The notes beneath the pieces are model-generated. The model ran no database searches, was not told where the DNA came from, and saw nothing but the letters and a program-made list of their open reading frames with translations. DNA of 48,670 bases. Origin: an uncultured Caulobacteraceae bacterium. GTDB lineage: Bacteria; Pseudomonadota; Alphaproteobacteria; Caulobacterales; Caulobacteraceae. The position numbers were made by a program, and so were the translations under genes. Numbering within the stretch: the first letter of the stretch is position 1; the number at the start of each line of letters is the position of its first letter. Shown piece after piece: positions 1 to 48,670 of the stretch. The DNA lies in NCBI GenBank assembly GCA_903923135.1, contig CAIXWN010000049.1, positions 1 through 48,670 on the forward strand, in the 5' to 3' direction.

Positions 1-173
1 GCGACCGGCGGCGTGGCGACGTCGACGGCGCTGTCGAGGGAGACACTCTCGGCGGCGGCCGGCGCGGACGCCGCCAGGCCGCCGGTCGCCGCGAGGCCGC
101 CGGCGAGACCGGCGGCCGTCAGGAGACGTCGCCGGCTGAGGTCGAGGTCGAAATCGTCGTCCGGGGCGGTCAT
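1..173 (-). CDS. Tat-exported protein, N-terminal fragment (cut by window edge)
   Basis: The reverse strand reads from an ATG at 173 to the window edge without a stop, giving 57 residues. The N-terminus is acidic (residues 5-11), followed by a twin-arginine motif SRRRLLTAAG (about residues 13-22), a Gly/Ala-rich hydrophobic stretch, and a likely signal peptidase site near ASAPAAA. This is a typical Tat signal, so the mature protein is probably folded, often cofactor-bearing, before export to the periplasm. The functional domain lies outside the window, so no enzyme can be named. It is divergent from the J-domain gene, and the roughly 140-base gap between them should hold both promoters. Confidence 0.7.
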   Translation of the reverse strand, partial: MTAPDDDFDLDLSRRRLLTAAGLAGGLAATGGLAASAPAAAESVSLDSAVDVATPPV

Positions 174-315
174 GGCCGGCGCGAGCCTCCAGGGGATGAG
201 AGACCCGGACTATCCCGGTTTTGTGACGGTTCGGCCAGCACGGACGGGCGCGCGGCGGCGCCCCCTGGCCAGGGCCGGGCAGGCCGGGCAAATTGGCCCG
301 GTGAGCATCGGGGGC

Positions 316-807
316 ATGAGCGAAGAGCACCGCGCGATCCTGGGCGTCGCGCCCGGCGCCGGCCGGGACGACATCCGCGCCGCCTATCGCCGGGCGGCGA
401 AGCGGGCGCACCCGGACATGGGCGGTTCGAGCGAGGCCTTCCAGAGGGTGAGGGCGGCCTTCGACGCCCTTCTGGCGGCGCTGGAGGCCGGCGGCCCGGG
501 GGCGTCCGCCCACCCGGACCCGGATCGCGAGCGCACGGCCCTTGACGGCCACTGGATGACCGTCGCGGTGGAGCTGAGCGCCATCTGGGGCCTGAACCGC
601 GAGCCCTTCACCGTCTTCGCCCCGCAGAAGATCGGCCTGTCGCCGTTCATGACCGGGTCGAGGCTGAACGACGCGGCCTGGGGTTGGCTGTCGCGCCAGG
701 TGGGCCCCCGGGGAGAGAACTGGGAGTTCCACACCGCCGGCTCGGTGACGCGCCTCTTCTTCCGCCGCCAGGACGATGCGCGGGTGTTCCGGGTGAGGTT
801 CTTCTGA
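316..807 (+). CDS. Small J-domain (DnaJ-like) protein
   Basis: This is a 163-residue protein. Residues 4-55 form a J domain, with the HPD tripeptide at residues 32-34 that stimulates Hsp70 ATPase, flanked by the basic helix RAAYRRAAKR and a following helix rich in Phe/Ala. The usual Gly/Phe and zinc-finger regions of DnaJ are absent. The C-terminal half (about 75-163) is a Trp/Phe-rich segment I do not recognise; it may be the client or membrane-binding part. The ATG at 316 begins exactly at the J domain. A GTG at 301 in frame is possible, while the open frame upstream of it overlaps the divergent Tat gene and is unlikely to be coding. Its partner is presumably a cellular DnaK (inference). 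Confidence 0.8.
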   Translation: MSEEHRAILGVAPGAGRDDIRAAYRRAAKRAHPDMGGSSEAFQRVRAAFDALLAALEAGGPGASAHPDPDRERTALDGHWMTVAVELSAIWGLNREPFTVFAPQKIGLSPFMTGSRLNDAAWGWLSRQVGPRGENWEFHTAGSVTRLFFRRQDDARVFRVRFF

Positions 808-877
808 GATCAAGCCGGCCGCCGGCCTACCGGGTTCCGGGTATGGGCGCCGGATTTCGGGCGGCGTAGAGAAGCTC

Positions 878-1558
878 ATGGCGGACACATCGCAGCGGGC
901 CGGACGCAGGGCGTTCGTCGTCGAGGACCTCGGCGAGACGCGGCAGTGGCTCAATGCGCTGCTGCGCGAAGCCTTCGGCGAGATCGAGATCGGCAACGCC
1001 GCCGACCTGAAGGGCGCCCGCCACTGGTTCGCCGGCCGCGACACCGCGGGCGCCGGCCTGCTGGCGCTGATCGACCTGGGCCTGCCGGATGGCTCGGGCG
1101 TCGACCTGATCCGCGAACTGAGCCAAAGCCACCCCGATGTGCATCTGGTGGTGACCACCGTCTTCGACGACGACGACCATCTGGTCCAGGCCATGGCGGC
1201 GGGCGCCCACGGCTATCTGCTGAAGGACCGGGACACCGAAGAACTGGTCACCCAGTTGCGCAAGATCGACGGCGGCGAGGCGGCGATCTCGCCGGCGGTG
1301 GCGCGGCGAATCCTCTCGCTGTTTCGCACCCATGCGCGGTTCGTCGTCGACCGGCCCGCCGAAAGCCATGCCTTGACGCCTCGCGAAACCGAGGTTCTGA
1401 CGGTGGTCGGCCGGGGCATGACCCTGCCGGAAGCCGCCATTGTGCTGGGCATGAGCAGCCAGACCGTGGCCACCCACGTGAAGACCATCTACCGCAAGCT
1501 TGGCATCCGCTCGCGCGCCGAGGCCGCCCGGGAGGCCGTTCGGCTGAACCTGACTTGA
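878..1558 (+). CDS. LuxR/NarL-type two-component response regulator
   Basis: This 226-residue regulator has a receiver domain at about 10-125, with the acidic pair E16/D17, phospho-acceptor D66 (LIDLGLPDGSG) and conserved K116 (GYLLKD). A LuxR-type helix-turn-helix follows at about 165-223 (LTPRETEVL through ATHVKTIYRKLGIRSRAEA). It is the first gene of an operon with the histidine kinase 37 bases downstream, so the two form a cognate pair. LuxR-type regulators of this class (ExaE/AgmR/ErbR) are known to control PQQ-dependent alcohol dehydrogenases, and one lies 3 kb downstream, so that is a plausible target (inference). A semi-palindrome, CCGGgttCCGG, lies upstream at about 830-840. Confidence 0.92.
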   Translation: MADTSQRAGRRAFVVEDLGETRQWLNALLREAFGEIEIGNAADLKGARHWFAGRDTAGAGLLALIDLGLPDGSGVDLIRELSQSHPDVHLVVTTVFDDDDHLVQAMAAGAHGYLLKDRDTEELVTQLRKIDGGEAAISPAVARRILSLFRTHARFVVDRPAESHALTPRETEVLTVVGRGMTLPEAAIVLGMSSQTVATHVKTIYRKLGIRSRAEAAREAVRLNLT

Positions 1559-1595
1559 CCGTGGCGGCCGGTTTGGCGAGGCTGTCGACAACAGG

Positions 1596-3770
1596 GTGGT
1601 GCGGCTCATTTTTCAGTCCAGGGCAGAAGCGTTGCTGGGGGTCCGTTCGCCGGGCCGGCTGATCATCGCCTTCGCCTACGCCCTGGTGGCGGTCGCCGTG
1701 GCGATCGTGATCACGGGCGTCAACATGCCGGCCGTCGGCGTCAGCTTCACACCCTCGGGCGGGGCCATCGTCGCCCGGCTGTCCGATGGCGAGACTGTCG
1801 CACGGCTCAAACCCAACGACGTGGTGACGATCCAGAGCGCGGCGGGACGCTTCAGCGCCACGGCCGCCGAACTGCTGGCCGACTATGAACCCACCGGTTC
1901 GCCGCAGGCCATCGCCAGCTGGTACCAGGAGCGGGACCGGCTGGCCCGGGTCGGGCGGGGAATGGGGGCGAGCGTGGATCTCGGCCCGGACGCCGTCACG
2001 CGCGTGCGAATGTTGCATCCCCGGCCACGCAGCCTGCTGTCTCTGTCCGGCGATGTCTGGCTGCTGCTTGGCCAGGGGTTCGTCATCGGCCTGCTCGGCG
2101 TGGGCGTCCTGGTCCTTCGGCCCGCGGACTGGGGCGCGCGCCTCTTCGCCGTCTCCTGCCTGGGGGTGCTGCTGGCGGCGTTCAGCGGGGCCCTGTTCGA
2201 CGCCCGGGAACTGACCGCGCCCGGAATGCTGCTGCGCGTGGCCCAGGGGATCAACTTCATCGGGTCCAACCTCTGCGCCACCGGCATCCTGGCGCTCTTC
2301 GCCTGCCAGCCCCGGCTGCTGGTTCCGCCCTGGGCGCTGCTCGCAGCGCCGGCGCTGGGGGTGGCCGCGGGCGTGGTCAGCGCCCTGGGACTGGCCCCCC
2401 TGTCGTGGTTCTATTTGGGTCTGCTGGTCCCGACCCTGGCGGCCTGCGTCGTTCTCGCCCTGCAGTGGATGCGGGCGCGCCGCGATCCGGCTGCGCGGGC
2501 GATCCTGCGCTGGAACGCCGTGACGGTGTTCCTGGGATCGTCCCTGCTCGCCGCCGCCATGGCCGCGCCGCCGCTGCTGGGGACGCCGTCCCTGGGCGGG
2601 GACGGCATGTCGTTCCTGCCCCTGTTCGTGGTCTACGGCGGCGTGGCCCTGGGTATCGCCCGCTATCGCCTGTTCGACCTGGACCGCTGGTCGCATCGGG
2701 TGCTGATCGGCACCGCCGGGGCCCTGGCGCTGCTGGCCGCCGACGCGCTGCTGATCTGGGGCCTGGGCCTGGAGGGTCCAGCGGCTCTGTCGCTGTCGAT
2801 CCTGCTCGTCGCCAATTTGTATTTTCCCGCGCGGGCCTGGCTGTGGCGCCTGATCGCCGGGGCGCCGGCCGTCACCGAGACGGCGCTGCTGCAGTCGGCC
2901 ACCGAGGTGGCCTTCACGCCGGATCCCCACCAGCGGCGCGAGGCCTGGCGCGCCCTGCTGGTCAGACTGTTTGATCCACTGGACCTGTCGCCGTCGGCGG
3001 ACGGACCGGCCACGCCGGAGATGATCGACGACGGCGTCGGGCTGATCATGCCCGCGACGGCGGATGAACGGGCCCTGGTGCTTCGATACCGCGCCAAGGG
3101 CCGAAAGCTGTTCGACGCGGCGCAGGTGGCGCTGGCCAGCCAACTGATCGGCCTGATGCGGACCGCGGAGGCGACCCGCAGCGAATACAGCCGCGGCGTT
3201 GAGGAAGAGCGTCAGCGCATCGCCCGCGACCTGCATGACGACGTCAACGCCCGGCTGCTGACCAGCCTGCACCGCACCGACGTGGCGCTGGTGCGCGCGG
3301 ACGTGCGCAAGGCGATGTCGGATATCCGAACCGTCATCTCCAGCCTGACCGGCCACCAGATGACGCTGGACCAGGTGATGGCCGACCTGCGCTTCGAGAC
3401 GGCCGAACGGCTGCGCACCGCTGATATCGCCCTCAGTTGGCCGCTGCCGGAACGGCCATTCGACGCCCTTCTGCTGGACCACAGGATCTGCAAGGCGCTG
3501 ACGTCATCGCACCGCGAGGTGATCTCCAACGTGCTGCAGCACGCCCGGGCCGCCGCCGTCTGGGTGTCTGTGGAGCAGCAGCCGGCCTCTCTGAAAATCT
3601 CGGTCCGGGACGACGGGTGCGGCCTGCCGGCCGGGTGCGGCCCGCCACGGGGAAACGGACTGCGCAACATCGCGGAGCGGCTCGGCCGCATCGGCGGGAC
3701 GTACGCCATGAGCCCCGGCGCCGGAGGCCTGCGGGTGGACCTGACCATTCCCTTGATCGCACCCACTTGA
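1596..3770 (+). CDS. Multi-pass membrane sensor histidine kinase (HisKA_3 type)
   Basis: This is a 724-residue kinase. After an N-terminal membrane segment (about 22-44) there is a roughly 100-residue extracytoplasmic part, then a block of about seven or eight hydrophobic helices (about 150-420) ending near the ARYRLFDLDRW motif common in such kinases. The cytoplasmic part has a linker, a HisKA_3 dimerisation helix with phospho-acceptor H547 (RIARDLHDDVNARL), and an HATPase domain with N-box (N645), G1 box DDGCG (672-676) and a GNGLRNIAERL segment. HisKA_3 kinases pair with LuxR-type regulators, matching the gene just upstream. The start is a GTG at 1596; no ATG occurs before the first membrane segment. 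The signal sensed is unknown. Confidence 0.88.
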   Translation: MVRLIFQSRAEALLGVRSPGRLIIAFAYALVAVAVAIVITGVNMPAVGVSFTPSGGAIVARLSDGETVARLKPNDVVTIQSAAGRFSATAAELLADYEPTGSPQAIASWYQERDRLARVGRGMGASVDLGPDAVTRVRMLHPRPRSLLSLSGDVWLLLGQGFVIGLLGVGVLVLRPADWGARLFAVSCLGVLLAAFSGALFDARELTAPGMLLRVAQGINFIGSNLCATGILALFACQPRLLVPPWALLAAPALGVAAGVVSALGLAPLSWFYLGLLVPTLAACVVLALQWMRARRDPAARAILRWNAVTVFLGSSLLAAAMAAPPLLGTPSLGGDGMSFLPLFVVYGGVALGIARYRLFDLDRWSHRVLIGTAGALALLAADALLIWGLGLEGPAALSLSILLVANLYFPARAWLWRLIAGAPAVTETALLQSATEVAFTPDPHQRREAWRALLVRLFDPLDLSPSADGPATPEMIDDGVGLIMPATADERALVLRYRAKGRKLFDAAQVALASQLIGLMRTAEATRSEYSRGVEEERQRIARDLHDDVNARLLTSLHRTDVALVRADVRKAMSDIRTVISSLTGHQMTLDQVMADLRFETAERLRTADIALSWPLPERPFDALLLDHRICKALTSSHREVISNVLQHARAAAVWVSVEQQPASLKISVRDDGCGLPAGCGPPRGNGLRNIAERLGRIGGTYAMSPGAGGLRVDLTIPLIAPT

Positions 3771-3785
3771 GCGGCCGCGTCCCGT

Positions 3786-4538
3786 TCAGCCCGGCGGTCC
3801 GCACGCTCCGGCCCTGGCCTTCGCCTCGGCGTCCCGCAGGGCGCCCGCCACGGCCAGCAGCCGGTCATGCTGGGCGCCCAGGCTGATTGTCCCCCGCACC
3901 CTCACCGGCCCGTCCGAGGAGCCCTCGTGGATCTCGACATCGACGTGGTCGACCTGTCGCAGGGCCTCGGCCAGCCCGGCGACGTCCGGGTCGGCGGATC
4001 GTGTGTCGAAGTCACGCAGCTGCAGATCGACCGGATAGATCGGCACGTCCGGCGCGCCGACGATGGCGCTGATATCCCGCTTGGCGACCAGCCTGCCCCC
4101 CGCCCACGCCCCTACGCGGACCTTGACATAGGCGGGCGTCTTCTCGCCCCCGGCCCAGACGGGAACCTCGAGGCGCAGCCGGTAGGCGGGCACGGCGTGC
4201 TGGCCCTGGGGCGTAACAACATAGGTGTAGTAGAGTTTCGCCGCCGGATAGGCGCCGCTGTTGGGCGTCTCGCCATCGGGTTTCAGGACGTCGGGGAGAC
4301 GGGCCGGCGCCTCGGCTGAGAGGGTGTTGTGAAACATCGGCGTGAACTCGGCCGCGCCGGAAACCGCGGCTCCGTTCACCACCTGGGTTCGCACCGAGGC
4401 CCGCCCGTCAAGATCGGTCATCTCGCCAGCGCAGGCGAGGCCGGCGTCGGCGGCGATCGCCGTTCCTGACGACTGAGCCACAGCGGCGAGGCCGGCGATG
4501 AGGCTGGCGGCGATGCGGCGGTTCAGGCAGCGAGGCAT
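3786..4538 (-). CDS. Secreted protein of unknown function
   Basis: This is a 250-residue protein with a clear Sec signal peptide (basic MPRCLNRR, hydrophobic core, cleavage near TAIA-ADA at about residue 31). The mature part is beta-rich in appearance and contains a Tyr-rich segment (KLYYTYVVTP) and the phrase RLRLEVPVWAGGEKTPAYVKVRVG. It has only two mature cysteines, one near each end (CAGEM and ACGPP), which could form a disulfide. I recognise no family. It converges with the histidine kinase gene (15 bases apart) and is divergent from the alcohol dehydrogenase, sharing a 235-base promoter region with it. Co-regulation with the dehydrogenase is possible but unproven. Confidence 0.75.
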   Translation of the reverse strand: MPRCLNRRIAASLIAGLAAVAQSSGTAIAADAGLACAGEMTDLDGRASVRTQVVNGAAVSGAAEFTPMFHNTLSAEAPARLPDVLKPDGETPNSGAYPAAKLYYTYVVTPQGQHAVPAYRLRLEVPVWAGGEKTPAYVKVRVGAWAGGRLVAKRDISAIVGAPDVPIYPVDLQLRDFDTRSADPDVAGLAEALRQVDHVDVEIHEGSSDGPVRVRGTISLGAQHDRLLAVAGALRDAEAKARAGACGPPG

Positions 4539-4773
4539 GCAGTTCTCCGGCGCACACGGCGACCCGGGGGACAGTAGAGAGCAGGCTCGTCGGTGATATC
4601 CCCCGAACCGGGTACATGGTCCCTGGACCCGACAGGCGCGGCGCGGAGCGACCCGGCCGCCACAACGGCGACCTCCGAAGGCTTGCCCCTTGAAAATCCC
4701 GCGTCGCTGCTGTCCATAGCAGCCAACCCCGCCACAGTCGGGGGAGCATCAACACGAACGGAGCGAACGGCAG

Positions 4774-6864
4774 ATGAAGGCGTGGACGGGGTTGGGGCTG
4801 GCTGCAGCCTGTCTGGCGTTGGCGGCGTTCGGGCCGGATGGCGGCGGGGTGGACACCCAGCGTCTGGTCAACGCCGGGAGCGAAACCGGTTCGTGGCTGA
4901 CCACAGGCCGCACCTATGCGGACCAGCGGTTCAGCCCCCTGACACAGATCGACCGCGCGTCGGTGGGCCGGCTCGGCCTGGCCTGGCACCAGGAATTCGA
5001 CACCGACCGCGGCCAGGAGGCGACCCCCCTGATGATCGACGGGGTGCTCTACACCACAACCTCGTGGTCGAAGGTCTATGCGTTCGACGCCCGGACGGGA
5101 AAGTCGCTGTGGTCCTATGACCCGGGGGTCGACCGGCGCCGGGGCTTCTCGGCCTGCTGCGACGTGGCCAACCGCGGCGTCGCGGTGTGGGACGGCAAGG
5201 TCTATGCCGCGGCCCTCGATGGGCGGCTTACGGCGCTGGACGCCAAGACCGGCAAGGTCGTCTGGTCGACGGTGACGGTGGATCAGTCCAAGCCCTACAC
5301 CATCACCGGCGCGCCGCGGGTGGTTAAGGGCAAGATCCTGATCGGCAATGGCGGCGCCGAATACGGCGTGCGCGGCTATATCTCGGCCTATGACGGCAAG
5401 ACCGGCAAGCTGGCCTGGCGATTCTACACGACGCCCAATCCCGAAGGGAAGCCGGACGGCGCGGCCTCGGACGCGGTTCTGGCCGGCAAGGCCGCCGGAA
5501 CCTGGGGCGGCAAGATTCCGGCGAGCGGCGGCGGCGGCACGGTGTGGGAATCGATCACCTATGACCCCGAACTGAATCTGGTCTATTTCGGCGCCGGCAA
5601 CGGCTCGCCCTGGTCGGCGGTGCACCGCTCCGACGGGAAGTCGGACAACCTGTTCCTGTCGTCCATCATCGCGGTCAACGCCGACACCGGAAAATACGTC
5701 TGGCACTATCAGCCGACACCGGACGACAACTGGGACTTCGACGCCACCCAGCATCTGATGCTGGCCACGCTGGCCATCGACGGCAAGCCGCGCAAGGTGG
5801 TGATGCAGGCCAACAAGAACGGCTTCTTCTACGTCATCGACCGCGCCAACGGCCATCTGCTCAGCGCCAAGAACTATGTGACCACCACCTGGGCCTCCAG
5901 CATCGACCTGAAGACCGGCCGGCCGGTGGAGACGGCCGACGGACGCTATCGCGACCAGCCCGCCGTCGTCTCGCCCGCTCCCTACGGCGGCCATAACTGG
6001 CAGCCGATGGCCTTCGACCCGGCCCGCGGTCTGGTGTTCATCCCGGCGATGGACGTTCCCCAACTCTACGGCGTGGACAAGAACTACAAGTACCGCGAGG
6101 GCGCCTGGAACCTCGGCCTCGACACGGCGATCTGGGCCCTGCCCGACGACAAGGCCCAGCGGCAGGCGATGAAGGCCCTGCTCAAGGGCGAACTGATCGC
6201 CTGGGATCCGGTCAAGCAGGAAGCCCGCTGGACGGTGCACCACGACAACTTCTGGAACGCGGGCGTCCTGGCCACCGCCGGCGGCCTGGTTTTCCAGGGC
6301 GACGCCGAGGGCCGGCTCAACGCCTATGACGCCGACAACGGCAAGCTGCTGTGGAGCTACGAGGCAGGCAACGGCATGATCGCCGGCGCCTCCAGCTATT
6401 CGCTCGACGGCCAGCAGTATGTGGCGATCATGGTCGGTTATGGCGGCGCGGCGCCGCTGGCGGCCCAGTCGCTGCTGCCCGACCGTCCCCGCCTGCCCGG
6501 GCGTCTGCTGGTGTTCAAGATCGGTGGAACCGATCAGGCGCCGGCCTATCCGAAGGCGCCCGAGCGCTCGCTCAACCTCGCCGCGCTCAGCTCGACCGGC
6601 GACGCCGCCGCAGGCAAGGTGACGTTCCACGCCAACTGCGCCGTCTGTCACAGCCTGAACGCTTCGGGTCACTATCTCCCGAACCTGCGCACTACGCCCA
6701 TGCTGATGAGCCCCGAAGCCCTTCGCGCCGTCGTCCTGGGCGGCGCCCTAGGCGACAAGGGCATGGTCAGCTTCGCCAAGTGGCTGAACCAGGAGGACGT
6801 GGAGAACATCCGCGCCTACATCCTCTCCGAAGCGCGCCGCGAGCAGGCCGAGAAGGGGTCCTGA
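4774..6864 (+). CDS. PQQ-dependent alcohol dehydrogenase with C-terminal cytochrome c domain (quinohemoprotein)
   Basis: This 696-residue periplasmic enzyme oxidises primary alcohols and passes electrons from PQQ to a covalently bound heme. It has a short N-terminal signal peptide, then an eight-blade propeller with repeated tryptophan-docking segments (such as LDAKTGKVVW, YDGKTGKLAWRF, YDADNGKLLWSY). The adjacent Cys128-Cys129 pair (SACCD) is the vicinal disulfide ring typical of the family. The active-site region is DDNWDFDATQ. A C-terminal cytochrome c domain has CAVCH (C622, C625, H626), with Met in TTPMLMSP a possible axial ligand. Length and layout fit type II quinohemoprotein alcohol dehydrogenases. 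PQQ synthesis genes are not in the window. The neighbouring two-component system may regulate it (inference). Confidence 0.92.
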   Translation: MKAWTGLGLAAACLALAAFGPDGGGVDTQRLVNAGSETGSWLTTGRTYADQRFSPLTQIDRASVGRLGLAWHQEFDTDRGQEATPLMIDGVLYTTTSWSKVYAFDARTGKSLWSYDPGVDRRRGFSACCDVANRGVAVWDGKVYAAALDGRLTALDAKTGKVVWSTVTVDQSKPYTITGAPRVVKGKILIGNGGAEYGVRGYISAYDGKTGKLAWRFYTTPNPEGKPDGAASDAVLAGKAAGTWGGKIPASGGGGTVWESITYDPELNLVYFGAGNGSPWSAVHRSDGKSDNLFLSSIIAVNADTGKYVWHYQPTPDDNWDFDATQHLMLATLAIDGKPRKVVMQANKNGFFYVIDRANGHLLSAKNYVTTTWASSIDLKTGRPVETADGRYRDQPAVVSPAPYGGHNWQPMAFDPARGLVFIPAMDVPQLYGVDKNYKYREGAWNLGLDTAIWALPDDKAQRQAMKALLKGELIAWDPVKQEARWTVHHDNFWNAGVLATAGGLVFQGDAEGRLNAYDADNGKLLWSYEAGNGMIAGASSYSLDGQQYVAIMVGYGGAAPLAAQSLLPDRPRLPGRLLVFKIGGTDQAPAYPKAPERSLNLAALSSTGDAAAGKVTFHANCAVCHSLNASGHYLPNLRTTPMLMSPEALRAVVLGGALGDKGMVSFAKWLNQEDVENIRAYILSEARREQAEKGS

Positions 6865-6878
6865 GGCTGGACGGGCAC

Positions 6879-6901
6879 AAGGCCTTCGCGCCAGGGGCCT
6901 T
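6879..6901 (+). terminator. Hairpin downstream of the alcohol dehydrogenase
   Basis: AAGGCC at 6879-6884 pairs with GGCCTT at 6896-6901 around an 11-base loop, starting 15 bases after the dehydrogenase stop codon. There is no T-run, so an intrinsic terminator function is only suggested by position. Confidence 0.4.
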
Positions 6902-6920
6902 ACCTGACCGCAGAAAATCC

Positions 6921-6952
6921 TGTGGTCGGGAGCACTTTGCCCTGGATTCAAA
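6921..6952. repeat. Partial, degenerate copy of the dispersed hairpin element
   Basis: The segment TGTGGTCGGGAG followed by TTTGCCCTGGATTCAAA (6936-6952) aligns with the right half of the large hairpin in the neighbouring full copy (CTGGTCGGAG, then TTTGCCCTAGAGTCAAA at 7017-7033). The left half is replaced by a short stem, GACCGCAG/CTGTGGTC, just upstream. It looks like a decayed tandem copy. Confidence 0.5.
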
Positions 6953-6969
6953 CAATCGGGGGCCAGTTT

Positions 6970-7090
6970 CACCTAGGGCAAACTCCGACCAGATGGACTC
7001 ATCTGGTCGGAGATAATTTGCCCTAGAGTCAAAAACTTAGAGCCTTTCTGATCCGATCTTATTGTTGCAATCAGATCGGGAAAGGCTGTA
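6970..7090 (-). repeat. Dispersed double-hairpin element, copy A
   Basis: This roughly 120-base element is nearly identical, in reverse complement, to the segment at 45289-45409. The first hairpin (6973-7026) has an outer arm CTAGGGCAAA / TTTGCCCTAG, an inner perfect 13-bp arm CTCCGACCAGATG / CATCTGGTCGGAG, loop GACT, and one ATAA bulge. The second hairpin (7041-7087) has arms AGCCTTTC...CCGATC and GATCGG...GAAAGGCT. It lies between two convergent genes (alcohol dehydrogenase and caspase-like protease) and takes up much of the 333-base gap 6865-7197, in which I see no gene. It may act as a bidirectional terminator or a REP-like sequence. GANTC sites occur at 6996-7000 (loop) and 7026-7030. 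Confidence 0.8.
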
Positions 7091-7197
7091 GGCGGCGAAT
7101 GTGGGCGAACGGATCAGGCCGCGGGCGGGCGGGCGCCCGGCCAACCTTCGGCGGACGGTCCGAACCTCCGGGCCGACCAGGGGAACGTCCGCAGCCG

Positions 7198-8613
7198 TCA
7201 GTCCGGACCGCCGCGAAGGCGCTTGCAGGCCTCCGCCGTGCGAGGATCGCCCGGGTCGCCGTGGTTGCACATGTAGTCGTCCGAAGCGCCGTAGCGGCCG
7301 GCGGGCGCGGCGAAGGTCGACGGCGCGGGCGGTCTCGGCGCCGGTGCCTGGTCCGCGGCGATATAGCCGCCGACGCCGCCACGCGAGCCCCCGGCGGCCG
7401 GCGCGGCGTTCCTTGCGGCCTTTTCCGGGGCCGCGGCCGGCGTGAGAGCGGCGATCTTGGCCCGCGCGGCGCGGACGAACTGTCCCGTCGGATACTGGTC
7501 GATGTAGGCGTTCAGCTGGGCCGCGTCGTTGCTGGCCGACACGCTGTTCCAGAAGGCCAGCTCCATCGCCCGCGGATCCATCCTGGCGGGCTCGGCCGCG
7601 CCGCGGTCGGCGACGCTCCTGGCGGCCGGAGCCGGGTGCTCGATGGCGGCGATCCGGGCCCTGGCCAGCTCGACGAAACTGCCGTTCGGGTAGCGGTTGA
7701 GATAGGCCCGCAACAGGCTGATGTCGTTTCCTGCCGAAGCCGACTGCCAGAACACCGTTTCCACCGAGCCCTGATCGTCTGCCGCGACGGCGGCGGCGGC
7801 CCGGGACACCGGACCAGCGGCGCCCGGCGCAAGCATGAAGGGCTCGCCCGTGATGCTGGCGCTGATGAAAGGCCGTTGCTGCGATCCGGTGGCGCGCAGG
7901 ACGTCGTCGCGGACGAGGCCGCCGAGCAGCTGGATGGGCAGGCCCGGCTGTGTCAGGCGCTGGGCCAGGGCCTCGGCAAAAGGACTGTTGGCGCCGTGGC
8001 CGTCGGAAGCCGTCTGCCCCGGCGCGGCCGAATAGATGACCAGCACATCGTCGACATCAATGGGCGCCAGACCCTGGCCGACGGCGCGCTGGGTGCGCTT
8101 CCAGGCGTGGCCGAAGGGGTTGTTGCGGCAGGCGTCGAGAACCACGACCCGCATGTCCGCCCCCTCGGTGGCGCTGAGCACGAGGTCGAGGTCGATGGCC
8201 TCGTAGTCCAGGTCGGCGTCCTGCTGGAGCATGGCGTCGGTGGGAATCAGCCAGTTCTTGCCGCGCGCCTCTATGCCGTGACCGGCATAGTAGATCAGCG
8301 CCACCTGGGCCCCGACGGCGTTGGAGCGGAACCGACGCAGGGCGTCGCGGAACGGCCCGATGCCGAGATTGGGGTCGGCGTCGACGATCTGGAAGCCGAC
8401 CCTCTTCAGGGCCGAGGCGACCAGGCTCGCGTCGCTGACAGGGTTCTTCAGCGACCCGGCGTGCAGATAGGCGCCGTTGGCCACGAGCAGGGCCACGCGG
8501 CGCGTCGGCTCAGGACCGGCGGCGGCGGCCGGGCGGCCGACGGCGAGGAAAACCAGCGTCGCCAGCACCATGATCGCCAGCCACAGGCCAGCCGGACGGG
8601 CGGCGCCCGGCAT
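7198..8613 (-). CDS. Secreted caspase-like protease (peptidase C14 family) with C-terminal cysteine motif
   Basis: Read from the ATG at 8613, this is 471 residues. A hydrophobic signal or anchor segment (about 8-32) sends it to the periplasm. The caspase fold spans about 36-265, with catalytic His112 (YYAGHGIE) and Cys162 (VVLDACRNNP). Two copies of a short helical repeat follow: ETVFWQSASAGND...YLNRYPNGSF at about 285-325 and MELAFWNSVSASND...YIDQYPTGQF at about 350-390. A Pro/Ala-rich linker leads to a terminal motif (441-468) containing SDDYMCNHG and PRTAEACKRLRG, which appears twice more in the lipoprotein encoded just upstream. An alternative TTG start at 8643 would overlap that gene's stop codon; ATG 8613 gives a better signal peptide. 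Its substrate is unknown. Confidence 0.85.
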   Translation of the reverse strand: MPGAARPAGLWLAIMVLATLVFLAVGRPAAAAGPEPTRRVALLVANGAYLHAGSLKNPVSDASLVASALKRVGFQIVDADPNLGIGPFRDALRRFRSNAVGAQVALIYYAGHGIEARGKNWLIPTDAMLQQDADLDYEAIDLDLVLSATEGADMRVVVLDACRNNPFGHAWKRTQRAVGQGLAPIDVDDVLVIYSAAPGQTASDGHGANSPFAEALAQRLTQPGLPIQLLGGLVRDDVLRATGSQQRPFISASITGEPFMLAPGAAGPVSRAAAAVAADDQGSVETVFWQSASAGNDISLLRAYLNRYPNGSFVELARARIAAIEHPAPAARSVADRGAAEPARMDPRAMELAFWNSVSASNDAAQLNAYIDQYPTGQFVRAARAKIAALTPAAAPEKAARNAAPAAGGSRGGVGGYIAADQAPAPRPPAPSTFAAPAGRYGASDDYMCNHGDPGDPRTAEACKRLRGGPD

Positions 8614-8639
8614 GGTCTGCCCGTGTGGCCGCCAGGCGA

Positions 8640-9065
8640 TCAACCGCCAGGCCCGCGCAGCCGGCGACAGGCCTCGACAGTGCGGGGCTGGCCGGGCTGA
8701 CCGTGGTTACAGACGAAATCGTCGGAATCGCCCATGCGGCCCTGGGCCGGCGACGGCGCGGCCGTGCCGGGGCCACGCAGCCGGATGCAGGCCTGGACGG
8801 TGCGGGGATCGGCCGGATCGCCGTGGTTGCAGAGGAAGTCGTCGGAGTCTCCGTAGCGCGGGTAGGACGAAGGAATGGCGGCCTCGGGCGGAGACAACGG
8901 GGCCGCGTCCGCCTGGGGCGGCGGGGCGTTCACCGGAGGCGGCGGCGCGGACGCCTGGCCGGCCCCGGAGGGGCCCGGCGGAGGCGCGCTGGCGCAGGCG
9001 GAGAGCAGCAAGGCGAAGGACAGGCCCGCGAGGAGGGTGATCCTGGTCAGGTCGTGGCGTCGCAT
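8640..9065 (-). CDS. Lipoprotein with two tandem two-cysteine motifs shared with the caspase-like protein
   Basis: This is a 141-residue lipoprotein. The signal peptide ends in a lipobox, LLLSAC, with Cys24 as the lipidated residue. A Pro/Ala-rich stretch (25-70) follows. Then come two 28-residue copies of one motif, at 71-98 and 111-138, spaced exactly 40 residues apart: SDDF-x-CNHG and PRTV-x-AC-x-RLRG. The cysteines are C79/C93 and C119/C133, each pair separated by 13 residues, as expected for a disulfide within each motif. The same motif ends the caspase-like protease encoded 26 bases downstream, so the two form an operon. I do not recognise the motif as a named family. It could be a binding module, a protease target or a protease inhibitor (inference). 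Confidence 0.8.
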   Translation of the reverse strand: MRRHDLTRITLLAGLSFALLLSACASAPPPGPSGAGQASAPPPPVNAPPPQADAAPLSPPEAAIPSSYPRYGDSDDFLCNHGDPADPRTVQACIRLRGPGTAAPSPAQGRMGDSDDFVCNHGQPGQPRTVEACRRLRGPGG

Positions 9066-9218
9066 GGGGCGGATCTCCTCGCGTCTGGGTGCGGCGGCCT
9101 GGCCCGTCCCAGCCCGCCCGGGAGGCGAGGTTAGTGGATCGTTCCGGACCTTGAAAGGCTCTGGCGCCGCCCCGGCGGCAGGTCGGGCGGCGAACGGCGG
9201 CGCCGCATAGCAAGACGA

Positions 9219-9239
9219 CCCGGGGCGTGATGCCCCGGG
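9219..9239 (-). terminator. Terminator-like hairpin downstream of isocitrate lyase
   Basis: CCCGGGGC (9219-9226) and GCCCCGGG (9232-9239) form a perfect 8-bp stem around a 5-base loop, about 40 bases after the aceA stop codon. On the minus strand it is followed by a weakly T-rich stretch (TCGTCTTGC). Confidence 0.6.
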
Positions 9240-9280
9240 CCGCTGCAGATCAGGTCCGCCTCAGGGCGGCCGTGACGGTG

Positions 9281-10873
9281 TCAGGCGAACTGGTTCATGG
9301 TGTTGTGCGCGCCGCCCGCCTTGAGGGCCGCCTCGCCGGCGAAGTATTCCTTGTGGTCGTCGCCGATGTCCGAGCCGGACATGTTCTGGTGCTTCACGCA
9401 GGCGATACCCTGGCGAAGCTCCTGGCGCTGGACGCCCAGGACGTAACCGAGCATGCCCTGGAAGCCGAAATACTCCTTGGCCAGGTTGTCGGTGGACAGA
9501 GCCGCGGTGTGATAGGTCGGCAGGGTGATCAGGTGGTGGAAGATACCGGCCCGCCGGGCGCTGTCGGCCTGGAAGGTGCGGATCTGTTCGTCAGCCTGGG
9601 TGGCCAGTTCGGTGGCGTCATAGTCGACGCTCATCAGCTTGGCGCGGTCATAGGCCGAGACGTCCTTGCCAGCCGCGTTCCAGGCGTCGAACACCTGCTG
9701 GCGGAAGTTCAGTGTCCAGTTGAACGACGGAGAGTTGTTGTAGACGAGCTTGGCGTTGGGAACGACCTCGCGGATGCGGTCGACCATGCCGGCGATCTGT
9801 TCGATGTGCGGCTTCTCGGTCTCGATCCACAGCAGGTCGGCGCCGTTCTGAAGCGAGGTGACGCAGTCGAGCACGCAGCGGTCCTCGCCGGTGCCTTCAC
9901 GGAACTGGAAGAGGTTGCTGGGCAGACGCTTGGGACGCAGCAGTTTGCCGTTGCGGCTGATGATGACGTCGCCGTTGTGGGCGTTCTCGGCGGTCAGCTC
10001 CTCGACGTCGAGGTAGCTGTTGTACTTGTCGCCGAGGTCGCCGATCTCGTGGCTGACGGCGATCTGCTTGGTGAGGCCCGCGCCCAGGGAGTCGGTGCGG
10101 GTGACGATGACACCGTCTTCCACGCCCAGTTCCAGGAAGGCGTAGCGGCAGGCGCGCACCTTGGCGAGGAAGTCGTCGTGCGGGACGGTGACCTTGCCGT
10201 CCTGGTGGCCGCACTGCTTCTCATCCGAGACCTGGTTCTCGATCTGCAGAGCGCAGGCCCCGGCCTCGATCATCTTCTTGGCCAGCAGATAGGTCGCCTC
10301 GGCGTTGCCGAAGCCGGCGTCGATGTCGGCGATGATCGGCACGACGTGGGTCTGATAGTTTTCGACCGTCGCCAGCAGCGCCCGCTCCCTGGGGCCGTCG
10401 CCGGCCGCCCGCGCGGCGTCGATGTCGCGGAACAGGCCGCTCAGCTCGCGCGAATCGGCCTGGCGCAGGAAGGTGTAGAGTTCCTCGATGAGCGCCGGCA
10501 CGGAGGTCTTCTCGTGCATCGACTGATCGGGAAGCGGGCCGAACTCCGAACGCAGGGCGGCGACCATCCAGCCCGAAAGATAGAGGTATTTGCGGTCGGT
10601 GGAGCCGAAATGCTTCTTGATGGAGATCATCTTCTGCTGGCCGATGAAACCGTGCCAGCAGCCCAGGGACTGGGTGTATTCGGCCGGATCGGCGTCATAG
10701 GCGGCCATGTCGCGGCGCATGATCGCGGCGGTGTAGCGGGCGATGTCCAGGCCGGTCTGGAAGCGGTTCTGCAGGCGCATGCGGGCCACGGCCTCGGCGC
10801 TGATGCCGTCCCACGGGCCGTTCTTGCTCTTGATGAGCTGGCTGACACTGGCGATCTGATCTTGATAGGACAT
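9281..10873 (-). CDS. aceA: Isocitrate lyase (long, about 530-residue form)
   Basis: This enzyme splits isocitrate into succinate and glyoxylate, the first step of the glyoxylate shunt, in the cytoplasm. The 530-residue protein carries the family signature around the catalytic cysteine, EKQCGHQDGK (Cys221), the metal-binding region IADIDAGFGN (181-190), and the substrate-binding NNSPSFNW segment. It belongs to the longer isocitrate lyases found in proteobacteria rather than the E. coli 434-residue type. It is transcribed divergently from a ScfR/RamB-like regulator, and the gap holds an inverted repeat that probably controls it. Malate synthase G, the second shunt enzyme, lies 2 kb beyond the regulator. 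Confidence 0.96.
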   Translation of the reverse strand: MSYQDQIASVSQLIKSKNGPWDGISAEAVARMRLQNRFQTGLDIARYTAAIMRRDMAAYDADPAEYTQSLGCWHGFIGQQKMISIKKHFGSTDRKYLYLSGWMVAALRSEFGPLPDQSMHEKTSVPALIEELYTFLRQADSRELSGLFRDIDAARAAGDGPRERALLATVENYQTHVVPIIADIDAGFGNAEATYLLAKKMIEAGACALQIENQVSDEKQCGHQDGKVTVPHDDFLAKVRACRYAFLELGVEDGVIVTRTDSLGAGLTKQIAVSHEIGDLGDKYNSYLDVEELTAENAHNGDVIISRNGKLLRPKRLPSNLFQFREGTGEDRCVLDCVTSLQNGADLLWIETEKPHIEQIAGMVDRIREVVPNAKLVYNNSPSFNWTLNFRQQVFDAWNAAGKDVSAYDRAKLMSVDYDATELATQADEQIRTFQADSARRAGIFHHLITLPTYHTAALSTDNLAKEYFGFQGMLGYVLGVQRQELRQGIACVKHQNMSGSDIGDDHKEYFAGEAALKAGGAHNTMNQFA

Positions 10874-10963
10874 CGGTCTCTTCTTCGGGTCCGGCGTGGG
10901 AGGTTGAGGGGCGCGTACAGCGCGTTCCGGCCTGTGTGGAGTCGATGCGCGGTTTAGCTGTCA

Positions 10964-10998
10964 GACTTTACAATTATATCGTGTAAGGTTGTAAAGTC
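10964..10998. promoter_or_regulatory. Inverted repeat, probable operator between aceA and the ScfR-like regulator
   Basis: GACTTTACAA (10964-10973) and TTGTAAAGTC (10989-10998) are perfect 10-bp inverted arms separated by 15 AT-rich bases. The site lies 25 bases before the regulator's ATG and about 90 bases before the aceA start. The half-site resembles the motif I recall for corynebacterial RamB (ACTTTGCAAA core), whose family includes the adjacent regulator, so binding by that protein is a good guess. This is inference from sequence and position. Confidence 0.75.
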
Positions 10999-11022
10999 CG
11001 CACCTCACAAGGGCTGCCCGCC

Positions 11023-12435
11023 ATGACCGCCGAACGCCGCCTCTATGTGGGCCCCAGTCTGCGCCGGCTGCGGCGCGACCTGGGCCTGACCCAGGCCGAC
11101 ATGGCCGGTGATCTGGAGGTCTCGGCCTCGTACATCGCCCTGCTCGAGCGCAACCACCGGCCGCTGAGCGCCGAGATGCTGCTGCGTCTGGTGCAGACCT
11201 ACAAGGTCGACGTGACCACCCTGGCCGGCAAGAGCGGCGCGGACGACGCGGCGCGGCTGCAGTCGGTGCTCAAGGACCCGATCTTCGCCGACATCGACCT
11301 GCCGTCGCTGGAGACGGCCGACGTGGCCACCAATTTCCCCGGCGTGCTCGAGGCCCTGCTGCGGCTCTACACCGCCTATCAGGAGGAGCACCTGGCCCTG
11401 GCCGACCGCGACGTGGAGACCCAGGCCGGCGGCGGCCCGGACGCCAACGACCCCGTCGCCGAGTCACGGCGCTTCCTGGCCGCCCGGCGCAACAGCTTTC
11501 CGGGCCTCGACGACGCCGCCGAGCGGCTTGCCCAGGCCGTCGCCGAACGGGGCTCCGTCGTCGACTATCTGAAGTCGCGCCACGAACTGCGCGTTCGCCG
11601 GCTGCCGTCGGCCGTGATGGTCGGCTCGACACGGCGGCTCGACCGCCACCGGCGGGAGATCCTGCTGGACGACTCCCTGGACGGAGCCAGCCAGACCTTC
11701 CAGCTGGCCCTGCAGCTGGCCTATCTGGAGATGCGGCCCGATATCGACGCGGTCATCCGTGACGGCGCCTTCGACACCGAGAGCGGCGAGAGGCTGACCC
11801 GACGCGCCCTGGCCAGCTACGCGGCGGCGGCAGTGCTGATGCCCTACAGCGCCTTCGCCCGGGCGGCGGAGGCCCGCCACTATGACGTGGAGGCCCTGGC
11901 CCGGCAGTTCGGCGCCAGCTTCGAACAGACCGCTCACCGGCTCACCACCCTGCAGAAGCCGGGGCATGAGCGCGTGCCGTTCTTCTTCATCCGCGTGGAT
12001 CCGGCCGGCAACGTTTCCAAGCGCCTGGATGGCGCCGGATTTCCTTTCGCCCGGCATGGCGGCGGCTGCCCGCTGTGGACCGTGCATCAGGTGTTCCGCA
12101 CCCCGCGGCAGATCGTCACCCAGTGGCTGGAGCTGCCCGACGGCCAGCGCTTCTTCTCCATCGCCCGCACCGTGACCGCCGGCGGCGGCGCCTATGACGC
12201 CCCGCGGGTGGAGCGCGCCATCGCCCTGGGCTGCGCCGCCGAGCACGCCGGCCGGCTGATCTACACCCAGGGCCTGCCCGGCTTCGGCGCGGATTCGGCC
12301 ACCCCTATCGGGGTCACCTGCCGGTTGTGCCACCGCGGCGACTGCACCGCCCGCTCGGCGCCGCCGATCGGCCGTCAGATCCTGTCCGACGACATCCGGC
12401 GCACAAGCGCCCCGTTCGCCTTCTCGGACAGCTGA
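11023..12435 (+). CDS. ScfR/RamB-family XRE regulator of acetate/short-chain acyl metabolism
   Basis: This is a 470-residue DNA-binding protein. An XRE-type helix-turn-helix lies at about 8-62, with the family-typical recognition segment SASYIALLERNHRPLS. A central region follows that in this family resembles an ImmA/IrrE fold (about 150-280). The C-terminal domain contains the cysteine cluster C433, C436 and C441 (CRLCHRGDCTARSAPP) found in short-chain fatty acyl regulators. Relatives such as RamB repress isocitrate lyase and malate synthase genes. Its divergent placement from aceA, with an inverted repeat in between, strongly suggests control of the glyoxylate shunt. The start ATG 11023 lies just after the operator, so autoregulation is likely (inference). 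Confidence 0.9.
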   Translation: MTAERRLYVGPSLRRLRRDLGLTQADMAGDLEVSASYIALLERNHRPLSAEMLLRLVQTYKVDVTTLAGKSGADDAARLQSVLKDPIFADIDLPSLETADVATNFPGVLEALLRLYTAYQEEHLALADRDVETQAGGGPDANDPVAESRRFLAARRNSFPGLDDAAERLAQAVAERGSVVDYLKSRHELRVRRLPSAVMVGSTRRLDRHRREILLDDSLDGASQTFQLALQLAYLEMRPDIDAVIRDGAFDTESGERLTRRALASYAAAAVLMPYSAFARAAEARHYDVEALARQFGASFEQTAHRLTTLQKPGHERVPFFFIRVDPAGNVSKRLDGAGFPFARHGGGCPLWTVHQVFRTPRQIVTQWLELPDGQRFFSIARTVTAGGGAYDAPRVERAIALGCAAEHAGRLIYTQGLPGFGADSATPIGVTCRLCHRGDCTARSAPPIGRQILSDDIRRTSAPFAFSDS

Positions 12436-12437
12436 TC

Positions 12438-12456
12438 GCCGCCGCTGAGCGGTGGC
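12438..12456 (+). terminator. Hairpin right after the ScfR-like gene
   Basis: GCCGCCGC and GCGGTGGC (one G-T pair) form an 8-bp stem with a TGA loop, starting two bases after the stop codon. No T-run follows. Confidence 0.45.
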
Positions 12457-12532
12457 CGCCCCGCCGTGGGGACGGAGCCGCGGCCCGGCTGAGCGAACGG
12501 AGATCCGCGAGGCCTTGAATTCGGCCACGAAT

Positions 12533-12551
12533 GATATATCTTTGAGATATC
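12533..12551. promoter_or_regulatory. AT-rich inverted repeat in the 613-base gap before malate synthase
   Basis: GATATATC (12533-12540) and GAGATATC (12544-12551) are inverted arms with one mismatch and a TTT spacer, standing out as an AT-rich island in GC-rich DNA. This is the look of an operator or promoter core. It lies about 500 bases upstream of glcB and 125 bases upstream of a possible small gene, so its target is unclear. Apart from that possible small gene, I see nothing else in 12436-13048 except a short CCCC/GGGG hairpin near 12975-12988. Confidence 0.4.
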
Positions 12552-12675
12552 GCGTGCGGCCGGACACCCGGACTTCAAGCTGGGACGCCGTCGTATCTCT
12601 ACCCGTTTCCGACACAGCGCCGCCTTTCGGGCCGCCTGACCGGGAACCGCCCGCGCGAGATCCCACGATCCCAAC

Positions 12676-12930
12676 ATGCCGCTCCGTCCAAGCCTCCGGC
12701 TGACAAGACCGAGCGCGCCGTTCACAGAAAGCCTACCCCTGACCGACGACCCCCACACCGACACCTCCGTTTCGCTGCCCGACCTGCGGCGCCGCGTGGC
12801 GCCCCTCGAGGTTCTGCGCAACACCCTGCGATCCCCCTTCGACCGACGCCACCTCCAGGCCCCGGACAGCCAGTTCGCGTTTTCCGCCCCCCGGAAGCCC
12901 GCTCTCGGCCCCGACCGCCGGCTGACCTGA
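12676..12930 (+). CDS. Possible small hypothetical protein
   Basis: This is an 84-codon open frame in an otherwise gene-free stretch. From about codon 21 ([19 protein letters not shown] onward) nearly every third codon position is G or C, as in the surrounding real genes. The first 20 codons use unusual codons such as AGA, ACA and CTA. The true start may therefore lie further in, at a non-ATG codon. No domain is recognised, and the product is basic and Pro/Arg-rich. It lies upstream of malate synthase in the same direction, with 118 bases between. It may be a real small gene or chance coding bias in GC-rich DNA. Confidence 0.3.
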
Positions 12931-13048
12931 ATCACGCCCCGGATTCCGGATCCTCCGCCGCCACGACCCGGCCGCCCCAAGTTTGGGGCTTCAAAGCCGC
13001 GCGCTTCCGTTTAGTAAGGCGGCGTCCCGAGAACCCGTTGGTGCGTCC

Positions 13049-15199
13049 ATGAACGTCAGTGAAATTCTCTTCGTCGATGATCTCCTCCACGCCTTCGTGG
13101 AAGCGGAGCTGCTGCCCGGGACGGGTATCGCGCCGGCGGCGTTCTGGTCCGGCCTGGAAACCGTGCTGGCCGACTTCACCCCGCGCAACGCCGCCCTTCT
13201 GGCGCGGCGAGACGAGTTGCAGGCCCGGATCGACCAGTGGTGGAAGGACCGCCGCGGCCGGCCGGTCGATGTGGCCGAGCAGACCGACTTCCTGAAGGCC
13301 ATCGGCTATCTGCTGCCGACGCCGGCGCCGTTCAAGGTCGAGACCGCCAATGTCGACGCCGAGATCGCCAGCCTGGCCGGCCCGCAACTGGTGGTGCCCG
13401 TGTCCAACGGCCGCTACGCCCTTAACGCCGCCAACGCCCGCTGGGGCAGTCTCTACGACGCGCTCTACGGCACCGACGCCCTCGCCCCGCCCACCGGAGC
13501 CAGAAGCTATGATCCCGCGCGCGGCGCGCAGGTGATCGCCTACGCCCGCGCCCTGCTCGACAGGGTCGCGCCCCTGGCGAGCGGCTCCCATGCCGACTCC
13601 GCCGCATACACGGTGGCGGGCGGCGCTCTGGGGGTCCGGCTGACCGACGGGCGCGAGACCACCCTGGCCGACGCCGGGCAGTTCGTCGGCTGGCGCGGCG
13701 ACGCGGCTTCGCCCGAGGGCGTCCTGCTGCGCCACAACGGCCTGCACCTGGAGATCCTGATCGACCGCGCGCACAACGTCGGCAAGGACGACGCCGCGGG
13801 CGTCGCCGACGTGCTGATGGAAGCGGCCCTGAGCGCCATCCAGGATTGCGAGGATTCGGTCGCCGCCGTCGACGCCGAGGACAAGACCAACGTCTACCGC
13901 AACTGGCTGGGCCTGATGCGCGGCGACCTGTCGGCGACGTTCCCCAAGGGCGGACGCACCGAGACCCGCCGCCTGGACCCCGACCGGACCTACGCCACCC
14001 CCGGCGGCGGCGGCCTGACCCTGAGGGGCCGCAGCCTGCTGCTGGTGCGCAACGTCGGCCATCACATGCTCACCGACATGGTCACCCTGGGCGGCCAGCC
14101 GGTCTATGAGGCCGCCGTCGACGCCCTGGTGACCGTCGCCGCCGCCGTCCACGACCTGAAGGGCGCCCGCGGCAACAGCCCGGCCGGATCGGTCTATGTG
14201 GTCAAGCCGAAGATGCACGGGCCCGACGAGGTCGCCCTGGCGGTGCGGCTTTTCGACCGGGTCGAGGAGGTCTTGGGCCTGCCGCGCGACACCGTCAAGA
14301 TCGGCATCATGGACGAGGAGCGCCGCACCAGCGCCAACCTCGCGGCCTGCATCCACGCCGCGCGCAACCGGGTGTTCTTCATCAACACCGGCTTCCTCGA
14401 CCGCACCGGAGACGAGATCCACACCGCCATGGAGGCCGGTCCGATGGTTCGCAAGGACGCCATGAAGACCCAGCCCTGGCTGGCCGCCTACGAGAAACGG
14501 AACGTGGAGATCGGCCTGGCGGCCGGTTTCCCGGGCCACGCCCAGATCGGCAAGGGGATGTGGGCCGCGCCGGACCAGATGCAGGCGATGCTGACCGCCA
14601 AGGTCGGCCATCCGAGGGCCGGGGCGAACACCGCCTGGGTCCCCTCGCCCACCGCCGCGGTTCTGCACGCCCTGCATTATCACGAGGTCGACGTGCCGGC
14701 GCTGCAGGCCGCCATGGCCGCGGCCGCGGAAACCACCGGGACAGACGACCTGCTCACCCCGCCCCTGGCGCGGTCGAACTGGAACGCGGCCGACATCCAG
14801 CAGGAACTGGACAACAACGCCCAGGGCATCCTGGGCTATGTGGTACGCTGGATCGACCAGGGCGTCGGCTGCTCCAAGGTGCCCGACATCCACGACGTGG
14901 GGCTGATGGAAGACCGCGCCACCCTTCGCATCTCCAGCCAGCACATCGCCAACTGGCTTCACCACGGCGTGTGCGGCGAGGCCCAAGTGCGCGAGACCTT
15001 CGCCAAGATGGCCAGGGTGGTCGACGCCCAGAACGCCGACGATCCGCTCTACCGGGCCATCAGCCCCGATCCCGGCGGCAGCATCGCCTTCCAGGCGGCG
15101 CTCGATCTCGTGTTTGAGGGCCGCGCGCAGCCGAACGGCTACACCGAGCACATCCTCACCCGCCGCCGGCGGGAGCGAAAGGCGCAAATGGCCGGCTGA
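13049..15199 (+). CDS. glcB: Malate synthase G
   Basis: This enzyme condenses glyoxylate with acetyl-CoA to malate, completing the glyoxylate shunt begun by aceA. The 716-residue length matches the G isoform (about 720) rather than the shorter A form. Recognisable segments include [18 protein letters not shown] in the TIM-barrel core and [17 protein letters not shown], which contains the catalytic aspartate (about D622). The product AGYVVRW-like region before it ([19 protein letters not shown]) is also typical. I chose ATG 13049 because it gives the standard N-terminus [13 protein letters not shown]; the open frame extends 22 codons further without family similarity. It is probably under the same ScfR-like regulator as aceA (inference). 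Confidence 0.96.
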
Positions 15200-15293
15200 C
15201 CCTAACGCCCCGGCCGGCCTTGACTTCCCTCGGGGAGCCGGGCCGTTCTTCGGGAAGCGACAGGCCTGAACCGAAGCGGGACACCGGACGACC

Positions 15294-16496
15294 ATGGAAC
15301 ACGACGCCGAACTCGAAGCCTTCCGCGCCGAGGCGCGCGGCTGGCTGGACGAGAACTTCCCGTCCTCGCTGCGCGGCCGCGCCGGGGCGATGATGCCGCT
15401 GCTGGACGGCGGCGTCCTGCCCCCCGACATGCTCGCCTGGAAGCGCGCCATGGGGGCCAAGGGTTGGGGCACGCCCACCTGGCCGGCGAAATACGGCGGC
15501 GGCGGCCTGTCGCCGCAACAGGCCCGCGTCCTGGGCCAGGAAATGGCCAGGGCCGGCGCGTTCAATCCGCTGGTCCACGGCATGGGCGTGACGATGATCG
15601 GCCCGACGATCCTGGACTATGGCACGGAGGCCCAGAAGCAGGAGCACATCCCGCCGATTGTCCGCGGCGACGTGCGCTGGTGCGTGGGCTATTCGGAGCC
15701 GAACGCGGGTTCCGACCTCGCCTCCCTGCAGACCAAATGCGAGGACAAGGGCGACCACTGGCTGGTCAACGGCCAGAAGATCTGGACCTCCGGCGCCCAG
15801 TGGGGCGACTGGTGCGGCACCCTGGTGCGCACCGACCCGAAGGCCAAGAAGCACGACGGCATCAGCTTCCTGCTGATCAACATGCGCCAGCCGAGCGTCG
15901 AGACCCGCCCGATCAAGCTGATCGCCGGCGCCTCGCCCTTCTGCGAGACCTTCTTCACCGACACCCAGGTCCCCAAGGACGCCCTGCTGGGCGAGATCAA
16001 CAAGGGCTGGACGGTCGGCAAGCGCCTGCTGCAGCACGAGCGCGCCAGCCAGACCGGGGCGCCGGGCGGCGGGCGGGTCGCGCCGCTTCAGGACATCGCC
16101 AGGCGCTACCTGGAGGTCGGACAGGACGGACGACTGGCCGACGTCGACCTCCGCACCCGCCTAACGGGCCACCTCTTGGACGCCCGCGCCCACGGCCTGA
16201 CCCTGGCCCGGGTAATGGCCGAATCGCGCGGCGCCGCCGGCCCCAGCAACGCCGCCTCGGTGCTGAAGAACTCGGCCACCCATGTGGCGCAGAGCCGCGC
16301 CGAACTGACCCTGGAAATCATGGGTCACCAGGGCCTGGCCTGGGAAGGCGACGCCTTCACGGCCGAGGAGCACGAGGCCGTTCGCACGTGGCTGTTCGGC
16401 AAGGCCATGTCGATCTACGGCGGCTCGTCGGAGATCCAGAACAACATCATCTCCAAACGGATCCTGGGTCTGCCCGACACCACTCAGTCCGCCTGA
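15294..16496 (+). CDS. Acyl-CoA dehydrogenase family protein
   Basis: This 400-residue FAD enzyme introduces a double bond between C2 and C3 of an acyl-CoA. It has the usual N-terminal helical domain with a WPAKYGG segment, the first family signature GYSEPNAGSDLASL in the FAD/substrate region, WTSGAQ in the beta domain, and the C-terminal IYGGSSEIQNNIISKRILGLP signature. Its N-terminal wording resembles the fadE-type group used for branched, aromatic or steroid side-chain acyl-CoAs more than short-chain enzymes, but the substrate cannot be fixed from sequence. It is followed 13 bases later by a cytochrome P450 in the same direction, so the two are probably co-transcribed. Confidence 0.9.
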   Translation: MEHDAELEAFRAEARGWLDENFPSSLRGRAGAMMPLLDGGVLPPDMLAWKRAMGAKGWGTPTWPAKYGGGGLSPQQARVLGQEMARAGAFNPLVHGMGVTMIGPTILDYGTEAQKQEHIPPIVRGDVRWCVGYSEPNAGSDLASLQTKCEDKGDHWLVNGQKIWTSGAQWGDWCGTLVRTDPKAKKHDGISFLLINMRQPSVETRPIKLIAGASPFCETFFTDTQVPKDALLGEINKGWTVGKRLLQHERASQTGAPGGGRVAPLQDIARRYLEVGQDGRLADVDLRTRLTGHLLDARAHGLTLARVMAESRGAAGPSNAASVLKNSATHVAQSRAELTLEIMGHQGLAWEGDAFTAEEHEAVRTWLFGKAMSIYGGSSEIQNNIISKRILGLPDTTQSA

Positions 16497-16509
16497 CGGG
16501 GACACGGCG

Positions 16510-17730
16510 ATGACCGGGGAGCCCGCCCGTCCCGCCCACGTTCCGGCGGCTCTGGTGGTGGATTTCGACGTCTACGCCGCCGCGGCGCCTGGGGAGGATT
16601 TTCACGCCGCCTGGGTGCGTTTCCAGCGCGCCACCGTCAGCCCCCTGGTCTGGAGCCCGCGCTACGGCGGCCACTGGATCGCCGTGCGGGGACGCGACGT
16701 TCTGGACCTTTACGGCGACCACGACCGCTTCTCATCGGCGGTGAACACAGTGCCGCCGGCCACCAGCCGCGCGCCGCTCGGCGCGATCGTGCTCGATCCG
16801 CCGCAGCACGGCCCCTTCCGGGCGGTGCTGGACGAGGGCCTGTCGCCCCGGGTCGTGCGCGGCCTCGAGCCCGCCGTGCGGGCCCTGGCGGCGGAACTGA
16901 TCGAGGGGCTTGCGCCGCAGGGCGGCTGCGACTTCATCGCCGCCTTCGCCGACATCCTGCCCCTGACGGTGTTCCTCAACCTCGTCGACATTCCCCTCAG
17001 CGACCGGGCGATGCTGGCGCGCTGGGCCGGACAGGTGACCCGCGAGACCGATGTCGCTCTGCGCGACGGCGCCTCGCGCAGCCTGCGCAACTATCTGCGG
17101 CCGCTGGTGGCGGCGCGGCGGGAACGGCCTGGCGACGATCTGATCAGTCGCATCATCCACGCTAGCGTCGATGGGCGGGCGGTCACCGACACCGAGGCTG
17201 TCGGGGCCTGCACCCACCTGATGATGGCCGGCCTGGACACCGTCTCGTCGCTGCTGGGCTTCGTGATGCGCTTCCTGGCCAGCCATCCCGCCGCGCGCAG
17301 GGCGCTGGTGGATGATCCGCGCCGGATCCCGGGGGCGGTGAAGGAACTGGTGCGGCGCTTTCCCCTGGTGGTGATGTCGCGCCGGGTGACCCGCGACACC
17401 ACACTGCACGGCGTCCTGCTCAAGGCCGGCGAGATGATCGCCCTGCCGACCATGCTCTTCAATCTCGACGAGACGGAGTATCCCGCCCCCCTGACCGTGG
17501 ACTGGGCGCGGCCTGTCCTGACCACCTGCACCTTCGGAGCCGGCGTGCATCGCTGTCCGGGCGCGACCCTGGGCCAGCGCGAGGTGGTGATCACCCTGCA
17601 GGAGTGGCTGGCGCGGATTCCCGAGTTCGAGGTCGACGATTCCGAGCCGGTCACTGTGAACGGCGGCATCGTCGCCACGCTCGACCGGCTGGTTCTGCGC
17701 TGGCGGCCGCCGGAACCCTTCGGTGCTTAG
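16510..17730 (+). CDS. Cytochrome P450
   Basis: This is a 406-residue soluble bacterial P450 that hydroxylates an organic substrate using electrons from a ferredoxin system not encoded here. The heme-binding loop is TFGAGVHRCPG with thiolate Cys349. The K-helix E-x-x-R is E279/R282 (KELVRRF), and the I-helix oxygen-activation motif is MMAGLDTVSS. The early DPPQHGPFR segment is the conserved C-helix. Length and lack of a membrane anchor indicate a class I enzyme. It sits directly behind the acyl-CoA dehydrogenase, which suggests a role in degrading a fatty, terpenoid or steroid-like compound (inference). No redox partner gene is adjacent. Confidence 0.93.
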   Translation: MTGEPARPAHVPAALVVDFDVYAAAAPGEDFHAAWVRFQRATVSPLVWSPRYGGHWIAVRGRDVLDLYGDHDRFSSAVNTVPPATSRAPLGAIVLDPPQHGPFRAVLDEGLSPRVVRGLEPAVRALAAELIEGLAPQGGCDFIAAFADILPLTVFLNLVDIPLSDRAMLARWAGQVTRETDVALRDGASRSLRNYLRPLVAARRERPGDDLISRIIHASVDGRAVTDTEAVGACTHLMMAGLDTVSSLLGFVMRFLASHPAARRALVDDPRRIPGAVKELVRRFPLVVMSRRVTRDTTLHGVLLKAGEMIALPTMLFNLDETEYPAPLTVDWARPVLTTCTFGAGVHRCPGATLGQREVVITLQEWLARIPEFEVDDSEPVTVNGGIVATLDRLVLRWRPPEPFGA

Positions 17731-17865
17731 GGATTGATCCAGATCAGCGCGACGTCGCCATGGCGCCAACACAGTCCGGGCCGGCGGCGGTGACGTTTTC
17801 GCCCCGGACCAAGGCGGGCGGCTTCAAAGGCCCGCATCCGGGGACGCTTCCGGGAGGATTCATTG

Positions 17866-18087
17866 ATGATTCGTGCGGAGAACCATGCCGGCTGGCGGTC
17901 GGGCGACGTCATTGACCTCGACAACGCCGCGGAAGTCCGTCGCTGGGCCCGGCGCCTGTTCGTCACGCCTTCCGAACTTCGCGAGATGGTCGAGGCCGTC
18001 CCCCACGGACCAGCCCGCCACCCGACCACACCGCCCAGGGCGGGGCGCGGTCCGGCGCTGCGACAGGAAGCCGCCGCCCACTCGTGA
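17866..18087 (+). CDS. DUF3606 family small protein
   Basis: This is a 73-residue protein. Residues 11-45 (SGDVIDLDNAAEVRRWARR followed by LFVTPSELREMVEAV) match the DUF3606 pattern of a short acidic strand, an EVRxW helix, and a helix-turn-helix-like ELRxxV segment. The function of the family is unknown. A strong ribosome-binding site, GGGAGGA at 17852-17858, precedes ATG 17866. The last 25 residues are Pro/Arg-rich and probably disordered. Confidence 0.65.
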   Translation: MIRAENHAGWRSGDVIDLDNAAEVRRWARRLFVTPSELREMVEAVPHGPARHPTTPPRAGRGPALRQEAAAHS

Positions 18088-18141
18088 ACGCCGACGAACC
18101 GGCTGCGGCGAAGCCGCCGAATCCGCGCTGGGGCAAATCTG

Positions 18142-18193
18142 TAGGGCCCGATTCACCGTCCGCATCTGTTCCGTACGAACGGATCGGGCTCTA
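18142..18193. repeat. Long imperfect palindrome with inner hairpin
   Basis: TAGGGCCCGATTC (18142-18154) pairs with GGATCGGGCTCTA (18181-18193) over 13 positions with two G-T pairs. Inside, GTTC (18168-18171) and GAAC (18177-18180) form a second small stem. It lies in the 277-base gap between the DUF3606 gene and the nitronate monooxygenase and ends two bases before a possible small-gene ATG. It could be a terminator, a structured leader or a dispersed palindrome. A GATTC (GANTC) site lies in its left arm. Confidence 0.5.
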
Positions 18194-18195
18194 GG

Positions 18196-18354
18196 ATGGC
18201 GCGAATCGCAGCCTGGACCGGTGTGATCGCCATGTTCTGCAAGCCCCGCCGCGGCCGCCTCCCCGCAGCCTTCGCCCTCCCCGCGGTCGTCGGCAAGGCC
18301 ATGATGCACGGCGCGACCCCGAGCGTCGGCCCGACCCGCAACCCCGTCAACTGA
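18196..18354 (+). CDS. Possible small protein (52 codons)
   Basis: This open frame runs from ATG 18196 to TGA 18352-18354, 10 bases before the nitronate monooxygenase start. Third codon positions are almost all G or C after the first few codons. The predicted peptide has a short basic region (CKPRRGR) and a small hydrophobic stretch (LPAAFALPAVVG). No family is recognised. A later ATG (codon 13) is an alternative start. The ATG lies immediately after a palindrome, so its ribosome-binding site could be sequestered. Low certainty. Confidence 0.3.
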   Translation: MARIAAWTGVIAMFCKPRRGRLPAAFALPAVVGKAMMHGATPSVGPTRNPVN

Positions 18355-18364
18355 GCGCCCCGCC

Positions 18365-19396
18365 GTGTCCGACGACCACCTTCTGCGCACGCGGTTCACC
18401 GAACGGTTCAACCTGCGGCACCCCATCGTCTGCGCGCCCATGGCCCTGGTCACCGGCGGCCGGCTGGCGCGCGCCGTGTCGCGGGCGGGAGGCCTGGGCG
18501 TGGTTGGTGGCGGCTACGCCGGGGTCCTGGGCGGCGAGCCGGATCTAGCGGCCGAGCTGACCCTGGCGCGCCGGGAAACCTTTGGCGTGGGCTTCATCAC
18601 CTGGGCCCTGGCGAAGGCGCCGCAGCGCCTTGAGGAGGCGCTGGCCTATGGCCCGTCGTGCGTGTTCCTGTCATTCGGCGACCCGAGGCCCTTTGCGCCG
18701 GTGATCCACGGCCACGGCGCCAGGCTGATCTGTCAGGCGCAGACCCTGCGGCACATCGACGAAGCTCTCGACGCCGGGGCCGACGCGATTGTCGCCCAGG
18801 GGACGGAGGCCGGCGGCCACGGGGGCGCGCGGTCCACCCTGCCCTTCGTGCCGGAGGCCGCCGACCACATCGCGCGACGCTCGCCCGACACCCTGCTGCT
18901 GGCGGCGGGCGGAATCGCCGACGGGCGCGGTCTGGCGGCGGCCCTGATGCTGGGCGCCGACGGGGTGGTGGTGGGCACCCGGTTCTGGGCGTCGGCCGAG
19001 GCCCTGACGCCCCAGGCCGCCACCGACCTGGCCGAACGTTCCACAGGCGACGACACCATCCGGACCACCGCCATAGACGCCCTGCGGGGCGTGGACTGGC
19101 CCGACGAGTTCTCGTTCCGCGTTCTGAAGAACGACCTGACCGCCGCCTGGGCGGGCCGAGAGACCGAGGCCCGCGCCGCCTTCGGTTCGCTGCGCGAGGT
19201 CTATGACGAGGCCCGCGCGCGGGGCGATCTGCGCACGGCCGCGACCGTGGCCGGGGAAGCCGTCGGTCGGATCCGCGACCGTCCCGCCGCCGCCGACATC
19301 GTCGAGAGCATGACCCGCGAGGCCTGGGCGCGCCTGTCCATCGCCGCCGCCCGCCTCACCCGGCCGGGCAATTGGCCCTCTATGCACAATCGTTGA
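18365..19396 (+). CDS. Nitronate monooxygenase (2-nitropropane dioxygenase family)
   Basis: This 343-residue FMN enzyme oxidises alkyl nitronates such as propionate-3-nitronate, a detoxification reaction. The TIM-barrel begins with HPIVCAPMALVTGGRLARAVS. The FMN phosphate/active-site segment is GTEAGGHGG (E148-G154, His152), and a second phosphate-binding stretch is LLAAGGIADGRGLAAALMLGAD. These are hallmarks of the class. Start codon GTG 18365 begins MSDDHLLRTRF, the expected N-terminus. It is in the same direction as DUF3606 and DUF4260 genes without tight coupling. Confidence 0.88.
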   Translation: MSDDHLLRTRFTERFNLRHPIVCAPMALVTGGRLARAVSRAGGLGVVGGGYAGVLGGEPDLAAELTLARRETFGVGFITWALAKAPQRLEEALAYGPSCVFLSFGDPRPFAPVIHGHGARLICQAQTLRHIDEALDAGADAIVAQGTEAGGHGGARSTLPFVPEAADHIARRSPDTLLLAAGGIADGRGLAAALMLGADGVVVGTRFWASAEALTPQAATDLAERSTGDDTIRTTAIDALRGVDWPDEFSFRVLKNDLTAAWAGRETEARAAFGSLREVYDEARARGDLRTAATVAGEAVGRIRDRPAAADIVESMTREAWARLSIAAARLTRPGNWPSMHNR

Positions 19397-19423
19397 TCCG
19401 AACTTCAGGTTCATCCAATTGTG
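19385..19423 (+). terminator. Imperfect hairpin at the end of the nitronate monooxygenase gene
   Basis: CACAAT (19385-19390), inside the last codons, pairs with ATTGTG (19418-19423), and inner GAAC/GTTC arms flank a TTCAG loop. No T-run follows, so terminator function is tentative. Confidence 0.35.
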
Positions 19424-19491
19424 AAGATGCGCGGCCTGAGGCCTGATGCGCGGGTTCCGACACCGGATCGCCGCCCATTGGAAGCCTCGCC

Positions 19492-19941
19492 ATGTCCGTC
19501 ATCGCCACCTTCGACCGCGCCGCCTCCCCTGCGAGGCTCGTCGCCGACACCCCGCCCGTCGGCGCTTCCGGCGCGGCCCGGGCCATCCTGCGCCTTGAAG
19601 GCGCCGCCGCCCTGACGGCGGCGCTGGCCGCCTACGCCCACTGGGGCCCGGGCTGGGGCGTGTTCGCCCTGCTGTTCCTGGTCCCGGACCTTTCCATGCT
19701 GGGCTATCTGGCCGGCCCGCGGGTGGGCGCGGCCGCCTACAACGCCGGTCACAGCTATCTGGGTCCGGCCATCCTGGCCGCCGCCGGGTTGATGGCGCCG
19801 GCGCCCCTGGCCACCGCCGCGGCGCTGGTCTGGGTCGTCCACATCGGCTTCGACCGCCTGCTCGGCTACGGCCTGAAATACCCCACCGCCTTCGGCCACA
19901 CCCACCTGGGCGCCATCGGCAGGGCCGCCCGGGCGTTTTGA
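19492..19941 (+). CDS. DUF4260 family membrane protein
   Basis: This is a 149-residue protein with about four hydrophobic segments. It carries the family hallmarks: RLEGAAAL near the start of the domain, FLVPDLSMLGYLAGPRVGA, YNAGHSY, and the C-terminal VHIGFDRLLGYGLKY with TAFGHTHLG. The conserved His and Asp residues suggest a metal or substrate site in the membrane, but the family has no established function. Residues 1-30 are an extra N-terminal segment. The ATG at 19492 is the natural start. The next gene starts 32 bases after its stop. Confidence 0.82.
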   Translation: MSVIATFDRAASPARLVADTPPVGASGAARAILRLEGAAALTAALAAYAHWGPGWGVFALLFLVPDLSMLGYLAGPRVGAAAYNAGHSYLGPAILAAAGLMAPAPLATAAALVWVVHIGFDRLLGYGLKYPTAFGHTHLGAIGRAARAF

Positions 19942-19973
19942 CAGGCGCGGAAATCCGCCGCACTGAATCGGGC

Positions 19974-21647
19974 ATGACCTGCTCCGACCGACTCAGCTCC
20001 GCCTTCACCCGCCGCACCGCTCTCGCCGCCGGAGCGGCCGCCCTGCTGGCGCCGGCTTTCGCCCGGGGAGACGAGCCCGGCCTGGTGATCAGCGGCGGGA
20101 CGATCCACACCGGCGCGGCGGCGGGCCGTGTGGAGGCCATCGCCGTCAAGGGCGACCGCATCGTCTTCGTCGGCGCCCTCGCCGACGCCCGGCGGGCGGC
20201 GCCCGGCGCCCGGCAGATCGATCTGGGCGGCGCGACCGCCTTCCCCGGCTTCGTCGATTCCCACGTCCACTTCACCGGGGTGGGCATCCGCGAGATGACC
20301 CTCAGCCTTGAGGGAACCTCGTCCATAGGCGAGCTCCAGTCGCGCCTGCGCGCCTGGGCGACGAGCAATCCGACGGGGGTGATCAACGGTCGCGGCTGGA
20401 TCGAGACCCACTGGCCGGAAGGGCGATTCCCGACCCGCGACGATCTCGACGCGGTGGTGGCCGACCGGCCGGTCTATCTGCAGCGCGCCGATGGTCACGC
20501 CGGGGTGGTGAACTCGAAGACCCTGGAGGTGCTGGGCGTCGGTCCGTCGACGCCGAACCCGGCCGGCGGGGAGATCCTCAAGGACGCCAAGGGGCGCCCC
20601 ACGGGCCTGTTCGTCGACAACGCCCAGAAGATGCTGGAGCCGGTGATCACCCGACCGGACCGCGCCACCAAGCGGGAGGCCCTCGGCCGGGCCGACCGGC
20701 TCTACGCGGCGCGCGGCTGGACCGCCGCCCACTTCATGAGCGTCGAGCAGGACGATATCGAGATCCTGCGCAACATGGCGCGGACCCAGGTCCTGGGCCT
20801 GCGCCTGGACACCTATATGGATCCCTCGGCGGCGGCCGAGGTGCTGGCGACGGGCCCCTCGGTCGACCCGACCGGACAGGTCCGCCTGCGGGGGATCAAG
20901 CTCTACGCCGACGGCGCCCTGGGCTCGCGCGGGGCGGCGCTCCTGGCGCCCTATTCGGACAAGGGGGGTTGGACCGGCCTGTTGGTCACACCGCATGACC
21001 GGATGGTCGAGCTGATGCGAAAGGCCGAAACGGTGAAGGCCCAGGTGGCCGTCCACGCCATCGGCGACCGCGGCAACCGCCTCACGCTCGACGCCATGGC
21101 CGAGGTGCTCGGATCGGCGCGCACCGACCGCCGCTGGCGAATCGAGCACGCGCAGATCATCTCGCCCCGGGACCTGCCGCGGTTCGCCGCCATGGGCGTC
21201 ACCGCCTCGATGCAGCCCTCGCACGCCATCGGCGATCTCTATTTCGCGCCTTCGCGGCTGGGCGACGCCCGACTGAAGGGCGCCTACGCCTGGCGCAGCC
21301 TGCTACGGTCCGGCGCCTTGGTTTGCGCCGGCACCGACGCGCCCGTCGAGAAGGGCGATCCGCTGATCGAGTTCTACGCCGCGGTCTATCGGCACAGCCT
21401 CGACGGCTTCGCCGCGCCGGACTGGAGGCTGGACGAGACGGTGAGCCGCGCCCAGGCCCTGCGCATGCTGACCCTCTCGCCCGCGAAGGCGGTGGGGCGC
21501 GAACACGACCTGGGCACGCTGGAGGTGGGCAAGCGCGCCGACCTGACGGCGTTCTCAAAGGACCTGATGACCGTCGAGCCGGCCGAGATCCTCAAGGCGA
21601 AAGCCGCCCTGACCATCACCGCCGGCCGGATCACCCACCAGGCCTGA
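19974..21647 (+). CDS. Tat-exported amidohydrolase (Amidohydro_3 / YtcJ-like)
   Basis: This is a 557-residue metal-dependent hydrolase. A Tat signal (FTRRTALAAGAAALLAPAFA, about 11-30) sends it folded to the periplasm. The amidohydrolase core shows the first metal motif DSHVH (95-99), the IEHAQI histidine region, and GTDAPVE near the C-terminal metal-binding aspartate. The overall wording matches YtcJ/LAF3-type amidohydrolases, whose substrates are mostly unknown amides or cyclic compounds. I chose ATG 19974 because the upstream TTG extension only adds a non-signal segment. It converges with a TonB-dependent receptor (6 bases apart), which may import a compound it processes, though convergent genes are not co-transcribed. 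Confidence 0.88.
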   Translation: MTCSDRLSSAFTRRTALAAGAAALLAPAFARGDEPGLVISGGTIHTGAAAGRVEAIAVKGDRIVFVGALADARRAAPGARQIDLGGATAFPGFVDSHVHFTGVGIREMTLSLEGTSSIGELQSRLRAWATSNPTGVINGRGWIETHWPEGRFPTRDDLDAVVADRPVYLQRADGHAGVVNSKTLEVLGVGPSTPNPAGGEILKDAKGRPTGLFVDNAQKMLEPVITRPDRATKREALGRADRLYAARGWTAAHFMSVEQDDIEILRNMARTQVLGLRLDTYMDPSAAAEVLATGPSVDPTGQVRLRGIKLYADGALGSRGAALLAPYSDKGGWTGLLVTPHDRMVELMRKAETVKAQVAVHAIGDRGNRLTLDAMAEVLGSARTDRRWRIEHAQIISPRDLPRFAAMGVTASMQPSHAIGDLYFAPSRLGDARLKGAYAWRSLLRSGALVCAGTDAPVEKGDPLIEFYAAVYRHSLDGFAAPDWRLDETVSRAQALRMLTLSPAKAVGREHDLGTLEVGKRADLTAFSKDLMTVEPAEILKAKAALTITAGRITHQA

Positions 21648-21653
21648 GGGGGG

Positions 21654-24326
21654 CTAGAACTTCGCCCGCACGCCGAACTCGTAGGTCTGCCCGTAGACCT
21701 CCCGCTGGATCGGACGGTTGGTCGAACCCTCGTAGTAGCGCAGCGGCGTGTTCAGCAGGTTCTTGACGTTGAAATAGCCCGTCCAGTGGCTGTTCACCCG
21801 ATAGCTCGAGGTGAAGTCGAGGTTCAGCTTGTTGTCCTGGATGGTGTCCAGGGATCGATCGCCGTTCAGACCGAAGAGGCTGTGGCTGACATATTCCGTC
21901 GACAGCCGCAGCTCCAGACCGTGGGCTTCATAGAAGCCGGCGAGGTTCCAGGTCAGGTTCGAGGTGCCCGGCAGGGAACCATAGTGGTTCCTGCCATCGG
22001 CGCTGACGGTCGAGTCGTATTCGAGGAAGCTGGACTTCACTAGGGTGATGTTGGCGTCCAGCCCCAGGCCGCCGAGCAGGCCCGGCAGCATGGTGAACTT
22101 CTGATGGTAGGCCGCCTCGATCCCGCGGGCATAGGCCGACTCATTGGCGAAGGTGGCGATGTCGCCCAGCTGACCCTGGAAGATCGGATCGGACACGTTG
22201 ATCCGGCTGTGCTTGAAGATGTAGTTCTGGAATTCCTTGTCGAAGGCCCCGATCTGCAGGATGCCGCCGGACGGCATGTAATATTCAACGTCCAGGTCGA
22301 AGTTGTTGCCAGTCGTCGGCTTCAGGTTCGGATTGCCGGACGTATAGACCGGGCGCGGGGCGGTCGAGAAATCGACCCCGGCGAAGCCGCCGGCCTGGCT
22401 GAAGCCCGGTCGGGCGATACCGGTGGAATAGGTCAGGCGCACCTGCAGCCGGTCGTTGGCCGCGTACTTGAACTGCGCGGTCGGGAAGGCGTTGGTGTAG
22501 CTGTGCCCCTGGGTCACGAAGGATACTGTCGAGTTCCCCTCCGAGTCGGTGGTGGCGAGGTAGTTCCCGTAGGTCGCCTCGGTGTGCTCCACCCGCACGC
22601 CGGTCAGCACGCTCAGCTTGCCGAAGCTGGTCGTGTACATCAGGTAGCCGGCGTAGACGTTCTCGGTGTCGTTGAAGTCCCGGCCCAGCGAGGGATCGAG
22701 CGAGTCGATGTTGGCGGCGAACAGGGCGTTCTGGGCGTGCAGGTCGACCACGGGCGCCGGAATGTAGAGCCCGCCGTAGTAGTTGCAGCACGGGTTGGCG
22801 CCGGTGCTGTAGGTGGCGAGATTGGCCGTCGGCGTGGCCTGGGCGAAGAAGTCGGTGACGATTTTCGACCGCTCGCGCACGCTGGCGCCGAATTTCAGCT
22901 GTCCGCCCTCGCCGACGATGTGCAGCGGCGCGGTGACGTTGATCACACCGCTGTATTCCTCGTCGCGGTCGGCCTCGTAGTACTGACGCAGGCGCGGGTT
23001 GTTGTAGATCGACGGGTTCTGGATGTTGAACGGCGTCGTCAGGGCCGCGTCGGTGTAGAACTTGTAGACGCCCTCCGGGCTGATGAGGTTGTTGTAGGCG
23101 ACATATTCGCCGGCCGGGCCGTTCCATCGGGCTTCGCGGTAGTAGTTCTCGACGTAGGACGCGCGGCTGTAGGCGGCATGGTAGTCGACCACGATGGCGC
23201 CGTAGTCGTCCCGGCCACCGGCGGTGATGACGATGTTGCGGTGGGTTTCCTGGGAGTCGTCGGTGAAGATGCGCGGGCGGAAGGTGTCGATCACCCCGCC
23301 GTTCAGGCTGGCCGGGTCGGCGACCGGACTGCCGTCGAGCACGGCGTAGAAGTGCTGCTTGTGGGCGGCCTCGACATAGCCGGCCTCGTCGAAGCGGAAA
23401 TAGTAGCTGTGGTCGTCGTTGGGCTGGAAGTCGAACTCGCCGCCATAGCCGAAGCGCCGACGGTGATAGTCGTATTTGCGGAAATCCACCTCGCCAAGGA
23501 CGTTGTCGACCGCCGTGGCCCCGTCGTTGGCGTAGCTGGGCTCGATGTCGTCGATCGACCGGCGGTCGTCCTTGCGCGAGCCGGTCAGGACGATCGAGAA
23601 CGGCGTCGGATTGCTGATCCAGCCGGAGAGCGCCGGCGCATCCTTGTCCACGCCGGCGACGACGAGCTTGCCGTTGACGAAGCCGAATTTGGCGCCGAGC
23701 GCGATCGAGCCGGTGAACGGGCCGGTATGGTCATGCAGGGGCTCATAGCCCCAGCCCAGTTCGGCTTCGACGAAGGGCTTGGTGATGTTCTTGGCCGAAC
23801 GCGGTGTCAGGTCGATCTGGCCGCCGAGCCCCTCGGCCTCGCGGTCGGGCGAGAGGGTCTTGTAAAGCACGATGCCGTCGATGGCGCCGGTGGGGATGGT
23901 GTCGAACTCCACCGCGCGACCCGAGCCGCTGGCGGCCGTGCCCGCCGGATAGGTGTTCAGCAGCACCACGCCGCCGTAGGTGGCGCCGTTGAGATTGGCG
24001 TCGATGCCGCGGATGTTGATGAAGCGGCCTTCGCCGGTGTCGGTGGACAGAGACACGCCGGGGATCCGGCCGGCCGCCTCGGCGGCGTTGTAGTCGGGGT
24101 ACTTGGTGATCGTCTCGGCCGACTGGACATTGAGGATCGTCGCGGACAGTTGCTGGCGCTGACGGGCGACAACCTCCTCGCGCGGCGCGGTGACGGTGAT
24201 CTGGTCGACGGTCGTCGGCGCAGAGCTCTCGGCGGCCGCCGCAGGGTCAGCGGCGCGCGCCGCGGGACCCAGGGCCAAAAGGCTCACGGTCGAGGCGAGC
24301 GCCAGGGAGAAGACCTTCGGTGACAT
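21654..24326 (-). CDS. TonB-dependent outer-membrane receptor
   Basis: This is an 890-residue protein with a Sec signal peptide (cleavage near AARA-ADP, about residue 25). A TonB-box-like segment VDQITVTAP (about 39-47) is followed by a plug domain with GRIPGVSLSTDTGEGRFINIRG. A 22-strand beta barrel then ends in the family-typical YEFGVRAKF with terminal Phe. The phrase YGGVVLLNTYPAG within the plug and the lack of an N-terminal extension fit the Xanthomonas/Caulobacter subgroup that takes up carbohydrates and other scarce nutrients. No FecA-like signalling domain is present. The ligand cannot be read from sequence. A methyltransferase gene lies 148 bases upstream in the same direction. Confidence 0.92.
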   Translation of the reverse strand: MSPKVFSLALASTVSLLALGPAARAADPAAAAESSAPTTVDQITVTAPREEVVARQRQQLSATILNVQSAETITKYPDYNAAEAAGRIPGVSLSTDTGEGRFINIRGIDANLNGATYGGVVLLNTYPAGTAASGSGRAVEFDTIPTGAIDGIVLYKTLSPDREAEGLGGQIDLTPRSAKNITKPFVEAELGWGYEPLHDHTGPFTGSIALGAKFGFVNGKLVVAGVDKDAPALSGWISNPTPFSIVLTGSRKDDRRSIDDIEPSYANDGATAVDNVLGEVDFRKYDYHRRRFGYGGEFDFQPNDDHSYYFRFDEAGYVEAAHKQHFYAVLDGSPVADPASLNGGVIDTFRPRIFTDDSQETHRNIVITAGGRDDYGAIVVDYHAAYSRASYVENYYREARWNGPAGEYVAYNNLISPEGVYKFYTDAALTTPFNIQNPSIYNNPRLRQYYEADRDEEYSGVINVTAPLHIVGEGGQLKFGASVRERSKIVTDFFAQATPTANLATYSTGANPCCNYYGGLYIPAPVVDLHAQNALFAANIDSLDPSLGRDFNDTENVYAGYLMYTTSFGKLSVLTGVRVEHTEATYGNYLATTDSEGNSTVSFVTQGHSYTNAFPTAQFKYAANDRLQVRLTYSTGIARPGFSQAGGFAGVDFSTAPRPVYTSGNPNLKPTTGNNFDLDVEYYMPSGGILQIGAFDKEFQNYIFKHSRINVSDPIFQGQLGDIATFANESAYARGIEAAYHQKFTMLPGLLGGLGLDANITLVKSSFLEYDSTVSADGRNHYGSLPGTSNLTWNLAGFYEAHGLELRLSTEYVSHSLFGLNGDRSLDTIQDNKLNLDFTSSYRVNSHWTGYFNVKNLLNTPLRYYEGSTNRPIQREVYGQTYEFGVRAKF

Positions 24327-24474
24327 GCAGGAACCCCGTTCATGCCTCCGACCCGTTTCTGGTGGCCGTGATGGTCCGAATCCCGGAGGCGTCGGCGGGG
24401 GTTCTAGTGAGCGCCTGTAACCGTTTTGCGATGCAGCACGGAAATGGCCGCCCGGGCGCGGCGCGTGTCAACGT

Positions 24475-25095
24475 TCAGGCCGGGCGCGCGTCGCCCCAGT
24501 AGTTGAAACCGGCCCATCCCGGCGTTCCGGGCAGGTACATGGAGTCCAGTTTTTCAACCTTGAAGCCCGCCTCAAGGATCAAGGCCGGGATATCCCGTGT
24601 CAGGTGGCAGCCGCCGGCGATATGTTTCCACACCGGCTCGACGCGGGTCTGGGTGCGAAGGACGGCGGCGTCCGGCGCCCGGCCGTGTTCACAGAACAGC
24701 AGACGCCCCCCCGGCTTCAGGGCCCGCCGCGCCGCCCGCAGCGCCGTGACCGGATCGGGGATGGTGCACAGGCTGTAGGTCACCAGCACGGTGTCGACGC
24801 TGGCCGGGCCGAGGGAAAGCGTCTCGGCGGTTTCCGCCAGAACCTCGACCGGCAGATCGCTGGCGGCCGCCAGCCTGCGGGCCCGGACGAGCATGCCCGC
24901 CGAGGGTTCAAGGGCGTAGAGACGGGACACACGGCCGCGGTCGTAGTGCGGCAGATTGAGGCCCGAACCGAACCCCAGTTCGAGAACGACGCCGGAGGCC
25001 TGCGGCACCAGCAGCGCCCGCTGCCGGCCGATCGGTTCGGCGCCGCAGGCAAGGTTGAGCAGTGGCGGCAGGATGAAGCGGTCGTAGAAACCCAT
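24475..25095 (-). CDS. Class I SAM-dependent methyltransferase
   Basis: This 206-residue enzyme has the SAM-binding motif I, VVLELGFGSGLNLPHY (37-51), an acidic motif II (LYALEPSAGML), and post-motif segments VDTVLVTYSLCTIPDP and LKPGGRLLFCEHGRAPD. The last stretch, with Glu-His, is typical of the METTL7/UbiE-like group. The substrate is unknown, but this group often methylates small thiols, lipids or quinone precursors. ATG 25095 is preceded by no obvious strong ribosome-binding site. It is probably its own unit or co-transcribed with the TonB receptor downstream. Confidence 0.85.
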   Translation of the reverse strand: MGFYDRFILPPLLNLACGAEPIGRQRALLVPQASGVVLELGFGSGLNLPHYDRGRVSRLYALEPSAGMLVRARRLAAASDLPVEVLAETAETLSLGPASVDTVLVTYSLCTIPDPVTALRAARRALKPGGRLLFCEHGRAPDAAVLRTQTRVEPVWKHIAGGCHLTRDIPALILEAGFKVEKLDSMYLPGTPGWAGFNYWGDARPA

Positions 25096-25210
25096 GGCGC
25101 GCGGCCCTTTCCGGCATCATCGACGCCCCCCACGGATCGATGCAGCTTGCGGCAATATTCAGCGGTCGCCAAGGCGCCCGTCGCCAGCCTGCCTGCCCGG
25201 CGGCGGGCGA

Positions 25211-25720
25211 TCAGGCGGGACCCGGACCCTCAACATGCGGCGCCGCCGGCGTTTCGGCGTCTTCGGGCTGCAGGCGGGCCAGACGGCGGTTGGCGATGAC
25301 CAGACCCCGCAGCGCCGCGCCGATCATGCCGAAGCCGATCAGGATCAGCGCCCAGCTGGCCGGCTCGGGCAGCCCGCCATCGCGCACGCGGGCGACGAAA
25401 TCCCACAGGCTGGGGTGGGCCGCCGGCGTGGCGGCATGGCTGTCGGCCCCGGCGACCTGCGACAGCGGCAGGGCGTCCAGCGCCGGCGCGCCGGGGGAGT
25501 CCAGTCCGCCGAGATCCAGGCCGGAGCGGCTGGCCGAATCGGCGGCGTCGGGCGCGCCCGGAACCGTTGCGTCCCAGGCCGGCGGCGGAGATTTCTGGTT
25601 CTCGAAAGCGTCGAGGGCCAAGTGGCCAGCCGCCGGCGACGCCGGGGCGGCCCAGCCCTGCGCAGAGGCGGCCAGGAGAAGCGCCGCGGCGAGCGGGCCG
25701 ATGCAGGAAGTCTTGTTCAT
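25211..25720 (-). CDS. PEPxxWA-CTERM sorting-domain protein
   Basis: This is a 169-residue exported protein with a signal peptide (MNKTSCIGPLAAALLLAASAQGWA) and a Ser/Pro-rich, low-complexity mature part. The sorting signal is LPEPASWALILIGFGMIGAALRG, starting near residue 117, with an arginine cluster (ANRRLAR). Such proteins are processed by exosortase/archaeosortase-like membrane enzymes and are linked to exopolysaccharide. Unusually, about 20 further residues (PEDAETPAAPHVEGPGPA) follow the arginine cluster, where most members end. ATG 25720 is supported by a strong GGAGG site 9 bases upstream; the open frame extends 30 codons further without signal-peptide sense. No sorting enzyme lies nearby. 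Confidence 0.8.
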   Translation of the reverse strand: MNKTSCIGPLAAALLLAASAQGWAAPASPAAGHLALDAFENQKSPPPAWDATVPGAPDAADSASRSGLDLGGLDSPGAPALDALPLSQVAGADSHAATPAAHPSLWDFVARVRDGGLPEPASWALILIGFGMIGAALRGLVIANRRLARLQPEDAETPAAPHVEGPGPA

Positions 25721-25877
25721 GGGCAAGCCTCCTTCAAAAAAGCGCGGCCACTGCCCGCCTAGATGGCCTGTCGGGCGCGAAAAATCAAGCTTGTGTTGTG
25801 ATTGTGTCACTATTCCTGGGTAATGCGGCGGTCAGGAGCGCCGTGCCAGAATAAATCCCCATTTTCGCCGCTTTTGT

Positions 25878-26651
25878 TCAGTCCGGGCGGACCGCAGGAA
25901 GACCTGAAGCTTGGGAGAAGCCTCCGGGGGCGAATCGCGCCACCAGTTCGAAGGCGTCGGCCGGAAAGGTCTGGCGCACGAAGGTCACGGCCTCGCCGGC
26001 GCGCCAGGTCCATCGCCTGAGAACCAGACAGGGGCGCCCGGGGTCGAGGCTGAGCCGCATGGCGGTCAGGTCGTCGGCGGCCACGGCGGCGATCCGGTGC
26101 TCGGCCTCGCTCCAGGCGACGTGATCGAGCAGCCACGCCCCCGGCGGCGTGAGGCGGAAATCCGCCGACCGGGCCTCGGGCGCCGCGGCCAGACTGATCA
26201 GGCGCTCCTCGACGGCGAACGGCGCGCCGTTGGCCAGATGGCGGCAGACGACCTCCAGCACGGCGCCGGCCGGCCTGAGCCTGGCCTCGTCGGGACGCCC
26301 GGGCGCGAGGCGTCGCCTCTGCTGGGAGATCAGCTCATAGCCATAGGCCTGTCCTCGACCGCTGATCTCGGCCTGGAGTTCGGGAATCTCCAGGACCGCC
26401 GACTGCACGCGGGGGCGGGCGACGAAGGTGCCGGCCCGGCGGCGCCGTTCGACCAGTCCGGCCGCCGCCAGGGCCTGCACGGCCTTGCTGACCGTGGCGC
26501 GGGCGCAGCCGTAGCTCGCCATCAGTTCATGCTCGTAGGGAATGCGGCGACCGGGCGGCCAGTCGCCCGAGCGGATCCGCGCGGCCAGGTCGGCGGTGAT
26601 GCGGTGGTGGAGCGCGAGGGAGCCGGCCGCCCGGGCCACGGGCCCGGTCAC
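25878..26651 (-). CDS. hutC: Histidine utilisation repressor, GntR/HutC family
   Basis: This is a 257-residue repressor. The GntR winged helix (about 13-77) contains IPYEHELMASYGCARATVSKAVQALAAAGLVERR (conserved recognition region), and the UTRA effector domain spans about 95-245, ending in VRQTFPADAFELV. In this family urocanate binding releases DNA and induces the hut genes. Its GTG start overlaps the hutF stop codon by four bases, so it is the second gene of hutFC. A HutC-type palindrome lies just upstream of hutF, in the shared promoter region with hutIHGU, so it probably represses both directions, including itself. Confidence 0.94.
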   Translation of the reverse strand: MTGPVARAAGSLALHHRITADLAARIRSGDWPPGRRIPYEHELMASYGCARATVSKAVQALAAAGLVERRRRAGTFVARPRVQSAVLEIPELQAEISGRGQAYGYELISQQRRRLAPGRPDEARLRPAGAVLEVVCRHLANGAPFAVEERLISLAAAPEARSADFRLTPPGAWLLDHVAWSEAEHRIAAVAADDLTAMRLSLDPGRPCLVLRRWTWRAGEAVTFVRQTFPADAFELVARFAPGGFSQASGLPAVRPD

Positions 26652-28015
26652 GCGCCCAGCACCCGGGCCAGGGCGCGCCGGTAGCGCTCGACGATGGCGC
26701 GGCGCCGGACATGCCGCCCCTCGCTGACGACCTTGCGCCCCCGCCGCCAGACCCCGTCGACGAGACCGGTGCGCCCGGCGAAGATCCAGCTGTCAAGCAG
26801 GGCGTCTCCGCGGCGGCCGGCCAGGGACGGATGGCCCAGATCGAGGCAGACCAGGTCGAGGCTCTCGCCGGGCGAGAGGGTTGCCGGCCCCGCGCCGAGG
26901 GCCTGCGCGCCCCCGGCGAGCGCGCCGACGAAGAGGCTTGCCCCGACCGAGGGCCGCGCGGACGAGGCCAGGACGTTGCGGGCCCGACCCGCCAGCCGCT
27001 GGCCGTATTCGAGGGTTCGCAGTTCCTCGGCCGCATCGATCAGGACGTTCGAGTCGCTGCCGACGGCGAACCAGCCGCCCATCGTCCGGAAGGCGGCGGC
27101 CGGAAACAGTCCGTCGCCGAGATTGGCCTCGGTGATCGGGCACATGCCGACGACCGCGCCGCTGGCGGCGATCAGGCGCAGTTCGTCCGGCTCGACATGG
27201 GTGGCGTGCACCAGACACCAGCGGGCGTCCACGGGGACCTGATCGAAGAGCCAGGCCACCGGCCGGCGGCCGCAGAACGCCAGGCAGTCGGCGACCTCGC
27301 GGACCTGCTCGGCGATGTGCAGGTGCACCGGCCCGCCCGCCGCAAGGGGGGCGATGCGGGCGATGTCCTCCGGGGTCGCCGCCCGCAGGCTGTGCGGCGC
27401 GACCCCGACGATGGCGTCCGAAAGCGGTGAGACGGCCGCGCGGCTGGCCTCGACCAGGCGGGCGAAGCTGTCGGGTGTCGTGATGAAGCGTCGCTGGCCC
27501 TCGCCCGACGGCGCACCGCCGAAACCGCCGTGGGCGTAGAAGACCGGCAGCAGCGTGAGGCCGACGCCGGTGTCTGCGGCCGCGGCCGCCAGGCGACAGG
27601 CCATCTCGGCGGGATTCCCATAGGCCCGGCCGTCCGGAGCGTGGTGCAGATAGTGGAACTCGCCCACGCGGGTGAACCCGGCCTCGAGCATCTCGGCGTA
27701 GGCCAGGGCGGCGATGGCCTCGACCGCGTCCGGGTCCAGCGCGCCCAGAAAGCGGTACATTACCTCGCGCCAGGTCCAGAAGCTGTCGCTGTCCGCGCCG
27801 CTGCCGCCCTGCGTCTCCGCCAGCCCCGCCATGCCCCTCTGGAAGGCGTGGCTGTGGACATTGCCCAGTCCGGGCAGGGCCGCGCCGCCGCGTTCGTCGC
27901 CCGGCCTCGGCGGAACACCGGTCTCGACCGACAGGATCACCCCGTCGCGATGGGAAATGCGCACGTCGTCGGCCCATTCGCCGCCCGTGAAAGCCGTCTC
28001 GAACCACAGGGTCAT
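26648..28015 (-). CDS. hutF: Formimidoylglutamate deiminase
   Basis: This enzyme converts N-formimino-L-glutamate to N-formyl-L-glutamate and ammonia, step four of the long histidine route. The 455-residue amidohydrolase has the metal motif NVHSHAFQRGMAG near residue 53, EFHYLHH, VHLHIAEQ and the HATHVE region, and the terminal GSDSNVLIDAAEELRTLEYGQRL segment typical of HutF. ATG 28015 gives MTLWFETAF, the standard start. It pairs functionally with hutG across the divergent promoter, and the presence of both fixes the two-step formimino-to-glutamate branch rather than the formiminoglutamase branch. Confidence 0.95.
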   Translation of the reverse strand: MTLWFETAFTGGEWADDVRISHRDGVILSVETGVPPRPGDERGGAALPGLGNVHSHAFQRGMAGLAETQGGSGADSDSFWTWREVMYRFLGALDPDAVEAIAALAYAEMLEAGFTRVGEFHYLHHAPDGRAYGNPAEMACRLAAAAADTGVGLTLLPVFYAHGGFGGAPSGEGQRRFITTPDSFARLVEASRAAVSPLSDAIVGVAPHSLRAATPEDIARIAPLAAGGPVHLHIAEQVREVADCLAFCGRRPVAWLFDQVPVDARWCLVHATHVEPDELRLIAASGAVVGMCPITEANLGDGLFPAAAFRTMGGWFAVGSDSNVLIDAAEELRTLEYGQRLAGRARNVLASSARPSVGASLFVGALAGGAQALGAGPATLSPGESLDLVCLDLGHPSLAGRRGDALLDSWIFAGRTGLVDGVWRRGRKVVSEGRHVRRRAIVERYRRALARVLGA

Positions 28016-28034
28016 GCCGCCACCTCGCTTCCAT

Positions 28035-28048
28035 TATGTCTAGACATA
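28035..28048. promoter_or_regulatory. HutC-type operator between hutFC and hutIHGU
   Basis: TATGTCTAGACATA is a perfect 14-bp palindrome in the 76-base gap between the divergent hut operons. Its core GT-C-TA-G-AC fits the GT-N-TA-N-AC pattern known for HutC-subfamily GntR regulators. It lies 20 bases from the hutF start and 44 bases from the hutI start, so one site could block both promoters. Confidence 0.8.
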
Positions 28049-28091
28049 TTATCCGGTTTGGGAAATATGGATCCGCAACCGGGGAGCTTTC

Positions 28092-29297
28092 ATGCGCTGC
28101 GACACCCTATGGCGGAACGCCAGGCTGGCGACGATGGCGCCGGACCGGGCGGGACTCGGCGTGGCGGAGACCGGCGTGATCGCCTCCGTCGGGGGGCGGA
28201 TCCTGTTCGCCGGCCCCGCCGACGAGGCGCCGGGCTTCGCCGCGTCCCGCGAGGTCGACTGCGAGGGCCGCTGGATCACCCCCGGGCTGATCGACCCGCA
28301 CACGCACCTGGTCTGGGCCGGCAACCGGGCGCGCGAATTCGAGCAGCGCCTCGCCGGCGCCAGCTACGAGGACATCGCCCGGGCGGGCGGCGGCATCGTC
28401 TCGACCATGACCGCCACGCGCGCGGCGTCGGAGGCCGACCTGGTCTCACAGGCCCTGCCCCGCCTGGACGCCCTGATGGCCGAGGGCGTCACGACCGTGG
28501 AGATCAAGTCGGGCTACGGCCTGACCGTCGGACACGAGGAAAAACAGCTTCGCGCCGCCCGCGCCCTGGGCGAACGCCGCCCGGTGACGATCCGCACGAC
28601 CCTGCTGGGCGCCCACGCCCTGCCCCCCGAATTCGCCGGCGATGCGGACGGCTACGTCGATCTGGTCTGCCGCGAGATGATCCCCGCCCTGGCCGCCAGC
28701 GGCCTCGCCGACGCGGTGGACGCCTTCTGCGAGGGCGTCGGCTTCTCGCCGGCGCAGGTGCGGCGGGTGTTCAAGGCCGCCAGGTCGGCCGGCCTGCCGG
28801 TGAAGCTCCACGCTGAGCAGCTGTCCAACCTGCACGGTGCCAGACTGGCGGCGGAGTTCGGCGCGCTCTCGGCGGACCACCTCGAACACCTCGATGACGA
28901 CGGGGCGCGGGCCCTGGGCGAGGCGGGCGTGGTCGCCACCCTGCTGCCCGGCGCCTACTACGTCCTGCGCGAGACCCAGGCGCCGCCGGTGGCCAGGCTG
29001 CGCGACCACGGCGTCCCCATCGCCCTGGCCACCGACTGCAACCCGGGCACCTCGCCTCTGACCTCGATCCTGCTCACCCTCAACATGGGCGCGACCCTGT
29101 TCCGCCTGACCATCGAGGAGTGCCTGCTGGGCGTGACGCGCCACGCCGCACGGGCGCTGGGCCTGGGCGCCGACACCGGAACCCTGGAGGCGGGCAAGGC
29201 CTGCGACCTGGCGATCTGGGACATCGAGAGCCCGGCCGATCTTGTCTACCGCCTGGGTTTCAACCCCCTGCACGCCCGCATCTGGAGGGGCCAATGA
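28092..29297 (+). CDS. hutI: Imidazolonepropionase
   Basis: This enzyme hydrolyses 4-imidazolone-5-propanoate to N-formimino-L-glutamate, step three of histidine degradation. It is a 401-residue amidohydrolase of normal length. Metal ligands lie in DPHTHLVW (H70, H72), and the KSGYGL segment, [19 protein letters not shown] and ATDCNPGTS are all hallmarks. ATG 28092 is preceded by GGGGAGC. The TGA stop overlaps the hutH ATG by four bases, so translation is coupled. It is the first gene of hutIHGU. Confidence 0.97.
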
Positions 29298-30835
29298 GCC
29301 ACGTCGTCCTGCAGCCCGGCGCCGTCCCGCTCGAGGACTGGCGACGCATCCACCAGGGCGCCGCGATCACCCTGGACCGGTCCTGCATGGCCGCCGTCGC
29401 GGCCAGCGCCGCGGCGGTGGAGCGCATCGTCGCCCGCGGGGAGCCGGTCTATGGCGTCAACACCGGCTTCGGCAAGCTGGCCAGCGTGCGCATAGACGCC
29501 GACGACCTGGAGCAGTTGCAGCGGAACATCGTTCTGTCGCACGCCGCCGGCGTCGGCGATCCGATGCCCGTCGCCGTGGCCCGCCTGATGATGGCGCTGA
29601 AGCTGGCGTCCCTGGCCCAAGGCGCCTCGGGCGTCCGGCCGGCGACGATCGGGCTTCTGACGGCCATGCTCGAGCATGGCCTGACGCCGGTGATCCCGGC
29701 GCAGGGATCGGTGGGCGCCTCCGGCGACCTGGCCCCCCTGGCCCACATGGCCGCCGCGATGATCGGCGTCGGAGATATCCTCGTCGCGGGCGAGCGGCGT
29801 CCCGCCGCCGCGGCCCTGGCCCAGGCCGGCCTGGCGCCCGTGACCCTGGGGCCCAAGGAGGGGCTGGCCCTGCTCAACGGCACGCAGTTCTCCACCGCCT
29901 ACGCCCTGGCGGGCCTGTTCGAGGCCGAACTGCTGTTCCGCTGCGCCCTGGTCACCGGCGCGCTGTCCACCGAGGCGGCCCGCGGCTCGGACACCCCGTT
30001 CGATCCCCGCATCCACGTCCTGCGGCGACACCGGGGCCAGATCGACGCCGCGGCGGCCCTGCGCGGTTTGATGGCCGGGTCGGCGATCCGCGCCTCGCAC
30101 CTGTCTGGCGATCCCCGGGTGCAGGACCCCTATTGCCTGCGCTGCCAGCCGCAGGTCATGGGGGCGGCCCTGACCATCCTGCGCCAGTGCGCCGACACCC
30201 TGGAGGCCGAGGCCAACGGCGTCACCGACAATCCGCTGATCTTCGCCGGGACAGGCGAGGCCCTGTCCGGCGGCAACTTCCACGCCGAGCCGGTGGCCTT
30301 CGCCGCCGACATCATCGCCCTGGCCCTGTGCGAGATCGGCTCGCTGAGCGAGCGGCGGACGGCGATGCTGGTGGACCCGGCCCTCTCCGGCCTGCCGGCC
30401 TTCCTGACCCCCCGCCCCGGCCTCAACTCCGGGTTCATGATGACCCAGGTGACCGCCGCGGCCCTGGTCTCGGAGAACAAGCAGCGCGCCTATCCGGCGA
30501 GCGTCGATTCCATTCCCACCTCGGCCAACCAGGAGGACCACGTCTCCATGGCCGCCCATGGCGCGCGGCGGCTGCTGGCCATGGCCGACAATACCCGGGC
30601 GATCATCGCCATCGAGTTGCTGGCCGCCGCCCAGGGCTGCGACTTCCAGCGCCCCCTGGCCTCCAGCGCGATCCTGGAGGCCGCGCGCGCCGTGCTGCGC
30701 GCCGCCGTTCCCCACCTGGAGGACGACCGCCACCTGCAGCCGGACATCGAGGCGGCCATCGCTCTGGTGAGGTCGGGGTCCATCCTTCCTTCGACCGCGA
30801 CCCTGCGCCTGCCGGGCGTCTGCGAGGCGTCATGA
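29294..30835 (+). CDS. hutH: Histidine ammonia-lyase
   Basis: This enzyme deaminates histidine to urocanate, the first step of the pathway. Its 513 residues match the family. The Ala142-Ser143-Gly144 triplet in [15 protein letters not shown] cyclises to the MIO electrophile, and the early tyrosine loop [10 protein letters not shown] (Y53) provides the catalytic base. ATG 29294 overlaps the hutI stop; the longer open frame upstream lies inside hutI. The product urocanate both feeds hutU and should act as the inducer of HutC. Confidence 0.97.
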
Positions 30836-31673
30836 GCGCGGCGCCCGCCTGGCTGAGCGTACGCCGCGGCGACGCCCCGCTGATCGTCAGCCTGCCACAT
30901 ACGGGGACCGACATCCCGGCCGACATCGAGGCGCGACTGGTCTCGCCCTGGCTGGGGCGGCGCGACGCCGACTGGTGGGTCGACCGCCTTTACGGGTTCG
31001 CCGCCGGCCTCGGCGCCACGATCGTGCGGACCGCCATCTCGCGCACGGTGATCGACGTCAACCGCGACCCCACCGGCGCCTCGCTCTACCCCGGCGCCGC
31101 GACCACCGAGCTCTGCCCGACCACCGATTTCGACGGCGCGCCGCTCTGCCGCCCGGGCGAGGCGCCGGGAGCCGACGAGATCGCCGACCGCCGCCAGCTG
31201 TGGTTCGATCCGTATCATCGCGCGCTGGACGCCGAGATCGCCCGGCTTGCGGCCCGCCACGGGTCGGTCGCCCTCTATGACGCCCACTCGATCCGCTCGC
31301 GCATCCCGCGACTGTTCGACGGCGAGCTGCCGCATTTCAACATCGGGACCAACGACGGGGCCAGCTGCGACGCCGCCCTGGTCGCGGCGGTGGAGCGGGC
31401 CTGCGACGCCTCGCCGTTCAGCCGGGTGACCAACGGCCGCTTCAAGGGCGGCTACATCACCCGCCGGTGCGGCGCGCCCGGCCAGGGCGTCCACGCCATC
31501 CAGATGGAGCTGGCCTGCCGGGGCTACATGGACGAGCCCGACGGCCCCCCCGCCGAGGGCGCCTGGCCGCCCCCCTGGGACCCCGGTCGCGCCGCGCCGA
31601 TGACCGGCTGCCTTTCCACCGTGCTGCGCGCCTGCCTGACGGCCCTGGCGCAGATCAAGGACACCCCCCGCCG

Positions 31674-31677
<4 letters not shown>
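30832..31677 (+). CDS. hutG: N-formylglutamate deformylase
   Basis: This enzyme hydrolyses N-formyl-L-glutamate to glutamate and formate, the last step when HutF is used. The 281-residue protein belongs to the FGase family: [12 protein letters not shown] (conserved His) near residue 20, [28 protein letters not shown] and the C-terminal [11 protein letters not shown] are recognisable. The ATG at 30832 and the end at 31677 overlap hutH and hutU by four bases each. It is this family, not the arginase-like formiminoglutamase that is also called HutG in some species. Confidence 0.95.
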
Positions 31678-33341
<1,664 letters not shown>

Positions 33342-33575
33342 GTCCGGCAGCCCCGCGGATATTCAGGATACCGGGCGAACCGGGGGCCCGATGGCGCCCG
33401 CCAGGAGGCAGGGAGCGTCGAAAGCGCGCAAATGATCGTCGCGGGGTTGCGCCGGCTGTGATCGCAGTGTCTATCCCCGCTCGCCTGCGATGGGGTCTCC
33501 CGGAACACGGGACGGGCTTTAACTGAGTGTGTGTTGGCGCCAAACTGAGCTGTGGCGCCCAGGAAGTGTGTAGTC

Positions 33576-35675
33576 ATGCCGTTTTTCCGGCGCGGTCTTG
33601 GCGCCGCCCTCGCTGCAGTCACCCTGCTCGCCGCGGTCCCGGCGGGGGCCATCGCGACGTCCGGTCACGCCCTGACGGCGAAGACCCTGGCCAGCCTCGA
33701 CCGCCTGAGCGCCCCGGTGGTGTCGCCGGATGGCCGCTGGGTGGTCTATGACATCCGCAGCACGGATTTCGACGCCAACTCCGCCCGTCACGCCGCCTGG
33801 CTGCTCGACGTCACCACCCCGGGGGCGACCCCGAGACGCCTGGAGGCGCTCGGCGACGACGCCAGCAACGTCTTGTGGTCGGCGGACAGCCGCAGTCTCT
33901 ATTTCCTGTCGGGCCGATCCACGCTGAGCCAGGTCTGGCGCGCCGAGGTGGCGGGCGGAGCGGCGACGCAGTTGACCCGCCTGCCCCTGGATGTCGGAAC
34001 CTTCCGCCTGTCGCGCGACGGGCCGCGCCTGGTGGTGTCGATGGCGGTGTTCCCCGACGCCGAGGATCCCGCGGCCACCCGGGCCAGGCGGGACGCCCGG
34101 GCCGCCCGCAAGAGCACCGGGGCGCTCTACGATCACCTGTTCATCCGCCACTGGAACGCCTGGGCGGACGGCGCCCGCAACCATCTTTTCGCCCTGACAC
34201 GCGGCGCCGACGGCCTGTTCGCGGGCGCGCCGACGCCCCTGATGGCGGGCTTCGACGGCGACACCCCCTCGCGACCGTTCGGCGACGAGGATGACTACGC
34301 CATCACCCCCGACGGCGCGCAGGTGGTTTTCAGCAGCGTGCGCGATGGCCGCACCGAGGCGTGGCGGCCGAACACCGAGCTGTGGATCGAACCGATGGAC
34401 GGTTCGGCGCCGCCGAAAGATCTGACGCAGGACAATCCCGGCGCGGACACCGATCCGATGATCTCGCCTGACGGGACGCGGGTCGCCTGGGAAGCCACCA
34501 GACGGCCGGGGTATGAATCGGACCGCGCCGCGGTGTGGATCATGGACCTGAAGACCGGCGTCCGCCGGGAGGCGGACCCGGGGGTCGACCTGAGCGCAGA
34601 CTTCCTGGCCTGGGCCCCGGACGGCCGCTCGCTGCTGATGACCGCGGCCGACACCCAGCAGAACCGCCTGTTCGCCATCGACGTCGCCACCGGCAAGGTG
34701 CGGCCGCTCACCGCCGACGGCTATGTCTCGGACTTCTCCGCCGCCGCCTCGACCCTGGTCTATGCGCGCAGCACCCTTGAAAGCCCGGACCAGCTGTGGG
34801 TGAGCCTCGGCGGCGGCCCGGCGCGGCAGATCACCCATGTCGGCGCCGAACAGTTGGCGGACGTGACGATGTCGGACGCCGAACCGTTCGCCTTCGCCGG
34901 CTGGAACGGCGAGACCGTCCACGGCTATGTGATCCGGCCGGCGGACTACGCCCCGGGGAAGACCTATCCGGCGGTGCTGATCCTGCACGGCGGGCCGGAA
35001 GCCTCGTTGAGCAACTTCTGGAGCTACCGCTGGAACCCGCAGGTCTGGGCCGGCTGGGGGTTCGCCGTGGTGACAATCGACTACCATGGCTCCTCCGGCT
35101 ACGGGCAGGCGTTCATGGACGCCATCGACGGCCACTGGGGCGACCGGCCGCTGGAGGACATACAGAAGGGCTGGGCCGCGGCCCTGAACCGGTTTGCCTT
35201 CATCGACGGCTCGCGCGCCTGCGCCGCCGGGGCGTCGTTCGGCGGCTATCTGGTCTACTGGATGGAAAGCCAGTGGAGCGCGCCGTGGAAGTGCCTGATG
35301 GCCCATGACGGGGTGTTCGACACCCGGGCCCTAGGGTCGTCGACGGACGAGCTGTGGTTCACCGAATGGGACCTGGGCGGCACGCCCTGGGACAACCCGG
35401 AGGCCTATGAGACCTTCAATCCCGCCCGCTTCACCGCGGCATGGAAGACGCCGACCCTGGTGGTCCATTCCGCCCGCGACTTCCGCATCCCGGTGCAGCA
35501 GGGCGTGGGCGCCTTCACCACCCTGCAGCGGCGGGGCGTGCCCAGCCAGTTCCTGACCTTCACCGACGAGAACCACTGGGTGTTGCGGCCGCAGAATTCG
35601 GTGCAGTGGCACGACACAGTGGAGGCCTGGCTGAAGCGCTGGACCGCCGCGACGCCGGCGAACGGTCCCGGCTGA
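33576..35675 (+). CDS. Secreted S9-family serine peptidase (dipeptidyl aminopeptidase/acylaminoacyl-peptidase type)
   Basis: This is a 699-residue periplasmic peptidase. A signal peptide (MPFFRRGLGAALAAVTLLAAVPAGAIA) is followed by a beta-propeller (about 40-420) with repeated PDGRWVVYD and SPDGTRVAWEA-like blades, then an alpha/beta-hydrolase domain. The catalytic triad is Ser554 (AGASFGGYL), Asp635 (HSARDFRIP) and His667 (DENHWVL). S9 enzymes cleave short peptides, releasing dipeptides or acylated amino acids. The start is ATG 33576, with GGAAG at 33562-33566 upstream; GTG 33552 would add 8 residues before the signal. It may supply amino acids such as histidine for the adjacent hut route, though nothing links their regulation. 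Confidence 0.92.
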   Translation: MPFFRRGLGAALAAVTLLAAVPAGAIATSGHALTAKTLASLDRLSAPVVSPDGRWVVYDIRSTDFDANSARHAAWLLDVTTPGATPRRLEALGDDASNVLWSADSRSLYFLSGRSTLSQVWRAEVAGGAATQLTRLPLDVGTFRLSRDGPRLVVSMAVFPDAEDPAATRARRDARAARKSTGALYDHLFIRHWNAWADGARNHLFALTRGADGLFAGAPTPLMAGFDGDTPSRPFGDEDDYAITPDGAQVVFSSVRDGRTEAWRPNTELWIEPMDGSAPPKDLTQDNPGADTDPMISPDGTRVAWEATRRPGYESDRAAVWIMDLKTGVRREADPGVDLSADFLAWAPDGRSLLMTAADTQQNRLFAIDVATGKVRPLTADGYVSDFSAAASTLVYARSTLESPDQLWVSLGGGPARQITHVGAEQLADVTMSDAEPFAFAGWNGETVHGYVIRPADYAPGKTYPAVLILHGGPEASLSNFWSYRWNPQVWAGWGFAVVTIDYHGSSGYGQAFMDAIDGHWGDRPLEDIQKGWAAALNRFAFIDGSRACAAGASFGGYLVYWMESQWSAPWKCLMAHDGVFDTRALGSSTDELWFTEWDLGGTPWDNPEAYETFNPARFTAAWKTPTLVVHSARDFRIPVQQGVGAFTTLQRRGVPSQFLTFTDENHWVLRPQNSVQWHDTVEAWLKRWTAATPANGPG

Positions 35676-35749
35676 AATCCGCTTCGCGGTCTGCTGGGGT
35701 ATAAGGACCCAGACGTCGTCAGAACGCGAAGACACCGGGAGTCAATGCG

Positions 35750-36178
35750 ATGCGCCAATGGATCGCGCCAGGGGCCCTTGTCGCCGCGGTCGCCCTGCTG
35801 GCAGGGCCGGCGCTGGCCCAGCCCTCGCCGCCCGCGGCGGCCACGCCCCCGGCCCGGCCGGCCGCCTCGATCCATTCCGGCGCCTGCTTCGCCCGCCACA
35901 ATGTCGAGGGGTTCAACGCCCCCGACGATCACACGGTCTATCTGAAGGTGTTCCCCGGCGAGATCTACCGCCTGGACCTGATGGGCGAATGCCAGGGGCT
36001 CAGCTGGCGGCAGTCCTTCGGGCTGGAAGACCGCCCGTCCAGCCCGTGGATCTGCTCGGCGATCGAGGCGACGGTGGTGTTCCGCGAGACGGGCATGCTG
36101 CAGCACTGCCCGGTGACGGCGATCCACAGGCTGACGCCCGAGGAGATCAAGGCCCTGCCCAGGCGCGACCGGCCCTGA
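35750..36178 (+). CDS. Secreted DUF6491 family protein
   Basis: This is a 142-residue exported protein with a signal peptide (cleavage at ALA-QPS, about residue 23) and a Pro/Ala spacer. A domain then has four cysteines in the DUF6491 pattern: CFARHNVEGF at about 46, YRLDLMGECQGL, WICSAIEATV and LQHCPVTAIHRLTPEEIKAL. The cysteines probably pair in the periplasm. The family is common in Caulobacterales and sphingomonads and has no known function. It starts 75 bases after the S9 peptidase in the same direction and converges on the FAD enzyme gene 9 bases away. Confidence 0.75.
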   Translation: MRQWIAPGALVAAVALLAGPALAQPSPPAAATPPARPAASIHSGACFARHNVEGFNAPDDHTVYLKVFPGEIYRLDLMGECQGLSWRQSFGLEDRPSSPWICSAIEATVVFRETGMLQHCPVTAIHRLTPEEIKALPRRDRP

Positions 36179-36187
36179 AGCGGCGGA

Positions 36188-37318
36188 TCAGGCCCGGAAG
36201 CGGGCCGGCGAGATCTGCTCCGGCCGCAGTCCGCGCGCCCGCACGTCGTCGGGAAGGGGCTCGCCCAGGGCCAGGGCCGCGGCGGTGCGACCGGCGGCCG
36301 GCGCGGTCTGAACGCCATAGCCCCCCTGCCCGGCCAGCCAGAAGAAGCCCGCCGCGGCGGGCTCGAAACCGATCACCGGGGTGCGGTCGGCGACGAAGCT
36401 GCGCAGGCCCGCCCAGGCGCGCACGATGCGGCGCACCGGGATGTCAGCCCAGGCCTGCAGACGCTCGACGCATTCGGCGATGGTGATGTCCTCCGGCCAG
36501 GCGTCGCAGGGCTCGGACGGCGTCTCGTCGCAGGGCGAGACCAGGATGCGGCCGCTCTCCGGCTTGAAGTAGAAGTCCTCGTCCGCCTCGATCATCGCCG
36601 GCCAGTCGCGGGCGACGACGCCGTCCGGTTCGTCGAGCAGGAAGGCGGTGCGGCGCAGGGGCGTCAGTCCCACCGGCGCGACCCCGGCCAGGCCGGCCAC
36701 AACATCGGCCCAGGCCCCCGCCGCATTGATCACCACGCTGGCGGTGACGACCTCGCGGCCCTTCAGCGCCGCCCGCCAGACGCCGCCGTCGCGGGTCAGG
36801 GAGACGATCTCGGCGTCGGTGCGCACGTCGCCGCCGGCGGCGCGGCACATCCTCAGATAGCCCTGGTGCAGGGCGTTGACGTCGATATCCATGGCGTCCA
36901 GCTCGTGCAGGCCGCCCGCCACCCGGCCGGGGATCAGCACCGGGCACAGGGCGATCGATTCGGCCGCGGTGAGGCGGCGCGTGGCGATCCCCAGGTCCGC
37001 GGCGCCGGCGGCGATCTCGTCCAGCCGGCCGAGCTGGCGCGGTCCGGCGAAGTAGAGGCAGCCGCGGGGCCTGAGCAGGGCGTGATCGGTGAAGCCAGGC
37101 GGGGGGGCGTCGTAGAAGGCGCGGCTGGCGACGGTGAGGGCGCGGATCGGATCATTGCCATAGAGCGCCGACCACAGGGCCGCGGACCGCCCGGTGGTGT
37201 GGTAGCCGTGCGCGCTCTCGCGCTCGAAGAGCGCCACGCGCGCCCGGCCAGCGAGATTGGCGGCGGCCGAGGCCCCGGCGATGCCCGAGCCGATGATCAG
37301 GAAGTCATAGTCAGCCAT
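36188..37318 (-). CDS. FAD-dependent oxidoreductase of the DAO family
   Basis: This 376-residue flavoenzyme has the FAD-binding Rossmann motif FLIIGSGIAGASAAANL (about 5-21), a GYHTTGRSAA segment near 38-47, VVINAAGAWADVVAGLAG, and the C-terminal FWLAGQGGYGVQTAPAAG. The layout matches glycine oxidase/D-amino-acid dehydrogenase-type enzymes (DAO family), which oxidise amines with FAD. The exact substrate is not determined. It is divergent from hpnA (124-base gap), so it is not part of the hopanoid operon. Confidence 0.85.
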   Translation of the reverse strand: MADYDFLIIGSGIAGASAAANLAGRARVALFERESAHGYHTTGRSAALWSALYGNDPIRALTVASRAFYDAPPPGFTDHALLRPRGCLYFAGPRQLGRLDEIAAGAADLGIATRRLTAAESIALCPVLIPGRVAGGLHELDAMDIDVNALHQGYLRMCRAAGGDVRTDAEIVSLTRDGGVWRAALKGREVVTASVVINAAGAWADVVAGLAGVAPVGLTPLRRTAFLLDEPDGVVARDWPAMIEADEDFYFKPESGRILVSPCDETPSEPCDAWPEDITIAECVERLQAWADIPVRRIVRAWAGLRSFVADRTPVIGFEPAAAGFFWLAGQGGYGVQTAPAAGRTAAALALGEPLPDDVRARGLRPEQISPARFRA

Positions 37319-37442
37319 GCGCTGCGCCTATGGCGCGGGCCGCGCCTTGTGGCAATGGCGCGCGGGGTGCGGCGAACATGGGGGGTGACGGTGGGCCGCC
37401 AGATGTGCGAATCGAACCGCGAGGGTTTCGGGAGAGCGTTCC

Positions 37443-38444
37443 ATGCAATCGGGCGACCAGGTCCTGATCACCGGCGCCTCCGGCTTCGTCGGGTCGGCGG
37501 TGCTGCGTCGTCTCACCGGGCGGGGGCTGAAGCTGCGGGTGCTGGTGCGGCCCAGCAGCCCGCGCGACAATCTGGCCGACGTCGACTGCGAGGTGGTCGA
37601 GGGCGACATGCGCCACGCCGCCGACATGAGCCGCGCCCTGGACGGGGTGCGCTGGCTCTACCACGTGGCCGCCGACTACCGCCTCTGGGCGCGCGATCCT
37701 CTGGACATCATCCGCGCCAACCAGGAGGGCACGCGCACGGTGATGGAGGCGGCGCTGACCCGCAAGGTCGAGCGCATCGTCTACACCAGCAGCGTGGCAA
37801 CCCTGCGTGCGCCCGACGGGCCCTCCCCGGTGGACGAGACCGCCCCCCTGGCCGAGGGCGAGGGGATCGGCGCCTACAAGGAAAGCAAGGTGGTCGCCGA
37901 ACGGCTGGTGGAGCGGCTGGTGGCCTCGCACGGCCTGCCGGCAGTGATCGTCATGCCCTCGACGCCGATCGGCCCGCGCGACATCAAGCCGACGCCCACC
38001 GGACGCATCGTGGTGGAGGCGGCCATGGGGCGCATCCCGGCCTTCGTCGACACCGGCCTGAACCTCGCCCACGTCGACGACGTGGCGACGGGCCATGTGC
38101 TGGCCATGGAGAAGGGGCGCGTCGGCGATCGCTATATCCTGGGCGGCCAGGACGCCACCCTGCGCGAGATGCTCGGCGTCATCGCCCGGCTGACCGGCCG
38201 CAAGGCGCCGACGGTGAACCTGCCCCGCGCGCCGCTCTATCCCCTGGCCTGGGCGGCCGAGGCGGTGGCCCAGATCACCGGCAGGGAACCCTTCGTCACG
38301 CGCGACGCCCTGAAGATGGCGGCCCACCACATGTTTTTCTCCTCGGCCAAGGCGCAGCGGGAACTGGGCTATGAGGCCAGGCCCTATGAGCTGGCGCTGA
38401 TCGACGCCCTCGCCTGGTTCCGGGCGGCGGGCTATCTGAAGTGA
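37443..38444 (+). CDS. hpnA: Hopanoid-associated sugar epimerase HpnA
   Basis: This is a 333-residue short-chain dehydrogenase/reductase of the extended type. The NAD(P) motif is LITGASGFVGSAVLRRL (residues 8-24), with the catalytic YTSSVATL and YKESK (Tyr-x-x-x-Lys) segments. The characteristic VMPSTPIGPRDIKPTPTGRI and ending FRAAGYL match HpnA. The family is named from its constant occurrence in hopanoid clusters, and its reaction on a sugar nucleotide is presumed rather than proven. Its stop codon overlaps the hpnB GTG start by four bases. Confidence 0.93.
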   Translation: MQSGDQVLITGASGFVGSAVLRRLTGRGLKLRVLVRPSSPRDNLADVDCEVVEGDMRHAADMSRALDGVRWLYHVAADYRLWARDPLDIIRANQEGTRTVMEAALTRKVERIVYTSSVATLRAPDGPSPVDETAPLAEGEGIGAYKESKVVAERLVERLVASHGLPAVIVMPSTPIGPRDIKPTPTGRIVVEAAMGRIPAFVDTGLNLAHVDDVATGHVLAMEKGRVGDRYILGGQDATLREMLGVIARLTGRKAPTVNLPRAPLYPLAWAAEAVAQITGREPFVTRDALKMAAHHMFFSSAKAQRELGYEARPYELALIDALAWFRAAGYLK

Positions 38445-39592
38445 CGGGGTTCCTCCCCGCGGCGGTCGGATCGCTGGCCCTGGCCATCTGGATCTATCTG
38501 CTGGCCTTCCGCGGCGGCTTCTGGCGGGCGCGCGAGCGCGACGACCGCGGCGAGGCGCCGCCGCCGGCGCTCTGGCCGGCGGTGACGGCCGTGGTTCCGG
38601 CGCGGGACGAGGCCGACGTCATCGCCCGCTCCATCGGCAGCCTGCTGGCCCAGGACTATCCGGGCGACTTCCGGGTGATCCTGGTGGACGACAACAGCAG
38701 CGACGGCACCGGCGACGTCGCCCGCGCCCTGGACGGCGCCGGTCGGCTGGAGGTTATCAGCGGCGCCCCGCTGCCCTCCGGCTGGACCGGCAAGCTGTGG
38801 GCCCAGAGCCAGGGCGTGGCGCGCGCCACGGCCGCCGCCACGCCCCCGCCCTATCTGCTGCTCACCGACGCCGACATCGCCCACGCGCCAGACACCCTGC
38901 GTCAGCTCGTCGCCCGGGCCGAGGCCGGCGGCCTGGTCCTCACCTCGCTGATGGCCCGGCTGACGGTGGAGACCTGGCCCGAGCGGCTGCTGATCCCGGC
39001 GTTCATCTTCTTCTTCGATATGCTCTATCCCTTCGCCTGGGTGAACGATCCGCGGCGGGCCACGGCGGCGGCGGCGGGGGGCGTGATGCTGGCCCGGCGC
39101 GAGGCCCTGGAGGCGGCGGGCGGCCTGGCGGCGATCCGCGGCAAGATCATCGACGACTGCAACCTGGGGGCGCTGATGAAGCTCCAGGGGCCGATCTGGC
39201 TGGGCCTGACCGAGCGGGCGCGCAGTCTGCGGCCCTACGCCGGTTTCGACGAGATCGCCCGTATGGTGTCGCGCTCGGCCTACGCCCAGCTGAACTTCTC
39301 GCCCTGGCTTCTGGCCGGCACGGTGGCGGGAATGGCCATCGTCTATCTGGCGGCGCCGGTGCTGACCTTGCTGGGTCACGGCGTGGCGCGCTGGACGGGG
39401 CTGGCGGCGTGGCTTGCCATGGCGGTCGCCTTCCAGCCCATGCTGCGCCTCTACCGCCGCTCTCCCCTGTGGGGCCTGGCCCTGCCGCTGATCGGCGCCC
39501 TCTACACCGGCTTCACCCTGCGCTCGGCCGTGGAGACCTGGCAGGGCAAGGGCGGCCAGTGGAAGGGCCGCGCCCAGGCGATGGGGGCCTGA
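38441..39592 (+). CDS. hpnB: Hopanoid-associated glycosyltransferase HpnB
   Basis: This is a 383-residue family 2 glycosyltransferase of the inner membrane. An N-terminal helix (about 4-24) anchors it, followed by AVVPARDEADVIARS, LVDDNSSDGT and the metal-binding LLLTDADIAHAP. C-terminal hydrophobic helices (about 285-350) follow the ARSLRPYAGFDEI region. This layout matches HpnB. The acceptor is presumed to be hopanoid-related. The start is GTG 38441, coupled to hpnA. The gene ends 18 bases before the convergent DUF5360 gene, so the next hpn genes need their own promoter. Confidence 0.92.
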   Translation: MTGFLPAAVGSLALAIWIYLLAFRGGFWRARERDDRGEAPPPALWPAVTAVVPARDEADVIARSIGSLLAQDYPGDFRVILVDDNSSDGTGDVARALDGAGRLEVISGAPLPSGWTGKLWAQSQGVARATAAATPPPYLLLTDADIAHAPDTLRQLVARAEAGGLVLTSLMARLTVETWPERLLIPAFIFFFDMLYPFAWVNDPRRATAAAAGGVMLARREALEAAGGLAAIRGKIIDDCNLGALMKLQGPIWLGLTERARSLRPYAGFDEIARMVSRSAYAQLNFSPWLLAGTVAGMAIVYLAAPVLTLLGHGVARWTGLAAWLAMAVAFQPMLRLYRRSPLWGLALPLIGALYTGFTLRSAVETWQGKGGQWKGRAQAMGA

Positions 39593-39610
39593 GGCGAGCC
39601 GGCCGCGGGG

Positions 39611-40033
39611 TCAGTCCGTCGGGCCGCGCCGCGCGTCGGCTTTCACCAGCGACGGCAGGAAGGCCAGGGGCCAGATCACCAGGGCCAGGTTGGCCAGGAA
39701 CCAGGCGGGCTCGAACTCCCGCAGGATCGCCCAGTAGCTCACCGCCATGGCGCCAGCGGCCATGGTGAAGGCCAGCGACAGCAGGGCCAGCGGCCGCCAG
39801 ACCGGAGAATCGCGCCGCGCCGCCGCCACCGCCGAAAGGCCCAGCAGCGAGAAGGCCAGATCGAGCGGCAGGAACGACCAGTTCCAGGCCGCGACCAGCG
39901 GCTGGTCGTAGTGGGCGTACATCCACTCCGGCGGGATGTGGACCAGGCGCGCCTGGGCCAGCCCCGACAGGCTCCAGTAGACCAGGAACAGCGTGTCTGT
40001 GAGCGTCAGGGCGATAGAGAGGGATCGCGGCAT
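39611..40033 (-). CDS. DUF5360 (YvaD-like) membrane protein
   Basis: This is a 140-residue protein with four hydrophobic segments and no signal peptide. The first half has the family wording TLTDTLFLVYWSLSG, IPPEWMYAHYDQPLVAAWNWSFLPLDLAFS; the second half has AMAVSYWAILREFEPAWFLANLALVIWP. It matches DUF5360, named from Bacillus YvaD, with no known function. It is transcribed against the hopanoid genes and splits hpnAB from hpnCDE, so it is more likely an insertion into the cluster than part of it. Confidence 0.75.
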   Translation of the reverse strand: MPRSLSIALTLTDTLFLVYWSLSGLAQARLVHIPPEWMYAHYDQPLVAAWNWSFLPLDLAFSLLGLSAVAAARRDSPVWRPLALLSLAFTMAAGAMAVSYWAILREFEPAWFLANLALVIWPLAFLPSLVKADARRGPTD

Positions 40034-40177
40034 GGGTGGGGCTTCCGGGCGGCGGCTGGGCGATGGGTTTCAAAATAGGGTCTCAAGCCCTTCCTTGCCG
40101 CGTCAGGTCGCGCGGCAGGAGTCTTCCAGGCTCGGACGGCGATGGCGCCGGAGCGCCTGTCCCCCGCCGCACCCCGG

Positions 40178-40193
40178 CGACGGGATCCCGTCG
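40178..40193. promoter_or_regulatory. Perfect 16-bp palindrome upstream of hpnC
   Basis: CGACGGGATCCCGTCG reads the same on both strands. It lies in the 266-base gap between the DUF5360 gene and hpnC, 107 bases before the hpnC GTG. It could be an operator for hpnCDE-shc or the divergent DUF5360 gene. GC-rich palindromes can arise by chance, so the call is tentative. A second short palindrome, GGGGGCCCCC, lies at about 40262-40271. Confidence 0.4.
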
Positions 40194-40299
40194 AGGAAGA
40201 TGCGGACGCCTGCGACGCCGCGGTTTGTTGCCCGCGCCCCCGCAATGGCCGTAAACGCCGTGGGGGCCCCCGATCGGGCGGCCGGCAGAGGATGGCCGC

Positions 40300-41169
40300 G
40301 TGACCGACATCGAGGCCCTGGCGTCAGGCAAGGGGCACACCGACGAGAACTTTCCGGTCGGCTCGGCGCTGATCGCCGCGCGCCACCGGCCGGTGGTGCT
40401 GGCGTTCTATCGCGTGGCGCGACTGAGCGACGACGTCGCCGACCACCCCACCCTGTCGTCGGCCGAGAAGCTGGCGCGGCTGGGCGCCGTGGAGGCCAGC
40501 CTGACCGGACGTGCGGAGACCGTGCCGGCGGCGACGGCCCTGCGCCGGGCCCTGGCCGCCCGCGGGATCACCGAGGCCCACATGCTGGACCTGCTGGAGG
40601 CCTTCCGCCGCGACGCGGTGAAGACCCGCTACGCCGACTGGGACGAACTGATGGACTATTGTCGCTATTCGGCCGCGCCGGTGGGCCGGTTCATGCTGGA
40701 CGTGCACGGCGAGGCGCGCTCGACCTGGGCGGCGTCGGACGCCCTGTGCGCGGCGCTGCAGGTGATCAACCACCTGCAGGACTGCGGCAAGGACTATCGC
40801 GACCTGGACCGGGTCTACATCCCCCTGGACGCCCTGGCCGGGGCGGGGCTGGACGTGCGCAGCCTGGGCGAGGCGCGGGCGGGCCCCGCCCTGCGCGGCG
40901 TGATCGCCGGCCTGGCCGGACGCACGGCGGACCTGCTGTGCGTGGCCGCGCCGCTGGAGGCGGGGGTGAAGGACCTGCGCCTGGCCCTGGAGATCGGCGT
41001 GATCCACACCCTGGCCGCCAGCCTGAACGGCCGCCTGGAGACGCGGGATCCGCTGTCGGAGCGGGTGCATCACGGCAAGCTGGAGACCGCGGGTCTGGCC
41101 CTGTCGGCCGTGGCCGCGAGCCTGGGCGGGCGGCTGGGGTCTCGCCGGAATCGCGGGGCTGGGGCATAG
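40300..41169 (+). CDS. hpnC: HpnC, squalene-synthase-like enzyme (hydroxysqualene synthase)
   Basis: This is a 289-residue head-to-head prenyl transferase of the squalene/phytoene synthase fold. The first Asp-rich motif is RLSDDVADHP (residues 41-50), and the second region is NHLQDCGKDYRDLDRVYIP (157-175), binding Mg-diphosphate. In the bacterial route HpnC turns presqualene diphosphate into hydroxysqualene, between HpnD and HpnE. The GTG start at 40300 has a good AGAGGA site upstream. The next gene, hpnD, starts 8 bases after its stop. Confidence 0.93.
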   Translation: MTDIEALASGKGHTDENFPVGSALIAARHRPVVLAFYRVARLSDDVADHPTLSSAEKLARLGAVEASLTGRAETVPAATALRRALAARGITEAHMLDLLEAFRRDAVKTRYADWDELMDYCRYSAAPVGRFMLDVHGEARSTWAASDALCAALQVINHLQDCGKDYRDLDRVYIPLDALAGAGLDVRSLGEARAGPALRGVIAGLAGRTADLLCVAAPLEAGVKDLRLALEIGVIHTLAASLNGRLETRDPLSERVHHGKLETAGLALSAVAASLGGRLGSRRNRGAGA

Positions 41170-41176
41170 GGGCCAG

Positions 41177-42007
41177 ATGACAGACGCCGTCACCACCCAG
41201 ACCAAGGTCGCGGGCAGCTCGTTCTACGCCGCCCTGCGCATCCTGCCGCCCCGGGAACGGGCGGCGATGTTCGCCATCTATGACTTCTGCCGCAAGGTCG
41301 ACGACATCGCCGACGATCCAGGCCCGTCTGCGCATGAGCGGCGCGCGGCGCTGGACGTGTGGCGGGCGGAACTGGACGCGGCCTACGCCGGCGGCGATCC
41401 ACCGGGCTTCGCCGACCTGCGCGCGCCGATCGACGACTTCGGCCTGGAAAAGGCCGACTTCCTGGCGGTGATCGACGGCATGCAGATGGATGTGGACGCC
41501 GACATCCGCGCGCCGGACTTCGAGGTGCTGGACCTCTATTGCGACCGGGTGGCCAGCGCCGTGGGCCGCCTGTCGGTGAAGGTGTTCGGCATGGACGACG
41601 CCCCCGGCCGCGACCTGGCCTTCCACCTGGGCCGGGCCCTGCAGTTCACCAACATCCTGCGCGATCTGGACGAGGACGCCGCCATCGGCCGGCTGTATCT
41701 GCCCGCCGAGGCCCTGGCCGCCGCGGGCATCGCCACCACCGACCCCGTGGCGGTGATGGCCCACCCGGCGATCGACACCGCCTGCCGCTGGCTGGCGGCG
41801 CGGGCGCACGAGCAGTACGACCTGACGGCGCGGATCATGGCCAGGCGGCCGAGGGGCCGGATGAAGACCCCCGCCCTGATGATCGCCGTCTATGGCCGCA
41901 TCCTGAAGGCCATGGAGGCCGAGAGCTGGAGGACGCCGCGGCGGCGCGTGTCGCTGGGCAAGGGCCGGCTGCTTTGGGTGGCGGCGACCACGGCGCTGTT
42001 CGGGTGA
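41177..42007 (+). CDS. hpnD: HpnD, presqualene diphosphate synthase
   Basis: This 276-residue enzyme joins two farnesyl diphosphates into presqualene diphosphate, the first committed step to squalene. The Mg-binding motifs are VDDIADD (41-47) and DLDED (163-167), each in the typical surroundings FAIYDFCRKVDDIADD and ALQFTNILRDLDEDA. It is close to other phytoene synthase-like HpnD proteins. The ATG at 41177 follows hpnC by 8 bases, with hpnE starting 5 bases after its stop, so hpnCDE-shc is one operon. Confidence 0.95.
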   Translation: MTDAVTTQTKVAGSSFYAALRILPPRERAAMFAIYDFCRKVDDIADDPGPSAHERRAALDVWRAELDAAYAGGDPPGFADLRAPIDDFGLEKADFLAVIDGMQMDVDADIRAPDFEVLDLYCDRVASAVGRLSVKVFGMDDAPGRDLAFHLGRALQFTNILRDLDEDAAIGRLYLPAEALAAAGIATTDPVAVMAHPAIDTACRWLAARAHEQYDLTARIMARRPRGRMKTPALMIAVYGRILKAMEAESWRTPRRRVSLGKGRLLWVAATTALFG

Positions 42008-42011
42008 GGCC

Positions 42012-43253
42012 GTGATCTATGTGATCGGGGCGGGCCTGGCGGGACTGTCGGCGGCGGTGCGGCTGGCCGACGGCGGGGCGGCGGTAACGGTGCTGGAGGC
42101 TGCGGCCCAGGCCGGCGGACGATGCCGCTCCTATGTCGACCCGGTGCTGGAGATGACGCTCGACAACGGCAACCACCTGGTGCTGTCGGGCAACCACGCC
42201 ACCTTCGCCTATCTGCGGCTGATCGGCGCGGAGGACCATCTGGTCGGCCCCGACCAGGCGGTGCTGGATTTCCACGACCTGCGCACCGGCGAGGCCTGGA
42301 CCATCCGGCCCAACCCCGGCGCCCTGGCCTGGTGGCTGCTGTCGCCGCGGCGGCGGGTGCTGGGAACCCGGGCGGCCGACTACCTGGCCCTGGCGGGGCT
42401 GCTGGCCCCCGGCGCGAACAAACGGATCGACCAGGTGATCGCCTGCGAGGGGGTGCTGTGGGACCGCCTGCTGGAGCCCTTCCTGCTGTCGGCGCTGAAC
42501 ACCGAGGCGAAGAGCGCCTCGGCCGCCCTGGCCGGGGCGGTGATCCGCGAATCCCTCGCCCGGGGCGGCGACGCCTACCGGCCGCGGGTGGCCCATCCGA
42601 CCCTGTCGGCGGCGTTCATCGACCCGGCCCTGGCCTTCCTGGCGGCGCGCGGCGCCACGGTCCGCCTGGGCGCCCCGGTGCGGGCGATGACCTTCGACGG
42701 CGACCGGGTGAGCGCCCTGACCACCGGCGACGGCGGGATCGCCCTGGAGGCGGGCGACGCGGTGGTGCTGGCCGCGCCGCCCTGGATCAGCCAGACCATG
42801 GTTCCCGGCCTGACCGCGCCGGACGCCTTCAACGCCATCGTCAACGGCCATTTCCGCTTCGCGCCGCCACCCGGCCTGGCGCCCATCGTGGGGGTGATCG
42901 GCGGGACGGCGCAGTGGATCTTCGCCTTCGACGACCGCCTCAGCGTGACGGTGAGTGGAGCCGACGACCTGGCCGACCAGAACCGCGAGGACCTGGCCCA
43001 GCGCTTCTGGGCCGACATCGCCACCGTGCACGGCCTGCCGGCGGAGCTGCCGCCGTGGCGGATCGTCAAGGAGCGGCGCGCCACCTTCGCCGCCACGCCC
43101 GAGCAGAACGCCCGCCGGCCGGGCGCCGCCACGCGGTGGGGCAATCTGGCGCTGGCGGGCGACTGGACGGCCACGGGGCTTCCCGCCACCATCGAGGGCG
43201 CTATACGGTCCGGCGAGACGGCGGCGCGGGCGACCGCGGCCGCGAGAGGATAG
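42012..43253 (+). CDS. hpnE: HpnE, hydroxysqualene dehydroxylase (FAD)
   Basis: This 413-residue flavoenzyme of the phytoene desaturase fold removes the hydroxyl from hydroxysqualene to give squalene. The N-terminal FAD motif is VIGAGLAGLSAAVRL (4-18), with VLEAAAQAGGRCRSY immediately after. LDNGNHLVLSGN (active-site region), ALNTEAKSASA and the C-terminal LALAGDWTATGLPATIEGA are family hallmarks. The start is GTG 42012. It ends 4 bases before the shc ATG, tightly coupling the squalene-forming step to cyclisation. Confidence 0.95.
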   Translation: MIYVIGAGLAGLSAAVRLADGGAAVTVLEAAAQAGGRCRSYVDPVLEMTLDNGNHLVLSGNHATFAYLRLIGAEDHLVGPDQAVLDFHDLRTGEAWTIRPNPGALAWWLLSPRRRVLGTRAADYLALAGLLAPGANKRIDQVIACEGVLWDRLLEPFLLSALNTEAKSASAALAGAVIRESLARGGDAYRPRVAHPTLSAAFIDPALAFLAARGATVRLGAPVRAMTFDGDRVSALTTGDGGIALEAGDAVVLAAPPWISQTMVPGLTAPDAFNAIVNGHFRFAPPPGLAPIVGVIGGTAQWIFAFDDRLSVTVSGADDLADQNREDLAQRFWADIATVHGLPAELPPWRIVKERRATFAATPEQNARRPGAATRWGNLALAGDWTATGLPATIEGAIRSGETAARATAAARG

Positions 43254-43257
43254 GCTT

Positions 43258-45258
43258 ATGGACGATGCATCCCCGCTTTCCGCCGCCACCCACCAGGCGG
43301 CCCTGGACCAGCTGGCCAGCGACCTCGACGCCGCCGTCGGCCGCGCCGCCGACGCCCTGCTCAAGCGCCAGCGACCCGACGGCCACTGGGTGTTCGAGCT
43401 GGAGGCCGACGCCACCATCCCCGCCGAGTACATCCTGCTGCGGTCCTACTTGGCCGAACCGGACGCGCCGGAGCTGGAGCGCAAGATCGGCGTCTATCTG
43501 CGGCGCATCCAGGGCGACCATGGCGGCTGGCCGCTCTATCACGACGGCGCCTTCGACGTCAGCGCCACGGTGAAGGCCTATTTCGCCCTGAAGACCATCG
43601 GCGACGACCCGGCGGCGGCGCACATGACCCGGGCCCGGGAGGCCCTGCTGGCCCACGGCGGCGCCGGCGCCTGCAACGTCTTCACCCGCATCCTGCTGGC
43701 CCTGTTCGGGGTGATCTCCTGGCGCGCCGTGCCGGAGATGCCGGTTGAGATCATGCACCTGCCGCGCTGGTTCCCCATCCACCTGGCGAAGATCTCCTAC
43801 TGGGCGCGCACGGTGATCGTGCCGCTGCTGGTGCTGCGGGCGAAGCGGCCGCGGGCGCGCAACCCGCGGGGGATCACCATCGACGAGCTGTTCGTCCATC
43901 CGCCGTCGGAACTGCGCGGCCTGGCCCGCGGCGGCCACCAGAAGGAGCCCTGGGCCACGGGTTTCTTCGCCCTGGACGCGGTCCTGCGCGTGGTGGAGCC
44001 CCGCTTTCCGCAGGGCAGCCACCGCTCGGCCATCGCCAAGGCCAAGACCTTCGTCGACGAGCGGCTGAACGGCGAGGACGGGCTGGGGGCGATCTTCCCG
44101 GCCATGGCCAATGCGGTGATGATGTACGACGCCCTGGGCTATCCGGAGGACTATCCCCAGCGCGCCATCGCCCGCGCCTCGGTGGAGAAGCTGCTGATCG
44201 TCAAGGACGACGAGGCCTATTGCCAACCCTGCCTGTCGCCCGTGTGGGACACGGCCCTCACCTCGCACGCCCTTCTGGAGGCGGCCGGCGAGGACTGCGA
44301 GGCGGCGGCCAAGCGGGGCCTGCAATGGCTCAAGCCCCTGCAGGTGCTGGAGGTGAAGGGCGACTGGGCCGAATGGCGGCCCCACACCCGCCCGGGCGGC
44401 TGGGCGTTCCAGTACCGCAACGACCATTACCCCGACACCGACGACACCGCCGTGGTGGTGATGGCCATGGACCGCGCCCGGCACCTGGCCGGCGAGGAAG
44501 GCACGCCCGGCGGGGTGACCTATGACGGGTCCATCGACCGCGGGCGCGAGTGGATCGAGGGCCTCCAGAGCCGCAACGGCGGCTGGGGCGCCTTCGACGC
44601 CGACAACAGCTATCACTACCTCAACAACATCCCCTTCGCCGACCACGGCGCCCTGCTCGACCCGCCGACCGTGGACGTGGCGGCGCGCTGCGTGAGCATG
44701 CTGGCCCAGCTGGGCGAGCCCTCCGACAGCCCGCGGATGAAGTCGGCCCTGGCCTATCTGGAGCGCGAGCAGGAGGCGGACGGCAGCTGGTTCGGCCGCT
44801 GGGGCGTCAACTATGTCTATGGAACCTGGTCGGCCCTGTGCGCCCTCAACGCCGCGGGCCTGGGACCGGAGACACCGTCGGTGCGCCGCGGCGCCGACTG
44901 GCTGATCGCCATCCAGAACCCGGACGGCGGCTGGGGCGAGGGCTGCGACTCGTACAAGCTCGACTACAAGGGCTATGAGCCGGCGCCGAGCGCCTCGTCA
45001 CAGACCGCCTGGGCCCTTCTGGGGCTGATGGCCGCCGGGCGGACCGAGGATCCCGCGGTGGCGCGCGGCGTGGCCTGGCTGACCGCAAACCAGACCCCGG
45101 AGGGAATCTGGCCGGAGGACACCTATACCGGAGGCGGCTTCCCGCGGGTGTTCTACCTGCGCTACCATGGTTATTCGAAGATCTTCCCCCTCTGGGCCCT
45201 GGCCCGCTATCGCAACCTGCGGCGCGGCAACAGCGGGCGGGTGGCCTTCGGGATGTGA
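43258..45258 (+). CDS. shc: Squalene-hopene cyclase
   Basis: This 666-residue membrane-associated enzyme folds squalene into hopene and diplopterol, the core of hopanoid lipids that stiffen the outer membrane. The catalytic acid motif DTDD lies at 393-396 (HYPDTDDTAV), and there are several QW repeats (such as GGWPLYHD, GSWFGRWGVNYVYGTW, GGWGEGCDSY, GIWPED). Length and motif order are normal. I chose ATG 43258, which gives MDDASPL; the open frame extends upstream into hpnE. It is the last gene of hpnCDE-shc and is followed by a strong GC hairpin and the dispersed double-hairpin element. Confidence 0.97.
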   Translation: MDDASPLSAATHQAALDQLASDLDAAVGRAADALLKRQRPDGHWVFELEADATIPAEYILLRSYLAEPDAPELERKIGVYLRRIQGDHGGWPLYHDGAFDVSATVKAYFALKTIGDDPAAAHMTRAREALLAHGGAGACNVFTRILLALFGVISWRAVPEMPVEIMHLPRWFPIHLAKISYWARTVIVPLLVLRAKRPRARNPRGITIDELFVHPPSELRGLARGGHQKEPWATGFFALDAVLRVVEPRFPQGSHRSAIAKAKTFVDERLNGEDGLGAIFPAMANAVMMYDALGYPEDYPQRAIARASVEKLLIVKDDEAYCQPCLSPVWDTALTSHALLEAAGEDCEAAAKRGLQWLKPLQVLEVKGDWAEWRPHTRPGGWAFQYRNDHYPDTDDTAVVVMAMDRARHLAGEEGTPGGVTYDGSIDRGREWIEGLQSRNGGWGAFDADNSYHYLNNIPFADHGALLDPPTVDVAARCVSMLAQLGEPSDSPRMKSALAYLEREQEADGSWFGRWGVNYVYGTWSALCALNAAGLGPETPSVRRGADWLIAIQNPDGGWGEGCDSYKLDYKGYEPAPSASSQTAWALLGLMAAGRTEDPAVARGVAWLTANQTPEGIWPEDTYTGGGFPRVFYLRYHGYSKIFPLWALARYRNLRRGNSGRVAFGM

Positions 45259-45259
45259 C

Positions 45260-45281
45260 GCGGCGGCGGAGCCGCCGCCGC
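45260..45281 (+). terminator. GC-rich hairpin directly after shc
   Basis: GCGGCGGCGG (45260-45269) and CCGCCGCCGC (45272-45281) are perfect inverted arms around two bases (four in practice), starting one base after the shc stop codon. It has no T-run; the neighbouring repeat element adds two more hairpins. Confidence 0.55.
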
Positions 45282-45288
45282 ACGCAGC

Positions 45289-45409
45289 CTGGAGCCTCGC
45301 CCGATCTGATTGCAACAATCCGATCGGATCAGAAAGGCTCCAAGGTCCTGAATTCAGGACAAATCATCTCCGACCGGATGATTCCATCTGGTCGGAGTTC
45401 GCCCTAGGA
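45289..45409 (+). repeat. Dispersed double-hairpin element, copy B
   Basis: Nearly identical to the reverse complement of 6970-7090, this copy fills the gap between convergent shc and htpG. The first hairpin has arms GGAGCCT (45291-45297) and AGGCTCC (45335-45341), with inner CCGATC/GATCGG and GATTG-caa-CAATC stems. A 16-bp perfect palindrome GTCCTGAATTCAGGAC (45345-45360) follows, specific to this copy. The second hairpin, CTCCGACCGGATG / CATCTGGTCGGAG (45368-45397), has loop ATTC. GATTC (GANTC) at 45380-45384 falls in the loop. The htpG stop codon lies inside the CCCTAGG end of the element. Confidence 0.82.
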
Positions 45410-47317
45410 AATCGCCCGGCCGAGCACCCGCGCCAGGCGGGCGGAGAAGGCGCGGGCGTCGAGCGGCGGCTCGCCGTCGGCGATGCGGGCCTCGTCGAAC
45501 AGCAGGCGGGCGGCGTCCTCGCGCAGGGCCGTCTCGCCGTCGCCCAGACCGCTCAGCCGGACGATGAGGTCGTGGCGGGGATTGATCTCCAGCACCGGCC
45601 TGGCCGCCGCCGGCAGGCGGCCGGCCCCGGCGAGCAGTTTCTCGAGCTGACGGTCCATGCCGTGTTCGGGGGCCACCAGACAGACGGCGCTCTCGGTCAG
45701 GCGTTCGGAGGCGCGGACATCCTCGACGGCCTCGCCCAGGGTCGCCTTCACGAAGGCGATGAACCCGGCGACATCGTCCGACGCCGGCGCGGCCGGCTCC
45801 TGGCCCTCCGGCAGGGGGATAAGGGAGAGGTCGGCGAGCCCCTGGGTGACCGACTTGAAGGGCTTGCCCTCGTAGTCGACGCCGGCGGTGACCCAGAAGC
45901 TGTCGATCTGGTCGGCCAGCAGCAGCACCTCGATGCCCCGGGCGCGGAAGCCTTCCAGCTGGGGCGAGGCGGCGAGGCGGTCGAGGTCGGCGCCGACGGC
46001 GTAGTAGATGGCGGTCTGGTTCGCCTTGAGGTCCTCGACATAGGCCTTCAGCGAGCGCCAGCCGCCGGCCGGCGCCGTGGTGCGGAACCGGGCGAGGCCC
46101 ATCAGGGTCTCGCGGCGGGCGTAGTCCTCGTAGAGACCCTCCTTGAGCACCGCGCCGAAGTTCTCCCAGATCTTCAGATAGCGCTCGGCCTCCTCGGCGT
46201 CCTCCGAGGCGGCGAGGCGACCGAGTTCCGACAGCAGGCGGTTGGCGACGCCCTTCTGGATCGCCGCCAGCAGCGGGCTCTCCTGGATCATCTCGCGCGA
46301 GACGTTCAGGGGCAGGTCGTCGGAATCCACCAGGCCGCGCACGAAGCGCAGGTAGCGGGGCAGGATGTGGGCCTCGTCGGTGATGAACACCCGCCGCACA
46401 TAGAGCTTGAGCCGGCCGGCGCGGTCGGGGTCGAAGAGGTCGAAGGGCTTGGTTTCCGGGATGAAGGCCAGCACCGAATATTCGGTCCGGCCCTCGGCGC
46501 GATAGTGCAGGGTCAGGGCCGGGGCGTCGTACTGTCCGGCGACGCTGCGGTAGAAGTCGGCGTATTCCTCGGCGGTGACCTGCGCCTTGGGGCGGGTCCA
46601 CAGGGCGGCCCCGTCGGCGATCCGGCGGGGTTCGGCGTCGGGCTTGTCGCGAAGGAAGATCGGCACCGGCACATGGCCGGACTGGGAGGTGATCGTGCGC
46701 TCGATGGTGAAGGGCTCGACGTAGCCGGCGGCGTCCTCCTTGAGGTGGAGGGTCACCCGCGTGCCGCGCGCCGGCGACGCGGCGAGGTCGACGGGGCCGA
46801 TGGTATAGGCGCCCTGGCCGTCCGAGGACCACAGGGCCGCGGCCTCGCTCCCGGCGCGGCGGGAGACAACGTCCACCCGGTCGGCGACCATGAAGGCCGA
46901 GTAGAAGCCGATGCCGAACTGGCCGATCAGCCGGCCGCCCTCGGCGTCCTGGCTGGCGGCGATGCGGTCGATGAAAGCCCGGGTTCCCGAGCGGGCGATG
47001 GTGCCCAGGGCCTCGGCCATCTCGGCCTCGCTCATGCCCACGCCGTTGTCCTCCACCGTCAGGCGCCGGGCCTCGGCGTCGAGGGCGACGGTGATCGAGG
47101 GCTGGGGATCCTCGCCCAGCAGGGCCGGATCGGCCAGGGCCTCATAGCGCAGCTTCTCACAGGCGTCGGCGGCGTTGGAGATCAGTTCGCGCAGGAAGAT
47201 GTCCTTGTCCGAGTAGACCGAGTGCACCATCAGGTGCAGCAGTCGGGCGACATCGGCCTCGAACGGGCGGGATTGAGGATCGGCTTCGGTCACGGTGGTC
47301 ATGGTCGGGTCGGTCAT
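45404..47317 (-). CDS. htpG: Molecular chaperone HtpG (Hsp90)
   Basis: This 637-residue ATP-dependent chaperone has an N-terminal ATP-binding domain with ELISNAADACEKLR (E44, N48), the VEDNGVGM box (D90, G92) and GQFGIGFYSAF (133-143, the lid region). These are the Bergerat-fold motifs. The middle domain includes NVSREMIQESPLL, and the C-terminal domain follows. Length is normal for bacterial Hsp90. ATG 47317 is the chosen start; ATG 47302 is an alternative five codons in. It is antisense between shc and hpnG, so it interrupts the hopanoid cluster. Its stop codon falls in the palindromic element. The 129-base divergent gap holds promoters for htpG and hpnG. Confidence 0.95.
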   Translation of the reverse strand: MTDPTMTTVTEADPQSRPFEADVARLLHLMVHSVYSDKDIFLRELISNAADACEKLRYEALADPALLGEDPQPSITVALDAEARRLTVEDNGVGMSEAEMAEALGTIARSGTRAFIDRIAASQDAEGGRLIGQFGIGFYSAFMVADRVDVVSRRAGSEAAALWSSDGQGAYTIGPVDLAASPARGTRVTLHLKEDAAGYVEPFTIERTITSQSGHVPVPIFLRDKPDAEPRRIADGAALWTRPKAQVTAEEYADFYRSVAGQYDAPALTLHYRAEGRTEYSVLAFIPETKPFDLFDPDRAGRLKLYVRRVFITDEAHILPRYLRFVRGLVDSDDLPLNVSREMIQESPLLAAIQKGVANRLLSELGRLAASEDAEEAERYLKIWENFGAVLKEGLYEDYARRETLMGLARFRTTAPAGGWRSLKAYVEDLKANQTAIYYAVGADLDRLAASPQLEGFRARGIEVLLLADQIDSFWVTAGVDYEGKPFKSVTQGLADLSLIPLPEGQEPAAPASDDVAGFIAFVKATLGEAVEDVRASERLTESAVCLVAPEHGMDRQLEKLLAGAGRLPAAARPVLEINPRHDLIVRLSGLGDGETALREDAARLLFDEARIADGEPPLDARAFSARLARVLGRAIS

Positions 47318-47446
47318 CCGGCAGTGGGCATGTACGAGCCGCCAGATGGCGCGGCGGCGGCGGGCTTTCAAGGCGCCGGTGGCGTTTGGCGTGCGGTTGC
47401 TGTTGAAAGGGGGCGACCCTTCCCGCCCCCGTTCCGAAGCCGCGCC

Positions 47447-48091
47447 TTGAGCCCTTCCGATTCCCCGCTGCTGATCGTCGTTGGCATGAACCGCGAGGCG
47501 ACCATCGCGGCCGCGCGCGGACGCGTGGCGGTGGGCGCGGCGGCCCTGTCCGGGGGCCTGGAGGGCGCGCGGGGGGTGGTGAGCTTCGGGGTGTGCGGGG
47601 CGCTCGATCCGGACCTGAAGGTCGGCGACCTGCTGATCGCCGACGCCGTGGTCTGCGACGGCGAGCGCCTGACCACAGATGGGGCCTGGGCGGCGGCGCT
47701 GCGCGCGGCCCTGCCCGCGGCCCGGCGCGGCGACATGGCCGGCGGCGAGGTGATCGTGGCGACGACGGCGGCGAAGGCGGCTTTGCGACGGCGCAGCGGT
47801 GGCGCGGCCGGGGTGGATATGGAATCACACGCCGCGGCCCGGGCGGCGCGGGCGGCCGGAGTGCCGTTCGCGGTGGTTCGGGCGGTGTCGGACACCGCCT
47901 CCCAGGCCCTGCCCCGGGCGGCCCAGGCGGGGTTCCAGGCGGACGGCTCGGTGGACGTCGGGGCGGTGCTGCTGGCCCTGGCCGCACGGCCGTGGGAGCT
48001 TCCGGCGCTGGTCCGCACCGGCCTGGACGCCGAAAAAGCGTTCACCGCCCTGAAGATCGCCGCGGCGGCGTTGACAGGGCCGCCAGACTAG
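47447..48091 (+). CDS. hpnG: HpnG, hopanoid-associated nucleosidase/phosphorylase
   Basis: This 214-residue protein of the purine nucleoside phosphorylase fold removes adenine from adenosylhopane to give ribosylhopane or its phosphate. The VVGMNREATIAA start, FGVCGALDPDLKVGDLLIADAV and the ribose-binding GVDMESHAAA (VDMES at 123-127) identify it. The likely start is TTG 47447 (SPSDSPLLIVV); ATG 47486 would remove the first strand. HpnH, which makes adenosylhopane, is usually next to it but is not here, so it should be elsewhere in the genome. The next gene is an MFS transporter 30 bases downstream. Confidence 0.88.
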   Translation: MSPSDSPLLIVVGMNREATIAAARGRVAVGAAALSGGLEGARGVVSFGVCGALDPDLKVGDLLIADAVVCDGERLTTDGAWAAALRAALPAARRGDMAGGEVIVATTAAKAALRRRSGGAAGVDMESHAAARAARAAGVPFAVVRAVSDTASQALPRAAQAGFQADGSVDVGAVLLALAARPWELPALVRTGLDAEKAFTALKIAAAALTGPPD

Positions 48092-48121
48092 CTTCGCCAT
48101 GGTCCCGGACGCTGGGGGCCC

Positions 48122-48670
48122 ATGCACAGCCAGACACACCAGGCCCGCGGGTTGCCGGCCCCGCTCTACGCCCTGCTTCACCTGCCAGGCGGGCTGATCA
48201 GCGGCTTCGTCAATGTGACCCTGGGCTTCGTGCTCAGCCGCCACGGGGTGAGCGTCGCGGCAGTGTCGGGACTGGTGGGCCTGTACCTTGCGCCCACCAC
48301 CTGGTCCTTCGTCGCCGGCCCTGTCATCGACGCCAGCCTGACGCCTCGGCTCTGGTACGCGATGATGGTGGCCGTGGTGGTCGCCGGCTTCATCGGCTTC
48401 GCCGTGACGCCGATGACGGCGGCGGCCCTGCCGGTGCTGGGGGCGCTGTGCCTGGGCGTCAGCATCGGCGGCGTCTGCGCCGGTTCGGCGGTGACGGCGG
48501 CCATGGTGCTGACGACGAGGCCGGATCAGCGCGGACCCATCGCCGGCTGGTCGCAGACGGCCAATCTGGGCGGCTCGGGACTGGGCGGCGGCCTGGCCCT
48601 GTGGATCGTCGGCCATGCCGGCGGCGCGCCGACGGCGGCGGCGGCGCTGGCGGCGATCTGCCTGGCCGCC
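48122..48670 (+). CDS. MFS transporter, N-terminal part (cut by window edge)
   Basis: At least 183 residues are visible from ATG 48122. About five membrane helices can be seen, beginning LYALLHLPGGLISGFVNVTLGFVL, with a short loop LTPRL between early helices and RPDQRG before a later one; these are typical of MFS permeases, with likeness to the AmpG/PAT group. The substrate cannot be told. It follows hpnG by 30 bases in the same direction, so a role in moving a hopanoid precursor or other lipid is possible but unproven. Confidence 0.75.
   Translation, partial: MHSQTHQARGLPAPLYALLHLPGGLISGFVNVTLGFVLSRHGVSVAAVSGLVGLYLAPTTWSFVAGPVIDASLTPRLWYAMMVAVVVAGFIGFAVTPMTAAALPVLGALCLGVSIGGVCAGSAVTAAMVLTTRPDQRGPIAGWSQTANLGGSGLGGGLALWIVGHAGGAPTAAAALAAICLAA

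Follow-up and report, generated by a model that had tools for sequence, protein, structure and literature searches.

A two-cysteine motif shared by a caspase-fold protease and its neighbouring lipoprotein in an uncultured genus of Caulobacteraceae

Caspase systems and the present locus

Alphaproteobacteria are rich in caspase homologues (PMC3501461), and the portion of that paper used here describes no means of placing or controlling exported homologues. The orthocaspase subtype is defined by a p20 domain without a p10 domain, and orthocaspases cleave after positively charged residues, according to the sections of PMC6426788 used. EADs and bacterial Death-like domains are presented, in the parts of PMC7159879 and PMC8195603 considered, as small, mostly helical modules that occur in effectors such as caspases and in their operon partners, for which homotypic contact is proposed, and which belong to conflict systems of several components that include regulatory NTPases such as STAND or MoxR. 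The term "signal peptide" has 0 mentions in these two papers; "periplasm" and "lipoprotein" have 0 and 0 mentions in PMC8195603 and 2 and 1 in PMC7159879. The part of PMC7159879 considered also outlines the EACC1 system, a two-gene unit with a membrane-associated 5' gene and a caspase second.

The gene pair reported here lies in a window of 48,670 nucleotides (the whole stretch of DNA analyzed) from an uncultured Caulobacteraceae bacterium. It encodes a lipoprotein with two copies of a short two-cysteine motif, modelled as a hairpin, and a C14 peptidase (PF00656) with one copy. The peptidase resembles the orthocaspases in its caspase fold, His-Cys dyad, alphaproteobacterial origin and extra C-terminal domains. 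It differs in its C-terminal cysteine hairpin and in the hairpin-bearing lipoprotein beside it, neither of which is described in the parts of PMC3501461 and PMC6426788 used. As in EAD and Death-like systems, the same module is found in an effector protease and its operon partner. The present module appears to differ from those domains as a two-helix, cysteine-bearing and apparently exported unit, and it has no Pfam match. No regulatory NTPase of the STAND or MoxR type was found in the seven flanking proteins scanned at the homologous loci (L080-L082), whose flanks include a DEAD-box helicase and a biotin carboxylase, not of this kind, or among the window neighbours, which were judged by eye. 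The unit shares the two-gene layout of EACC1, but the 5' product there has one conserved transmembrane helix, whereas here the 5' gene encodes a lipoprotein. Membership in EACC1 was rejected, as NF047832 scores 45.2 bits against a cut-off of 140. A PADLOC scan of the two proteins gave one caspase profile match (24.9 bits, E 2.6e-6) and none for the lipoprotein. We tentatively read the hairpins as an extracytoplasmic docking module that would keep the protease, whose specificity is probably for Arg/Lys, at the outer membrane, and we give this reading a little less than an even chance.

The gene pair and its shared motif

The lipoprotein gene (8640..9065, minus strand) encodes 141 amino acids, with a lipobox LSAC at residues 21-24 (Cys24; read by eye), a Pro/Ala-rich linker of about 45 residues and two hairpins. 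GAGGAG lies 5' of its ATG, and a consensus scan for a sigma-70-type promoter or a terminator at the gene pair found none. Its stop codon overlaps the TTG start of the protease gene (7198..8643, minus strand) in the 4-bp sequence TTGA (8640..8643, minus strand). The overlap is ATGA in the homologous pairs of genomes G002 and G015, and a gap of 67 nt separates the genes in G014; the operon proposed in an earlier, sequence-only reading of this DNA rests on this overlap or close spacing. Both products are apparently exported, as that reading also proposed, judging by eye from the lipobox and from a hydrophobic segment at the N-terminus of the protease. In the three homologues that have an N-terminus the lipoboxes read LSAC, LAAC and LTAC, and the lipoprotein is most likely located in the outer membrane. 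Residues 10-45 of the G015 lipoprotein, outside the motif, give a sub-threshold match to DUF6491 (16.4 against 27.5 bits).

The protease is a putatively secreted cysteine protease of 481 amino acids from the TTG, or 471 from an alternative ATG at 8613, ten codons inside. It consists of a signal peptide-like N-terminus, a Peptidase_C14 domain (residues 48-265; E 1e-27, 97.8 bits against a gathering score of 21.4), two W-x-S helical repeats (about residues 291-335 and 357-400, as placed by a low-confidence structure model), a Pro/Ala-rich linker and the C-terminal hairpin. The catalytic dyad, His122 (GHG) and Cys172 (DACR), is invariant in all four caspases of the pair. Mean pLDDT of the AlphaFold model is 46 overall, and 60-73 in the tail. 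Asp71 and Asp170 are aligned to aspartates of MALT1 that shape a basic S1 pocket, and the protease probably has a basic P1 specificity. Further C14 proteases are encoded in the window's own genome (L020, L029); one on contig C10 is followed by apparent Sel1-type repeats, and another on contig C254, which runs off the contig end, has the W-x-S repeat in common.

The motif spans roughly 27 residues. In the lipoprotein, copy 1 covers residues 72-100 (8766..8852, minus strand) and copy 2 residues 112-140 (8646..8732, minus strand). The protease copy covers residues 452-479 (7207..7290, minus strand; GASDDYMCNHGDPGDPRTAEACKRLRGG). The sequence-only reading had reported both reading frames and all three copies, a spacing of 40 residues within the lipoprotein and 13 residues between the two cysteines of every copy, all of which is borne out. 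Its coordinates for the protease copy, 441-468, agree with numbering from the internal ATG; numbering from the TTG starts the copy at 452. Together with the homologues, 13 copies were found in five genomes, with the consensus GDSDD[FY]xCNHGxPGDPRTVxACxRLRG. D4, D5, C8, A21, C22, R24, L25 and R26 are invariant in all 13, and G27 is present in 11. With the profile, the 13 true copies reach per-genome E values of 7e-16 to 2e-20 and the next-best match across the eight genus genomes searched scores 0.016; thus, the motif is not a chance resemblance. In line with the sequence-only reading, which could name no family for it, the motif has 0 matches in Pfam. A known domain is not supported by a PDB profile search either, which gave four short partial matches, to photolyases and ExsE (E 0.4-0.8). 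A structure search with the lipoprotein model gave 0 matches at E <= 0.001, the consensus matched plasmids once (E 3), and none of the titles and abstract openings listed from open-access papers describes the motif.

In all four caspases the only cysteines are the catalytic one and the motif pair. The three lipoproteins with an N-terminus have the lipobox cysteine and two motif pairs only, and the truncated fourth has two pairs. One disulfide per hairpin, in an oxidizing compartment, is likely, because every cysteine that is neither catalytic nor part of a lipobox belongs to a motif pair. AlphaFold, run with four sequences, places two helices in each lipoprotein copy, with pLDDT block means of 75-89 (residues 74-81 and 87-97 in copy 1 and 114-121 and 127-137 in copy 2). 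A separate model of the caspase also has two helices in its copy (455-461 and 467-476), at lower confidence. Structure prediction had been suggested as a way to see whether each copy folds as a disulfide-linked unit; a two-helix hairpin was predicted for each, and we infer the disulfide link.

The invariant RLR and the Gly that usually follows it lend themselves to another reading, in which the hairpin is a substrate tag and the caspase would cut after the second Arg, before this Gly, thereby releasing either the hairpins of the lipoprotein or its own tail. MALT1 cleaves after Arg before Gly, and MALT1 accounts for all 10 PDB sequence matches of the caspase with E up to 0.1. Cleavage by orthocaspases after basic residues (PMC6426788, in the sections used) also fits. 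However, RLR is kept in genome G010, where no C14 peptidase was found, it lies inside a helix of the model, and its invariance is shared by DD, the cysteines and A21, which suggests a folded unit. We consider cleavage at the motif quite unlikely.

A different reading arises from some exported alphaproteobacterial TPR proteins, whose N-terminal segment likewise has two cysteines, 11-14 residues apart, the second within an A/G-C-T/S segment. The hairpin might be a mere stable cap or ancestral spacer, perhaps kin to this segment, with no coupling role. Alignment with six such segments gives an hhalign probability of 41, a score reached by 2, 0 and 5 of 200 column shuffles in three controls. This profile similarity is only marginal, and the comparison is post hoc and weak, as six of 10 matches supplied a segment and the pattern used found no such cysteine pair in the others. 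In addition, a repeat array follows the segment in TPR proteins, whereas no TPR array follows the motif and the lipoprotein has no TPR match. Conservation of the motif also far exceeds that of the flanking linkers. The likeness is a lead only, and we regard a mere cap as rather unlikely.

Distribution, surroundings and ancestry

The pair, with two motif copies in the lipoprotein and one in the caspase, is present in 4 of 16 genomes of this genus of uncultured Caulobacteraceae (G000, G002, G014 and G015), and a fifth, G010, has one lone copy. C14 matches in the genus number 19, spread over 8 of the 16 genomes; four of these matches carry the motif, and all four adjoin the lipoprotein gene. The sequence-only reading had set two outcomes against itself, a known common periplasmic domain found mostly without caspase-like partners and a gene pair that is not conserved. 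Neither came about: what was found is 12 of 13 copies within the caspase-lipoprotein pair, and a pair kept in four genomes. The four species are related, so that this conservation does not represent four independent events.

Profile searches covered 199 family, 299 order, 385 class and 398 phylum genomes, in overlapping draws, with at most 41, 27, 21 and 20 first-look candidates scored per genome, respectively. The underlying alignments held 3 of the 13 copies for the family search (A1), 11 for the genus, order and class searches (A2) and all 13 for the phylum search (A8). Outside the genus, the searches at these four levels gave weak matches only (E 1e-4 or worse), none of them credible. Matches at E <= 0.01 outside the genus occurred in 9 of 298 order genomes, against 3 expected by chance, and in 4 of 384 class genomes, with G062 in both. 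Further weak matches were seen in G114 (3.4e-4) and G850 (1.7e-4). A pattern scan of 22 weak-match loci, the genus included, found a stretch for 14, and eight loci (seven places, G114 twice) were inspected closer. The G114 match lacks the second cysteine, the G850 match the first and L056 both, and these were rejected. Three weak matches have two cysteines 13-14 residues apart. Two of these, L053 (G627, E 0.001) and L051 (G268), were rejected, lying antisense to longer frames of 804 and 645 amino acids. The third, L060 (G735, E 0.009; near 1500-1563), from an order-level relative, terminates a frame of 348 aa that lies opposite another of 591 aa, and either frame may be the gene; its C-terminus, with two cysteines 13 residues apart and then ARLRD, is weakly motif-like. 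In a pattern-and-tblastn scan of GTDB r220 that used the lipoprotein alignment, 37 candidate stretches came up. Three of them encode a relative, and these lie on Caulobacteraceae MAG contigs, probably those of G002, G014 and G015. As far as searched, the motif and the pair are restricted to the genus.

Within the genus, the pair occupies at least three genomic contexts. For example, the pairs of the window and of G015 lie near the same PQQ alcohol dehydrogenase (89-90% identity) and acyl-CoA dehydrogenases, with the PQQ dehydrogenase on the same strand as the pair in G015 and on the opposite strand in the window. The G002 pair is flanked by an Lhr-type helicase and a mechanosensitive channel. 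The G014 pair has a biotin carboxylase on one side only, the contig beginning inside the lipoprotein gene. Since the surroundings differ between genomes, the pair stays together while its context changes. Several related caspases without the motif end, by eye, in apparent Sel1-type repeats or other regions; thus, proteases of this class have a modular tail.

An intergenic repeat of about 115 bp lies just downstream of the caspase gene (6973-7087), with two hairpins and a GANTC-bearing joining segment. It has 48 matches in this genome, partial ones included, 9 of 10 aligned copies carry GANTC at the linker, and a second copy in the window (45283-45408, minus strand) is 85% identical. The repeat fits the Caulobacter methyltransferase-associated CIR repeats, as outlined in the part of PMC2229807 used.

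At the DNA level, the window's three copies share 71-77% identity; pS is 0.47-0.65 and pN 0.14-0.18. Within the limits of 26 codons, these values agree with the selection on the protein claimed in the sequence-only reading and indicate that the copies are under purifying selection. Grouping the copies by position is the single best of 216 relabelings (mean identity 0.743 against an average of 0.714; four species, three positions), and position 6 is Tyr in all four caspase copies. Because the position labelling exceeds all other relabelings, the 2+1 layout was probably already present in the common ancestor, with each position keeping its own features.

The lone copy in G010 is part of a 315-aa protein (L019, 1360-2307), where it comes after an N-terminus that resembles a signal peptide; the protein has cysteines in its middle segment and ends in Imm_superinfect (PF14373, E 3e-16). 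This protein is unrelated to the caspase and the lipoprotein and appears to be exported and membrane-anchored. G010 yielded no match to a C14 peptidase and no second strong motif copy, and homologues of the protein outside the genus match only in a region ending in Imm_superinfect. Therefore, the motif can serve without a caspase partner, and this copy is the weightiest argument against confining its role to the caspase pair. It also raises a reading in which the caspase, the lipoprotein and the G010 protein each use the hairpin to bind a common third ligand in the envelope (peptidoglycan, a glycan, a metal or another protein), so that co-localization would arise without direct contact between caspase and lipoprotein. 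The fixed acidic DD and basic RLR could form the binding surface. However, nearly all copies belong to the pair, and no known binding domain matches the motif in Pfam or the PDB profile search; we judge a shared ligand possible but somewhat unlikely.

A proposed docking module at the outer membrane

Direct docking, our preferred reading, is supported by the conserved pair, its 2+1 layout, the differing gene surroundings, the confinement of cysteines to motif pairs and the two-helix models. The lone G010 copy, the low confidence of the caspase model and the kinship of the four species stand against it. Under the docking reading, the motif would be a minimal extracytoplasmic module of two short helices, a tight turn and one inferred disulfide. 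The lipoprotein would display two hairpins on a flexible Pro/Ala-rich stalk, most likely from the inner face of the outer membrane, and the secreted protease would carry one on a similar flexible tail. Contact between hairpins would dock the protease onto the lipoprotein, at two sites per lipoprotein, and would concentrate, and perhaps activate, the protease at the envelope, in the manner proposed for small helical adaptor domains that recruit caspases in other systems. The idea of the sequence-only reading, a protease and a membrane-anchored partner recognised through the same module, is thus partly supported, and a role in signalling or defence would be a further conjecture. If docking is right, the unit may follow the EAD principle in another compartment and with another fold. 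A still broader claim, that a disulfide-pinned two-helix module brings a caspase-fold protease together on a lipoprotein of the outer membrane as an extracytoplasmic counterpart of caspase-recruiting adaptors, with an origin independent of Death-like domains and EADs, is unlikely on present evidence.

The caspase-lipoprotein pair is real, conserved and without a family name. Its narrow distribution, in one uncultured genus, limits the reach of the finding. A coupling function of the hairpins is plausible, and their arrangement suggests that they hold the protease in place at the outer membrane. A two-gene unit with matching modules would make the recruitment of an exported caspase-fold protease testable.
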